From Acidihalobacter prosperus (GTDB taxonomy: Bacteria; Pseudomonadota; Gammaproteobacteria; DSM-5130; Acidihalobacteraceae): a stretch of DNA of 45,648 nucleotides. The notes under the pieces were generated by a model. That model worked only from the letters and a program-made list of their open reading frames with translations. It was not told where the DNA came from and made no database searches. The DNA lies in assembly GCF_000754095.2 (NCBI RefSeq), contig NZ_JQSG02000006.1, positions 1 through 45,648 of the forward strand, read 5' to 3'. The position numbers and the translations under genes were made by a program. Position 1 is the stretch's first letter. Each line of letters opens with the position of its first letter. Below are positions 1 to 45,648 of the stretch, piece after piece.

Positions 1-1598
1 CCGCCCGAGACGTTCGGGTTGCTCGCCTGCGCCGTGGTCGAGGTGCCCGCCGTGACGTTGGCCGAGTCCAGTGCCGCGATGTAGGCCGCGAGGTTGTACT
101 GCGAGACCGGGGCGCCCTGGGACAGGTTGTTGCCGTTGCCCGCCAAGGCGCCAAACTGCGACTTGACGCCATAGGCCGCGCCCGCGTTCGGGCCGCTGCC
201 CGCAAGTCCTAGAAACCCGGTGTCGTATAGCAGCGAGGCAGCGGCCGAGAAACCCGCCCCCGCGAGCGCGCCACCGGCGAAATCGGCAGTGAGCCCGGCG
301 GCTTGCATAGCAGTGGTGGTGGCACCAGCTATCGCGGTACCTGAGACTGCGCTGCTCGTCAACGCCGCTGCCGCCAATCCCCCCGTCACCGCGCCCAGGG
401 CGACGGCGAAGAGCGCCGTGGAAAACAGCGACAATCCGCTCTGCGACTGGCTGTACCGGTACACCTGCCAGGAACTGGTATCCAGCCCGATCGGGTCGGC
501 GCCCTGGTGGATGTACTCGACCCCGGCCGGGATCGTCAGTGCCGCCCAGTAGTGCCCCTTGTAGATCATCGAGGACACCCCGCCCTCGGTCGTCGTATCC
601 GACCACAGCTGCGCTTGCTGCTTAGCCTGGGCCAAGGCCGCCGCCTGAGCCGCCGCCTGCGCCTGTTTCTGAGCAGCGCTGACCTGCACGATGGGTCCTG
701 CAGCGATCGGCGCCGGGGCGGGAGGCACCGTGCCGGTCGTCATCGGCGTCCCGCTCACCGGATTGCACAGCGGCAGCTTGTAGCCGGTGGTGAACCCGCC
801 CGGCGCCTCGCCCGACGGCAGCACCAGCGTCCAGATCGGCTTCGCGTCGTAGGTCACCGTCTCCGTGGTTTTCTTGGTAAGCCCGAAAGAACCGGTACTG
901 GACTGCGTGCTCACGTGCGGCGTCACGTCCATCGTCGCGATCAGCCCGCGCTGCGCGTTGAATTTGCGCAGCACCATGCCCACCGCCGCGTAGAAGCCGT
1001 TCACGCCGGCATTCACGAAGGCGTAGGGGTCGCTCACCGTCGGGTTGCCGGCATTGCCCGGCACGAACTGCCAGAACGGGTTGTTCTTGTCGTAGCCGTA
1101 GGACAGGATGATGCCGTCCTCCGGCGCGAACGGCATCTGTTCGACCAGCACCTGCCCGTTGACCCGGATGGCCCGGTCGATCCAGATCCGGCCCACGGAG
1201 GTCTGCGGGTCGTAGAAGGCCATGACCACCGGCGCGGCGCCCATGGACTCGAAGTCGATGCGGCCGTTGAGGTCCTTCTCGGGCACCTTGAGCAGGATCG
1301 CCCCGGTCAGGTTGTCGACGTAGGCGATGCCGGCATCCATTGCTGCGAGGCTGTGCTGGCCCTGCAGGGTATTGTCGATGTGTCTGGCGACCGCGCCCCA
1401 CTGGTTGTAGATCGGCGCAGAGTCGTCCATGCGCTGCTGCGTGTTGGTCACCTGGCACTGGCCGAAGTAGTCGATCCCGTCGTGAAACGCTGGCGGCGCC
1501 GCGTAGGATGCCACCGGCAGCGCCAGCATGGACAACAGCGCCGCGCCCGTCAGCGTGCCGGCAGCCGTGCGGTAAAGGGTCTTCGTGATGGCATTCAA
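1..1598 (-). CDS. exported protein of unknown function, 3' end outside window
   Basis: The frame is open from a TTG start at 1598 to the window edge (532 codons seen) with no stop. The TTG has a good ribosome binding site, AGGAG seven bases upstream; an ATG just inside is out of frame. The N-terminus has a signal peptide with a hydrophobic core near residues 12-32 ending ASYA before APPAF. The middle (about residues 80-290) is a folded, aromatic-rich region. It is followed by an Ala/Gln coiled segment (about 310-340) and a long small-residue hydrophobic stretch (about 395-470) rich in Ala, Gly and Thr. I do not recognise the family. It is the third gene of a run of three exported proteins just downstream of the pil cluster, so a surface, adhesin or mating-related role is possible but is inference only. 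Confidence 0.75.
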   Translation of the reverse strand, partial: MNAITKTLYRTAAGTLTGAALLSMLALPVASYAAPPAFHDGIDYFGQCQVTNTQQRMDDSAPIYNQWGAVARHIDNTLQGQHSLAAMDAGIAYVDNLTGAILLKVPEKDLNGRIDFESMGAAPVVMAFYDPQTSVGRIWIDRAIRVNGQVLVEQMPFAPEDGIILSYGYDKNNPFWQFVPGNAGNPTVSDPYAFVNAGVNGFYAAVGMVLRKFNAQRGLIATMDVTPHVSTQSSTGSFGLTKKTTETVTYDAKPIWTLVLPSGEAPGGFTTGYKLPLCNPVSGTPMTTGTVPPAPAPIAAGPIVQVSAAQKQAQAAAQAAALAQAKQQAQLWSDTTTEGGVSSMIYKGHYWAALTIPAGVEYIHQGADPIGLDTSSWQVYRYSQSQSGLSLFSTALFAVALGAVTGGLAAAALTSSAVSGTAIAGATTTAMQAAGLTADFAGGALAGAGFSAAASLLYDTGFLGLAGSGPNAGAAYGVKSQFGALAGNGNNLSQGAPVSQYNLAAYIAALDSANVTAGTSTTAQASNPNVSG

Positions 1599-1670
1599 GG
1601 TCTATCTCCTGTTTCGATTTCGATGCGCAATACCGCGCCGACGGATAACCGTCGGCGCGTGTGCTTGTGC

Positions 1671-2180
1671 TTATTGACCGCCGTACCAGCCGCTTGCGGT
1701 ATCGGTGTCGGCGCAAACGGTGACCGACTGGGCCGGCTGCCAGCTCCAGCCGTAATTCCACGCATACACCGCGTTGTACCAAACGCCGTTATCGGCCATG
1801 TAACCCTGCCAGGTGCCGCCAGCCGTCACCGGGATGGCCGCCGTATTGTTCGGGCAGGTGAGCGAGCCGTTGTACCAGGTGCCGCCCGGCCCCCACTGGC
1901 CGCTGAGCAGCACCACGTCGCCAAAAGGACGGTAGTACGCTTGGTTGCCGCCAGAGCAGACCGTATGGTGGTTGTGTATATTTCCGGCTTGCGTACAGGT
2001 TCGCGGGGTGTTTTGACCGACCTGCGCCCATCCGCCCACGACCGGGCTACTGCTGTTCGGGGCATAGCCATTGGCGTTATAAATCATGCCGGCGAGGGCC
2101 AGGCCCGGCGCCAACAGCGCGCCGCCGAGCATCAGCATGACGATGCGTCGAACCTGACGAATGACGTGAATCTGCTTCAT
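1671..2180 (-). CDS. small secreted Trp/Tyr/Gly-rich protein
   Basis: A 169-residue protein with a clear type I signal peptide: basic start, hydrophobic core MLMLGGALLAPGLALA, then GMIYN. The mature part is rich in Trp, Tyr, Gly and Asn with four Cys, which suggests a small disulfide-stabilised beta fold. Repeated short themes such as GGTWYNG, GGTWQGY and NGVWYN look like a repeated strand motif. An AGGAG site lies eight bases before the ATG. It lies 17 bases after the 471-residue exported gene upstream and 72 bases before the next, so the three are probably co-transcribed. The motif style resembles pilus-tip or carbohydrate-binding domains, but no family is recognised. Confidence 0.7.
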   Translation of the reverse strand: MKQIHVIRQVRRIVMLMLGGALLAPGLALAGMIYNANGYAPNSSSPVVGGWAQVGQNTPRTCTQAGNIHNHHTVCSGGNQAYYRPFGDVVLLSGQWGPGGTWYNGSLTCPNNTAAIPVTAGGTWQGYMADNGVWYNAVYAWNYGWSWQPAQSVTVCADTDTASGWYGGQ

Positions 2181-2197
2181 TTCCCTATCTCCTATGA

Positions 2198-3613
2198 TTA
2201 CTGGATCACAATCGGCGCGACCTGAACGTACGCGCTCGCTGGCAGATGGTTGACCGTGTCGTTCAGGTAGCTGTAAATCTGGTTGCCGGTCGGGAACGGA
2301 TTGATGATGGCCGGACCCGAAGGCTGATAACCGCCGGTCAATGCCACGCTCTTGCTGAACGGCTGTGTCGGCGACACGACGTGCCGCGTAAAGCTGTTGG
2401 AGAACGTCGCGTTGCCGGTAGCATCGACGGTGTACTGGTCAACCTGCTGGTTGAGCAGAAACCCGTACACGCCCTGTTCGCGGAACTGTCCGCCGGCTCC
2501 GCGCGAGATGAAGAAGAACATCCCGCCCGGGTTGATGACCCGCTGTTGGATGTCGACCGCCGTCTGCGCGACGGAGGTGTTGTTCGGACCCGGGTTATAG
2601 ACTGGCGCGACCGTCTTGCCATACAGCAGGACCGCGCTGGATGCGCCGTATTGCTGTTCCAGTGGCGCGATCACGTTCTTGGCGAGCAGATCGACGGGCG
2701 TCTGCTGGTCGTAGGTGAGCGAGCCGACGTTCTGGCTGTTGTTCGGGTCAGGCACCCAGGCGCCCGGCTGATACTGCGTGCAGGCCCCACCGGCGGTCGC
2801 GCCGCAGTTGATGAGCGCCTGCTGATTGGCGACCGTGCCGACCTGGTACATGTCGTACTGACCATACTGGCCGAGCGGCCCGCCGTTCTGCAGATACGAG
2901 ACCGTGTGCCAGATCTGACCCTGAACCGTGAGAAACGACTGCGTGGCGCCGGCGCCGGAGGACTGCACCTCGAGTTCAGCCCATTCCAGATCGCCGGGGT
3001 TCGGCAGGGTCCAATTGGCGGGCAGGCCCTGCGAGACCGCGCCCTGTTCGTAGACGGCGTAGATGATCTTGGTGACGCCCGAGTTGTAGGCGGCGCCCAG
3101 GCAGTTGTAGCTGGCGTCCGGGTTGATGAAACAGGTATCGTTGACGAACCCCTTGACCGGCTGCCCGCCGCCTACGATCGTGACCGGCACGGTATAGGTG
3201 AACACGGCCTGCTTCACGTCGGCCATCGGCTGTCCCGACTGCATGAGTCCGGCGACCTGTTGCGCGAACTGCGCCATGTCATAGTTCAGCATCGTGCCGA
3301 TCTGGTTGGAAGCATCGGTCGGGCTGCTGTAGGTCGGGCTTGCAGGCGCCTGAATCGGGGTGAGCAGCGCGCCGAGGTTGGCGATCGCGTTACCGCCGCC
3401 GGAGGCGGTGTCGACGCCATGGGTATTGACGCTACGGCTGGTGATGCCGGATAGGGTGGCCTGTCCGCCCTGGGGATTGGCGACTTCGGTGATGGTGGCG
3501 ATTTTTGGGTGCAGCAAACCGACGCTGGCGGCATAGACAGGCGTCAGCGCAAAACACCCGGCCAGGGCGATTGCTCCGGCGAACAGGGTCGTCTTCTGAG
3601 TCTTCTTCTTCAT
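2198..3613 (-). CDS. exported protein of unknown function
   Basis: A 471-residue protein whose N-terminus MKKKTQKTTLFAGAIALAGC is basic then hydrophobic. It contains LAGC, a possible lipobox, but also a signal peptidase I site after PVYA, so lipoprotein versus secreted is undecided. The body is Gln/Asn/Gly-rich, with only a few Cys and no membrane segments, typical of an extracytoplasmic beta-rich protein. AGGAGG precedes the ATG. It is the first gene behind the promoter at 3715-3743 and heads the three-gene exported operon. No known domain is recognised. Confidence 0.75.
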   Translation of the reverse strand: MKKKTQKTTLFAGAIALAGCFALTPVYAASVGLLHPKIATITEVANPQGGQATLSGITSRSVNTHGVDTASGGGNAIANLGALLTPIQAPASPTYSSPTDASNQIGTMLNYDMAQFAQQVAGLMQSGQPMADVKQAVFTYTVPVTIVGGGQPVKGFVNDTCFINPDASYNCLGAAYNSGVTKIIYAVYEQGAVSQGLPANWTLPNPGDLEWAELEVQSSGAGATQSFLTVQGQIWHTVSYLQNGGPLGQYGQYDMYQVGTVANQQALINCGATAGGACTQYQPGAWVPDPNNSQNVGSLTYDQQTPVDLLAKNVIAPLEQQYGASSAVLLYGKTVAPVYNPGPNNTSVAQTAVDIQQRVINPGGMFFFISRGAGGQFREQGVYGFLLNQQVDQYTVDATGNATFSNSFTRHVVSPTQPFSKSVALTGGYQPSGPAIINPFPTGNQIYSYLNDTVNHLPASAYVQVAPIVIQ

Positions 3614-3714
3614 GGTGGCCTCCTAGCTCAGGTAAACGCCCTTTGGGAGCGTTTGCGTGAACCGGCTGCCGCTTGTTAGCGACTCGCCTCACGGAGATGC
3701 CACACGTAAAGAAA

Positions 3715-3743
3715 ATGATAAGTCGGTTGTTTTAAGAGGTCAA
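3715..3743 (-). promoter_or_regulatory. sigma70-type promoter for the exported-protein operon
   Basis: Read on the minus strand, a -35 box TTGACC (3743-3738) is followed after exactly 17 bases by a -10 box TATCAT (3720-3715). Each differs from consensus in only one position. It points toward the gene starting at 3613. The untranslated leader holds a small inverted repeat, AAACGC (3633-3638) with GCGTTT (3648-3653), which could fold near the start codon. Confidence 0.7.
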
Positions 3744-3746
3744 CTC

Positions 3747-5102
3747 TTATGGAGATTGGTTAGCGGGAGTTCCCTCCCATTCATCCCAACGATCTAATGG
3801 GTCGGATAGCGTGTTGGTGAGATGATTCTCCAAAGTGTGGCGCACCACCATTTCCGATACACCAAAAGCCTCAGCCAGATCGTATAAGTCGTCCGGGTCT
3901 GTAATTCTTTGGGCTAATTCCGCCCGCGGAAAAAGTAACTCCGCAGCAAAAGCGCGTTGAAATTTCTGCCTATAAGTCCGGCTGTCGGTCACAACTCCCC
4001 ATCCTGTTTCCGGTGTTCGGAGCATGTCATCTGCGATCAGCCGCGCCACGGCAAAGCGACGACCTGTCTCATGATTTTTGCCAATCAGCACCTTCTCTGT
4101 CTCGGGATGAAACAGGGTGATTGGTTCCTTTTTCGAGGCTTCCAAACCGGAAATCGATCTCACCGAAATACCGTAAATCTGAGCTAGATCTTCATTGGAG
4201 AGTCTGCCGTTGGGCTTGCCTATGACGGAGCGGAGAGCCTGCGCTTGCCTGACCGCCAGAACCCACGCAGGCTGATTGTTGTCGATAGTTATATGCTCAG
4301 GTCTGTAAGCATCCCGCGGACATCGGACCACGCCAAAGTCGTGCAAGTGATTCCGCAGATGATCCAGAAAGTACCAAGCGTCCTGGCCACCACCCGCGAT
4401 CTCCTGCTGACTGTCTTTATCGACCAGACTGCATATTTGCAAAAAAATGCCCCGCGACTTTTCTGTTGCTTCATCGGGGCTAAATCCCATGCGAGCCTCA
4501 ATGCTCCTCCAAAGCAGAGTTTCTCCATCTTTCTGCTCGTCCAAAAGTTCGCGATATATTCTCTGATATTCAGTATCGTGCAATTCTTTTCCAGCAAGCC
4601 GAGCATCTACCTGCCGCAAAAAATCCCATACTTGTTTCTGAAAGTCCTGCAGGGGCAGAATGAGTGGCACATTTGCCGTGTAGCGAATGGGATCGCGAGA
4701 TTCCACTTCTGCTGTCCATGGGCGTAGCACGATCCGGGCACCATCTGAATATATCCGAATGGGAGGCCATACATACCCGTCACCGACATTAGCTATATTG
4801 TGCGCGCAATCCCAGTGTACATTTTCCGATGGAGTGGATTCATACGAAAGTCGATAGTAGTTCCAAGCGAACCAGGTTGCCAGAGGATAGACCGATACAA
4901 AAACGTCATCCTGGACTTCGATTCTGCCGTCTTCCGTTCGCCGTTCATTTCTGCTCAGACATATCCCATCAATCGCAGAGCGCCCGGAGGAAATGCGCAA
5001 GTCCGCTAAAGTCGCGGCAGACTCCGTATCCAGATGGGCTTTCAAGCCCTCCGCTTCCCTCCATTCCAGATGGAAGAGATCGTTCATCGCCGAATTCTCC
5101 AT
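3747..5102 (-). CDS. ImmA/IrrE-like protein lacking the HEXXH zinc motif
   Basis: A 451-residue protein. The C-terminal part (about residues 330-440) follows the layout of ImmA/IrrE (COG2856) metallopeptidases: a conserved RRFAVARLIADDML stretch, then QRAFAAELLFP and EAFGVSEMVVRHTLEN. In active members the first stretch contains HEXXH; here the residues are ARLIADD, so the zinc ligands are absent and the protein is probably not a peptidase. A short helix-turn-helix-like segment (LAQIYGISVRSISGLE) precedes it. The N-terminal 250 residues are unrecognised. It overlaps the 3' end of the gene upstream by 19 bases, so the two are translationally coupled. Base composition is lower in GC than in neighbours, suggesting separate acquisition. 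Such proteins often pair with toxins or phage repressors. Confidence 0.65.
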   Translation of the reverse strand: MENSAMNDLFHLEWREAEGLKAHLDTESAATLADLRISSGRSAIDGICLSRNERRTEDGRIEVQDDVFVSVYPLATWFAWNYYRLSYESTPSENVHWDCAHNIANVGDGYVWPPIRIYSDGARIVLRPWTAEVESRDPIRYTANVPLILPLQDFQKQVWDFLRQVDARLAGKELHDTEYQRIYRELLDEQKDGETLLWRSIEARMGFSPDEATEKSRGIFLQICSLVDKDSQQEIAGGGQDAWYFLDHLRNHLHDFGVVRCPRDAYRPEHITIDNNQPAWVLAVRQAQALRSVIGKPNGRLSNEDLAQIYGISVRSISGLEASKKEPITLFHPETEKVLIGKNHETGRRFAVARLIADDMLRTPETGWGVVTDSRTYRQKFQRAFAAELLFPRAELAQRITDPDDLYDLAEAFGVSEMVVRHTLENHLTNTLSDPLDRWDEWEGTPANQSP

Positions 5103-5527
5103 TCTTTTTGAAGAAAGGATATCATTGAGCGTTGATATGAACTCAACGGGTAACCGTGATACACCCCCTCATTTGAGTTTTCCAGCTTGGCCTCGTACAC
5201 GATTCCATCACTATCTACCGCCCAGACACGACGAGGGAATCCATTCTCGGGATGCCTCGCATCGAACAGTCCTCTCTTGAGACCATCAAGCAGCAACTGC
5301 GATGCTTCATTTTTCAATATCTTACGAAACTTGTCACACCAAGTTTTAACGGGTGAGGCACAGGCCGGAGGAGTTAGTCCATAGTCCAAAGGATACCGCT
5401 TGTGCAGTGGGTTTCCTCTGTAGCTCACATTTAAGTTAAATGCGTGCCCTACATTTCCGCCCGGAGATGCTAACGGTACACCAATATTAGGCACGGTTCT
5501 CCGTTTCTTCACATATTTATCCGTCAA
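5084..5527 (-). CDS. unknown protein coupled to the ImmA/IrrE-like gene
   Basis: A 147-residue basic protein with no signal peptide or membrane segment. The C-terminal half contains RVWAVDSDGIVYEAKLENSN and a HGYP motif, a compact alpha/beta pattern I do not recognise. The start is uncertain: the frame opens with TTG at 5527 and a GTG lies at 5512; no in-frame ATG is available near the N-terminus. Its last 19 bases overlap the ImmA/IrrE-like gene. Two-gene units of this type are often toxin-antitoxin or stress modules, so this may be the effector partner, but that is inference from context alone. Confidence 0.55.
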   Translation of the reverse strand: MTDKYVKKRRTVPNIGVPLASPGGNVGHAFNLNVSYRGNPLHKRYPLDYGLTPPACASPVKTWCDKFRKILKNEASQLLLDGLKRGLFDARHPENGFPRRVWAVDSDGIVYEAKLENSNEGVYHGYPLSSYQRSMISFLQKEWRIRR

Positions 5528-5583
5528 AGATGCATGCAGCGCGCGGTACGCTCTGTCCCGCTAAGGGGTGCTTCACGAGTTAG

Positions 5584-5832
5584 TTAGTAACGGCATTCAG
5601 CCACCAAAACAGTGTCATTCTGAACCGCGTAGACTAGGCGATGTTCTTCGTCAATGCGCCTCGACCAAAAGCCAGATAGGTTATGTTTCAGTGGTTCGGG
5701 CTTACCGAGTCCATCAAACGGGGACCGCTGTATATCCTTCAAGAGCGTATTGATTCGTTTAAGCGTGGCCCGATCCTTCGCCTGCCAGAACAGGTAGTCT
5801 TGCCAAGCGTGATCTGAGAATTTAATCGGCAT
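5584..5832 (-). CDS. yoeB: YoeB-family mRNA interferase toxin with shortened C-terminus
   Basis: YoeB is a ribosome-dependent endoribonuclease that cuts mRNA in the ribosomal A site and is held inactive by YefM. The start at MPIKFSDHAWQDYLFWQ matches the family; an earlier in-frame ATG (5868) would add 12 residues inside yefM. Family residues are visible: GKPEPLKHNLSGFWSRRI and EEHRLVYAV, which include the catalytic Glu and Arg. The protein ends at CRY. E. coli YoeB ends CRYHY, and its last His and Tyr are reported to matter for catalysis, so this 82-residue copy may be weakened. It overlaps yefM by 11 bases, the usual coupled arrangement. Confidence 0.9.
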   Translation of the reverse strand: MPIKFSDHAWQDYLFWQAKDRATLKRINTLLKDIQRSPFDGLGKPEPLKHNLSGFWSRRIDEEHRLVYAVQNDTVLVAECRY

Positions 5833-6079
5833 CGACCAGTTCTCTGAACTGGCCTCCGTTTGTGGCAAGCTGCTCGATGGATTCCATCAGCCGTTTCGCA
5901 TTCTTGGGACTGCGCATCAGATAGGCGGTTTCTTCAAGCGCGTTGAAGTCTTGCAGCGACATCATGACGACAGGTTCACCTGCTTGGCGCGTGATCAAGA
6001 CAGGAGCGCGATCATTGGTGACCTTATTCATGATTTCCGACAAATGCTGGCGAGTGTGGCTGTAAGTCACTGCGTCCAT
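5822..6079 (-). CDS. yefM: YefM-family antitoxin
   Basis: An 85-residue member of the Phd/YefM family. It binds YoeB through its C-terminus and represses its own operon through the N-terminal DNA-binding domain. The start MDAVTYSHTRQHLSEIMNKV and the segment PVLITRQAGEPVVMMSL are characteristic. AAGGAGG stands just before the ATG and a palindrome lies about 14 bases further upstream. It is the first gene of the pair, as expected for this family. Confidence 0.93.
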   Translation of the reverse strand: MDAVTYSHTRQHLSEIMNKVTNDRAPVLITRQAGEPVVMMSLQDFNALEETAYLMRSPKNAKRLMESIEQLATNGGQFRELVDAD

Positions 6080-6092
6080 AAGACCTCCTTTT

Positions 6093-6114
6093 ATTGTACT
6101 TATATTAGTACAAT
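6093..6114. promoter_or_regulatory. operator palindrome of yefM-yoeB
   Basis: A perfect inverted repeat ATTGTACT (6093-6100), six bases TATATT, then AGTACAAT (6107-6114). Known YefM operators contain TGTACA-type cores, and this repeat has the half-sites TGTACT and AGTACA. It sits directly upstream of yefM and overlaps a likely -10 element (TATAAG on the minus strand), so binding would block transcription. Confidence 0.75.
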
Positions 6115-6160
6115 GATAATCGGGTCACAAGCAGACAAGAGAGCGCCACACATTCGCCAA

Positions 6161-6430
6161 TCAGGCTTCATGGCGCTTCGTTGGACTGCCCGCAGACACC
6201 AATCCCGCCTCCCGCAAGGTGGCATAGCCGTCCAGCATATGCGCCTGCGTTTGCATCCAGCGTTCCATCAACATGGGATCAAGCCGGTGCCTTTGCAACC
6301 AAGCGTAGAACTCTTTTTGGTGTTCGCTGATAAAGGCATAGGCAACGAGAGATTCGAGCCCACCGTAATCAGTAAACGTATCCGCATATATATGCGGTGT
6401 CCCCAAAATAGCGCTTTTCTGTGCGCTCAT
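6161..6430 (-). CDS. small protein of unknown function
   Basis: An 89-residue soluble, helical protein (many Leu, Glu, His, Tyr; pattern EFYAWLQRHRLDPMLMERWMQ). There is no signal peptide or recognised motif. A purine-rich AAAGGAACG precedes the ATG. It lies between the yefM operator and the pil cluster and is read in the same direction as both. It may be a cargo gene; the function is unknown. Confidence 0.55.
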   Translation of the reverse strand: MSAQKSAILGTPHIYADTFTDYGGLESLVAYAFISEHQKEFYAWLQRHRLDPMLMERWMQTQAHMLDGYATLREAGLVSAGSPTKRHEA

Positions 6431-6460
6431 TTTCGTTCCTTTTCGTTGGCTGTTTGCGAA

Positions 6461-7210
6461 TCAAGCTCCGCCCTGAAGTGCCTGCGTAATCGTCGCCGCC
6501 CCCTGCTGGGTCATGGCCGTGGCAGAAGCCGGCGTCGAGCCGGGCGCAGGCGGCACACCGCCAAAGCCCGACGTGTTTTCGGTCTTGACCTTGCCGCTGA
6601 TGCCCAACTGCCCCGCCCAGTCCGCGGATACCGGCAACAGCCGCTGATGCCCCTGTCGCACCAGCGTCACGCCGTCGGCCGATACGGCCTTGACCTTCCA
6701 GCTTCCAAGCTGGCTGCCAGGTGCCACCTGGATAACGCCCTGCGAGGTTTTGACCCAGGCGATTCGGCCGGTTGCGGTCCGGGTGATGCCTACGAGCTTC
6801 GGCGCGGTCGCCGCCTGCGGCGCCTGAGCCTGAGCGGTTTGCGGCTGAGCCACCGATTTCCCGTTCTTGCCAAGGGCCGCCCGCAGAGCCGTTACCTGCT
6901 GCTGCAACGCCGCCACGGACGCCTCCAGCGCCTTGAGCTTGCCGCCTGACGGCTTTGAGATGCCGTGGACGCCGGCGATCTGTTCCCGATAGTGGGCGAT
7001 CTCGTACTGCGCTTGAACCAGTTTCTGTTCAGCCTGCGCGGCCTTGGCCTGCTCGATGATCTTTTCATAGGACTGCGTTTGTCCGGTGAATGGATCAATC
7101 GGGTTGCTCGCGACACCCTGAGCCAGGGCGACGGACGGAAGCAGGAGCGAAAGCGGCAGAACGACGGATTTCATGGCCTGTTTTGTATTCACTTTCAAGT
7201 ACCTCTTCAT
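6461..7210 (-). CDS. pilP: PilP-like type IV pilus biogenesis protein
   Basis: A 249-residue exported protein. It has a signal peptide ending SVALAQG, a predicted coiled coil (about residues 45-115, rich in Glu, Gln, Ala), an Ala/Gln/Pro linker, and a small beta domain at about 138-200: LVGITRTATGRIAWVKTSQG, then VAPGSQLGSWKVKAVSADG. That domain matches the PilP family of IncI-type thin pili, in which a signature G-x-x-G-x-x-x-A-x-V is followed by V-x-x-G-x-x-L-x-x-W-x-V. It is the last gene of the pil run and lies 10 bases after the second PilT-like ATPase. It probably sits in the periplasm and links inner-membrane and secretin complexes. In R64 pilP lies between pilO and pilQ, so its position here is displaced. 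Confidence 0.7.
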   Translation of the reverse strand: MKRYLKVNTKQAMKSVVLPLSLLLPSVALAQGVASNPIDPFTGQTQSYEKIIEQAKAAQAEQKLVQAQYEIAHYREQIAGVHGISKPSGGKLKALEASVAALQQQVTALRAALGKNGKSVAQPQTAQAQAPQAATAPKLVGITRTATGRIAWVKTSQGVIQVAPGSQLGSWKVKAVSADGVTLVRQGHQRLLPVSADWAGQLGISGKVKTENTSGFGGVPPAPGSTPASATAMTQQGAATITQALQGGA

Positions 7211-7219
7211 TGTTGAAGT

Positions 7220-8287
7220 TCAGACACCCACGCCAGAAGGGTCATAGGAAGCACGCATAGCGGCGCGCAGCGATATTTTTTGACTGGCCCATAGCATGTT
7301 GATCGAGTCGTTCAGTAACGACATGCCATATTCACGATCATCCCGCATGGCGTTGGCGATCTGCCGTACCTTGTTTTGCTGGATGAGCCGGCTGATGGTG
7401 TCGTTGCAGAACAGGATTTCGGATGCCAGGTGCAGCTTCTTCTTGTCGTGACTCGGGATCAGCACCTGACTGACGATACCGACAAGCGCGGTAGCGAGCG
7501 TGGCTCTGCGCTGCTCGCCTTCCTCGCCGTCGTAGAACTGCAAAATGGCGCCAATCGTATCCTCGCAGGAATTGGTGTGCATGGTGCCGATGACCAGATG
7601 TCCGGAAGTCGCGGCATGCAGTGCGGCGCTGACGGTTTCGCGGTTGAGAATCTCGCCGATGGCGATAATGTCCGGACGATGACGTAGCGCGGCTTCCACG
7701 CCCGCAGCGAAGCTGGGCGAGTTCTCGGGGACCTCGCTTTGCGAGATGACGCATTTATCCCGCTTGTGAACATACTCGATCGGCTGCTCGATGGTCTGTA
7801 TATGCAGCGGTATCCGCCGGTTGATCCAGTCGAGCAAAGCAGCCATGGTCGTCGTTTTGCCCGCGCCGGTCGGTCCCGTAATCAGGACGAGGCCTTTGCC
7901 TCGCCCCAGCATCTTGGTGATGTTCGGCGGGGCTCCGATCGTCTCGAGCGGCGGGACATCGAGCGGCTGTCTGCGGATGGCGATACGCAGCGTGTGGGCT
8001 GAACCGCCGGTCTCGTAAACGCTGCAGCGCAATCGGGCCTGGCCGAATGTGCAGGCCATTTCCAGCGTGTTTCGATTCTCCCGCATGCGTTGCCGCCAGT
8101 TTTCCCCACCCAAATCCGGAGACGCGATGAAATGCTCGATTTCATCCAGAGTGAGCGGCGCCGACTTTGAAGCTTCGAATCCGCCCGCGCCGCGATATAG
8201 GATGGGCTCGCCGGGCGAAAGATTCGCGTCGGTGAAATGGAACCCCTCGTCAAGGTAGCGTTGCAGCAGGTCTCCGATGTCTCGCAT
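7220..8287 (-). CDS. PilT/DotB-like secretion ATPase (second copy)
   Basis: A 355-residue GspE/PilT-superfamily ATPase. It begins at MRDIGDLLQRY; GAGG lies eight bases upstream, and a longer reading would run into pilV. Walker A GPTGAGKTTT lies near residues 134-143. The Asp box is followed by the Walker B region DIIAIGEILNRET and the His box LVIGTMHTNS. PilT proteins normally carry GE-x-RD at the Walker B end; here it reads GEILN, so the Arg-Asp is lost. No Zn-binding Cys motif is present, which favours a retraction-type rather than extension ATPase. It lies 11 bases after the PilV-like gene. It may act as PilU, or as the DotB/TraJ-type ATPase of IncI transfer systems. Confidence 0.8.
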   Translation of the reverse strand: MRDIGDLLQRYLDEGFHFTDANLSPGEPILYRGAGGFEASKSAPLTLDEIEHFIASPDLGGENWRQRMRENRNTLEMACTFGQARLRCSVYETGGSAHTLRIAIRRQPLDVPPLETIGAPPNITKMLGRGKGLVLITGPTGAGKTTTMAALLDWINRRIPLHIQTIEQPIEYVHKRDKCVISQSEVPENSPSFAAGVEAALRHRPDIIAIGEILNRETVSAALHAATSGHLVIGTMHTNSCEDTIGAILQFYDGEEGEQRRATLATALVGIVSQVLIPSHDKKKLHLASEILFCNDTISRLIQQNKVRQIANAMRDDREYGMSLLNDSINMLWASQKISLRAAMRASYDPSGVGV

Positions 8288-8298
8288 GAGACGATCCT

Positions 8299-9420
8299 CT
8301 AATCCTGTCCGACCACGGTGGCCGTCAGCGGAATGCCGCCAGGCGCCCAAGCGACGATGGCGGCGGTATAGGGCGGGGGTTGCAGTGCGGCGTTATTGTT
8401 CGACGGATTGCGGACGTTGACGCCCTGCCCCGTGGCATTCGGGCCGTTGCAGACGCCGACCGGATATCCCCAGGGGTCGGTCACGGCGCTTTGAGACAGC
8501 CCGAGCGAAGACATGAAGCCGCCCAGCACCGTGGCCGGCTGGCAATCCCAAAACACGACCCCGGTATTGGTCACCGGCGTGCCCAGCTGGCCCGGGAACG
8601 GGTCGCCACTGAAATTCCAGCCGCAGTTACCGTTGCCGCTGTTGCAGATGGGACTGTTGCTGTCGAAACTCTGCGCGTTGGTCTGATCGAGCGCATCCGA
8701 CTGCGAAAAGTAATCGGTGGATGGATTCCGCGCGTTCGATGTCAGATATCGGGAGGTGAAAAACTGCCCATAATCGTCCGCCAGAGTGCGCAGCTGATCC
8801 ATCGCCTGCCGGTAATAGGCCTGCTCGATGGGTAGCCCGCTGACGACGACGCCCTGATCGCCGGTGGCCAGCGTGAGCTGCCCGGTCGCCGGGTCGAAGG
8901 TGGTGCCGGGAGACAGTTGATTCTTGCCATCCGACGACACGATCGCGATCACATGGTAGTAAACGGTCGCACCGCCAGGCCCATTAGGCTTGCTCAACGC
9001 GTTGCTGACGAAATAGCGGAAATACTTGTTGTAGCCATCCACTTCCAGACGCTCGACATTCAGTCCCTGCGACTGGGCAATCAGCTGCAGTTCGCTCGCG
9101 GTCTGCGCGCCGTCAGCCTGGCTGGCAGGCACCGCAGACGGCGGCGCGTTATTCGAGGGGGCGGGCGTGATGCAAGCCCCAGGCGCCGCGCAGAAATACT
9201 GCCCGGATAGCGATGAGTCCACCATCAAGGCATTCTCGCGATAGGCGTTCTTGATGGCGTTGGCCGCTTCCAGCAACCGGGTATGCGTGGCTTCCCGTTG
9301 CCCGAAATCCAGCATGGAGTCGAAGATCGGATAACTCATGGCCGTGATCAGCGCAACCAGCCCTATCGCGATCAGGACCTCGATCAAGGTAAAGCCATGC
9401 TGGCGTTCAGAGCATCGCAT
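8299..9420 (-). CDS. pilV: PilV-like large type IV prepilin
   Basis: A 373-residue protein with the class III signal MRCSERQHGFTLIEVLIAIG: short basic leader, Gly before Phe (peptidase site), and Glu at +5, followed by about 20 hydrophobic residues. The ATG at 9420 has GGAGG six bases upstream and overlaps the 3' end of the PilT-like gene by 14 bases; a 16-residue longer start is unlikely. The C-terminal 150 residues are Cys-, Asn- and Gly-rich. In IncI plasmids the large prepilin PilV forms the pilus tip and selects recipients through its C-terminus. No shufflon-type inverted repeats were seen beside it. Confidence 0.8.
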   Translation of the reverse strand: MRCSERQHGFTLIEVLIAIGLVALITAMSYPIFDSMLDFGQREATHTRLLEAANAIKNAYRENALMVDSSLSGQYFCAAPGACITPAPSNNAPPSAVPASQADGAQTASELQLIAQSQGLNVERLEVDGYNKYFRYFVSNALSKPNGPGGATVYYHVIAIVSSDGKNQLSPGTTFDPATGQLTLATGDQGVVVSGLPIEQAYYRQAMDQLRTLADDYGQFFTSRYLTSNARNPSTDYFSQSDALDQTNAQSFDSNSPICNSGNGNCGWNFSGDPFPGQLGTPVTNTGVVFWDCQPATVLGGFMSSLGLSQSAVTDPWGYPVGVCNGPNATGQGVNVRNPSNNNAALQPPPYTAAIVAWAPGGIPLTATVVGQD

Positions 9421-10477
9421 CGAGCGCCTCCGGGTCGTAGGAATGGCGCAGGGCCTCGTCGCGCTCAATCACCTCGTCCCTGACCAGTTTGGTCAGCATG
9501 TCATTGAGCGCGACCATGCCGTACTCCCGGCCGGCACTGATCTCGCTGAGGATTTGATGATCCGTGCCCTTGCGGATGCAGTTGGCGATGCCGCCGTCAA
9601 GCGTCATCAGTTCGTAGGCCAGCACACGTCCGTCGCCGCCCTTGCGCGGCATCAGCACCTGGCGCAGCACCAGGCGCAGGCCGGAGGCCAGCTGCTGGCG
9701 GATCAGCGTATGCTGCGCTTCGGGGAAGAAGGCCAACAGACGGGACACCGTTTCCTGGGCGCCGCGCGTGTGCAGGGTCATGAAGACCAGGTGCCCGGTC
9801 TCCGCCGCTTGCAGGGCGAGGCGTGCCGATTCGGCGTCGCGCACCTCGCCGACGGCGATGACGTTAGGCGCCTCGCGCAATGCCGCGCGCAGGCCCGATG
9901 TGAATGAGTCGGTGTCGTGCCCCACCTCGCGCTGGATGAACTGAGACAGGCCGCCTTCGCGCGTAGGCATTTCCTTCGGAAACAGGATTTCGACCGGGTC
10001 TTCGATGGTCACTGTGGTGGTCGAACGCAAGCGCGCGCGCTCATGCATCATGGCGGACAGCGTGGTCGTCTTGCCGGACCCCGTTTCTCCGGCCACGATG
10101 ATAAGACCGTGAGAGAACTGACAGATGCGCCGGAGCAGGTTCGTCGGCAGGCCGAGACCGTCGAGTTCCGGCGGCTCGGTTTCGAGCCGGCGCAGCACAG
10201 CTCCGCCTCCGCCCATCGACTTGAGCACGTTGACGCGAAAGCGCAGGCCAGAGACCGTTACGCCATGGTCCTGGTCGACATCGGCGCTCCAGTCGACCTT
10301 GCCGCCGACCAGGTACTCGATGTCATCCTCGCGCACGAGCGGCGAGGCCTCCATGACCTTGAGTCCCATGCCGGAGAGTTTGACGACGGGGCGGCTGTTG
10401 ACCCGCAGATAAAGATCCGACCAGGTCGGCGGTTCCGCCTGCAGCCAGTTTTCCATCCAGGTGACGAATCCACTCAC
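9407..10477 (-). CDS. pilT: PilT-like pilus retraction ATPase (first copy)
   Basis: A 356-residue ATPase. I place the start at the GTG at 10477 (AAAGGAG seven bases upstream). Family features are clear: SDLYLRVNSRPVVKLSG at the N-terminus (PilT: SDLHL), Walker A GETGSGKTTT near residue 130, the Asp box, Walker B VIAVGEVRDAES with the full GE-x-RD, and the His box TGHLVFMTLHT. These hexameric enzymes depolymerise the pilus. The gene follows the small pseudopilin gene by 31 bases and overlaps pilV. Note that in IncI plasmids the name pilT is used for a transglycosylase; here PilT means the T4a ATPase. Confidence 0.85.
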   Translation of the reverse strand: MSGFVTWMENWLQAEPPTWSDLYLRVNSRPVVKLSGMGLKVMEASPLVREDDIEYLVGGKVDWSADVDQDHGVTVSGLRFRVNVLKSMGGGGAVLRRLETEPPELDGLGLPTNLLRRICQFSHGLIIVAGETGSGKTTTLSAMMHERARLRSTTTVTIEDPVEILFPKEMPTREGGLSQFIQREVGHDTDSFTSGLRAALREAPNVIAVGEVRDAESARLALQAAETGHLVFMTLHTRGAQETVSRLLAFFPEAQHTLIRQQLASGLRLVLRQVLMPRKGGDGRVLAYELMTLDGGIANCIRKGTDHQILSEISAGREYGMVALNDMLTKLVRDEVIERDEALRHSYDPEALDAML

Positions 10478-10508
10478 GCAAAAACTCCTTTGTCGGTCTC
10501 GAACATCC

Positions 10509-11369
10509 TCAACCCGCCGCGATCGGCTCGATGGCGGTTTGTGACAGCAGTCCACCCCAGGGCGTCGCGGTGCGCAGCAACAGGCTGTAAGGCGCCCCCT
10601 GATCGCTCGCGCCGCAGGCCGCCGCGTTGCAAATCTGATAGGGCAGCCCCCAGGGATTGAGTCGTCCCGCCGGCGCACCCAGGGCGATGGGCAGGCCGGA
10701 TTGGGCCAGATTGGTCCAGGTATCCGCGCAGACGAAATTGGCATTGTCCCCGTAGGGTCCGCAGCCCGTGGGTTGGAACCAGTCGTTGGCGATATCGCCG
10801 GTGTTCGCCAGCCAGGCGGCGTACGCCGAAACGAGCTGCGCGGACAACCGCGCCAGCGCACGGTTCGCTTCGACCCATAGCGCGCGCTCGATGGGGCGCC
10901 CGTCGACTGCGGCGCTGACCAGCGCGTACTGCGCGGCGTACTGGGTGCGTTGCGAGCCCGTGGCGTCGGGCTTGGGTATCCATAGCGTGATCGATCGGTA
11001 GTCGTATCCGTTCGGCGTCGTCTGGCGTGGGCCGACGGAGACCACCACGCCATGTCGTTCCGGGATGCCGGCCGCCTGCATCAGGCAGTCGCCGACCGGC
11101 AGCGAGCAATTCGGTATCGAGGGTTGGGTGCTGCCGTCCATGAGTTGCGGATGGGCGGCATACCACGCGGCGAGCAACGTCGCCGCGCGGTTGACATAAT
11201 CCTGATCGCGCCGCTGGGTGGCCGCCTCGCCGACCCCGCCCAGCTCCGCGGTATAGGCGCCGATGAAGAGGGAGGCGACGCCCGCCAGCAGCACGACGAA
11301 CAGCAACAGCGCCAGACCGCCCTGACGCCGGGGCGGCGCTGATGGGGACGGTCCGGCGCGGTACGGCAT
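10509..11369 (-). CDS. minor pilin/pseudopilin-like membrane-anchored protein
   Basis: A 286-residue protein with one N-terminal hydrophobic helix (GGLALLLFVVLLAGVASLFIGAY split over residues 17-40) after a basic, Pro-rich leader. This resembles a prepilin without the usual Phe-Thr-Leu-Ile-Glu. The rest is extracytoplasmic, with Cys pairs in NCSLPVGDC and GCGPYGDNANFVC and the phrase LNPWGLPYQIC. A similar phrase (DPWGYPVGVC) occurs in the PilV-like protein, suggesting a shared C-terminal fold. Its ATG overlaps the pilS stop codon (TGATG), so the two are tightly coupled. It is probably a minor pilin of the thin pilus. Confidence 0.7.
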   Translation of the reverse strand: MPYRAGPSPSAPPRRQGGLALLLFVVLLAGVASLFIGAYTAELGGVGEAATQRRDQDYVNRAATLLAAWYAAHPQLMDGSTQPSIPNCSLPVGDCLMQAAGIPERHGVVVSVGPRQTTPNGYDYRSITLWIPKPDATGSQRTQYAAQYALVSAAVDGRPIERALWVEANRALARLSAQLVSAYAAWLANTGDIANDWFQPTGCGPYGDNANFVCADTWTNLAQSGLPIALGAPAGRLNPWGLPYQICNAAACGASDQGAPYSLLLRTATPWGGLLSQTAIEPIAAG

Positions 11370-11965
11370 CAGCTGTTACCCGCAAACACGTAGCCGAAGG
11401 TGTTCACGCCGCCGGAAGCGGTACCGAGGTAGCAGTTGCCGGCCACCGTGTTCGAGCCGCTGGTGGTGGTCGCCGCTCCGCCCGAACAGGACTTGAACGC
11501 CTGGGCCGCGATTTTCTGCGGCACGTTGTTCGCCTGCACCGCGTACTGCACGCTACTGCCGTTTGGCAGGAAGGAGCCCGGCACGATCGAGATCGTCACC
11601 TGCGGGCCGATCTGGGTGAATTCCACGTTACCGCTGGCATCCACCGACTTGGTCTGCATGTAGGGACCATTCCAGGTGCTCGACACGTCGGCGCCACAGG
11701 AATTGGCCGTATTGCCGGCGACCGCGGCTTTATCGAACAACAGGTCCGTCTGGAACGGGTAGCACGAGGTGTCGAGGTCGAAGCGGTCTGCAGCCGACGC
11801 GATGGACGCCATGGTGTTGTACAACACCTGTCCCTTCGACTTGCTCAGGTTGAAGAATGCGACCACACCGGCCGTAATGACCGCAAGGACGCCCAGCGCG
11901 ATCAAAATCTCAATCAGGGTAAAACCGCCCTGGCGGCGGCGATTCGTTGGCTGTTTCAGTTTCAT
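11369..11965 (-). CDS. pilS: major type IVb prepilin PilS-like
   Basis: A 198-residue prepilin. The start at MKLKQPTNRRRQGGFTLIEI has AAGGAG before it; an in-frame start 12 residues earlier lies inside pilR. The basic leader, Gly-Phe processing site, Glu at +5 and about 22 hydrophobic residues define a type IV pilin. The mature part has the size of a PilS-type pilin and ends with a Gly/Ser-rich Cys-containing D-region. Its position after the PilR-like gene is as in IncI thin-pilus operons. Mature subunits polymerise into the pilus used for mating contact. Confidence 0.85.
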   Translation of the reverse strand: MKLKQPTNRRRQGGFTLIEILIALGVLAVITAGVVAFFNLSKSKGQVLYNTMASIASAADRFDLDTSCYPFQTDLLFDKAAVAGNTANSCGADVSSTWNGPYMQTKSVDASGNVEFTQIGPQVTISIVPGSFLPNGSSVQYAVQANNVPQKIAAQAFKSCSGGAATTTSGSNTVAGNCYLGTASGGVNTFGYVFAGNS

Positions 11966-11997
11966 CGTCCATCTCCTTGATGGTTTTTCAACGGTTG

Positions 11998-13191
11998 TCA
12001 TGCGTGCGACAGCAGCGTAGCCAGCTCGGGGAATACCGTGACCCCGAAGATGCCGAGCACCATCAACGCGGTCATCAACATGAACATCAGGTTCGCCCAG
12101 GTCTCGAAACGCTTCGAAAACATCTCCATGTCCTCGGCCATGATGCGGGCGTAGACCCGAAGGTCTTCCACCGTCGCATCCGGATCGTTGGCGCCCAGGG
12201 CGCCGATGATCGTGGCGGACAGGAACTCCGGAAATTCCGCGAGCCTGGCCGCATCCGACGGATTGCCGCCGCCTTCGAGACCGGCTGCAAGGCGGTTGAA
12301 CGCCTCGCGCAGCTGTTCGCCGCGACAGCTCGTGGCCACCCGCCGCGCCGCTTCGGATCGCCGGATGGCCGCTTCGTACAGCAACGCAAAAGAAGTCAAC
12401 GCCTGCGCCGCGTCGGCGCGTGCCAGCAACTCTCGCAGCACCGGCGCACGGCGCCAGACCTCGCGCATCCGTCCGCTGAACAACACGACCACGACGATCA
12501 CGAGCAGCGTCCAGTACAACACCGAAAATGCGACCGGATATTGCTGAATAACCGCGTCCAGCGCGTATATTTGCGAAATTCCATGCGGTGGCTTGAAGCC
12601 GGCCTTCTGGAAGAACGTGGCAAACCGCGGAATCAGAAACAGGAAGCTCGACCAGATCATCAGTGCGCCGATGGCGCCGTAAATGATCGGCTGGGTCAGG
12701 ATGCCTTTGATCTTGCCGCCGAGGGTCGCCAGCTGTTGATGCTTGTCCGACAGCCCCTGAAAAGCTTCCGGCAGATTGCCCGCCTCGCTCATGGCCCGAA
12801 CCAGCGCGATATCTTCCTCATCGAATCCCGCCTGATGCAGGGCCTCGTCCATGCGCGCGCCGGCAGTCACGGCGGCGCCGGCCGCTGACAGCGCCACCTT
12901 GAGCACCGGGTCGCTGACAAAGGAGCCCGCCTGCGCCAGCGCATCCTGCGGCTTGGCGCCCTGCGACATCCGCCGGGACAGGGAACGATAGATCTGGGCC
13001 AGTTCCCGCGAGGGAAACCGTCGGTGCTGCCAGAGGCTGATCGTCTCGTACCACGACACGCGGGCATCGACCAGGCGTTGCCCGCGGGCGGTCAGGCGCT
13101 CGGCCAGTTCGTCGGGTGATTCGCCGATCATGGTTTCTTCCGCCATGCCGCGGCGGCCGTAATCGACATCGGCGCGAAACACGTAACGCAT
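11998..13191 (-). CDS. pilR: PilR-like inner-membrane pilus platform protein
   Basis: A 397-residue protein of the GspF/PilC/PilR family. It has two cytoplasmic T2SF-type domains and three predicted membrane helices near residues 158-185, 215-238 and 365-390. The motifs ARMDEALHQAGF and SEAGNLPEAFQGLS match the first domain (usual form: G-x-x-L-x-x-A-L), and ANDPDATVEDL lies in the second. It anchors the assembly ATPase at the inner membrane. Its start codon shares bases with the pilQ stop, so translation is coupled. Confidence 0.9.
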   Translation of the reverse strand: MRYVFRADVDYGRRGMAEETMIGESPDELAERLTARGQRLVDARVSWYETISLWQHRRFPSRELAQIYRSLSRRMSQGAKPQDALAQAGSFVSDPVLKVALSAAGAAVTAGARMDEALHQAGFDEEDIALVRAMSEAGNLPEAFQGLSDKHQQLATLGGKIKGILTQPIIYGAIGALMIWSSFLFLIPRFATFFQKAGFKPPHGISQIYALDAVIQQYPVAFSVLYWTLLVIVVVVLFSGRMREVWRRAPVLRELLARADAAQALTSFALLYEAAIRRSEAARRVATSCRGEQLREAFNRLAAGLEGGGNPSDAARLAEFPEFLSATIIGALGANDPDATVEDLRVYARIMAEDMEMFSKRFETWANLMFMLMTALMVLGIFGVTVFPELATLLSHA

Positions 13192-14927
13192 TATTCGTCG
13201 GCTCCCGTCTTGGGTTTGAGTACGCGCATGACCTCGGCGTAATCGGTGACGCCTTGCGCCATGCGCTCGAGCCCGCTGCGAAAGAGTCCGGGGCGGGTCG
13301 TCTTGCGGATCTCGGCCGCGCTGGCAGTGCCAAGATCCATGTCGGCCGTCGGCTCGAAAAACTCGTAGGCGAGAATGCGTCCGGCGTATCCGGTATCGCC
13401 GCAGCGCGGACAGCCCTCTTTTGAGGCCCGCTTGATCTGTGTCTTCGGCAGTCCCGCGCGTTCGATGACGCGCAGCACTTCATCGCGGGTCTCGGGCTGA
13501 GCGCAGTGCGCGCAGACCTTTCTGAGCAGTCGCTGGGACAAGATGCCGAGAATCAGGTCGCCGCCGGCCGTCATGTCGATACGGTCGCCGGCGCGGGTCC
13601 GTTCCGTGCGCATGCGTAAAATCGCCGATGCGGCGTCCGTCGCGTGATAGGTGGACAGGGTCATGTGCCCGGTATTGGCCGCGACCAGCGCTCGGGACAG
13701 GGCATCCGCATTGCGAATCTCGCCCCAGTAGATGATCTGCGGCGCCGAGCGCAGCAGGGAGTCCGTGATTTTTCGGGCAGCCCCCTCGATTTCCTCCGGG
13801 TTGCTCTTGGCGACTGGGATTTCGTGCTGTTCCCACGAAGCCACGCGCACCTCGACCGGATGCTCGACGGTTTGAATCGATCTCGCCAACGGATCGGTCG
13901 AGTACAGCAGCGAGATGGCCGTCGTGTTCTTGCCGGAGCTGGTTGGCCCTACGACCAGCAGCAATCCATAAGGCGACTCAATGGCCTGACGCAGCTTCCT
14001 GCGCGTCTCGCCATCGAAGCCCAGCAGATCGATGTCCGCGACATCCGCCTGCAGGTCGAAGGGTCGCAGCACGGCGGCGCGGCCGAAGAAGGTCTGCTTG
14101 AGTTCCACCCGGAACTCGAAACGGCCCTCCAGGTTTTCGGGAATCAGTCCGCTCAACGAACCGGGTACCGAAAGATCGCCTTCCGCTGCGCGGATATCGC
14201 CCGCGATGAGGGTAATCAGGCGGCCGAACGGGCCATCCAGCGTGCCCGACGGGCTGCGTTCAAGCGGCAGCGCATGCAGGTGACGGCGAATGCCCTCGAC
14301 CTGAATGAACACCTGCCCGGCCATGGGACCCGGTTCTAGGTAGATATTCTCGACGCCGGCGCCCTGGTAGACCGACTCCGTCAGCAGGTGTCCCATCGCG
14401 GCGCGCCAATCCTTCTTTTCGAGAGCGGCCAGGAAGTCCTCCCGTGGATTGCTGTAATGCCGGTAATACAGGCCGGAGATGGTCTTGGGCGTCGCCAGCA
14501 CGAAACGCGCGCGGCTGTCGGCGATGCGTACCTCGCGCGCATGCGCCGGGTCCGCGATCGCGTAATACACCGCGCCGCTCATGTCGCGATGCACCGGGAC
14601 CGCATGCTGGCCCGCCCGTTCGATGACGGCGTCCTTGAGATCGCCGGTGATCTCGATTTCCGGCACGCGGGTCCAGGGCAACCAGGGATACCCCGAAGAC
14701 AGCGCCAGCGCGGCCGCGATGCGTTCCGCAGGCAGCAGGCGCATTTCCCTGACGGCCTGCGGCTCGGGTATGCAGCCGGCGGCCGCCGTGGCGCGGGCGA
14801 AGCGCAGATGCGCATCGCTCATGCCGACCGCGCGCAGCGCCTGCAGAATCGGCATCTGCTCCTTCGGACGCCACCAGCCTTCCGGCGCATCCTCGAAAGC
14901 GTCAGTCAGCAACGAGTCATCGGCCAT
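13191..14927 (-). CDS. pilQ: PilQ-like pilus assembly ATPase (GspE family)
   Basis: A 578-residue extension-type ATPase. It has an N-terminal GspE-N-like region (about 1-150), then the ATPase core with Walker A GPTSSGKNTT near 325-334, Walker B IIYWGEIRNADAL, the His box HMTLSTYHATDA, and a four-Cys zinc motif (CAHC near 472, CPRC near 507) typical of GspE/PilB. The P-loop is unusual: the residue after the Lys, normally Ser or Thr coordinating magnesium, is Asn. The following Thr might replace it. The gene overlaps both neighbours slightly and stands just before pilR, as in IncI clusters. Confidence 0.9.
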   Translation of the reverse strand: MADDSLLTDAFEDAPEGWWRPKEQMPILQALRAVGMSDAHLRFARATAAAGCIPEPQAVREMRLLPAERIAAALALSSGYPWLPWTRVPEIEITGDLKDAVIERAGQHAVPVHRDMSGAVYYAIADPAHAREVRIADSRARFVLATPKTISGLYYRHYSNPREDFLAALEKKDWRAAMGHLLTESVYQGAGVENIYLEPGPMAGQVFIQVEGIRRHLHALPLERSPSGTLDGPFGRLITLIAGDIRAAEGDLSVPGSLSGLIPENLEGRFEFRVELKQTFFGRAAVLRPFDLQADVADIDLLGFDGETRRKLRQAIESPYGLLLVVGPTSSGKNTTAISLLYSTDPLARSIQTVEHPVEVRVASWEQHEIPVAKSNPEEIEGAARKITDSLLRSAPQIIYWGEIRNADALSRALVAANTGHMTLSTYHATDAASAILRMRTERTRAGDRIDMTAGGDLILGILSQRLLRKVCAHCAQPETRDEVLRVIERAGLPKTQIKRASKEGCPRCGDTGYAGRILAYEFFEPTADMDLGTASAAEIRKTTRPGLFRSGLERMAQGVTDYAEVMRVLKPKTGADE

Positions 14928-15444
14928 AGATAGTCACCGTTACGTCGAAGTATCCCTGGGCGATATCCAGCCCCGTGATGCGCGCGGGGTAGCGGTCGAA
15001 AACGGCGAGCAGCCTGCGCAGCCCGGACAAGGTGGTCCAGTTGCCGGTCACCCGAAAGGCCAGCCGCTTGAGCCCTGGAATGGAAGCGGGCTTGGCCGCC
15101 GAAGCGAGGTCTTCCAGCCCGTTGCCGTCGTTCTTCGTGTAACCCGAGACCGTCGCCTGACTGATGGTGGCAAAGTCGGCTGGCGCCGCACGGCGCAGTG
15201 CGGAGAGCGCAAGCGCGGCGTTGGTCTCGACATCATCGACAGCGGGCGAAGCCGGCAGCTTGCGCTGGGTCATCAGCACGAGTCGGGCGGCTGAGCGCAG
15301 ATCTCTTGCCGCATCCGCCGCGTAATGGTCGGCTGTGCGTCCGGCCGCGCTCGAGAAATGCCAAACCAGGAACGCCAACACCAGCATCAGCGCCGACGCC
15401 GACCAGCCCCATTGTCGGTTCCGCACCAGACTCGGCTTTTTCAT
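14917..15444 (-). CDS. inner-membrane pilus alignment protein, PilO-type topology
   Basis: A 175-residue protein starting at MKKPSLVRNRQWGW; the open frame extends 43 codons upstream but that part lies inside pilO and looks non-coding. One membrane helix (about residues 15-33, ASALMLVLAFLVWHF) is followed by a helical stretch rich in Ala/Arg/Asp and a C-terminal alpha/beta part ending GYFDVTVTIYGR. This is the topology of PilO/GspM alignment proteins: a short cytoplasmic tail, one helix, a coil, and a ferredoxin-like domain. It occupies the position of pilP in R64, but the PilP signature is in the gene at 6461-7210 instead. It overlaps pilQ by 11 bases. Confidence 0.65.
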   Translation of the reverse strand: MKKPSLVRNRQWGWSASALMLVLAFLVWHFSSAAGRTADHYAADAARDLRSAARLVLMTQRKLPASPAVDDVETNAALALSALRRAAPADFATISQATVSGYTKNDGNGLEDLASAAKPASIPGLKRLAFRVTGNWTTLSGLRRLLAVFDRYPARITGLDIAQGYFDVTVTIYGR

Positions 15445-16526
15445 GGCATCAGACTCCCGTGACGGTAGATCAGCGCGAACCGCCCTTCCCCGGCCCTGGC
15501 GAGCCGGTACAGCCGCCAGCCGCGGGGCGGACGCTTCGCGAGTCCCGCTCGAATCGCGGACGCAGGTGTCCACTGGCCCGGCGCAATGGGGGAGAGCGCG
15601 TGCAGCGGCAGCATGACGACGATTTCGCGGCCCTTTTGCGTCAGGCTGACGCTGCTGCCCGGCTGATAGACCGCTTTGGCCGCCGCAATCAGGCTGTCGG
15701 GCCGAATACCGCCCTGCCGGGCCAGGGCCTCGGCATGCGTGCGGTCCCAGGCAATGACGCGGATCTTGGCGGCGTCCAGCCTGGTAGCGGCAAGGCGCGC
15801 GCGATGTCCGTGCAGGGCTTCCGCTGACATTTCAATACCCAGATTGACGACGCTCAGAGCCAACAAGGCCGTGGATGCGAGCAGCGCCGCGCGGCGGTAC
15901 TGACGAACCGGGATGCCCCGCCACTCGGGTTCCACCGGAAAGTCCCGCGAAGGCGGCGCGTTTTCAAGCAGCGCCCAGAGGTCGGCGAACGACTCGGCGC
16001 CCGCGTCCGATACGCCCGATTGCTGCACCAGGCGTGCCTGAGTGATTTCGATGTCTTCGCCGCTTGCAAGCGTCCAGCCGGTGACCGTCTGATCGCGCCG
16101 GTAGATGGCGAGCGCCGTATAGCCCCCCGGCAGTTCGGCTTGCAGTACGGAAGGCGCAGGCAGGTCCTTGAGGCGGTCACGCAGCGCAAGCGCAAGCGGA
16201 CGGGACGGATGGCCGTTGATCGTCTCGTTGCCCTGGCGGGTGAACACCGCCCACTCGCCGCTGGTGAATTGCGCGACGCGCTCCTTGAGCAATTCCCGTC
16301 CCAGACGCCCCAAGCCCTTCGTCGAACGTCCGCCGGACGGCGCAAGCACGTCATATTCACAGACCCGCCACAGCACGCAGTGCGCCGGCGGCTGCGATAT
16401 TTCTTCCGGCTGCCCCGATGCGTCGAGGCCCCAGTAGCGCCAGATATCGCCTGTCTGAACCGCCAAACAGTTCGGAGTGGCTTCTGATTTCCGCCCGAAA
16501 GCAGGCCGCGCGAGTTTCAGCTTCAT
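15441..16526 (-). CDS. pilO: PilO-like thin pilus assembly protein
   Basis: A 361-residue protein with a cytoplasmic N-terminal half, one membrane helix near residues 212-232 (RAALLASTALLALSVVNLGI) and a periplasmic C-terminal half. The order pilL-pilN-pilO and this bitopic layout match IncI PilO, which is required for thin-pilus biogenesis and contacts the secretin PilN. The start ATG overlaps the pilN stop and the end overlaps the next gene by four bases. Sequence similarity alone is modest; the assignment rests on order, size and topology. Confidence 0.7.
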   Translation of the reverse strand: MKLKLARPAFGRKSEATPNCLAVQTGDIWRYWGLDASGQPEEISQPPAHCVLWRVCEYDVLAPSGGRSTKGLGRLGRELLKERVAQFTSGEWAVFTRQGNETINGHPSRPLALALRDRLKDLPAPSVLQAELPGGYTALAIYRRDQTVTGWTLASGEDIEITQARLVQQSGVSDAGAESFADLWALLENAPPSRDFPVEPEWRGIPVRQYRRAALLASTALLALSVVNLGIEMSAEALHGHRARLAATRLDAAKIRVIAWDRTHAEALARQGGIRPDSLIAAAKAVYQPGSSVSLTQKGREIVVMLPLHALSPIAPGQWTPASAIRAGLAKRPPRGWRLYRLARAGEGRFALIYRHGSLMP

Positions 16527-18142
16527 CAGAGGGATTCTCCGACCAGCGGGTTGATGTCGGGCGCCGGCACGACCTTAGTGCGCACCAGGATCACCAGCTG
16601 GGTGCGCTCGTTACCCTGGCCGTAGGCGCCGAACAGCGCGCCGAGTACGGGAATGCGCGACAGGCCCGGGATGCCGCTGGTCTGCTGATTGGCCGATTGC
16701 GAAATCGAGCCCCCGAGAATGACGGTCTGACCACTGCGCATCAGCATGCGGACGAAGGCCTGGCGCTGCTGCAGCTCGGGACCATTCATCTGCTGCCCGT
16801 CGACCGTGAAGGTCTCGAACTTCTCGATGGTGGACAACTGGGGCACCACGGCCATCTGTACCCAGCCATGCCCCAGCACCTGCGGGATGAAGGACAGCGC
16901 GATGCCGTTGTTGGCGTAGCTGAGCGAAGCGCCCGTCGTGGATGTGCCGGACAATCCCGTCACGTTGCTCTGGATGTCGCCCACGTAGGGCACCTGAGTA
17001 CCCGAGTTGATGGTCGCGGGCGTACCGTTGGAGGCCACCAGCCAGGGCTTGGTAATCACCTTGACCGTCGTCACCTGCTGGAGGGCCTTGATCACGCCAT
17101 TCAGGTTCGTGCCCGTCTTGGTCAGCGAGAACGCGCTGGCCGAAGCGCCGGAGATCAGCTGGCCGATGGTCGGCTGCGTGGCGGACAAGGATGCGCTGAG
17201 CGTATTCGACAGCACCTTGTTCCACTGGATGCCGGTGGTCAGGCCGTGGTTGAGCTGCACCTCGAGAATCGCGGCATGGATCTCGACCTTGGTATTGGCG
17301 GCCCGACTGTAGGCGTCGATGTAATGCGTGACGCGCTCAAGACCGCCGGCGCCGGAGGTCACTGATACCAGGCCGGTGGCCGCGTCGAGGCTGACCGAGC
17401 CGTTGGGTCCGGCGAGGGACTGAAGGGTCTTGAGAAAACCGGAAGTCTGCGAGCCGCCGGTCACCGAAAACGAGGCGCCGTTCATACCGCCCGAACTGCC
17501 GCCGGATGTGCCCATCATGCCTCCGGTACTGCCCATTCCACCCATGGACGAGCTGCCCATGGACGAGCCGCCGATGGATGAACCGCCCATTCCGCCCATC
17601 GAGGACCCGCCGCCGGAGCCGGAAATGGAAGACGACGAAGACACGTCGAGATCGGCGCTCTGCGCGGACAGCAGTCCGGTCGGCACCCGGAACAGATAAG
17701 TCGCGCGTTTGGCGATGACGACTTGCCGGCGACCCGGACGTATGACGGCCACATCGCCGCCGGCCATGGCGACCTGACGGATGGCGCTGTTGCGCCCGAC
17801 TTGTTCCAGGTCGATGTCGACACCCTGTCCCGGTTGCGTGTCGCTTTCGAAGGAGAGCGACCAGCCCGCCGGCAGAATGCTGCGCAGCGCCTGTTTCAGA
17901 GGCAGGCCGGAAGCCCGCACGCTGACCGCATCGGCCGGCGCCAGGTAACGGACCGGCTTCGGCGCGACATAGGGTGCGTTTTCCGTGGACAGGGCCGGCG
18001 GCGCCTTGGCCGATTCTGCTGCCTGTTGCTTGAGCCGGGCCTGGGCTGCGCTGATACGACTGAGCGCGGGCGTGGTGGCGCAACCGCCGAGTAGCGCAGC
18101 GCCTATAGCCAGCGTCAGCACCTTGGGTAACATCGTCTTCAT
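16526..18142 (-). CDS. pilN: PilN outer-membrane lipoprotein secretin
   Basis: A 538-residue secretin. Its N-terminus MKTMLPKVLTLAIGAALLGG then Cys21 is a lipoprotein signal. An N0/STN-type domain lies near residues 75-140. A Gly/Ser/Met low-complexity insert (about 180-225) separates it from an N1-like domain. The C-terminal secretin domain contains QVPYVGDIQSNVTG, the LSFIPQVLG stretch and VILGGSISQSANQQTSGIPG, the conserved secretin end. It forms the outer-membrane pore through which the pilus emerges. It follows pilL by 10 bases. The long SMGG/SIGG run is a flexible linker with an unusual number of Met. Confidence 0.92.
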   Translation of the reverse strand: MKTMLPKVLTLAIGAALLGGCATTPALSRISAAQARLKQQAAESAKAPPALSTENAPYVAPKPVRYLAPADAVSVRASGLPLKQALRSILPAGWSLSFESDTQPGQGVDIDLEQVGRNSAIRQVAMAGGDVAVIRPGRRQVVIAKRATYLFRVPTGLLSAQSADLDVSSSSSISGSGGGSSMGGMGGSSIGGSSMGSSSMGGMGSTGGMMGTSGGSSGGMNGASFSVTGGSQTSGFLKTLQSLAGPNGSVSLDAATGLVSVTSGAGGLERVTHYIDAYSRAANTKVEIHAAILEVQLNHGLTTGIQWNKVLSNTLSASLSATQPTIGQLISGASASAFSLTKTGTNLNGVIKALQQVTTVKVITKPWLVASNGTPATINSGTQVPYVGDIQSNVTGLSGTSTTGASLSYANNGIALSFIPQVLGHGWVQMAVVPQLSTIEKFETFTVDGQQMNGPELQQRQAFVRMLMRSGQTVILGGSISQSANQQTSGIPGLSRIPVLGALFGAYGQGNERTQLVILVRTKVVPAPDINPLVGESL

Positions 18143-18152
18143 GCGACTCTCC

Positions 18153-19265
18153 TTATTCGGCGGCGCCGGCTTCGACGACGGCGACGTGATTGGCCCGATA
18201 CAGCACGATGCGCACCCGGTAGCGGTCCACTATCTGGCGCAGCGTGTTGTCGAGGGTCTTGCCGGTGTAGCGCGCGGGATATTGCAGCGCGTAGTCGTTC
18301 GGGTCGCGCCACACCATCGACCAGCCCTGCCGCTTGAGGAACGCAGCGAGATCATGGGAAAGCAGATCCCCCGCGTGGGTGCGGAACACGAACGAAGTCG
18401 GAGGTTTGGGCGTCAGGTTGACCGCGGTCATCGGCGTGGATTTGAGCGGTGCGGTCGGCGCCTGCGGGCGGCCATGGCCGGGCGCAGCCTTGACCGGCGG
18501 ATGAACCCTCTCGATCGGTGGATGGACGATTTTGACCGGCTTCGGCACGCGAACCTGATAACGCGCCGCGACCAGGGCGGCCTTGGCGTTGGCGCCCGGC
18601 GTCCAGCCGAGATTCGAGACCGGTGCCGCGCCATGCGCGGTCAGCCAGCCGGCCACGACGGCCGCGCGGGCGGCCCCGATCTTCGCGTTGGCCGTCATGC
18701 TGCCGCTCGCGGTCGTCTGCCCGCTCACCCGAATCCATGCGACCTGATGCGCGGCATCAAGGCGCGCGTCGAGCGCCGCCAGTCGTTGCTGATCGGCTGG
18801 CGTGAGCGCCGCGCCATGGCGGAAGGTCAGCGTCAGCTGATCCGTATGCCAGGCATACCGGGGTTTGGCGAAGCGCGCCTGATGTTCCGCCGCAAGGATG
18901 ACGCCGACGCTCTTGGGCGCGACCGCGAAGACCGGTCCTTTCGAGGTATACAGGGTCCACTGGGTGGCTACCTTATCCGCGGTCCAGTAGGCGCCCTGCT
19001 TGTGAAATGGCACGTTCTTTCCGTCGCCCTTGGCTTCCAGCAGCCTTGCGTCGGCGGGCAATGCGAACCAGGTGTCGTGTTCGCCGCTGACGATCTGCGC
19101 TTTCGGGCCATGATCGCTGACGACGTGATACCCGAATACATAACCGGGTATGGCGCCGGCCGGCACTTTCGGCTGGGTCGCGGCGCAGCCGCCGAGCAGA
19201 GGAATGAGCCCCGCGGCCGCCAGGCTGCCCAGCCCGCGATGGATTACAGCGGTTCTTTTCATCAT
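18153..19265 (-). CDS. pilL: PilL-like lipoprotein with TcpQ-type C-terminal domain
   Basis: A 370-residue lipoprotein (lipobox LLGGC near residue 27). The C-terminal 90 residues (TSFVFRTHAGDLLSHDLAAF, then QGWSMVWRD and ALQYPARYTG) match the TcpQ/PilL domain, which interacts with the secretin. The central region (about 170-220) holds RVSGQTTASGSMTANAKIG and RAAVVAGWLTAHG, resembling a degraded OmpA-like peptidoglycan-binding motif. A His/Pro-rich linker joins the two. The ATG at 19265 overlaps the trbI stop, linking the trb and pil operons. A second in-frame ATG follows immediately. Confidence 0.8.
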   Translation of the reverse strand: MMKRTAVIHRGLGSLAAAGLIPLLGGCAATQPKVPAGAIPGYVFGYHVVSDHGPKAQIVSGEHDTWFALPADARLLEAKGDGKNVPFHKQGAYWTADKVATQWTLYTSKGPVFAVAPKSVGVILAAEHQARFAKPRYAWHTDQLTLTFRHGAALTPADQQRLAALDARLDAAHQVAWIRVSGQTTASGSMTANAKIGAARAAVVAGWLTAHGAAPVSNLGWTPGANAKAALVAARYQVRVPKPVKIVHPPIERVHPPVKAAPGHGRPQAPTAPLKSTPMTAVNLTPKPPTSFVFRTHAGDLLSHDLAAFLKRQGWSMVWRDPNDYALQYPARYTGKTLDNTLRQIVDRYRVRIVLYRANHVAVVEAGAAE

Positions 19266-20509
19266 CGATTCTCCGAAGGCATGAGGATGGTTTTGTTGAC
19301 GAGCACGTCGATGGCGGTCCCCGGCGGGATGACCGCGGTCGGCTGCATATTCATGTAGGGCGACAGCACCTTGCCGGCGCTGTTGGCGAAGACCTGCGCG
19401 CCTGCCTGCGCCGGCGACTGGAAGGTGCTGCCCGTGGGCGAGGTGACGGATTGCTGGGGACCTGCAGCGGCAACGCCCTGATCGAGCATCGCCACAAGCA
19501 GGGATGACCCCAGCATCGTCCAGAAATGATTGTCGACATGACCCTTGACGCCGGATGCGCCCTGTTCGCCCACGGCCTGCGAATTGCCGAGCACGATTTC
19601 TCGGCCATCCGGGAAGATCACCCGCTGGAAAGCGACCAGCACGCGGGTTTGTCCATTCGTGATCGAGGTGTCGTAACTGCCGACGAGGCGGGAACCGGCG
19701 GGCACGGCGAGGTGCCCGTTGCGCCCCCAGACGGGATTGGTCACCTGCGCGATGACCGTGCCCGGCAACTGCGTGTTGACGGCGGTGACCGTGGTGGCCG
19801 GCAGGACCACACCCGGGTAAAGCACGGCGCCCTGGAGCGGTGGCAGGACCTTGCTGATCGCCCCGTAACCGCCGTTGACCTGGGCCTCCGTCTGGGATTG
19901 CTTGAGATAGGCCTGATTGCCGTTGGCGCTGTGCGTCCGATGCCCCGCCAGTGCGGCTATCTCGCTGGCAGACGGCATCCGCGCAGGCCCCTGTAGCTGT
20001 CCGTTCGGGGCGCCGCCGCCCGCCCCCGCGTTGTACTCCGGCACGACACCGGTATTACCGGAGCCGTTTCGGCCGGTCTGGTAATCCCCGGTGAGCGCGG
20101 TCAGTGGACTGGCCGCGATGTTGCCCCGCTTGGCGGCATCATGCACATGCTCTGGCGTCGGCGTGGCGTCGGTGACGGCGTTGCCGCCCGAAGCCGAAGA
20201 CGATCCGGCAGGCTTGCCGCCCCCGTGTTCGGCCTCGATCTGATTCAGGCTGTCGAGGATGCTTTTCAGCTCGGACTTGTGCGGGCTGGCCTGCGGATTG
20301 ACGCCGGGCGCCTGCGCGACCGTCTGCGGCGCTGCAGGCTGTACGGGATGGTTCTTGGTGAAGAACGCCACATACAGCGCCGCGGCGACGGCAAAGCCCC
20401 CCATGAGCATGGGCAGCGTCCGCGTCGGCAGACCTCGCCCGGGTTCCTGCGTGTCGCGGGGCGGTGGCGGCGGGGCTTCTTTCTGTTCGCTCTTGCGCCA
20501 GAGGGCCAT
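19262..20509 (-). CDS. trbI: TrbI/VirB10 type IV secretion core protein
   Basis: A 415-residue bitopic protein. It has a cytoplasmic Pro-rich N-terminus, a membrane helix near 33-50 (LPMLMGGFAVAAALYVAFF), a long periplasmic linker and a C-terminal VirB10 beta-barrel domain. That domain contains GTVIAQVTNPVWG, LAVPAGSRLVGSYD and FPDGREIVLGNSQAVG, all family hallmarks. VirB10 spans both membranes and relays ATPase energy to the outer-membrane pore. It starts three bases after trbG and ends overlapping pilL. Confidence 0.95.
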   Translation of the reverse strand: MALWRKSEQKEAPPPPPRDTQEPGRGLPTRTLPMLMGGFAVAAALYVAFFTKNHPVQPAAPQTVAQAPGVNPQASPHKSELKSILDSLNQIEAEHGGGKPAGSSSASGGNAVTDATPTPEHVHDAAKRGNIAASPLTALTGDYQTGRNGSGNTGVVPEYNAGAGGGAPNGQLQGPARMPSASEIAALAGHRTHSANGNQAYLKQSQTEAQVNGGYGAISKVLPPLQGAVLYPGVVLPATTVTAVNTQLPGTVIAQVTNPVWGRNGHLAVPAGSRLVGSYDTSITNGQTRVLVAFQRVIFPDGREIVLGNSQAVGEQGASGVKGHVDNHFWTMLGSSLLVAMLDQGVAAAGPQQSVTSPTGSTFQSPAQAGAQVFANSAGKVLSPYMNMQPTAVIPPGTAIDVLVNKTILMPSENR

Positions 20510-20512
20510 GGT

Positions 20513-21382
20513 TTATTGCCCCCAGACGAAACTGGACGACGTTTCAGCCGCCGGCGTCTGCGAACCGCCGCCCGACGCCTTGGCGCCTTGGCGCCAGGCA
20601 ACGACGCTCCGCCCGTTCGCGCGCAGCTCGACGGCAGCGGGCGCTCCCTGCACGACGATCCAGGGGCCGCGTCGGTTGTAGTTGACGATGCCCCACTGAC
20701 CGCCCTGCCATCCGAACACCACAGGCGCCGGGGCATCCTGCGGCAGGCGCAACCAGATGAAATCCGGCGTCGAGAACACTTCTGTCGGCGCGAATCGGGC
20801 GCGCCCCTTCACGCGCCAGGCGAAATTCATCTGGCTGACGTTCACGTCGGCCAAAGCGTCGGCGGAATCGCCGGACGGCGATGCTGGCGAGGACGTTCCA
20901 TCTGCCGTGTGCGCGTCGGCAGACAGCGAAGGGTTCAGGGCCGCGCTTTGTTCGTTGGCCGGATTCAGCAGGACCAACGGATTTTCGGGCGTGAATTTGA
21001 CGCCCTGATACCAGGCGCCCTTGTTTCGCGACACCAGCATCATCTGATAGGTGTGCGCGGAGGTGATCAGTGTCGCGGAAGTCTCGATGCCCGGCCTGAC
21101 CGGTTTGATGAGAATGTTCCCGGTACCCTGCACGTAGGAGGTAATCCATTGCACGGTGTCTCCCAACTGCAAAGACACCAGATGCTCGCCCCGCGGCAGC
21201 TGGATATCGGTGCCCATCCCGGGTCTCAGGTAGAGCGTGTAGGTCTGATTGGGGTTATATACGAAGCGAACCAGGCGTGCGGACAAGGCGGACGGATAAG
21301 GCACGCCGTCCGCCTGCGCGATCGGCAACGCGCCGGACGCGGTGGTAAGCCCGAGAAGCAGAAACAGCGCGGTGCGTTTCAT
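20513..21382 (-). CDS. trbG: TrbG/VirB9 type IV secretion outer-membrane complex protein
   Basis: A 289-residue periplasmic protein with a signal peptide (LFLLLGLTTASGALPIAQA). The N-terminal beta domain includes FVYNPNQTYTLYLRPGMGTD and the C-terminal domain includes FAPTEVFSTPDFIWLRLPQD and VNYNRRGPWIVVQG, typical of VirB9/CagX. It forms the outer-membrane ring with VirB10. The start codon overlaps the trbF stop. TrbH, a small lipoprotein normally between trbG and trbI, is missing. Confidence 0.93.
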   Translation of the reverse strand: MKRTALFLLLGLTTASGALPIAQADGVPYPSALSARLVRFVYNPNQTYTLYLRPGMGTDIQLPRGEHLVSLQLGDTVQWITSYVQGTGNILIKPVRPGIETSATLITSAHTYQMMLVSRNKGAWYQGVKFTPENPLVLLNPANEQSAALNPSLSADAHTADGTSSPASPSGDSADALADVNVSQMNFAWRVKGRARFAPTEVFSTPDFIWLRLPQDAPAPVVFGWQGGQWGIVNYNRRGPWIVVQGAPAAVELRANGRSVVAWRQGAKASGGGSQTPAAETSSSFVWGQ

Positions 21383-22029
21383 CAGTTGCCCTCTGCGAAA
21401 TTGGTGATCAGAATGCCCAGCGGGTTATGCAGCGCGTCGGCCACCGTCTTGGGCGGATTGAAGGTGTAGCTGAGCGTGAGCGAGATCCCACGCGAACGTC
21501 CGGTCAGCTCGTCGGTCACCACGGCCGAGACGTAGGCGGTGTCGTGAGGCAGCGGGATGACTTTCTTGACCGATACGGAGACGCGCGCCGACGGATTTTC
21601 CGCCAGCGTCTTGACCGGATTGTGCTGATTCAGGAAGGTTTCTATCTGCGACACGGCGGCGCCGTGCGTCATGAAGAAGGCCTGCTCGATGTTCGCCCGG
21701 CTGATGCCGGGCATGACCTCATAGAGATCGGTGACGAATCTTCCGAGCCAGTAGACAATGGCCGCTTTCGGTGGCTTGCCGGTTGCGTTGACCGGCCCGG
21801 ATGAAAGTACCTGCCCGAGATCGTTGACCCGCACCACGTACGGCTCGATTTTATGTAGCGGCACCAATGCCACGAGCGCGGCAGCTTCCGCCAGAGCGAC
21901 CGCAAGAGCGACGAACATGCCGATAAAAAACCGATCGCGAGCCAGCAGCGGCGCCGCGTAACGCTCGTAGAAGGCCTGCCAGCCGAATGGGTCGAGTTGT
22001 TGCTTGTGCTTGTTGTCCATGGGCACCAT
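21382..22029 (-). CDS. trbF: TrbF/VirB8 type IV secretion inner-membrane protein
   Basis: A 215-residue bitopic protein. The cytoplasmic start includes DPFGWQAFYERYAAPLLARD, then one helix (FFIGMFVALAVALAEAAALV) and a periplasmic VirB8 domain with KIEPYVVRVNDLGQVLS, the family signature. Start is either ATG 22029 or ATG 22020; neither has a strong ribosome site. It is a scaffold between the inner-membrane platform and the outer-membrane core. An unusual 915-base gap containing two plus-strand genes separates it from trbL. Confidence 0.92.
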   Translation of the reverse strand: MVPMDNKHKQQLDPFGWQAFYERYAAPLLARDRFFIGMFVALAVALAEAAALVALVPLHKIEPYVVRVNDLGQVLSSGPVNATGKPPKAAIVYWLGRFVTDLYEVMPGISRANIEQAFFMTHGAAVSQIETFLNQHNPVKTLAENPSARVSVSVKKVIPLPHDTAYVSAVVTDELTGRSRGISLTLSYTFNPPKTVADALHNPLGILITNFAEGN

Positions 22030-22203
22030 GATCGGCCCATGAACACGCGGTTTTTTTCCTAAATAACTGCGTTAGGGGGGGCTTTTCACGCTTTTGCGAG
22101 CTGACCTTTGCCCAATGCCCGCGCGCGAGCGATGATTGATACCAAGTCGAGGACTTGCAAAGATTGATGGCTGACGGACTGCCCTCGTATTCGGAGGACC
22201 AAT

Positions 22204-22404
22204 ATGCCATTCAGGATCGAAGCCGATTTCCCGCTTGAAAGCGACTGGCTGCCGCCGGATGCCTTCACCCAGGTGTACGTGAGCGCAACCGAAGCGATCG
22301 ATGTGGCGCTCGAAGGCGTCGAAGACCCGGCCTTTCAGGAAGTCCGCGTCGTGGATGCCGAAACTGGCGTCGTGGTCTGGCGTTCGACCGACGAGGCTGA
22401 TTGA
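22204..22404 (+). CDS. small acidic protein, plus-strand insert in the trb operon
   Basis: A 66-residue acidic protein (MPFRIEADFPLESDWLPPDA at the start; many Asp, Glu, Val) with no signal peptide. A strong GGAGG lies seven bases before the ATG. Its stop overlaps the ATG of the next gene (TGATG). It stands opposite to all surrounding trb genes. The function is unknown; the start-codon coupling with its neighbour and strong ribosome site argue that it is real. Confidence 0.65.
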   Translation: MPFRIEADFPLESDWLPPDAFTQVYVSATEAIDVALEGVEDPAFQEVRVVDAETGVVVWRSTDEAD

Positions 22405-22772
22405 TGGCCAGAGACCGCGCTTCCGATCTTACAGATGAACAGCAGCGCCGGATCGACGAGATTCTGCAGTCCGCTCCTGAACTATCCATCGACCAGCGAA
22501 ACCAGGCCAGACATCACGCCGGAGAGTTTCATCCAGAACATCTTCCGGGTGCTCGTTTGTCGCGGGTTGATATCTGGACCAGCGACTGGCGCGTGTTCAC
22601 ACTGTCCGGGAATGCTTTTATACCCAAAGGCGCCAAAGGCACGCTGTATTTCGAGAACCCGCCGCCCGGAAAGCCCCAGGCCCTTTACGGCGTCATCAGG
22701 GACTGCCGGCCAGGCATCCGCCGCGATGATATCGAGGGCGCGAGGTTCATCGCGTGGTTCGTCTGCGTTTGA
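22404..22772 (+). CDS. small protein, second gene of the plus-strand insert
   Basis: A 122-residue protein starting at MARDRASDLTDEQQRR, in the TGATG overlap with the upstream gene. A helical N-terminus is followed by a mixed region with WTSDWRVFTLSGNAFIPKG and GTLYFENPPPGKPQAL. There are no membrane segments or known motifs. The pair may be entry exclusion or regulatory cargo in the transfer operon, but nothing in the sequence proves it. A 172-base stretch between its end and the trbL stop shows nothing recognisable. Confidence 0.6.
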   Translation: MARDRASDLTDEQQRRIDEILQSAPELSIDQRNQARHHAGEFHPEHLPGARLSRVDIWTSDWRVFTLSGNAFIPKGAKGTLYFENPPPGKPQALYGVIRDCRPGIRRDDIEGARFIAWFVCV

Positions 22773-22944
22773 CGGAGGCGGAGGTGGAGGCGGCGGCCGC
22801 ACGGCCACGCTCCCCGCGAAGGTGCGGTGACCACGCAGTATCCGCCGCCATGAGCAGTCTAGCCGTTATGCCGCCCGTGGCATTGAGCAGATCATTCGTT
22901 AGCGCGAAAGCCTCTGCGTTCAGGACGAGTGATGCGAAGTTCGT

Positions 22945-24081
22945 CTATTTGGATTTCAACATCCCTGACAGCTGACCTATTTCCTTGCCCGCGCCGAAAT
23001 CTCCCGCATGCGCGGCGCCGGCCGAAAGCTGACGCACCAGAGATGGGAGTTTCCACGAGAACCAGACCACAGCCGCGCCTGTCAACCCCAGGCCCAGCAA
23101 GGGTGACCAATTGACATGAAAATGGTGCTGACTGTAGTAAAACAAAGGTGTCGTGTTGGCTATTGGCGCAATGGCATCGCTCACCACGTAGCCTGCAATG
23201 CCCAGCACCGCGGGTCCGACGATCTGGTACATGAGGGCGTCCCATAAAAATCCGAGCCAAGAGTCGAAGGCCAGCTTCTGTGTCCAGTCGAACACCAGCA
23301 TGGGAATCACGAGCGGACCCAGACCGATGGCGATGGCGAGCAAAAACATCGAGACGATGGACCAGAAAAAATAAAACAGACCGGCCACAATCATCAAAAC
23401 AGCAACCACAAATATGGCAGCTTGATAAAGCCACATTTCTATCAACGTCGAAACGCCCTCGTCCATGACAACATGCCAGAGGGAGACGTTCGTCACGGGC
23501 GCAATGAACATGCTGTGTATCAGCCCGTCGCCGGTCGAAAACAGTACGCAGGAAGGGTCGCCGTAGTTGCCCTGATTCGACACACCCACCAACCCGCCCC
23601 CGATTTCCTGGAAGATGCGGATCAATGCGTGGGCGATTGGATAATAGTTTCGAAAGATCAATATCACCGCACCCAGCGTGACGAAGGTGCGTATCATACT
23701 TGACGGTTCCAGATAGGCCCCGCCCACGTCGGTCAGCATCCCGAAGCCGTACCACATCAGCGCGATAATCAGAAACGCGCGCAGCATGATGTTCCCGTAG
23801 TAAATGGCATGGCCGGCCATGGCGTTTCCGGCGGCCTGCATGTCCTGAGAAAAACCCTCCATGCCGAAAAACACATTACCGGAATACGTGTTCGCCAGGC
23901 CGCTACCGACCTGGCAATTGTACTTCGGCACGACCACATTCATCGTCGGCGCGGTGGTTTTGGTATTGGCATGAAACAGATTAAACGGATTAAACAGACT
24001 CGCCTGCGCGGTCAGCGGCGCCAGCGCGAGGCAGGCGAGCAAAAGCAGGCCGGCGAATCCGCTGCGATGCCGTGTGCTCAT
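22945..24081 (-). CDS. trbL: TrbL/VirB6 polytopic channel protein
   Basis: A 378-residue protein with a signal-like N-terminus and six or more membrane helices between about residues 95 and 350 (for example MLRAFLIIALMWYGFGMLTD and FIFWSIV-type stretches such as GLFYFFWSIVSMFLLAIAIG). The order and size match TrbL/VirB6, the inner-membrane channel through which DNA passes. It overlaps the trbJ stop by four bases. TrbK, the entry-exclusion lipoprotein usually between trbJ and trbL, is absent. Confidence 0.9.
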   Translation of the reverse strand: MSTRHRSGFAGLLLLACLALAPLTAQASLFNPFNLFHANTKTTAPTMNVVVPKYNCQVGSGLANTYSGNVFFGMEGFSQDMQAAGNAMAGHAIYYGNIMLRAFLIIALMWYGFGMLTDVGGAYLEPSSMIRTFVTLGAVILIFRNYYPIAHALIRIFQEIGGGLVGVSNQGNYGDPSCVLFSTGDGLIHSMFIAPVTNVSLWHVVMDEGVSTLIEMWLYQAAIFVVAVLMIVAGLFYFFWSIVSMFLLAIAIGLGPLVIPMLVFDWTQKLAFDSWLGFLWDALMYQIVGPAVLGIAGYVVSDAIAPIANTTPLFYYSQHHFHVNWSPLLGLGLTGAAVVWFSWKLPSLVRQLSAGAAHAGDFGAGKEIGQLSGMLKSK

Positions 24082-24914
24082 GGTGTACCCCCTGTGGGTT
24101 TTGGCATGTTGTTGAACATGTTGCGCAGGTAATCACTGGTGCTGCGACCGGCCTGTCCCGGATTCTGGACTCCGCTGAAAGCCTGATTCAGATTGTTTGC
24201 GGCCTGGCCTGCGGCTTTTTCCTTTTTCGCCTTCTGCAGCGCGGCATGGGATGAGTTCATCGCGGCTTCCGAAGTGAGTTTAAGCAGCGCCGCGTTCTGC
24301 GCGGTCAACGTATGGACCTGTGTATTGAGCAAATCCATGTTTCCGGCCATCCCCTTGATATGACCGATGCTCCGACCGGCGGCTTGCACGCTGTTCGCCA
24401 TGGCATTCGTACGCGCCAGGTTCCGCTTGGCCGATTCGTAACCCGCGGCCGCATACCCCGCATTGCTGTTGGCCATCTGCTGTTCCTGCTGAATGTACTG
24501 CTGCGGCGTGAGGCCGGATGCGTTGTAGGCCTGATACTGCGACATCACGCTCTGATTCGTAACGCCCAGCTGTTGGTCGAACGCCTGCAGATCGCGGTAA
24601 TAGGCGATAGCGTTGTTCAGCTGCGGCGAGTTCTGTCTGCCCACCTGATACATCAGCGTGTTGATTTCACTCTGCGACAGATTTTGCAGATTGATGTCGA
24701 TGCCGTACTTCTGCAGCGCGTAGTTCTGCAACTGATTTTCGATGATGCGAATACTGTTCTGCGCGGACACGGTGTTCCGGGCGAAATTCCAGGGATCGAA
24801 TACCGTGCTGCCGGAGGCGGCCGCATGCGCAATACCCGGGGTTCCGACCAGAACCGCAAGTCCGACCACGAGATCAATCGCGCCGCGTCTGCCTTTCCAC
24901 CATTTCGTCGACAT
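24078..24914 (-). CDS. trbJ: TrbJ/VirB5-type pilus-associated protein
   Basis: A 278-residue exported protein. A signal peptide ends GIAHAAASG, followed by TVFDPWNFARNTVSAQ, close to the TVFDPTNYA start of mature TrbJ proteins. The rest is a long helical, Gln/Asn-rich coiled-coil region, as in VirB5/TrbJ. These proteins sit at the tip or base of the conjugative pilus. Its start lies 41 bases inside the 3' end of trbE, so the two are coupled. Confidence 0.88.
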   Translation of the reverse strand: MSTKWWKGRRGAIDLVVGLAVLVGTPGIAHAAASGSTVFDPWNFARNTVSAQNSIRIIENQLQNYALQKYGIDINLQNLSQSEINTLMYQVGRQNSPQLNNAIAYYRDLQAFDQQLGVTNQSVMSQYQAYNASGLTPQQYIQQEQQMANSNAGYAAAGYESAKRNLARTNAMANSVQAAGRSIGHIKGMAGNMDLLNTQVHTLTAQNAALLKLTSEAAMNSSHAALQKAKKEKAAGQAANNLNQAFSGVQNPGQAGRSTSDYLRNMFNNMPKPTGGTP

Positions 24915-27363
24915 ATCTCATCCTCCATTCCGGATGTCCGCTGTTCATCCAGCGTTCGAACACTTCGTCGGCCTCCGCATCGGCGCGCAGCAGCGCAATG
25001 CCTTCTGCCGGGATATCCACGCGCAGCACGCGCGTACGTCCGTCACGCACGAGTACGGTTTCGCCTTTGGGGCGGGCTTCGCCGATGATCTTCATCTGCT
25101 CGTGGGTCAATCTCAGCCCATCGGAATAGACGGACTCGAACGAGGCGATATCCGGATTGGGCAGCAGGAAGCGATTTGGCGCCGAAGCAAATCCGGTGAA
25201 CGTCCTGGATTCGGCGATTTCCTTGAGCGACTGCGTGGACAGAATCAGCACGCCGTTGAGCTTGCGCAGGGTGCGCAGCCAGTCGTCGAGCTTGCGTGCG
25301 AAGGCCGGATCGTCGAGCGCGAACCAGCCTTCTTCGATATGGATGTAGACCGGAGCGCCGTCGAGCTGCTTGCCGATACGGTGGAAGGCAAGATCCATGA
25401 ACGCACGCGCCGCGCGCGGGAAGCGCAAGACCTCGTCCATCGCGATCCCCACGAAGGCGCCCAGGGTCATGCCGTCAGTCTCGTGGTCGAAATAGCCGGC
25501 GTAACGGCCATCACCGATCCATTGCGCCAGGCGATCGCCGAGCCTGGCCGGCAGCAGTGCCTTGAGCGAGCGCAGGCGTCGGTCGCCGGGTTCGAGCGAC
25601 TGGATGCGCCGGCAGGCCGTGGCAATCTCGTTCACGTCAACCGGCTCGAGTTCTCCGCCGTCGGGAGACAACAGCTGCACCACGAAATCCGTAGCCCAGC
25701 GCCAGTCATCGTCGCCCTCGAGTCCCGCGAAGGGATTGATGCGCATCTTGCCGCTGTCGCCGAGATAGTGGCCGCCCGCCAGCAGGATCATTTTGCGCAG
25801 CGACCGATCCTTGTCGAACACGAACACCCGACTGCGTGGGTACTGCGTCCAGCGCAGGCACATCCAGCCGCCGAGCACGCTTTTACCCATGCCGGTAGGC
25901 CCCAGGATAATGCCGTGGCCGACATCGCCGAGATGCGGCTCCAGCCAGTAGGGTTCCATGGATCGCGTGGCGAAGGTGCAAAGCGCCGGCTGCCGGCTGC
26001 CACTCATCTTGCTCAGATGCCGGGCAATCGAACTGCCCCGCGCTGGACCACGAATGGGCGCCATGTCGGCTATGGCGGCGCCCGATAGATAACTCCAACG
26101 CACGGGTTCGGCCCACTGTCCCGGCAAGGTGCCGGCCCAGGCCGAGATCTGGTGCATGCGTTCGCGCAGCACGGCGAATTCCGCGACATGGAACAACCGC
26201 GAGGCATCCGAGACCGCGCGTTCGAGCTTTTCCGCGGATTCCGCTCGCAGCACCAGCACGGGGAATGCATGTCCCGCGGAGGGCGAATTCGATAAATCGA
26301 GCAGAGCGGCGTCGGCCTCCTTGGCCTGCACGTCCTTGTCGGAATCCACCTGATCGGTTTCCACCTTCATCAGGCCTTCCTTCACGTAGCCGCCAAGACC
26401 CTTGCGCCAGTTGAGCAGGTGGCGCCGGCGCTCCTTGACCGCGCCGCGTGCGGCTTCGGTATCGAGATAGCGCGTAGCGAGCGAGAACACGCATTCACAG
26501 TCGATATCCAGAATCCGGTCAAACACGCCCGGGCCGATGGACTCCGGCCAGGCGTCAGGCACCGTCTTGATGGTCAGCGCCGCGGCATGCACCGTGCGCG
26601 TCGGTCCCGCGAAGTACATCGCGGAGGCATTCTGGTCTAGCGTACATTCGCCCAGGGTTTCATCCAGTGCCTGCAGCGCCGAGCGGGTGCGTAGCGGATG
26701 GTACGGTTCGCTGGGCGAGGCCAGCGCGTTCAGCCAGCCAAGCAGACGTTCTTCGGTCAGGCGATTGAAGCCCGCCGCGGGGAATAACGAGCCGACGCGC
26801 TCGAAGAGCGATTCGGCCTCCGAAACCCGGTCCATCAAGCGGCGGGCATCGTTTTCGAACGCGGCCTGACCCGCCAGGACATTGAGCAGCCATGGGCCGA
26901 TGCCCGAGAGCAGTCCGCTGGCGCCTTCCTGTGCGATGCGTGCGACCAACGTTTCCGCAGGGGTCGGCGGCGACACCATGATCCAGAAGGCGCGGTGAGC
27001 GACATAATGGCTCTTTTTGTTCCAGGCGGCGCGCGCCGCGGCATCCACGCGGCGAGTCACCGGGTCGGAAAAGTCTCCACCCGCCCATCCGGATGACCGA
27101 TCGCGGCGTACCGTCCACCAGGTCTTGATGCGATTGCCGGCGAATCCGTTGATCGCGCGTTCCAGATGCCGGGAATCGCCGGCCTGCTCTGCCGCGCCGC
27201 GGCCTTCGGAGTCGAGTCCGTGGAAACTCCATCCGGCCAGCAGGCCGCCATCCTTGCACAACACGATGCCTGGCGTCAGCGGCGCCACCCAGGGCAGCAG
27301 TTCCGACAACGCGCGGGTGGCCTTGAGCGTCTTGACGCGATCCTTTGCGGCAATCACAGCCAT
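24874..27363 (-). CDS. trbE: TrbE/VirB4 type IV secretion ATPase
   Basis: An 829-residue ATPase, full length for the family. The N-terminal domain (about 1-400) includes RDRSSGWAGGDFSDP. The C-terminal AAA domain has Walker A GPTGMGKSVL near residues 485-494 and Walker B VYIHIEEGWFAL, where the usual Asp-Glu is Glu-Glu, then LILSTQSLKEIAES and RFLLPNPD. It powers pilus assembly and substrate transfer from the inner membrane. Its start overlaps trbD by 10 bases. Confidence 0.95.
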   Translation of the reverse strand: MAVIAAKDRVKTLKATRALSELLPWVAPLTPGIVLCKDGGLLAGWSFHGLDSEGRGAAEQAGDSRHLERAINGFAGNRIKTWWTVRRDRSSGWAGGDFSDPVTRRVDAAARAAWNKKSHYVAHRAFWIMVSPPTPAETLVARIAQEGASGLLSGIGPWLLNVLAGQAAFENDARRLMDRVSEAESLFERVGSLFPAAGFNRLTEERLLGWLNALASPSEPYHPLRTRSALQALDETLGECTLDQNASAMYFAGPTRTVHAAALTIKTVPDAWPESIGPGVFDRILDIDCECVFSLATRYLDTEAARGAVKERRRHLLNWRKGLGGYVKEGLMKVETDQVDSDKDVQAKEADAALLDLSNSPSAGHAFPVLVLRAESAEKLERAVSDASRLFHVAEFAVLRERMHQISAWAGTLPGQWAEPVRWSYLSGAAIADMAPIRGPARGSSIARHLSKMSGSRQPALCTFATRSMEPYWLEPHLGDVGHGIILGPTGMGKSVLGGWMCLRWTQYPRSRVFVFDKDRSLRKMILLAGGHYLGDSGKMRINPFAGLEGDDDWRWATDFVVQLLSPDGGELEPVDVNEIATACRRIQSLEPGDRRLRSLKALLPARLGDRLAQWIGDGRYAGYFDHETDGMTLGAFVGIAMDEVLRFPRAARAFMDLAFHRIGKQLDGAPVYIHIEEGWFALDDPAFARKLDDWLRTLRKLNGVLILSTQSLKEIAESRTFTGFASAPNRFLLPNPDIASFESVYSDGLRLTHEQMKIIGEARPKGETVLVRDGRTRVLRVDIPAEGIALLRADAEADEVFERWMNSGHPEWRMRYVDEMVERQTRRD

Positions 27364-27653
27364 CCTCCCGGCCGGCGGTTTCGGCTGTCCGGGTGTGCCC
27401 AGGGTTCATAGCGATGGCCCTGCTTGGCATAGCGCAGATAGACCTTGAACATGTCAGGGTCCGCGCGATGAGCCATGCCAAGCAACCTGTGAATGCCGAT
27501 GGCGGCCAGAACCCACCAATAGATATGCCCGACGACCACCAGCATGACGGCGAGCGTGAGGTTCCCGACCGCAAGCGGGTAGTCCACGCCCCACAGGACG
27601 CGACCGCCGATCAGGGCGCGCCGAATCATTGTTTTGCGCTCGCCTTCGCTCAC
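27354..27653 (-). CDS. trbD: TrbD/VirB3 small membrane protein
   Basis: A 99-residue protein with two close hydrophobic helices (about 27-65). The starts RRALIGGRVLWGVDYPLAV and LLGMAHRADPDMFKVYLRY are typical of VirB3/TrbD (R-x-L-x-R-P-x-L...G then D-P-x-x). It associates with VirB4 at the inner membrane. It lies three bases after trbC and overlaps trbE. Confidence 0.9.
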   Translation of the reverse strand: MSEGERKTMIRRALIGGRVLWGVDYPLAVGNLTLAVMLVVVGHIYWWVLAAIGIHRLLGMAHRADPDMFKVYLRYAKQGHRYEPWAHPDSRNRRPGGWL

Positions 27654-27656
27654 GAA

Positions 27657-28061
27657 TCAGCCGCCACTCTGGATGTAATTACAGGCCGCCGACCCCGAAC
27701 CTGTCGCGTTGAACAGCCCGGCCCACTGGGTCGCCATCAGGATCAGCGAACCGCCAAACAGTATCTTGATGACGCTGCCGAACACGCCCTTGAGTTCGCC
27801 GAACATGAGCAGCGCGCCGAAAATGGCGATCGCAATGATCACGGCCGCGCGTCCGAAGGTGCCGGACAGAAATCCCGCGATACCGCCGAGCAGCCCGGTG
27901 AAACTGCTGAAATTGCCGCTGAATCCGCCGCAACCCATGCTGAAGGCCTGCGAGGGTTCGGACAGCGACATCAAGGTAAAGCCCGTGAGCCATACGACGG
28001 AGGGACGGGATGCCAGCGCCCACATCCCCCTTTGACAGGCGTCAACCGTTTTTCGATACAT
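27657..28061 (-). CDS. trbC: TrbC/VirB2 conjugative pilin
   Basis: A 134-residue prepilin. The start MYRKTVDACQRGM has AAGGAG before it; the open frame continues upstream but without coding character. A long signal region (about 1-40, ending SQAFS) precedes two hydrophobic helices (GGIAGFLSGTFGRAAVIIAI and FGSVIKILFGGSLILMATQW), the VirB2/TrbC layout. It forms the sex pilus shaft. Ninety-five bases separate it from trbB. Three Cys in the mature part (two near CGGFSG region, one near the end) are unusual for TrbC. Confidence 0.85.
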   Translation of the reverse strand: MYRKTVDACQRGMWALASRPSVVWLTGFTLMSLSEPSQAFSMGCGGFSGNFSSFTGLLGGIAGFLSGTFGRAAVIIAIAIFGALLMFGELKGVFGSVIKILFGGSLILMATQWAGLFNATGSGSAACNYIQSGG

Positions 28062-28156
28062 CGCTCGTTCTCCTTGGATAGGCATTTGCCAGAACGATGT
28101 TCCGCCGGCGGCACACCGCAAAGATGACGAAATAACCGCGTCACAGGCCCTTTTTC

Positions 28157-29158
28157 TCAATTTGCTTTGGCAATGCCCGCCTCGAAGCGGTTTTCCAGCA
28201 CGAATCCGGTATCGTCCAGACCTTCCACGGCGGCCACCGCGACAACCTGCTTCTTGCGCAGGCACACCACGCCACCGACGGAAGCCGCGATCGCGGAGCG
28301 AATGGCCGACTGCGGCCAGGAGCGCGCCTCTTCGGCTTGCCCCACCAACGAAGCCAGGCGGAGCAGCGCGCCGGCGGGCGATCCCGCGTGGATGGTGGAA
28401 AAGGACCCGCCGTGTCCTGTGTTGAACGCCTGCAGCAGATCGTAGGCCTCGCGTCCCCGGATCTCGCCGAGCACGATCCGGTCGGGACGCTGGCGCAGCG
28501 CCTCGCGCAACAACGCACTCATGTCGGCCCCGCCACGCGACTCGAAGCGTACCCGGTTGGGATTCGGCACCGTCAGTTCAGGGGTGTCCTCGATGACGAT
28601 CAATCGGTCCGTCGGCGCCAATTCCGCCAACAAGGCATTGATGAAGGTCGTTTTGCCCGATCCCGTCGCGCCCGCGACGAGGACGTTTCGCGATTCTTCC
28701 AGCAGGCGCAGGGTTTCCTGGCGCACGATCTCGCCGTACATCGCCAGCGAAGCCTGCATCGGTACGTGGCGTCGAATACACAGCGTCGGTCCTTCGACCG
28801 CCGCCGGTTCCAGCACCGCGCCGACCCGCAGATGCCGTCCGACGCGGGCATCCACAATCGGGCACTGATCGCCGGCATCGATGCCGGCCAGCCTGCCGAG
28901 CGCGACAATGGCCGTTTCCACAGCATCCTTGGGCAGGGTGCAGTCGACGCGCCGCATGCCGGCCCTGTCCTCGACCCAGATATCGTCATGCCGGTTGATC
29001 ATGACTTCGGTCACTTCGCCCGCGAACAGGTGACTCAAGGGCATCAACAAGGCGGACAAAAGCCGTTTTGCCTCGCGCGATTCCAGGGTTTCGCCCGGCT
29101 GTGCCGTCAAGGCGTCTTCCAGTCCACCGGCAAGCTGATCGGGGTTCGGGTGCGTCAT
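28157..29158 (-). CDS. trbB: TrbB/VirB11 type IV secretion ATPase
   Basis: A 333-residue hexameric ATPase. The N-terminal domain includes HLFAGEVTEVMINRHDDIWV; Walker A GATGSGKTTF lies near residue 166, then the Asp box VIEDTPEL, Walker B RIVLGEIRGREAYDLL and the His box GGSFSTIHAGSPAGAL. All are intact. The start MTHPNPDQLAGG is chosen on family length; an ATG 12 codons upstream is also possible and neither has a strong ribosome site. It heads the trb operon, divergent from rnc. Confidence 0.95.
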   Translation of the reverse strand: MTHPNPDQLAGGLEDALTAQPGETLESREAKRLLSALLMPLSHLFAGEVTEVMINRHDDIWVEDRAGMRRVDCTLPKDAVETAIVALGRLAGIDAGDQCPIVDARVGRHLRVGAVLEPAAVEGPTLCIRRHVPMQASLAMYGEIVRQETLRLLEESRNVLVAGATGSGKTTFINALLAELAPTDRLIVIEDTPELTVPNPNRVRFESRGGADMSALLREALRQRPDRIVLGEIRGREAYDLLQAFNTGHGGSFSTIHAGSPAGALLRLASLVGQAEEARSWPQSAIRSAIAASVGGVVCLRKKQVVAVAAVEGLDDTGFVLENRFEAGIAKAN

Positions 29159-29288
29159 CGAAATACCTATTTCTGAACGTCTGATTTCCAGCATCGCACC
29201 GTTGTCACCCCATGTTTTCGCTGAATAACGGTTGTGAGCGCGGTTATTTGGGTCCGTGGCGGGTTGGCGCGCCCCTCATGCTGCCTGC

Positions 29289-29933
29289 ATGCAGAACTGG
29301 ATATCCCATCTCCCCGACGGACTGGCCGACGACCCGCTGTTGCGCACGGCGTTGACGCATCGTTCCGCCGGCGAGCCTCACAACGAACGACTCGAATTTC
29401 TGGGGGATGCGGTACTGGAACTGGTCGTGTCCGAATGGCTGTACCGCAAGCCCTCGCAGCTGACCGAAGGCGGCATGAGCAGGCTCCGCACCCGTCTCGT
29501 GGAACGGGATGCGTTGTGCCGGGTCGCGCAGAACATGGATCTCGCCGGACGGATCGCGCTTTCCGGCGCTCACGCGCACCCGGAGACGCCCTCGCCCCGG
29601 GTGCTGGCCGGCGCGGTGGAAGCCATCATCGGCGCGGTCTTCGAATATGCCGGGTGGGAAGCGGCGAAATCCTTCGTCATCGCCCTGCTTGCCGATGCCA
29701 TGCAGCATCTGCCGGAGAACCCCGAAGACGCCAAGGACGCGAAAACGAAACTGCAGGAATGTCTGGCGCGACGCCATAAGACGGGACCGCACTATCGCAC
29801 GGTGTCGACGCGCGGCGGCCAGTTCATCGTGCATTGCACGGCCGGCGGCGTCGGCGGTGTGGGCATGGGGAGTAGTCGGCAAGAAGCCGAGTTCAGCGCC
29901 GCGGCGCAGTGCCTGGAAAAGCTTGCCGGGTGA
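29289..29933 (+). CDS. rnc: RNase III-family protein with altered metal site
   Basis: A 214-residue protein with the two RNase III domains: an endonuclease domain (1-145) with the signature HNERLEFLGDAVLEL (near residue 32) and a double-stranded RNA binding domain (about 150-214) ending QEAEFSAAAQCLEKL. RNase III cuts double-stranded RNA with two metal ions held by two acidic residues in the signature and an Asp and a Glu further on. Here the later motif reads VLAGAVEAIIG instead of LADTVEALIG: the Asp is Gly108, while Glu111 is kept. Activity may be changed. The ATG at 29289 is preferred to a GTG at 29256. It is divergent from trbB with about 130 bases between them. RNase III genes are normally chromosomal near lepA/era; its presence here is unusual. 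Confidence 0.92.
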   Translation: MQNWISHLPDGLADDPLLRTALTHRSAGEPHNERLEFLGDAVLELVVSEWLYRKPSQLTEGGMSRLRTRLVERDALCRVAQNMDLAGRIALSGAHAHPETPSPRVLAGAVEAIIGAVFEYAGWEAAKSFVIALLADAMQHLPENPEDAKDAKTKLQECLARRHKTGPHYRTVSTRGGQFIVHCTAGGVGGVGMGSSRQEAEFSAAAQCLEKLAG

Positions 29934-29938
29934 TCGGT

Positions 29939-29966
29939 TTGCCTGTTTTTAAATTGTGGTTATAAT
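29939..29966 (+). promoter_or_regulatory. promoter of the outer-membrane protein gene
   Basis: TTGCCT (29939-29944) and a perfect TATAAT (29961-29966) are separated by 16 bases. The start codon at 30021 is about 50 bases downstream of the expected transcription start, with AAGGAG at 30007-30012. The element begins right after the rnc stop codon, so the barrel gene can be transcribed on its own. Confidence 0.7.
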
Positions 29967-30020
29967 CCTTCTGCGGTGTTGAAACCGCTATAACATGTTG
30001 GTTAATAAGGAGATCAAATA

Positions 30021-30869
30021 ATGAAGAAAGCGCTTTTCCCCAGCGTCGCCTTGCTGGCTGTTGCCCTGGCCGGACCCGCCTATGCTTACGGCTTTTCGGA
30101 TTTCTTTGGGGCTGTGCCCAACACGATTCAAGATGCGCATTCCGGCATCAATATCGGCATCGGACAGCTTTCGCAGCATTATCAGGAAACCTACAACGGT
30201 GCCTCGCTGGATTCTGAATCCGGCACGATCGACGGTCATGAGATTGGTGTTGGTGGCCAATGGAGTCATTTCGGTTTTCAGACGGATTACAGCCTGTTTT
30301 CCGGAAACACCCATTACAACGGCGCGGTGCAGAATATCCAAACGGGCACCATCACCCCGGTTCAGTCGCAGACGGGAAACAAGATCATCGACTTTGATCT
30401 CAAGTTCGATTACGGATTCTCTCCGTTGCCCGGACTTGCCGTCATGCCGGATGTGTTTTGGGGTCGCCATGCGTGGTATCGAACGCTGGGCGGGGTCGGC
30501 GGCTATCAGGAAGATTATTACAATGGTTACGATGGCGTCGGTCTGGATGTCGATTACAATCTCGGCCGCGGATTCGTGCTATCGGGAAATGTACAGTCGG
30601 GCAACACCTTCGGCGCGTACGACAATATTTATATCGGCTCCGGCACCCAGGTTGATCTTGGGAGCCATAGCTGGACTCAGGAAGGCGTCAAATTGTCTTG
30701 GATTCCGAGTAACAACTGGAATGTGTTTGTGAGCTATTCGCAAACGAAGTTTGGCTACGGCGCTTCTTCGTTGAGCACTGTGCAGACTTCGGCGGGAACC
30801 TTGTCGCTGCTTGAGCCGAACAGCACGACGCGCCAGGATGTCCTGATGCTGGGTGTTCGGGTGTTTTGA
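30021..30869 (+). CDS. outer-membrane beta-barrel protein
   Basis: A 282-residue protein with a signal peptide (MKKALFPSVALLAVALAGPA, then YAYG). The mature part alternates polar and aromatic residues (GHEIGVGGQWSHFGFQTDYS, FDLKFDYGFS, WNVFVSYSQTKFGYG), with Gly/Asn turns. It ends MLGVRVF, with the C-terminal Phe recognised by the BAM machinery. The barrel probably has 10-12 strands. Substrate unknown; candidates are a porin or a surface-exclusion protein of the element. It lies between rnc and CRISPR array 1. Confidence 0.75.
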   Translation: MKKALFPSVALLAVALAGPAYAYGFSDFFGAVPNTIQDAHSGINIGIGQLSQHYQETYNGASLDSESGTIDGHEIGVGGQWSHFGFQTDYSLFSGNTHYNGAVQNIQTGTITPVQSQTGNKIIDFDLKFDYGFSPLPGLAVMPDVFWGRHAWYRTLGGVGGYQEDYYNGYDGVGLDVDYNLGRGFVLSGNVQSGNTFGAYDNIYIGSGTQVDLGSHSWTQEGVKLSWIPSNNWNVFVSYSQTKFGYGASSLSTVQTSAGTLSLLEPNSTTRQDVLMLGVRVF

Positions 30870-30881
30870 TGTTGCTGGCAA

Positions 30882-30914
30882 CCTCAAAGCGGGCTATTTT
30901 GGCCCGTTTTGAGG
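30882..30914 (+). terminator. hairpin after the outer-membrane protein gene
   Basis: CCTCAAA then CGGGC (30882-30894) pairs with GCCCG then TTTTGAGG (30902-30914), a near-continuous 12-bp stem closed by a short TATTTTG loop. It starts 12 bases after the stop codon. The T-run after it is poor (CATCAAAAAA), so it may work better on the opposite strand or as insulation between the gene and the CRISPR leader. It overlaps the beginning of the leader. Confidence 0.5.
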
Positions 30915-30980
30915 CATCAAAAAATCGGTACTTTGAAGCGACCTCAAAAACTGCTCTTTTTTCAATGGATTGGGAGAAGG
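30904..30980 (+). promoter_or_regulatory. CRISPR array 1 leader
   Basis: Seventy-seven bases directly before the first repeat. They match the 77 bases before array 2 (43491-43567) at 63 positions by hand alignment without gaps. The best conserved parts are AAAATCGGTACTTT and TGCTCTTTTTTCAA, followed by GGATTGG and AGAAGG. The leader marks the + strand as the crRNA-sense strand and the site where new spacers would enter. Confidence 0.8.
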
Positions 30981-31133
30981 GTTCCCCCCGTGTATGCGGG
31001 GATGAGAGGATGGGCCTGACGCATGACCCGATCGAGCTTGCGTTCCCCCCGTGTATGCGGGGATGAGAGGAATACACGGCAATGCGGTATTACAACCCGC
31101 GCTAGTTCCCCCCGTGTATGCGGGGATGAGGGA
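30981..31133 (+). CRISPR. CRISPR array 1, three repeats and two spacers
   Basis: Repeats of 29 bases at 30981-31009, 31042-31070 and 31105-31133. Each begins GTTCCCCCCGTGTATG and continues CGGGGATGAGAGG; the last one ends GATGAGGGA, a decayed terminal repeat, which agrees with the leader being at the low-coordinate side. Spacers are 32 and 34 bases. The palindromic CCCCG...CGGGG core and 29/32 spacing resemble type I-E repeats. No cas gene is in the window. Compared with array 2, every repeat here has T instead of C at position 15. Confidence 0.9.
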
Positions 31134-31186
31134 AATCTTGCGTTCATTCAACTGTCTGATAGAGTTTGAGAAACTTTTGACACTGG

Positions 31187-33145
31187 ATGCCAATCATGTC
31201 CACCGCGGCCATTCAGCCCGGTCACGCCTTCAGGGACAACCGTTCGGTGGGTCCCTTGGCCGCGTTTGGGCTGACGCAGGCGCGACAGATACCACTCTTT
31301 CTGCCTCACCGATGGGATGATCTGCGGCGAGCCATAACACAATTAGATTTCAAGCGCGGCGATGTTGGGCAGATGGTTCTCGTGCATGGTGTATTGAGCC
31401 GAGCGCCGGTGCTCAACACTCGCCCCTACCCTCGCCTGATCGGTCAGATGCTGGATGACGACGGACGCGCGCTTGAATTCACCCTTTACGGTACGGCGGC
31501 TGATCTCGAGACGCTGCGGCTCACTTTGCCGTCAGGCTGCCGGGTGCATCTATTCGGCAAACTCGACTTCGCTGGGCGCGCATTGCGCCTCAAGGGCGCT
31601 CAGCCAGTTTCTCCTGAGTGGGTCGGCAAGCTTCGTCCCGTCTACTCTGGCAAGCAGGGTTTGGAGCCGGATGTCGTTCGCCGGTATGTGCTGAACCGAC
31701 TCAAGGCGCAGGTGCCCGATGCCGCTAACTGGCTTCGCGATCAACTGGGCGAGTCGGAGATCAACGAATGGCACATGGTGTCCGGCCTTCCCATGCGGGT
31801 TCCTCTTGAGCGGGTGCTTTGGCTGGCCCATCGTCCGCGAACGCCGGACGAGGGGCGCGCGGCGCAGCAAGTGCTGGAGAGACTCGCCGCCTGGCATGCC
31901 CTGCGCGATCTGCGCGCCACGCAACATCTTGGCGTGGCCCGGTGGCATCATCCCGCCCCCTGGGAACCGCAAGCTAGGGCGCTCGGCTTCGCGCTCACGA
32001 AGGACCAGCGCACTGCCGTTGGGGAAATCCACAAGGATCTTTCCAGACTCAGGCCCATGCGCCGTCTGCTATCCGGCGACGTGGGTACCGGCAAAACGGC
32101 CGTTTTCGCGCTGGCGGCCATCTCCTCCGTGCGTGGCGGTGGGCGCGTGGCTATCCTGCTGCCGAACGAGCGACTGGCCGAGCAGGTACACGAGCGCATC
32201 ATCGGCTGGTGGCCTGATGTCGCCGCTGTCTGCGTGACCGGCACAACTGAAAGTACGAGCGATTTGACGCATGCGCCATTACTGGTCGGCACGACCGCTC
32301 TGTTGCATCGCGAAACAGGCACATTCGATCTGGTCGTGGTCGACGAACAGCACAAGTTTTCCCGTGAACAGCGGGAGAAGCTCGTCGGCGACGGCACGCA
32401 TCTGCTGGAAGCATCGGCAACCTGCATTCCGCGCTCCCAGGCGCTGATTCGCTTTGGCGCGCTAACGGTTTCGAAATTGCGGGACGGACCGGTCAAGAAG
32501 ACCATTCATACCCGTCTCTGGCAAGCCAGCGAGCAGACCAAACTATTTCAACAGATCCGCGAAACCTGCGCATCCGGCAGTCAGGTCATCGTCGTCTACC
32601 CGCGCAAGGCCGGCGCCAAGGAACCCGGCACCGGGCGTGATCGCAAATCGGCCGAGGACATGTTTCATCTGTGGGAGCGTCATTTCCCGGGACAAGTCAT
32701 GCTCTCGCATGGCGGTCTGGATCAGGACGAAAACCGAGCGGCCATGGAGACGATGAAGTCTGGCAAAGCCCGCATCCTGGTAGCCACCACGCTCGTCGAG
32801 GTAGGCATCGATCTACCGGGTGTTAGACGCCTTGTGGTGATGAACCCGGAAACGCTAGGGCTGACCCAGTTGCACCAGTTACGCGGCCGCGTGGCGCGCA
32901 ACGGCGGCGAAGGCTGGTTCGATTTGTATCTATCCCGTCCGATGAAGGAAAAGACCTTGCGGCGCCTCGATGTCATAACGCGCACGACCGACGGCTTCGA
33001 GATTGCGGAAGCGGATCTGAGGCAGCGCGGCCATGGCAATCTTGCCGCCGATTCGAACCGGCAATCGGGAGACGACGGCGTGTTTCTCTTCGGGCGGCAT
33101 GTCGGCTTCGATACCCTGGAAGCGGTTGCCGCGAAAATCGCTTGA
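31187..33145 (+). CDS. RecG-like superfamily 2 DNA helicase
   Basis: A 652-residue protein. An N-terminal OB-like wedge region (about 50-130, with VLVHGVLSRAPVLNTRPYPR) precedes the helicase core. Walker A GDVGTGKTAV lies near residue 296, DEQHKFSREQREKL near 386, motif III ASATCIPRSQAL, and motif VI QLRGRVARNGGEGWFDLYL near 564. This is the RecG order (GDVGSGKT, DEQHRFG, TATPIPRT, QLRGRVGR). Differences are Cys in the TATPIPR motif and Ala-Arg-Asn for Gly-Arg in motif VI. RecG remodels stalled forks and R-loops. The protein is a little shorter than chromosomal RecG (about 690). Start is ATG 31187 or 31196. It lies 53 bases after the last CRISPR repeat. Confidence 0.85.
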   Translation: MPIMSTAAIQPGHAFRDNRSVGPLAAFGLTQARQIPLFLPHRWDDLRRAITQLDFKRGDVGQMVLVHGVLSRAPVLNTRPYPRLIGQMLDDDGRALEFTLYGTAADLETLRLTLPSGCRVHLFGKLDFAGRALRLKGAQPVSPEWVGKLRPVYSGKQGLEPDVVRRYVLNRLKAQVPDAANWLRDQLGESEINEWHMVSGLPMRVPLERVLWLAHRPRTPDEGRAAQQVLERLAAWHALRDLRATQHLGVARWHHPAPWEPQARALGFALTKDQRTAVGEIHKDLSRLRPMRRLLSGDVGTGKTAVFALAAISSVRGGGRVAILLPNERLAEQVHERIIGWWPDVAAVCVTGTTESTSDLTHAPLLVGTTALLHRETGTFDLVVVDEQHKFSREQREKLVGDGTHLLEASATCIPRSQALIRFGALTVSKLRDGPVKKTIHTRLWQASEQTKLFQQIRETCASGSQVIVVYPRKAGAKEPGTGRDRKSAEDMFHLWERHFPGQVMLSHGGLDQDENRAAMETMKSGKARILVATTLVEVGIDLPGVRRLVVMNPETLGLTQLHQLRGRVARNGGEGWFDLYLSRPMKEKTLRRLDVITRTTDGFEIAEADLRQRGHGNLAADSNRQSGDDGVFLFGRHVGFDTLEAVAAKIA

Positions 33146-33153
33146 CGCACAGT

Positions 33154-33380
33154 TCAGCCGAAAAGCTCATTGTGCGAGCCAAGCCGTGCAAGTCGAAGGG
33201 CATCTGATTGACATCCTCCCCGGCATGAATGCCGGAGATTCCTATGGTGCTCAGGCGCGGCACCCTGCCGCCCCTGAGTCGCTTCGGTCATGAGATCAGC
33301 ATCGAGCGTGGCGCGAATCGGCCCTTGGTCTCCCGCTTGTAGTCACGCTTGAACGCGGTGGCGCGATCAATCGTCCGCAT
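33154..33380 (-). pseudogene. remnant of a YafQ/RelE-type toxin gene
   Basis: A start at 33380 inside the antitoxin gene gives MRTIDRATAFKRDYKRETKG, the classic YafQ beginning, but the frame stops at 33288 after 30 residues. A one-base shift restores RATLDADLM, the next family motif. The family middle part is missing, replaced by about 80 bases with an IS200/IS605-type end. After it, the C-terminal family ending LRLARLGSHNELFG is still readable, finishing at 33154. The toxin is therefore broken by at least one frameshift and an insertion/deletion, while both ends remain recognisable. It ends nine bases from the helicase gene, converging with it. Confidence 0.75.
33207..33287 (-). mobile_element. 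terminal fragment of an IS200/IS605-type element
   Basis: On the minus strand the segment contains AGGAATCTCCGGCATTCATG followed by CCGGGGAGGATGTCAA, with a hairpin formed by CCGGCAT and ATGCCGG (33220-33235). This is the form of right ends of IS605/IS1341-group elements as I know them. No transposase is left. It lies inside the broken toxin. The left boundary near 33287 is approximate. Confidence 0.55.
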
Positions 33381-33516
33381 GCAATTTCGTCATCAGGTCA
33401 TCGACGCTGGCGAAGCGCTTGCCCTTCCCGGCCTCAAGCTCCGCAATTGCCTTGCGCGTGGTTGCGTTGGGAGCTTTCACGTCGAAGGGCATCCGGCGTT
33501 CATCAGCGAAGCTCAT
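33367..33516 (-). CDS. RelB/DinJ-type antitoxin, short and intact
   Basis: A 49-residue protein: MSFADERRMPFDVKAPNATT at the start, then RKAIAELEAGKGKRFASVDD and a short tail ending in HADD. The core pattern PNATTRKAIAELE...RFASVDDLM matches antitoxins paired with YafQ/RelE toxins (usual pattern: A-N-A-x-T-R-x-A-M-x-E...RF). The N-terminal ribbon-helix-helix part is shorter than usual (DinJ is about 86 residues), so DNA binding may be lost or the start may lie upstream. The overlap with the toxin start is preserved. It may now serve as an orphan antidote. Confidence 0.7.
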   Translation of the reverse strand: MSFADERRMPFDVKAPNATTRKAIAELEAGKGKRFASVDDLMTKLHADD

Positions 33517-33550
33517 GGCAACTCTCAGGCTCGATCACGAGCCAATTAAT

Positions 33551-33569
33551 GTAGTCGCAATACGACTAC
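33551..33569. promoter_or_regulatory. operator-like palindrome upstream of the antitoxin
   Basis: GTAGTCG (33551-33557), five bases CAATA, then CGACTAC (33563-33569) form a perfect inverted repeat 35 bases upstream of the antitoxin ATG on the minus strand. Position and symmetry fit an autoregulatory operator of a RelB-type module. Confidence 0.55.
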
Positions 33570-33681
33570 GTTGCAAAAACTGTAAACCGTCCAACGACAC
33601 GCCCACCCTCACGCAAGCCTGGCCCGAACTCTGAACGGCGCCGGATGACATCTATAACCCACGCATTCATCAGGACAGGCC

Positions 33682-33774
33682 TCAGACGAAGCCTGCGCGC
33701 TGTTGGTGTTCTGCATAGGCGGCTTCGTGCTCCTTACGGAATGTCGATTTGTACGTTGCCACGTGTCGGCTCAT
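33682..33774 (-). CDS. possible very small basic/helical protein
   Basis: An ORF of 30 codons from an ATG at 33774: MSRHVATYKSTFRKEHEAAY then AEHQQRAGFV. The Lys/Glu/Ala/Gln composition makes a strong amphipathic helix and looks more protein-like than the other frames here. No good ribosome site is seen, and no family is recognised. It could also be the tail of a decayed gene. Confidence 0.25.
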   Translation of the reverse strand: MSRHVATYKSTFRKEHEAAYAEHQQRAGFV

Positions 33775-33840
33775 GCGCGTCTACTCGCCGATTCGTTCTG
33801 ATGATCTTCGCTGTGTTCGACACGCACGAACGACGTTTCA

Positions 33841-33933
33841 GCAAACCGTTTCGAAACGGTTTGCCTTGATACCCATACTGTTGATTTTTTTGAAAATTTC
33901 GCGCGCGCTCTTTAATAATTGAAACCGTTTCAA
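33841..33933. repeat. two related palindromes in the putative origin region
   Basis: A perfect 24-bp palindrome, GCAAACCGTTTC followed by its complement GAAACGGTTTGC, lies at 33841-33864. A 15-bp one, TTGAAAC-C-GTTTCAA, lies at 33919-33933. Both contain the same GAAAC/GTTTC arms around CG. They are probably binding sites for one regulator or replication/partition protein, in a gene-poor stretch of the element. Confidence 0.6.
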
Positions 33934-33981
33934 CTGTTTCTTTGGTTTTAAGAATCAGGTCATGGGTTGGATACAGGGGTT

Positions 33982-34032
33982 CCAAGGGGGTGAGCGAAGC
34001 GAATCCCCCTTGGCGCCGAGCGAAGCGAGGCG
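33982..34032. repeat. twin stem-loops with the same 11-base loop
   Basis: Stem-loop 1: CCAAGGGGG (33982-33990) pairs with CCCCCTTGG (34005-34013). Stem-loop 2: CGCC (34014-34017) pairs with GGCG (34029-34032). The stems differ but both loops contain GAGCGAAGCGA (33992-34002 and 34018-34028). The second stem-loop starts at the base after the first ends. Such structures can be RNA kissing loops, single-strand initiation sites or protein-binding hairpins. Confidence 0.6.
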
Positions 34033-34369
34033 GAGGGTTTTGGTTTTGACTTTGACTTTGACTTTGAATTTGACTTTGGTTTTTTTTTAACTTCTTAGGG
34101 TTAATAACTTATCGCGCGCCCGCGCACGCGCGCGCGTATCTCGCCAAGTTTCGAGATATTTAGGTATCGGGATATTTCGATATGTCGATTATTCGGTGTC
34201 TTGATGTTCATGAAGCCTGATCGGCTTGCGTTTTCCCGCAAATCGGCATGCTGGTCACGGAAATCGCGAAAAAGCCCCGGATTTGAGGTTATTCCGGCAT
34301 CCGGGCGGTCATCTGCCGGTTTACAACGGTACGACCCACTGAGCGAAACCCTGACCTGGAGGTGCTTTC
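34033..34369. other. candidate vegetative replication origin (oriV)
   Basis: This gene-free stretch before the replication genes contains five hexamer units TTTGAC or TTTGAA in tandem (34045-34074), a T-run and AT-rich TTAGGGTTAATAACTT, a GC alternating block (CGCGCGCCCGCGCACGCGCG), a 7-bp inverted repeat TATCTCG/CGAGATA (34137-34158) and repeated GATATTT-like words up to about 34200. Iteron-like repeats, a meltable region and palindromes next to initiator-type genes are the usual make-up of a plasmid origin. No perfect DnaA box was confirmed. Confidence 0.45.
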
Positions 34370-35926
34370 ATGGCCGTGTCGACCTTTATGCGCAAACTCT
34401 GGACCGTTGATTTGTCGCAAGACGCCCGCTTGCTGGGCGCCTATCTTGCCACCGGGCCGCATACGGACCGGCTGAACGCGCCGCGCGTGCCACCCTGGTA
34501 CGCCATCGGCGATCTCGGCCTCGACGAAAACCGCTACCGGGAGGCGCTCTCGGAACTCATATCCGCAGGACTGGTGCGCTATTGCCCGCAGACGCACCGC
34601 AATCACCTGGTCGGCATGCTCCGGCGAGCGGCGAATCCCAACGTGGCGACGGGCCGCATGCGGCTTTGGCGGGATCTGCCCGTAAGCTCGGTGGTACGGG
34701 GCAGCCTTGCCCTCGAACTGCTGGACCTCGATCGCGAGCGACTCGACGAGGTGGCCGTGCAAGCGCTGGAGAAGGCGGCGACACCCGCCCCCATCGTTCC
34801 GCCGCCATCGGGCGGCAAGACACCGGAAAAGACGGATCGGTCGGCACAGCAAGACGCTGAACAGCCGGCCGCGCCGACGGCATCGGCGCAACCCGATGCT
34901 TCGTACGCATCGTCAGTTCGGCAACCGGCCGCCGAACAACCGGGCGCGGACAGCCCCGCCCCGCGTGAACGCGACAACTCTCTACCGGCTGAAGCGGTTG
35001 CCGAGACAACGGTCGCCGTCGATGCGTCTGCGCCACCGACGGCTAGTGGCGCCAAGGGCGCGGACGAAAAGCCGTACCGGGACCCGCTGCGGCGCTACAA
35101 CAGCGTCACGGTCGACGAGCCTGATCGAGCGGTACTGGCGCAGGATGTTCGTCGCCGCGCCTCTGGTATTGACCAGGATGCCCCGAAACCCGCTGCCACG
35201 CATGCCAGCAACCTGTTACGCCGTCTGATGCCGGAGGCCGCGGCCGAGTCGCCCGCTGGCAGCAACCCCGCCAGCGCGTCCCAGCCTGCCGCTACGCCGG
35301 CGCGAGCCGAACCCGAAACCGTGCAGTCTCGCGATGTCAGCCGAACCGAACACGCGGCGAGGCCGGAAACGAACCTCACGGACGCGCAACAAAAACCGAC
35401 GACGACACCCGTGCAGGAATCCGTTCAAGCGCCGGAAGACTTTGTGCTGGAATCGCCGTCAACCGCCCCATCCACCTCTCGTGAAAAACCCAAGAGTCCG
35501 GCCAGCCTGACCTGGGAAGCCTACGCCGCCGCCTACGCCCAACGTTACGGCGCAGAACCCGTGCGCAACGCCAAGACGAACGGCCAGTGCGCGCATCTGG
35601 TATCGCGAATCGGCGCGGATGAAGCCCCGCAGGTCGCCCGATGGTACGTCGGGCAAGGCGGATTCTATGCGCAGCGCTGTCACCCAATGGATTTGCTCGT
35701 GAAGGATGCGGAAACGCTGCGAACCCGCTGGGCCACCAACCGTCCGGTCGATCCGGCTGGACGCCGGCGCAGCGACGACGAAGTGGCCGGCACGCTGGCG
35801 AACAAAGGCATACGCGCAGGACAAATGAGCCAACGATCGGAAGCCGCGTTGGCCGCGCTGTTCGCCGAACAGATGGACGAAATGCTGGCCCGCGAAGGGA
35901 TCTCGCTCGGCGCGGCCGCGCCCTGA
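34370..35926 (+). CDS. replication initiator-like protein (phage O / plasmid type)
   Basis: A 518-residue protein in three parts. The N-terminal 110 residues form a winged-helix-like domain (YAIGDLGLDENRYREALSEL then SAGLVRYCPQTHRNHLV). A long Ala/Pro/Gln/Glu-rich disordered linker covers about 140-385. The C-terminal domain (about 390-475) contains TWEAYAAAYAQRYGAEPVRN and ARWYVGQGGFYAQRCHPMD, a pattern I know from replication-region proteins of phages and plasmids. TGGAGG lies nine bases before the ATG. It follows the candidate origin and precedes a loader-like gene, matching an initiator-loader pair. Biochemical role is inferred. Confidence 0.65.
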   Translation: MAVSTFMRKLWTVDLSQDARLLGAYLATGPHTDRLNAPRVPPWYAIGDLGLDENRYREALSELISAGLVRYCPQTHRNHLVGMLRRAANPNVATGRMRLWRDLPVSSVVRGSLALELLDLDRERLDEVAVQALEKAATPAPIVPPPSGGKTPEKTDRSAQQDAEQPAAPTASAQPDASYASSVRQPAAEQPGADSPAPRERDNSLPAEAVAETTVAVDASAPPTASGAKGADEKPYRDPLRRYNSVTVDEPDRAVLAQDVRRRASGIDQDAPKPAATHASNLLRRLMPEAAAESPAGSNPASASQPAATPARAEPETVQSRDVSRTEHAARPETNLTDAQQKPTTTPVQESVQAPEDFVLESPSTAPSTSREKPKSPASLTWEAYAAAYAQRYGAEPVRNAKTNGQCAHLVSRIGADEAPQVARWYVGQGGFYAQRCHPMDLLVKDAETLRTRWATNRPVDPAGRRRSDDEVAGTLANKGIRAGQMSQRSEAALAALFAEQMDEMLAREGISLGAAAP

Positions 35927-35975
35927 GTTGCGTTATCCGGGTTCCGTGCGGTAATGGCGACAGGAGGTTTTTTGA

Positions 35976-36593
35976 ATGAATGGAAAACAGGACTTCGAGC
36001 GCTTTGCCGCCATCTGGTTCGGAACTCAGGACGCCTATGGGCGCACGCCAACGGCGGTCGAGGTGAAGCTCGCTTTTGCCGCGTTGTCGCGTTGGTCCAT
36101 CGACGAGGTCACGCGGGGTATAGAGCGCCATTTCGGCAATCCGGACGGCGGCCGTTTCCCGCCCAAGCCGGCGGACATCATCCGCATGATCATGGGCGGC
36201 GGCACCGAAGATCTCGCCCTGCGGGCCTGGAGCGCGGTGGAACGCACCATCCGCAGCATCGGTCCGTATCGGTCCATCTGCGGCGGCGACCCCATCGCGT
36301 TGTGCGTGATCCGCGACATGGGAGGCTGGATCAGGTTGTGCGCTAACCAGAGCGAGCGCGAACTGGATTTTTCCGCGCGCGAGTTCGTCAAGCGCTACGC
36401 CGCCTATGTCGCCCACGGCGGCGCCGTCGAGCCGCCGGATCATTTGCCCGGCATTCAGGAGCGAGATGCGATCGCCAGTTGTTTTCCGGATCTGTGCGAT
36501 GCGCCCGTGCCGATGCTGGAAGCGAGCGCTCCAGCAGATCCTGCCAGGCTCTCCGCTGACCGGGATGTTCGAACGCTGGAGGCTGGGCATTGA
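35976..36593 (+). CDS. helicase-loader-like replication protein (DUF6475-type)
   Basis: A 205-residue soluble protein. The N-terminal half, with FAAIWFGTQDAYGRTPTAVE, then LSRWSIDEVTRGIERH and RFPPKPADIIRMI, has the pattern of small phage/plasmid replication proteins resembling lambda P and DUF6475, which bring the replicative helicase to the origin. AGGAGG stands upstream (ACAGGAGG). It lies 49 bases after the initiator-like gene. The following TTG-start gene overlaps its stop codon. Confidence 0.6.
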   Translation: MNGKQDFERFAAIWFGTQDAYGRTPTAVEVKLAFAALSRWSIDEVTRGIERHFGNPDGGRFPPKPADIIRMIMGGGTEDLALRAWSAVERTIRSIGPYRSICGGDPIALCVIRDMGGWIRLCANQSERELDFSAREFVKRYAAYVAHGGAVEPPDHLPGIQERDAIASCFPDLCDAPVPMLEASAPADPARLSADRDVRTLEAGH

Positions 36594-36856
36594 GATGCAA
36601 ATCCGAAACTTTTCAAGCCAGGTTGCGCACATGGCGGCAACCGAACCAATGCGCAACGCTTGTTATTTGGCCGGAAGGCAGTCCGACCCGCGTCGAAACG
36701 GCCAGAGTCGGTTCGGGGCGCTGGCGAACATCGGTTTCCCGTGCCGGGGAAGACGCCTGTCTCGATTGGCTGGATACCAGCGAACTTTCGGCCTTCGCGC
36801 GGCATCGCAAGCTGGTCGCGGCCTTGGTGTTCAGATTGCCCGAGCCGGATGCCTGA
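36590..36856 (+). CDS. small Arg/Trp-rich protein with TTG start
   Basis: An 88-residue protein in a different frame from the transglycosylase N-terminus. The TTG start has GGAGG exactly seven bases upstream and overlaps the stop codon of the loader-like gene (TTGA). The sequence, with VIWPEGSPTRVETARVG and DACLDWLDTSELSAFARHR, has third-position GC and codon choice like its neighbours, while the overlapping frame does not. The function is unknown. If real, it takes the space before the transglycosylase, whose true start is then further downstream. Confidence 0.55.
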   Translation: MRCKSETFQARLRTWRQPNQCATLVIWPEGSPTRVETARVGSGRWRTSVSRAGEDACLDWLDTSELSAFARHRKLVAALVFRLPEPDA

Positions 36857-37368
36857 CGCTGGCATGGTTCGGCTTGACGATGGGTGGAGGTTCCGGCTTC
36901 GCGCAGGGCGCGCCGCTTGCGCCGCCCAGGCTCGGCCGAATGACGGCCCGATCGTTCTTGACGTGCGCGCGCGCCGAGCAGCGCATGGAGCATGTCCCCG
37001 CGCAGGTACTCGCCGGCATCGCGCGTGTCGAAGGCGGCAAGCCCGGTACCGTGCGGGTGGATGCCAACGGAACGCGCGATTTCGGGATCATGCAGGTCAA
37101 CAGCGTGTGGCTTCCGCGCCTGTACCGGCGGTTCGGCATCACGCGCAGCGCGCTGCGTGACAACGTGTGCGCCAACGTGCTCGCGGCCTCCTATGTGCTG
37201 TCGCGCGATTACCGGCGCTATGGCGACTGGTGGCAAGCCGTCGAAGCGTATCACGCAGGCTATGCCCTCGGTGCCGGCGTGCAGTACGCGACGCGCGTCA
37301 TGCGATTTGCGATAAACCACGGGTTCGATGCCAGCGGTCAGATCCTGCTGGCCGATGCCGGCGACTGA
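36595..37368 (+). CDS. VirB1-like lytic transglycosylase
   Basis: The C-terminal 150 residues are an SLT-type lysozyme-like domain: QVLAGIARVEGGKPG with the catalytic Glu, RDFGIMQVNSVWLPRLYRRF (the family GxMQxN motif), ANVLAASYVLSRDYRRYGD and AVEAYHAGY. A signal peptide is seen at GCLTLAWFGLTMGGGSGFA before QGAPL. The start is uncertain: ATG 36595 gives a long, non-coding-looking N-terminus overlapping the small gene at 36590-36856, and a start near 36766 or later is more likely. It cleaves peptidoglycan locally so that the transfer channel or pilus can cross the wall. VirB1, TrbN and IncI PilT have this role. Confidence 0.8.
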   Translation: MQIRNFSSQVAHMAATEPMRNACYLAGRQSDPRRNGQSRFGALANIGFPCRGRRLSRLAGYQRTFGLRAASQAGRGLGVQIARAGCLTLAWFGLTMGGGSGFAQGAPLAPPRLGRMTARSFLTCARAEQRMEHVPAQVLAGIARVEGGKPGTVRVDANGTRDFGIMQVNSVWLPRLYRRFGITRSALRDNVCANVLAASYVLSRDYRRYGDWWQAVEAYHAGYALGAGVQYATRVMRFAINHGFDASGQILLADAGD

Positions 37369-37395
37369 ATTTTGAGTGAGAAGGAGAATTCTTCG

Positions 37396-37752
37396 ATGAA
37401 CGATATTGACGACGATGAAATCGGCAAGGCGGTCATCATGGCCGATGCGTCCGATGGCCCCATCAACGAACGCACGCTCGAAGCATTCGGCGAAATTTTC
37501 GCACGCCGTTTTGGGCGACACAGCTTGCTGGCGGGGCGCCATATCTCAGAGTTCGAGTACACGTTCCGCCTCGAAAACGGCAGTCTGACGATCACGGTCG
37601 TCGAACGGCGTCTCAATCCGTTCTGGCGGCTGCTGTTCATGCCGCTCATGCTGGCGCGCGGATTGCCCCCGTTGGGCTTTCTGATCCTGCGGCGCCGTCT
37701 GCTCAGCCGCGCGCTGACCGAATCCAGGGTTTTGCTGTCGCGGGAAGGGTAG
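37396..37752 (+). CDS. unknown protein with hydrophobic C-terminal half
   Basis: A 118-residue protein starting MNDIDDDEIGKAVIMADASD with AAGGAG upstream. An acidic N-terminus is followed by a beta-rich piece (FEYTFRLENGSLTITVVERR) and a hydrophobic, Leu-rich region (FWRLLFMPLMLARGLPPLGF) flanked by Arg. It may be peripheral to or inserted in the inner membrane. No family is recognised. It ends four bases before dsbB. Confidence 0.55.
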   Translation: MNDIDDDEIGKAVIMADASDGPINERTLEAFGEIFARRFGRHSLLAGRHISEFEYTFRLENGSLTITVVERRLNPFWRLLFMPLMLARGLPPLGFLILRRRLLSRALTESRVLLSREG

Positions 37753-37756
37753 CCAC

Positions 37757-38236
37757 ATGAGATTTTATGTGGGACTGGTATCGCCTCGGCGCGCATTCGA
37801 CACATCCCGGCTGCTGGCCTTGTTGGGATTTGGCATCGGTTTCGTGGCCTTGGGCGCGGCCTTTTCAATGGAATGGTTCATGGGATGGCAGCCCTGTTCC
37901 CTGTGCTGGGTGCAGCGCGGCTGCCTGCTGGCGATCTGCGTCGGGCTGGGGTACCGCGGGTTTTTCGCAAAACCGTGCGCCTGGTGCAGCCGCGTGGCTT
38001 TTGTGGGCGCCCTGGGCGGACTGCTGGCCGCGTGGTTTCAATATAGCGAGGTTGGCTCCGGCGCCCCCGTATGCCCCCTGCAGATCGCTGGCGCTGCGCC
38101 GAATTGCGCCATCGCCGGCGCGCATCTTTGGCTGGGATTTCCGTTGGCCGCCTGGGGTGTCGCCGTATTCCTGGTGCAGCTGACAATCTCGACTGCCATC
38201 GAGATCGCCGGTCTGAACGATACGGGCGCGCCATGA
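37757..38236 (+). CDS. dsbB: DsbB-like disulfide bond formation protein
   Basis: A 159-residue inner-membrane protein with four helices. The first catalytic pair is in QPCSLCWVQR (Cys47, Cys50; DsbB has PCPLCIFQR), and the periplasmic loop has Cys106 and Cys117 in VCPLQIAGAAPNC. DsbB reoxidises a periplasmic thiol oxidase by passing electrons to quinone. An extra pair KPCAWC (Cys74, Cys77) is not a usual DsbB feature. A DsbA partner is not adjacent; the CPYC protein at 40583-41332 could be it. Its stop overlaps the next start (ATGA). Confidence 0.88.
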   Translation: MRFYVGLVSPRRAFDTSRLLALLGFGIGFVALGAAFSMEWFMGWQPCSLCWVQRGCLLAICVGLGYRGFFAKPCAWCSRVAFVGALGGLLAAWFQYSEVGSGAPVCPLQIAGAAPNCAIAGAHLWLGFPLAAWGVAVFLVQLTISTAIEIAGLNDTGAP

Positions 38237-38448
38237 TCGATCCGCGATCCCTGTTCTTCGATGGACTGAGCGACCGCGAAATGGCGACACTGGTTTCGCT
38301 GGTCGAGGAACGCTTCAATCCCTGGGACGGCTTGTTTCGGGCGGCCTGCGATGTGCTGGCCGAGCGTTATGCTTTTGATTTATGGACACCGCGCGATGCC
38401 GGTCTGTTGGCGCGCGCGGTCATGGAAAGAGGCAATATTGATGATTGA
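38233..38448 (+). CDS. small helical protein of unknown function
   Basis: A 71-residue protein starting MIDPRSLFFDGLSDREMATL, coupled to dsbB by an ATGA overlap. It is predicted mostly helical, with many Leu, Arg and Glu and no export signal. It also overlaps the next gene by eight bases. No family is recognised. Confidence 0.55.
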   Translation: MIDPRSLFFDGLSDREMATLVSLVEERFNPWDGLFRAACDVLAERYAFDLWTPRDAGLLARAVMERGNIDD

Positions 38449-38653
38449 ACAGAAAACCGATGCGCGCAACCGAACCCTGCCTGCACTGGAGCGTCAGATG
38501 ATCGCAGGCCCGATGCCTGCTCCAAAACCACAGGAACAGCATGACGCAGGCATTTGGTCCGAAGAACGGCAGCGCGAACTGGACCTCCTGATAGCGACGT
38601 TGAGCGCGACCCTGGCCTTTTGCGCGGGTATTACCGCTTTCTTCCTGATCTGA
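38441..38653 (+). CDS. small tail-anchored membrane protein
   Basis: A 70-residue protein starting MIEQKTDARNRTLPALERQM; GAGG lies nine bases upstream. The N-terminal 48 residues are polar; the last 20 (IATLSATLAFCAGITAFFLI) form one membrane helix that ends at the stop codon. This is a tail-anchor layout. The function is unknown. It ends four bases before the phosphoesterase gene. Confidence 0.55.
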   Translation: MIEQKTDARNRTLPALERQMIAGPMPAPKPQEQHDAGIWSEERQRELDLLIATLSATLAFCAGITAFFLI

Positions 38654-38657
38654 TTCC

Positions 38658-39482
38658 ATGCGCGTCCAGATTCTCTCCGATCTGCACCTTGAGATTGCGC
38701 TGCGAGCTGACCGGCCAAAGCCGGTTCCGGATGGGGCCGACAGTCCATTGCGCGTTGCCGATGACGCCGATTTGGTCGTCCTGGCAGGCGATATCCTTAG
38801 TGCTGCACGTCCGGATCTGATGCGCTGGCTCGGCAATGTCGCGCGGGCGGCTGATCGTCCCTTTGTGTATGTGCCCGGGAACCACGAGTTTTACGGCTGC
38901 GAATACCACGAAGCGCTTGAGAATCTTTATAGGTTTTTCTCGGGCACATCCATTTATCCGCTTCATGACGAAGCGCTCGTTATGGACGGCGTGCGTTTTC
39001 TTGGAACCACGCTCTGGAGTGATTTTGCGGCCGGTGTCGACGCTGCCGCAGGCGAGACGCAAGCAGATGCAATAGCCGTCGCCAACCGCTATCTGAACGA
39101 TTCGCGCCGTATTTCAATCGATACGCCGCAGGGCAGAGTTCCCTTCGAGGCCGCTCAGGCCCTCGAGAAACACGTCGAGGCGCGTTACTTTCTCGAAACG
39201 AGTCTCGCGCAGCCTTTCGATGGCAAAACCGTGGTTGTCACGCATCATGCCCCGTGCGTCGATGCCTCCATGCACCCAGGATACCCGCTCGGGTTGTCGA
39301 CGGGCGGCTTCGCCTCGGAACTATCGCATCTGCTGCCCGATGCCGATGTCTGGATATGGGGCCATACGCACGCGAATGTCGATATCCGGCACGACGAAAC
39401 CCGTCTGCTCAGCAACCAGGCCGGATACCCGGGCGAGGCCGTGCCGGGTGGTTTTGATGGGCTGAAAACGATCGATATTTAA
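38658..39482 (+). CDS. calcineurin-like metallophosphoesterase
   Basis: A 274-residue protein with all five metallophosphoesterase motifs: SDLHLE (residues 7-12), GDI (near 45), GNHE (near 75), THHAP (near 195) and GHTH (near 235). These bind two metals and hydrolyse phosphate esters. No signal peptide, so it is cytosolic. The substrate cannot be told from sequence; nucleotides, nucleic-acid ends or phosphoproteins are possible. It is the last gene before a 206-base gap. Confidence 0.85.
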   Translation: MRVQILSDLHLEIALRADRPKPVPDGADSPLRVADDADLVVLAGDILSAARPDLMRWLGNVARAADRPFVYVPGNHEFYGCEYHEALENLYRFFSGTSIYPLHDEALVMDGVRFLGTTLWSDFAAGVDAAAGETQADAIAVANRYLNDSRRISIDTPQGRVPFEAAQALEKHVEARYFLETSLAQPFDGKTVVVTHHAPCVDASMHPGYPLGLSTGGFASELSHLLPDADVWIWGHTHANVDIRHDETRLLSNQAGYPGEAVPGGFDGLKTIDI

Positions 39483-39688
39483 GTTCAGTACCAACCTGTT
39501 GCTATCTCCGCCCCCTCGCTAATCCCCCCGCCCTGCGGTTGTTCCTGTTGCGCTTTGCGCTATCCACTTGCGTTTCCTTGAGATCGTGGAAACTCGATTC
39601 CGACTTCCATTTCATTCTGCGCTCTTTCGCGAAAAAGGCCTTATTTCGCGGTTATTCGGGCGCAACAGCTTGTTGAAAGGATCGGATC
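39483..39688. other. intergenic gap in the plus-strand run
   Basis: This 206-base gap splits the plus-strand operon. It is less GC-rich in its second half and contains CGCGAAAAAGGCCTTATTTCGCG, in which CGCGAAA and TTTCGCG (39629-39651) can pair. This may be a weak terminator or operator for the next gene. No clear promoter is recognised. Confidence 0.35.
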
Positions 39689-40009
39689 ATGCTGGACATG
39701 GGAACCGAATCAACCAACGTCGATATCCAGGCGCTCGCGGCGGCCGTCGCCGGGCTGATCGAGCCGCGCGTGCCGTTGCGCATCGACCTGTGGGGACCCG
39801 ACGAGGTGGCGGCCTATCTGAAGGTGGGCCGCAGGCAGGTGGCCGAACGCTATGCCGCCCTGCCCGGCTTTCCCGCGCCGATACGCATTCCGCCGGCGCA
39901 GACCAAGGCCGCGACCGCGCAGACTGGCAAGCCACGCGGCTTGCTGCGCTGGAAAGCCGTGGAAATCATCGCCTGGGCGGAAGCCCATCGGGACAAGCGA
40001 CATGGCTGA
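39689..40009 (+). CDS. AlpA/excisionase-like helix-turn-helix protein
   Basis: A 106-residue protein. The middle part LWGPDEVAAYLKVGRRQVAE then PGFPAPIRIP matches AlpA/HTH_17 winged-helix regulators (pattern: L-x-x-E-V-A-x-Y-L-x-V-S...P-G-F-P-x-P-x-R). These act as excisionases or transcription regulators on mobile elements. GAAAGGATC precedes the ATG. It overlaps the next gene by eight bases. No integrase is in the window. Confidence 0.75.
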   Translation: MLDMGTESTNVDIQALAAAVAGLIEPRVPLRIDLWGPDEVAAYLKVGRRQVAERYAALPGFPAPIRIPPAQTKAATAQTGKPRGLLRWKAVEIIAWAEAHRDKRHG

Positions 40010-40571
40010 TTCGGCGCAACACTGGCGCGATGACGCGCCCGAACGCGGTTTTGCCCGCTGGCTGTATCTTGCCGTCGCGAGCCGTCTGCCCTTCCGTGCC
40101 ATCCGGGGAGACCAGGGCGAGCCTTACCTCGAACGCTATTATCTGGGCCGCTTTCTCGGCCAGACCTGGTACCTGCACCGTTTTCTGGCGTCCGATCCGG
40201 ATCGCGGGCTGCATGACCACCCCTGGCGCGTGTCCCGTTCGCTGATCCTTTCCGGCGTCTATCTGGAAATCCGCCAGCAGGCCGGCAGCCTGTTTGAAAT
40301 CCGGCGTCGGTTCTGGCCGCTGCGCATCAACCGCATCGACGGCGGAACAAGGCACCGCATCATCCTGCCGTCGGGCGGCGAAGCCTGGACCATCTTCTCT
40401 CATGGGGCTCGGACCAAGGGCTGGGGATTCTACCGGTCAGCTGCCGACGGCGGGCTGCGCTATCACCCCTACGCCATCGACGCGCGCGATCACGATCCCG
40501 ACCTGTGGGAAAAGCTGCCGTCGCGGCGCAAAGGCGGCACCGGATCGCCGCAAACGAACATCAAATACTGA
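40002..40571 (+). CDS. cupin-fold protein of unknown function
   Basis: A 189-residue protein starting [17 protein letters not shown]. The segment [20 protein letters not shown], the beta-strand repeats, [16 protein letters not shown] and GWGFYRSA are typical of small cupin proteins seen in phages and plasmids. HDHPW supplies two likely metal-binding His. Enzymatic role unknown. It is coupled to the AlpA-like gene by overlap. Confidence 0.65.
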
Positions 40572-40582
40572 GGCTGATTTAC

Positions 40583-41332
40583 ATGATCAAGCGATCACTG
40601 CTCGTTTTTCTGCTGCTCCTTCCCGTTGTCGCATGGGCTTCGCCGGCTTACGACGAGCCTCTTTCCTCAGCCGTGATGCATCTGCTGCAGACCGCCTCGC
40701 AGCGAGGTCTCGTCTTGCGATCGGCGCCCGCCTACACGGCGATGCAGGCCATCGACGCCCGGCCGGCGCCGGGTAGCCCGAACGTGCGCTACGTGGGCGC
40801 CGACTTTTGCCCCTATTGCGCCGCGCTGCGTTGGCCGCTGACCATCGCCTTGATGCGCTTCGGCTCCTTTCAGGGGCTGCGCGCCATGCTGTCCAGCCCC
40901 GGCGATGTTTATCCGGATACGCCAACGCTGACCTTCGCGCAAGCTGAATTCAAGAGCCCCTATATCACCTTTTCCCCTACGGAAGTCCGTACGCGAGAAG
41001 GTCTGCCGCTACAGCCGCTGATTGGCCGCGATCGCGAGGTGTTCGCCCATTACGACACCACTCCCTATACCTCCCATGTTGGGGGGATTCCGTTCCTTTA
41101 TATCGGCGGCCGATGGCTGTTGCTCGGCGCACCCGTCAACCCAGCCCTGTTCGCACATCTGACGTGGCACAAAATCGCCGGGAAGCTCGCCAACCCGAAA
41201 TCCGCCCTCGCCCGCGCCGTCCTGCCGCAGGCCAATCTGATCACGGCAGCCATCTGTTCTGTCGACGGCCAGCGTCCGTCCGCCGTCTGCCAGTCCACCG
41301 GCGTGCGGCGCGCAGCCAACGTATTGCCTTGA
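40583..41332 (+). CDS. exported thioredoxin-like protein with CPYC site (DUF929-like)
   Basis: A 249-residue protein with a signal peptide ([15 protein letters not shown]). The active-site region is [19 protein letters not shown] with Cys76 and Cys79; the following LRRFGSF-like part and a cis-Pro candidate ([10 protein letters not shown] near 170) complete a thioredoxin-like fold. CPYC is common in glutaredoxins and some Dsb proteins. In the periplasm it could oxidise or isomerise disulfides of pilus and Trb proteins, with DsbB (37757-38236) as partner. DUF929 assignment is from memory of the motif pattern. Confidence 0.75.
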
Positions 41333-41342
41333 GGTCAACGAC

Positions 41343-41606
41343 ATGTCGTACACGTCCATTTGCTCCGCGCAGGATTGGTTTTATGTCCATCGGGTCGACG
41401 GCAAGCCTGTCGTCTATCCCCTGGCGGCGTTCGGAGTCAGTAGTCTGAGCGGCCGCGTGATTGGTCTCGTTGTCGACAATTCGCTCGGAATGGGGACCGA
41501 GAAGATGCCAGCCCTCATCTCCGTGCCACCAGCAATGGATGGCAGATACAAGCACCGCGGTGAACTGACCGACGCGGAGTTGTCAGCCGCAGGGATATTC
41601 CGTTGA
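41343..41606 (+). CDS. small protein of unknown function
   Basis: An 87-residue protein, MSYTSICSAQDWFYVHRVDG at the start, then a beta-rich body with LAAFGVSSLSGRVIGLVVDN. There is no signal peptide. It follows the CPYC gene by 10 bases and is followed by a 64-base gap. No family is recognised. Confidence 0.5.
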   Translation: MSYTSICSAQDWFYVHRVDGKPVVYPLAAFGVSSLSGRVIGLVVDNSLGMGTEKMPALISVPPAMDGRYKHRGELTDAELSAAGIFR

Positions 41607-41670
41607 GCCGCTTGCGTCTTTGGGCATCCGATCAACGATCAGGATTCATCACTCAGTCACGAGGTTAATC

Positions 41671-42699
41671 ATGCTAACGAGAACCGTTGTGAGTACCGCT
41701 CAACCCACGTCCGACCAGGGCGCAGAGGCCCCGTCGACCCTGCCTGTTTCGCGTGAAACGCTCAGCATGTCGGTCGACGCCTGGCTCAAGGTCGAAACCA
41801 ATCCTCGCCAGCGCGAAACCGAGCGTCATGCCCTGTCCGCGCTCCGCGCTCACCTGGGTCAGCCGTCGCCCGTCCATGCGCGCGTATCGGCCGCGCAGCT
41901 GCCCGACGGCCGCATGATCAAGCTGGACGGTCACAGCCGCGCCTATCTGTGGGAGCGCGGGCTGCTCGAGGCGCCCGAGCGTGTTTCCGTGGATGTCTAT
42001 CGCGTGCCATCGATCGATGTCGCCAAGAACCTCTATACGCATTTCGATAATCCTCGCCAGATGGAAACAGGGCGCGACCAAATTTATGGTGCCCGTCGAG
42101 AACACGACGTGCCCGCCGAATCCGCCTGCATCCGATATCTGTATGTTTCTTCGCTGCGCATGGCCGACGGCTTTGTACTGCGCCGTTTGAACGGTTCGTA
42201 TCACAAAGCCGAGGTTTACGACATCATGGCCCGCTGGAAGCCGATCGTCGAGGTCGTCGACGCCGTGCGCTACCCCTGCACCAATGCCGCCATGCAGACC
42301 GCGCTGTTTCTCACCTGGCTGGTTTACGGCGGCACCCGCGTACAGCACCAGATGGCCGATTTCTGGGCGCAATTTTACCGCGGCGATAAATCTTCCGATG
42401 CGGGGCAATGGCTGCCTTCTGAGGCCTTGCGGTTCCGTATCGCGCAGGAAAAGCACATGGGCGGCGGCGGCAAGACCAACGAGCGCTGGCTGGCTTATGC
42501 CCTGGATGCCCTGGCCCGCCATCTGGCCGGCAAGACCTATCGCGGGAAGACCGAACCCGTGGGGCTCGCCCTGCCCGCCGGCCTCTCGCCGTTCAACGCC
42601 TGCATGTCCTGGCTCAACGGTGCGGACGTGCTGCTACCGGAACACTGGGACGACCTCAAGCGCCGTGTTTTCGAGGCCGGGGTCCCGGTGTTCGAATAA
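41671..42699 (+). CDS. plasmid protein with a possible ParB-like segment
   Basis: A 342-residue soluble protein; the ATG at 41671 has GAGG upstream, while a longer ORF start is unlikely. The segment SAAQLPDGRMIKLDGHSRAY then LWERG and SVDVYRVPSIDVAKNLYTHF resembles the ParB/Srx fold, where GHxR follows a short beta strand. The C-terminal part (150-342) is helical and unrecognised. It could bind DNA in partition or regulation, but no ParA is present. Its stop overlaps the next ATG (TAATG). Confidence 0.45.
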   Translation: MLTRTVVSTAQPTSDQGAEAPSTLPVSRETLSMSVDAWLKVETNPRQRETERHALSALRAHLGQPSPVHARVSAAQLPDGRMIKLDGHSRAYLWERGLLEAPERVSVDVYRVPSIDVAKNLYTHFDNPRQMETGRDQIYGARREHDVPAESACIRYLYVSSLRMADGFVLRRLNGSYHKAEVYDIMARWKPIVEVVDAVRYPCTNAAMQTALFLTWLVYGGTRVQHQMADFWAQFYRGDKSSDAGQWLPSEALRFRIAQEKHMGGGGKTNERWLAYALDALARHLAGKTYRGKTEPVGLALPAGLSPFNACMSWLNGADVLLPEHWDDLKRRVFEAGVPVFE

Positions 42700-43445
42700 T
42701 GAGGATGCTCACGATGACAAGTTCAATCAACAAACGCGATCTGCTCGCCGCGTTGCTCCTCCCCCCGCCGGAAGGCGAGCTTGGCTGGCGCGCACGAGAC
42801 CTCGGCGCCCTGCTGGACAGGGAACCTCACCAGGTATCGCTGGCGCTACAGGAGCTCAAACAGCACCGGGTCGTGCAGATTCGTGGCGTGTATTCCGCTC
42901 CGGCTGAGCACCGGACGGAGTGGCTCAAATCGCTGGACAAGGCCATGCGACCCACCCCGGAGGACATGACCCGAATGGCGCAGCGACGGCAAGACATCGC
43001 CAACCTGCGCCAGGAGGTGCCGCGCGCCGAAAGCAAGACGCTGATGCCCATGATTCTCGGGTTGTGGTCGGCGAGCGATGTGACGCCGATGAACCGCAAC
43101 GAGATTCTGGAAAAGCTCAGGGAGCGTCACGGCCATGAGTTTTTGATAGGCGCCCATCCGGTTTCCCAAATGCTTCACGTGCTGGTGCGCGAAGGACGGA
43201 TACTGAGTACGGGCAGCGGCAAGGCGACCCGGTACTGGCCCGCGACGCAACGCGATTTGTTTTCTATCGCGTCGGGGAAAGCAGCGTCCGATCCCGTTGC
43301 CAGAGGACTGGCTGAGCAAGTCGATCTCAGGCTGGGTGAGCCGGACGAAATATCGTCCCGTCGGCTCGGGCGCCTGGTGTCTACCGGAGCGCGTTGCGCG
43401 GTCGACCAGCAAGGACGGATCACGCATGTCTGGCTTTCCGTTTGA
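42699..43445 (+). CDS. winged-helix DNA-binding protein
   Basis: A 248-residue protein with two helix-turn-helix-like regions: LGWRARDLGALLDREPHQVS with LALQELKQHRVVQI (about 30-65), and NRNEILEKLRERHGHEFLIG with LHVLVREGRILSTGSGK (about 130-170). The tail ends VDQQGRITHVWLSV. Such tandem winged helices occur in regulators and replication accessory proteins of mobile elements. It is coupled to the gene before it and ends 46 bases before the CRISPR array 2 leader. Confidence 0.6.
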   Translation: MRMLTMTSSINKRDLLAALLLPPPEGELGWRARDLGALLDREPHQVSLALQELKQHRVVQIRGVYSAPAEHRTEWLKSLDKAMRPTPEDMTRMAQRRQDIANLRQEVPRAESKTLMPMILGLWSASDVTPMNRNEILEKLRERHGHEFLIGAHPVSQMLHVLVREGRILSTGSGKATRYWPATQRDLFSIASGKAASDPVARGLAEQVDLRLGEPDEISSRRLGRLVSTGARCAVDQQGRITHVWLSV

Positions 43446-43490
43446 TGGGTTTTTTCGAAAGACGGGATTGCTTTTGATGGGTTAAAAAGG

Positions 43491-43567
43491 CCGGTTTTGG
43501 GCACCCCAAAATCGGTACTTTTCAGCGGCCCTAAAAATTGCTCTTTTTTCAACGGATTGGAAGAAGG
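43491..43567 (+). promoter_or_regulatory. CRISPR array 2 leader
   Basis: Seventy-seven bases matching the array 1 leader at 63 positions. It begins with a hairpin, CCGGTTTTGGG (43491-43501), CAC, CCCAAAATCGG (43505-43515), which is only partly conserved in array 1. The shared TGCTCTTTTTTCAA and GGATTGG blocks are next to the first repeat, where integration host factor or adaptation proteins act in other I-E systems. Confidence 0.8.
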
Positions 43568-43841
43568 GTTCCCCCCGTGTACGCGGGGATGAGAGGACCA
43601 GCAGGTCTGCCCGCATCTGTCGTGGCAGGTTCCCCCCGTGTACGCGGGGATGAGAGGCTACGGCGACGTGAAAAGGATTTTGCAATTCGGTTCCCCCCGT
43701 GTACGCGGGGATGAGAGGGGGTCGTACTGGCCTGCCCTTGACTTCTCCACCGTTCCCCCCGTGTACGCGGGGATGAGAGGCGGATTGACCAGCGGAGGGC
43801 GACTTGGCCTGCGTTCCCCCCGTGTACGCGGGGATGAGAGG
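43568..43841 (+). CRISPR. CRISPR array 2, five repeats and four spacers
   Basis: Repeats of 29 bases at 43568, 43629, 43690, 43752 and 43813 (starts), identical to each other: GTTCCCCCCGTGTACG followed by CGGGGATGAGAGG. Spacers are 32, 32, 33 and 32 bases and all differ. Spacing and palindrome fit type I-E. Perfect repeats suggest this array is younger or more active than array 1. No cas genes are adjacent. None of its spacers was recognised elsewhere in this window by eye, which is not a proper search. Confidence 0.95.
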
Positions 43842-43858
43842 GGCGGATTCACGGATAG

Positions 43859-43877
43859 GCGGGAACCTTGTTCCCGC
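43859..43877 (+). terminator. terminator after CRISPR array 2
   Basis: GCGGGAA (43859-43865), CCTTG, TTCCCGC (43871-43877) form a perfect 7-bp stem, followed by TGTTTTCGTTTAT. It begins 17 bases after the last repeat and would end the pre-crRNA transcript. Confidence 0.65.
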
Positions 43878-43897
43878 TGTTTTCGTTTATCTTAAAC

Positions 43898-43917
43898 GGA
43901 GGGTTCAGACGCCCTCC
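43898..43917 (+). promoter_or_regulatory. hairpin before the Pro-Glu repeat gene
   Basis: GGAGGG (43898-43903), an eight-base loop, CCCTCC (43912-43917). It lies 33 bases before the next start codon and behind the array terminator. It may shape the 5' leader of the mRNA or act as a second terminator. Confidence 0.4.
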
Positions 43918-43950
43918 AATTTCCTATTATCACTGAGAGGCATTGCATTT

Positions 43951-44301
43951 ATGGCAAAGAACATTTCCAAAATCAGAACGCTCGCTGTATCTGGTGTTTT
44001 CGCGCTAGGCCTGGGTACCGCAGGCATCGCGGCAGCCACGACGCCTGTAGATTCGTTGCCCGGCAACGCGGCCACACCGGCTTCGCCGAACGGCCCAGGA
44101 AATCCCGCCACGCCAGCCATGCCCGGAAATCCGACTGCGAAAGCTGAAGTCGAAAGTCATCGCCCGGACATCGACCAACCGGAGATTGAAAAGCCGGAGG
44201 TTGAGAAACCGGAAATCGACCGCCCGGAAGTGCAGACGCCGGATATCTCGAAGCCCGAGATCCAGCGCCCCGACGTGCAGAAGCCCCAAGTCGATCACTG
44301 A
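43951..44301 (+). CDS. exported protein with Pro-Glu tetrapeptide repeats
   Basis: A 116-residue protein with a signal peptide (TLAVSGVFALGLGTAGIAAA). An Ala/Pro/Gly/Asn-rich middle leads to about 12 tetrapeptide units of the form x-P-(E/D)-(I/V), for example RPDIDQPEIEKPEVEKPEID. The repeats run to the C-terminus. Such a chain is extended and strongly acidic with basic residues every few units. It could span the periplasm or sit on the surface. No known family. It lies 51 bases after the conserved hairpin unit and 91 bases before the barrel gene. Confidence 0.7.
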   Translation: MAKNISKIRTLAVSGVFALGLGTAGIAAATTPVDSLPGNAATPASPNGPGNPATPAMPGNPTAKAEVESHRPDIDQPEIEKPEVEKPEIDRPEVQTPDISKPEIQRPDVQKPQVDH

Positions 44302-44310
44302 GCTACGCAC

Positions 44311-44355
44311 GCGCCCCTCGACACGACCGGCTCGGTTCGGCGCATCGTGGGGCGC
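44311..44355 (+). terminator. long hairpin between the repeat protein and barrel genes
   Basis: GCGCCCC (44311-44317) pairs with GGGGCGC (44349-44355), enclosing a second possible stem (CGACCGG...CTCGG region). There is no T-run, so it may be an attenuator or mRNA-stabilising hairpin rather than a true terminator. Confidence 0.35.
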
Positions 44356-44392
44356 GCATAACAACAATATCCAATTTCAATAAGAGACAATC

Positions 44393-45190
44393 ATGCAAGC
44401 GACCTATCGAGCGACGATCGCGTGCGCCGTGGCAATGCTGTGCGCATCACCGCTGGCACAAGCCGGGCAAGCACGCATCACCGTGGGTAGCGTACCGGCC
44501 TATTTCAGCGGCACCTACGGCACTGCCAACAACATCGATATCTTCTACGTTCCGATCTACGCCCAGTACCGCAAGGGTCGTCTACGGGTCAAAATGACTT
44601 TGGCCTACGAGTCTGTCAGCGGGCTCCCGCAGGGAGCCACCCTCGCCGGCAGCAACCTGTCCAGCCGCGGCGGCACGCAGACGCAGACCCGCTCGGCCTC
44701 CGGCATGGGCGATACATGGTTCACCGTGCGCTATTCGGCCACCCACGCACGCGACGGCCGCATCGGCATCCATCCCTATGCCAAGGTCAAGATCGCCACC
44801 GCCTCGCATTCCGCCGGACTCGGCACCGGGCAGAACGACTACGAGGCCGGCCTGGGTTTCGACGCCCGCGCGGGGTATTACACCTTCCCGTTCGCCCACA
44901 TCGGCTATCGCCTGGTCGGCAAGCCGGCGAACTCGAACCTGCAGAACATCGCCACCTACGACTTCGGAGCGAGCTATGTATTGCCGCGTTCGCAGGCGAA
45001 CATCATCACCGCGATGTTCTCCGGTTCGCAGTCGGAGCAGAAGGGTTACGCCGGACCGGCGGACCTGATCGTCGCCTGGAACCACAACATCAACCCACAG
45101 GGCAGCGGTTTCCAGCTCTACTTCGACAAGGGCCTGAGCAACGGCAGCGCCAGCTATGGCATCGGTCTCGGGGGACAGATCGTCTTCTGA
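44393..45190 (+). CDS. outer-membrane barrel protein
   Basis: A 265-residue protein with a signal peptide (IACAVAMLCASPLAQA). The mature part has alternating strands (IDIFYVPIYAQYRKGRLRVK, MGDTWFTVRYSATHARDGRI, YAKVKIATASHS, YDFGASYVLP) and ends GLGGQIVF with C-terminal Phe. This pattern resembles transporter-type or MetA-like barrels. The substrate is unknown. It is the second barrel protein placed next to a CRISPR array in this window. Confidence 0.7.
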   Translation: MQATYRATIACAVAMLCASPLAQAGQARITVGSVPAYFSGTYGTANNIDIFYVPIYAQYRKGRLRVKMTLAYESVSGLPQGATLAGSNLSSRGGTQTQTRSASGMGDTWFTVRYSATHARDGRIGIHPYAKVKIATASHSAGLGTGQNDYEAGLGFDARAGYYTFPFAHIGYRLVGKPANSNLQNIATYDFGASYVLPRSQANIITAMFSGSQSEQKGYAGPADLIVAWNHNINPQGSGFQLYFDKGLSNGSASYGIGLGGQIVF

Positions 45191-45226
45191 CTCGGCGCGC
45201 AGCCATCCGACAAGCGCAAATTGATC

Positions 45227-45316
45227 GAATAACAGCCGTATATTGATCTATTTGGGCGCTTGCGTTATTCGAGAACTCCGGACAATGACCTGAAACCCAT
45301 TCACGGTCTCAGGTCA
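45227..45316 (+). promoter_or_regulatory. inverted repeats before the helicase-associated gene
   Basis: CGAATAAC (45227-45234) pairs with GTTATTCG (45264-45271), and TGACCTGA (45286-45293) with TCAGGTCA (45309-45316). The second repeat ends on the first base of the start codon, so it could be an operator or hide the ribosome site in an RNA hairpin. No Shine-Dalgarno other than AGG within the repeat is seen. Confidence 0.5.
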
Positions 45317-45648
45317 TGCAGGATATCGATAACGACATGCACTGGCACCTGCGCCTGGGCGAGGCCTCCGCGGCCGCAACCCGGCTCGCCAACGGCAAAC
45401 TCCACCTTCCCGTACGCGATTCATCCGGGAAAATAGACCCGCTCGGACGCTGGCTTAACGAACAGCGGCGCCGATACAACCATGGCACGCTCAGCGCCCA
45501 GCGCCGAGAAGCGTTGGAAGCGACGGGCTTCGACATGAATCCGGTACGCGGCAAGGCTTCGCAAAAGCCTCGCCCGACGGACGGCGAACGTGTCGCTCAA
45601 AACGGATGCCGCCACGTATCCAGTCTCGACGTGCTCATCCGCGAACAG
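45316..45648 (+). CDS. helicase-associated-domain protein, truncated by window edge
   Basis: Open frame of 111 codons from the ATG at 45316 to the window end. Residues about 40-75, LGRWLNEQRRRYNHGTLSAQ followed by RREALEATGFDMN, match the helicase-associated (HA) domain, a small three-helix DNA-binding unit found in tandem in bacterial and phage proteins (pattern: L-G-x-W...Q-R...G-x-L...R...L-x-x-I/G-F). The family often has several copies, so more may follow outside. The N-terminus MQDIDNDMHWHLRLGE is unrecognised. Confidence 0.65.
   Translation, partial: MQDIDNDMHWHLRLGEASAAATRLANGKLHLPVRDSSGKIDPLGRWLNEQRRRYNHGTLSAQRREALEATGFDMNPVRGKASQKPRPTDGERVAQNGCRHVSSLDVLIREQ

Follow-up and report, generated by a model that had tools for sequence, protein, structure and literature searches.

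RNase III is normally encoded by a single housekeeping gene. The locus described here raises the questions of why a conjugative element would carry a further copy, and of what such a protein does when one acid of its catalytic set is missing. The window, by which we mean the whole stretch of DNA that was analysed (45,648 nucleotides of Acidihalobacter prosperus contig NZ_JQSG02000006.1), contains a reading frame that begins with ATG at 29289, ends with a stop codon at 29931-29933 and encodes a 214-aa RNase III.

An RNase III gene beside a trb-like operon

The features of the window that bear on this gene are as follows, G002 and G003 being the genomes of a sister species and of another genus.

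19262-20509, minus strand: TrbI/VirB10-like protein (NCBIfam family match)
24874-27363, minus strand: TrbE/VirB4-like ATPase (NCBIfam NF010447, 335 bits, below the cut-off of 1020)
27354-27653, minus strand: TrbD-like protein (NCBIfam NF010395, 26.1 bits, below the cut-off of 60)
28157-29194, minus strand: TrbB/VirB11-like ATPase, divergent from the RNase III gene, which it also adjoins in G002 and G003
29289-29933, plus strand: accessory RNase III with a C-terminal dsRNA-binding domain, G108 standing at the place of E. coli D114
30021-30869, plus strand: protein without a Pfam match, between the RNase III gene and the first array, present in G002 too
30981-31133, plus strand: CRISPR array 1, three repeats, the end of the last one degenerate
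31187-33145, plus strand: RecG-like helicase, kept downstream in G002 and G003
43568-43841, plus strand: CRISPR array 2, five repeats

Three Pfam domains score above their cut-offs in the 214-aa protein, namely Ribonucleas_3_3 (PF14622; 97.3 bits, cut-off 35), Ribonuclease_3 (PF00636; 72.8 bits, cut-off 27) and dsrm (PF00035; 39.5 bits, cut-off 23), and 29289-29933 is therefore no chance reading frame. An RNase III domain followed by a dsRNA-binding domain is the architecture of class I bacterial RNase III, and the signature NERLEFLGD occupies residues 32-40. Since the NCBIfam ribonuclease III equivalog, TIGR02191, gives 165.5 bits, just under its cut-off of 166.25, we file the protein by its architecture and not as a ribonuclease III equivalog. 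Mini-RNase III, which is an RNase III domain without a dsRNA-binding domain, was considered and excluded because the dsrm domain is present.

The reading frame, the Pfam domains and the trb-like neighbours together bear out the initial annotation, which had described a full-length RNase III, including a dsRNA-binding domain, encoded divergently from a trb operon. Each Trb-like neighbour gives a strong family match that lies below the NCBIfam equivalog cut-off, and type IV pilus-like genes are also found on the minus strand near the RNase III gene. Rfam at gathering thresholds returned nothing in the window. The gene order around RNase III is common to the window's genome (G000), G002 and, at lower identity, G003, and the position beside trbB is thus kept in two genera; the 30021-30869 protein had no match in the G003 stretches compared. 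In a search of 369 genomes of the class, the TrbB-like ATPase was found at E <= 1e-60 in three genomes alone, namely G000, G003 and G269, the last belonging to another family. In G002 and G003 the locus is embedded in contigs of 3.57 Mb and 3.45 Mb respectively, so that the element looks integrated rather than plasmid-borne, and probably is. A tyrosine recombinase is located near one side of it in G003, and a check for attachment sites found no tRNA in the six stretches searched.

AlphaFold2 modelling of the accessory RNase III gave a mean pLDDT of 91.8. Among PDB entries Foldseek ranks E. coli RNase III 7r97 first; this variant, in which residues 38 and 65 are Ala, also served as the alignment reference. 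In this alignment E. coli LADTVEALIG stands opposite LAGAVEAIIG, such that D114 corresponds to G108, and E33, E36, D40, E60 and E111 align with E. coli E38, E41, D45, E65 and E117. Three of the four residues of the catalytic set (E41, D45, D114 and E117) are matched, the D114 column holding Gly. The earlier observation that G-A-V-E replaces D114-x-x-E117 is thereby confirmed, with E111 kept, as is the report of an intact ERLEFLGD, which is found within NERLEFLGD.

A lineage apart from the host enzyme

One other RNase III domain gene was found in the window's genome, on a different contig (C1) and in a lepB-rnc-era setting. This host rnc keeps the Asp and is 40% identical to the protein encoded at 29289-29933, which is an accessory RNase III copy. 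Accessory copies are carried by three of five genomes of the family and order (G000, G002 and G003); the remaining two, G001 and G004, have one RNase III each. The copy in G002 is syntenic, 94% identical to that of G000 and likewise has Gly at the D114 column; the copy in G003 is also syntenic, shares 46-49% identity with that of G000 and has Ser. The reading frame is open in all three, and all three keep E36, D40 and E111 despite the distance between G000 and G003. A second acid is missing throughout: at the E. coli E100 column the accessory copies have H, H and M, and the loop that holds this column is modelled with lower AlphaFold2 confidence in the accessory RNase III. Sequencing error was considered as the source of the Gly; the recurrence of Gly in G002 and the Ser in G003 speak against it.

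Two trees each unite the three accessory proteins in a clade (SH-aLRT 97; 100/97) separate from the rnc genes of their hosts, and both reject a recent duplication of host rnc. The clade and the acid missing from all three syntenic copies (G, G and S) support this part of the initial annotation, an element-borne RNase III without the Asp. Searches with an alignment of the three copies covered a sample of 369 genomes of the class and, at E <= 1e-40, one of 398 genomes of the phylum, the two overlapping, with at most seven or eight candidates scored per genome; the next best matches reached 186.7 and 168.8 bits, as against 391-440 bits for the three accessory copies, and further members may exist.

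Searching genome_contigs with the single protein for close relatives found none, and the alignment retrieved more distant RNase III relatives there, of which the best 80 of 570 were taken. The alignment search of viral_contigs gave no relatives. Matches were obtained in 62 plasmid records and 12 phage records, and the nine examined out of these 74 (seven plasmid, two phage) all have D at the D114 column. Five of the seven plasmid copies lie in lepB-rnc settings (four with era) and one lies beside mutM, surroundings that suggest housekeeping copies. On the seventh plasmid, NZ_CP090643.1 of Burkholderia contaminans, there is an unannotated, truncated RNase III domain (L215:3001-3360) with the Asp kept, about 0.8 kb from an integrase gene.

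The trbB-like gene of G269 is 50% identical to that of the window, and a contig of this genome has many genes common to these elements. An accessory RNase III on this contig has retained the Asp, so its loss is no general rule for element-borne copies. One tree places the G269 copy with host rncs (SH-aLRT 87, on a long branch); the other places it next to the three accessory copies without support (57/35). Of the element-borne copies, then, that of G002 shares the Gly of the window's gene, that of G003 has Ser and that of G269 has Asp.

The divergence between G000 and G002 points to recent transfer of the element between the lineages of these sister species. Six element genes have dS values of 0.10-0.21 (0.134 for the accessory rnc), far below the 1.08 of chromosomal rnc, which indicates that the element moved between the lineages well after their split. 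In the accessory gene, 20 synonymous and 12 nonsynonymous differences (dN/dS 0.19; binomial test against neutral sites, p ~1e-5) indicate that it is under purifying selection, which would act on a protein that only binds RNA as well.

RNase IIIs without the D114 side chain

To place the missing Asp among other RNase IIIs, we surveyed 147 distinct rows, comprising the three accessory proteins and 144 others. The E36 and D40 columns hold E and D in 142 of the 144 (two gaps), and the E111 column holds E in 144 of 144. Two of the 144 are fragments of the window's own gene and were dropped; the D114 column of the 142 that remain holds Asp in 131 rows, Asn in 10, Ser in one and Gly in none, fractions that are not those of bacteria at large, since similarity to the accessory protein decided which rows entered the survey. 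A second search covered five genomes that contribute N or S rows, four of them MAGs that may be incomplete and one a Nitrosomonas (Asn) whose record is not titled a MAG. No RNase III domain gene besides the D-less one was found in four of the five; the remaining one, an Uhrbacteria MAG (G752), has two (G752:C12, L204/L127; G752:C2, L209), both with Asn at this column.

Published accounts differ on what D114 contributes: in a post-cleavage structure of the E. coli enzyme it is the only one of four catalytic side chains without direct Mg2+ coordination (PMC9291653), whereas PMC3839596 counts it among four metal-binding residues. In PMC8708148 (Table 1) D114A is weakly active in excess Mg2+ and binds dsRNA poorly; E117K/A/Q are inactive, and loss of D45 nearly abolishes activity. 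Human Drosha RIIIDa has Asn at the D114 column in our alignment and, according to PMC7174388, cuts the 3p strand. Since D114A is weak and not dead, and since D-less RNase IIIs exist elsewhere, loss of D114 predicts a weaker or retuned enzyme and not necessarily a dead one. The suggestion of binding without cutting in the initial annotation is therefore not supported by the substitution alone, given the residual activity of D114A, the lack of a direct Mg2+ contact in one structure and the presence of Asn or Ser in 11 of the 142 other RNase IIIs.

A second column varies together with the first. Of the 142 other rows, 133 have Ser at column 104, which precedes column 108 by one helical turn. Arg104 is found in all three accessory rows and in four of the 142, all of them D-less (Asn in a Parcubacteria MAG and in both copies of the Uhrbacteria MAG, Ser in a Bdellovibrionia MAG); none of the 131 Asp-bearing rows has it, and all seven Arg104 rows lack the Asp (Fisher p ~2e-5 on the 142 rows, a value that ignores relatedness, two of the four Arg rows coming from one MAG). 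As seven other D-less rows keep Ser at this column, Arg104 is not required for loss of the Asp; it may nonetheless be a residue that compensates for it. From this co-occurrence one might tentatively envisage, as a possibility we would rate well short of even, a D114-independent form of RNase III, accompanied by Arg104, that a family of conjugative elements has adopted as its own RNA regulator.

Probable activity and proposed role of the accessory RNase III

We favour, at a probability of roughly 0.55, the reading that this is an element-borne class I RNase III, retuned but active, that would serve the element's own RNA. Cutting, an altered activity and element RNAs as substrates are all inferences. 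The protein would most likely cut dsRNA through the conserved E36/D40/E111 metal cluster, at a lower rate or with a changed preference for metal or substrate, as it lacks the acids found in E. coli at D114 and E100. Its substrates would be duplexes formed by RNA of the element, such as antisense transcripts or divergent ones that overlap near the trb genes, and the element could in this way adjust its transfer genes independently of host RNase III. A role of RNase III in transfer control is known from the degradation of FinP-traJ duplexes (PMC9977716). Weighing against an active enzyme are the E100 acid, which is gone too, the Gly itself, which no other row of the survey has at the D114 column, and the low dsRNA binding and only weak activity that PMC8708148 gives for D114A.

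An alternative, which we consider unlikely, is a dsRNA-binding protein that does not cut and that either protects element duplexes against host RNase III or is a competitor of the latter. Two conserved acids are missing from a protein whose dsRNA-binding domain is intact, and catalytically incompetent relatives of RNase III are known in trypanosome editing complexes (PMC9508840). However, the counterparts of E117, without which the E. coli enzyme is inactive, and of D45, without which it is nearly so (PMC8708148), are kept in all three accessory copies, and a D-less RNase III is the only copy found in four genomes.

It is quite improbable that the gene is a passenger or decaying copy with no role in the element. 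Accessory cargo of mobile elements can be neutral, and the gene sits on such an element, yet it is under purifying selection, its frame is open in all three copies and its place is kept across two genera. Still less do we expect the protein to act as a partner of host RNase III. RNase III dimerises, each subunit having an active site of its own, and the host copy is 40% identical, features under which mixed dimers with one weak site might make single-strand nicks or cut at new sites, but the accessory clade is deeply separate from host rnc. Hardly credible is a role in processing CRISPR RNA for the neighbouring arrays. In its favour, G000, G002 and G003 all have arrays downstream of the gene and on its strand, and G001 and G004, which lack an accessory copy, gave no match to the repeat pattern. 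Against it, the repeat shows by eye a short Cas6-type hairpin, and no tracr-like anti-repeat (the criterion for type II crRNA maturation) in the window scored over shuffled repeats, the best score outside the arrays being 12/11 and 30 shuffles giving 11-16. Moreover, a Cas6-like gene accompanies the type IV-A genes of G003, and in G002 the RNase III is retained where just two repeats, one of them degenerate, lie nearby and there is no Cas6e-family match.

We treat the arrays as neighbours and not as the function of the accessory RNase III. Both arrays of the window have a 29-nt I-E-like repeat and share a leader, and no cas genes were recognised among the window proteins scanned. The arrays of G000, G002 and G003 are preceded by leaders that resemble one another on inspection by eye and in blastn (73-76%). 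In G003, which has further arrays too, the accessory RNase III is followed directly, on its own strand, by nine repeats. The cas genes in G000 and G003 match type IV models. Those of G003 are about 107 kb away and comprise Cas6, DinG, Csf2, Csf3 and a 324-aa protein without a PADLOC match (L169:1126-6931; G003:C1 ~1196126-1201931), with arrays of the same repeat adjoining and a tyrosine recombinase near. The sole Cas6e-family match of G000 lies on contig C4, where type IV-A genes and arrays with a different repeat adjoin it; this second type IV-A set (G000:C4; L171:4201-8323, 9234-9860) includes Csf2, DinG and Csf3.

If the accessory protein is indeed an active, retuned RNase III, its position beside the transfer operon could free the RNA control of the element from each new host, and natural RNase IIIs without the D114 side chain offer a direct route to the role of that residue. 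In searches of open-licence papers, an element-borne or second bacterial RNase III is described in none of the titles and abstract openings listed. The accessory RNase III shares with the class I enzyme of E. coli (7r97) the domain order, the NERLEFLGD signature and five matching acids; E. coli RNase III has D114 and E100 where the accessory protein has Gly and His, and, unlike it, the accessory gene is borne by a conjugative element beside trbB. The host rnc also combines an RNase III domain with a dsRNA-binding domain, but it keeps the Asp, has a chromosomal housekeeping setting and belongs to another part of the tree. The accessory RNase III of G269 is likewise an extra copy on a contig sharing many genes with these elements, yet it keeps the Asp and does not lie beside trbB, unlike the three copies described here. 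Chromosomal Asn and Ser enzymes, such as those of Nitrosomonas sp. Nm132 and the Bdellovibrionia MAG, have no Asp either and keep the other catalytic acids, but none has Gly, and those searched again are not known to lie on an element. Human Drosha RIIIDa resembles the accessory copy in having no Asp at the D114 column and yet cuts, although Drosha, unlike the accessory RNase III, is a eukaryotic two-domain enzyme.
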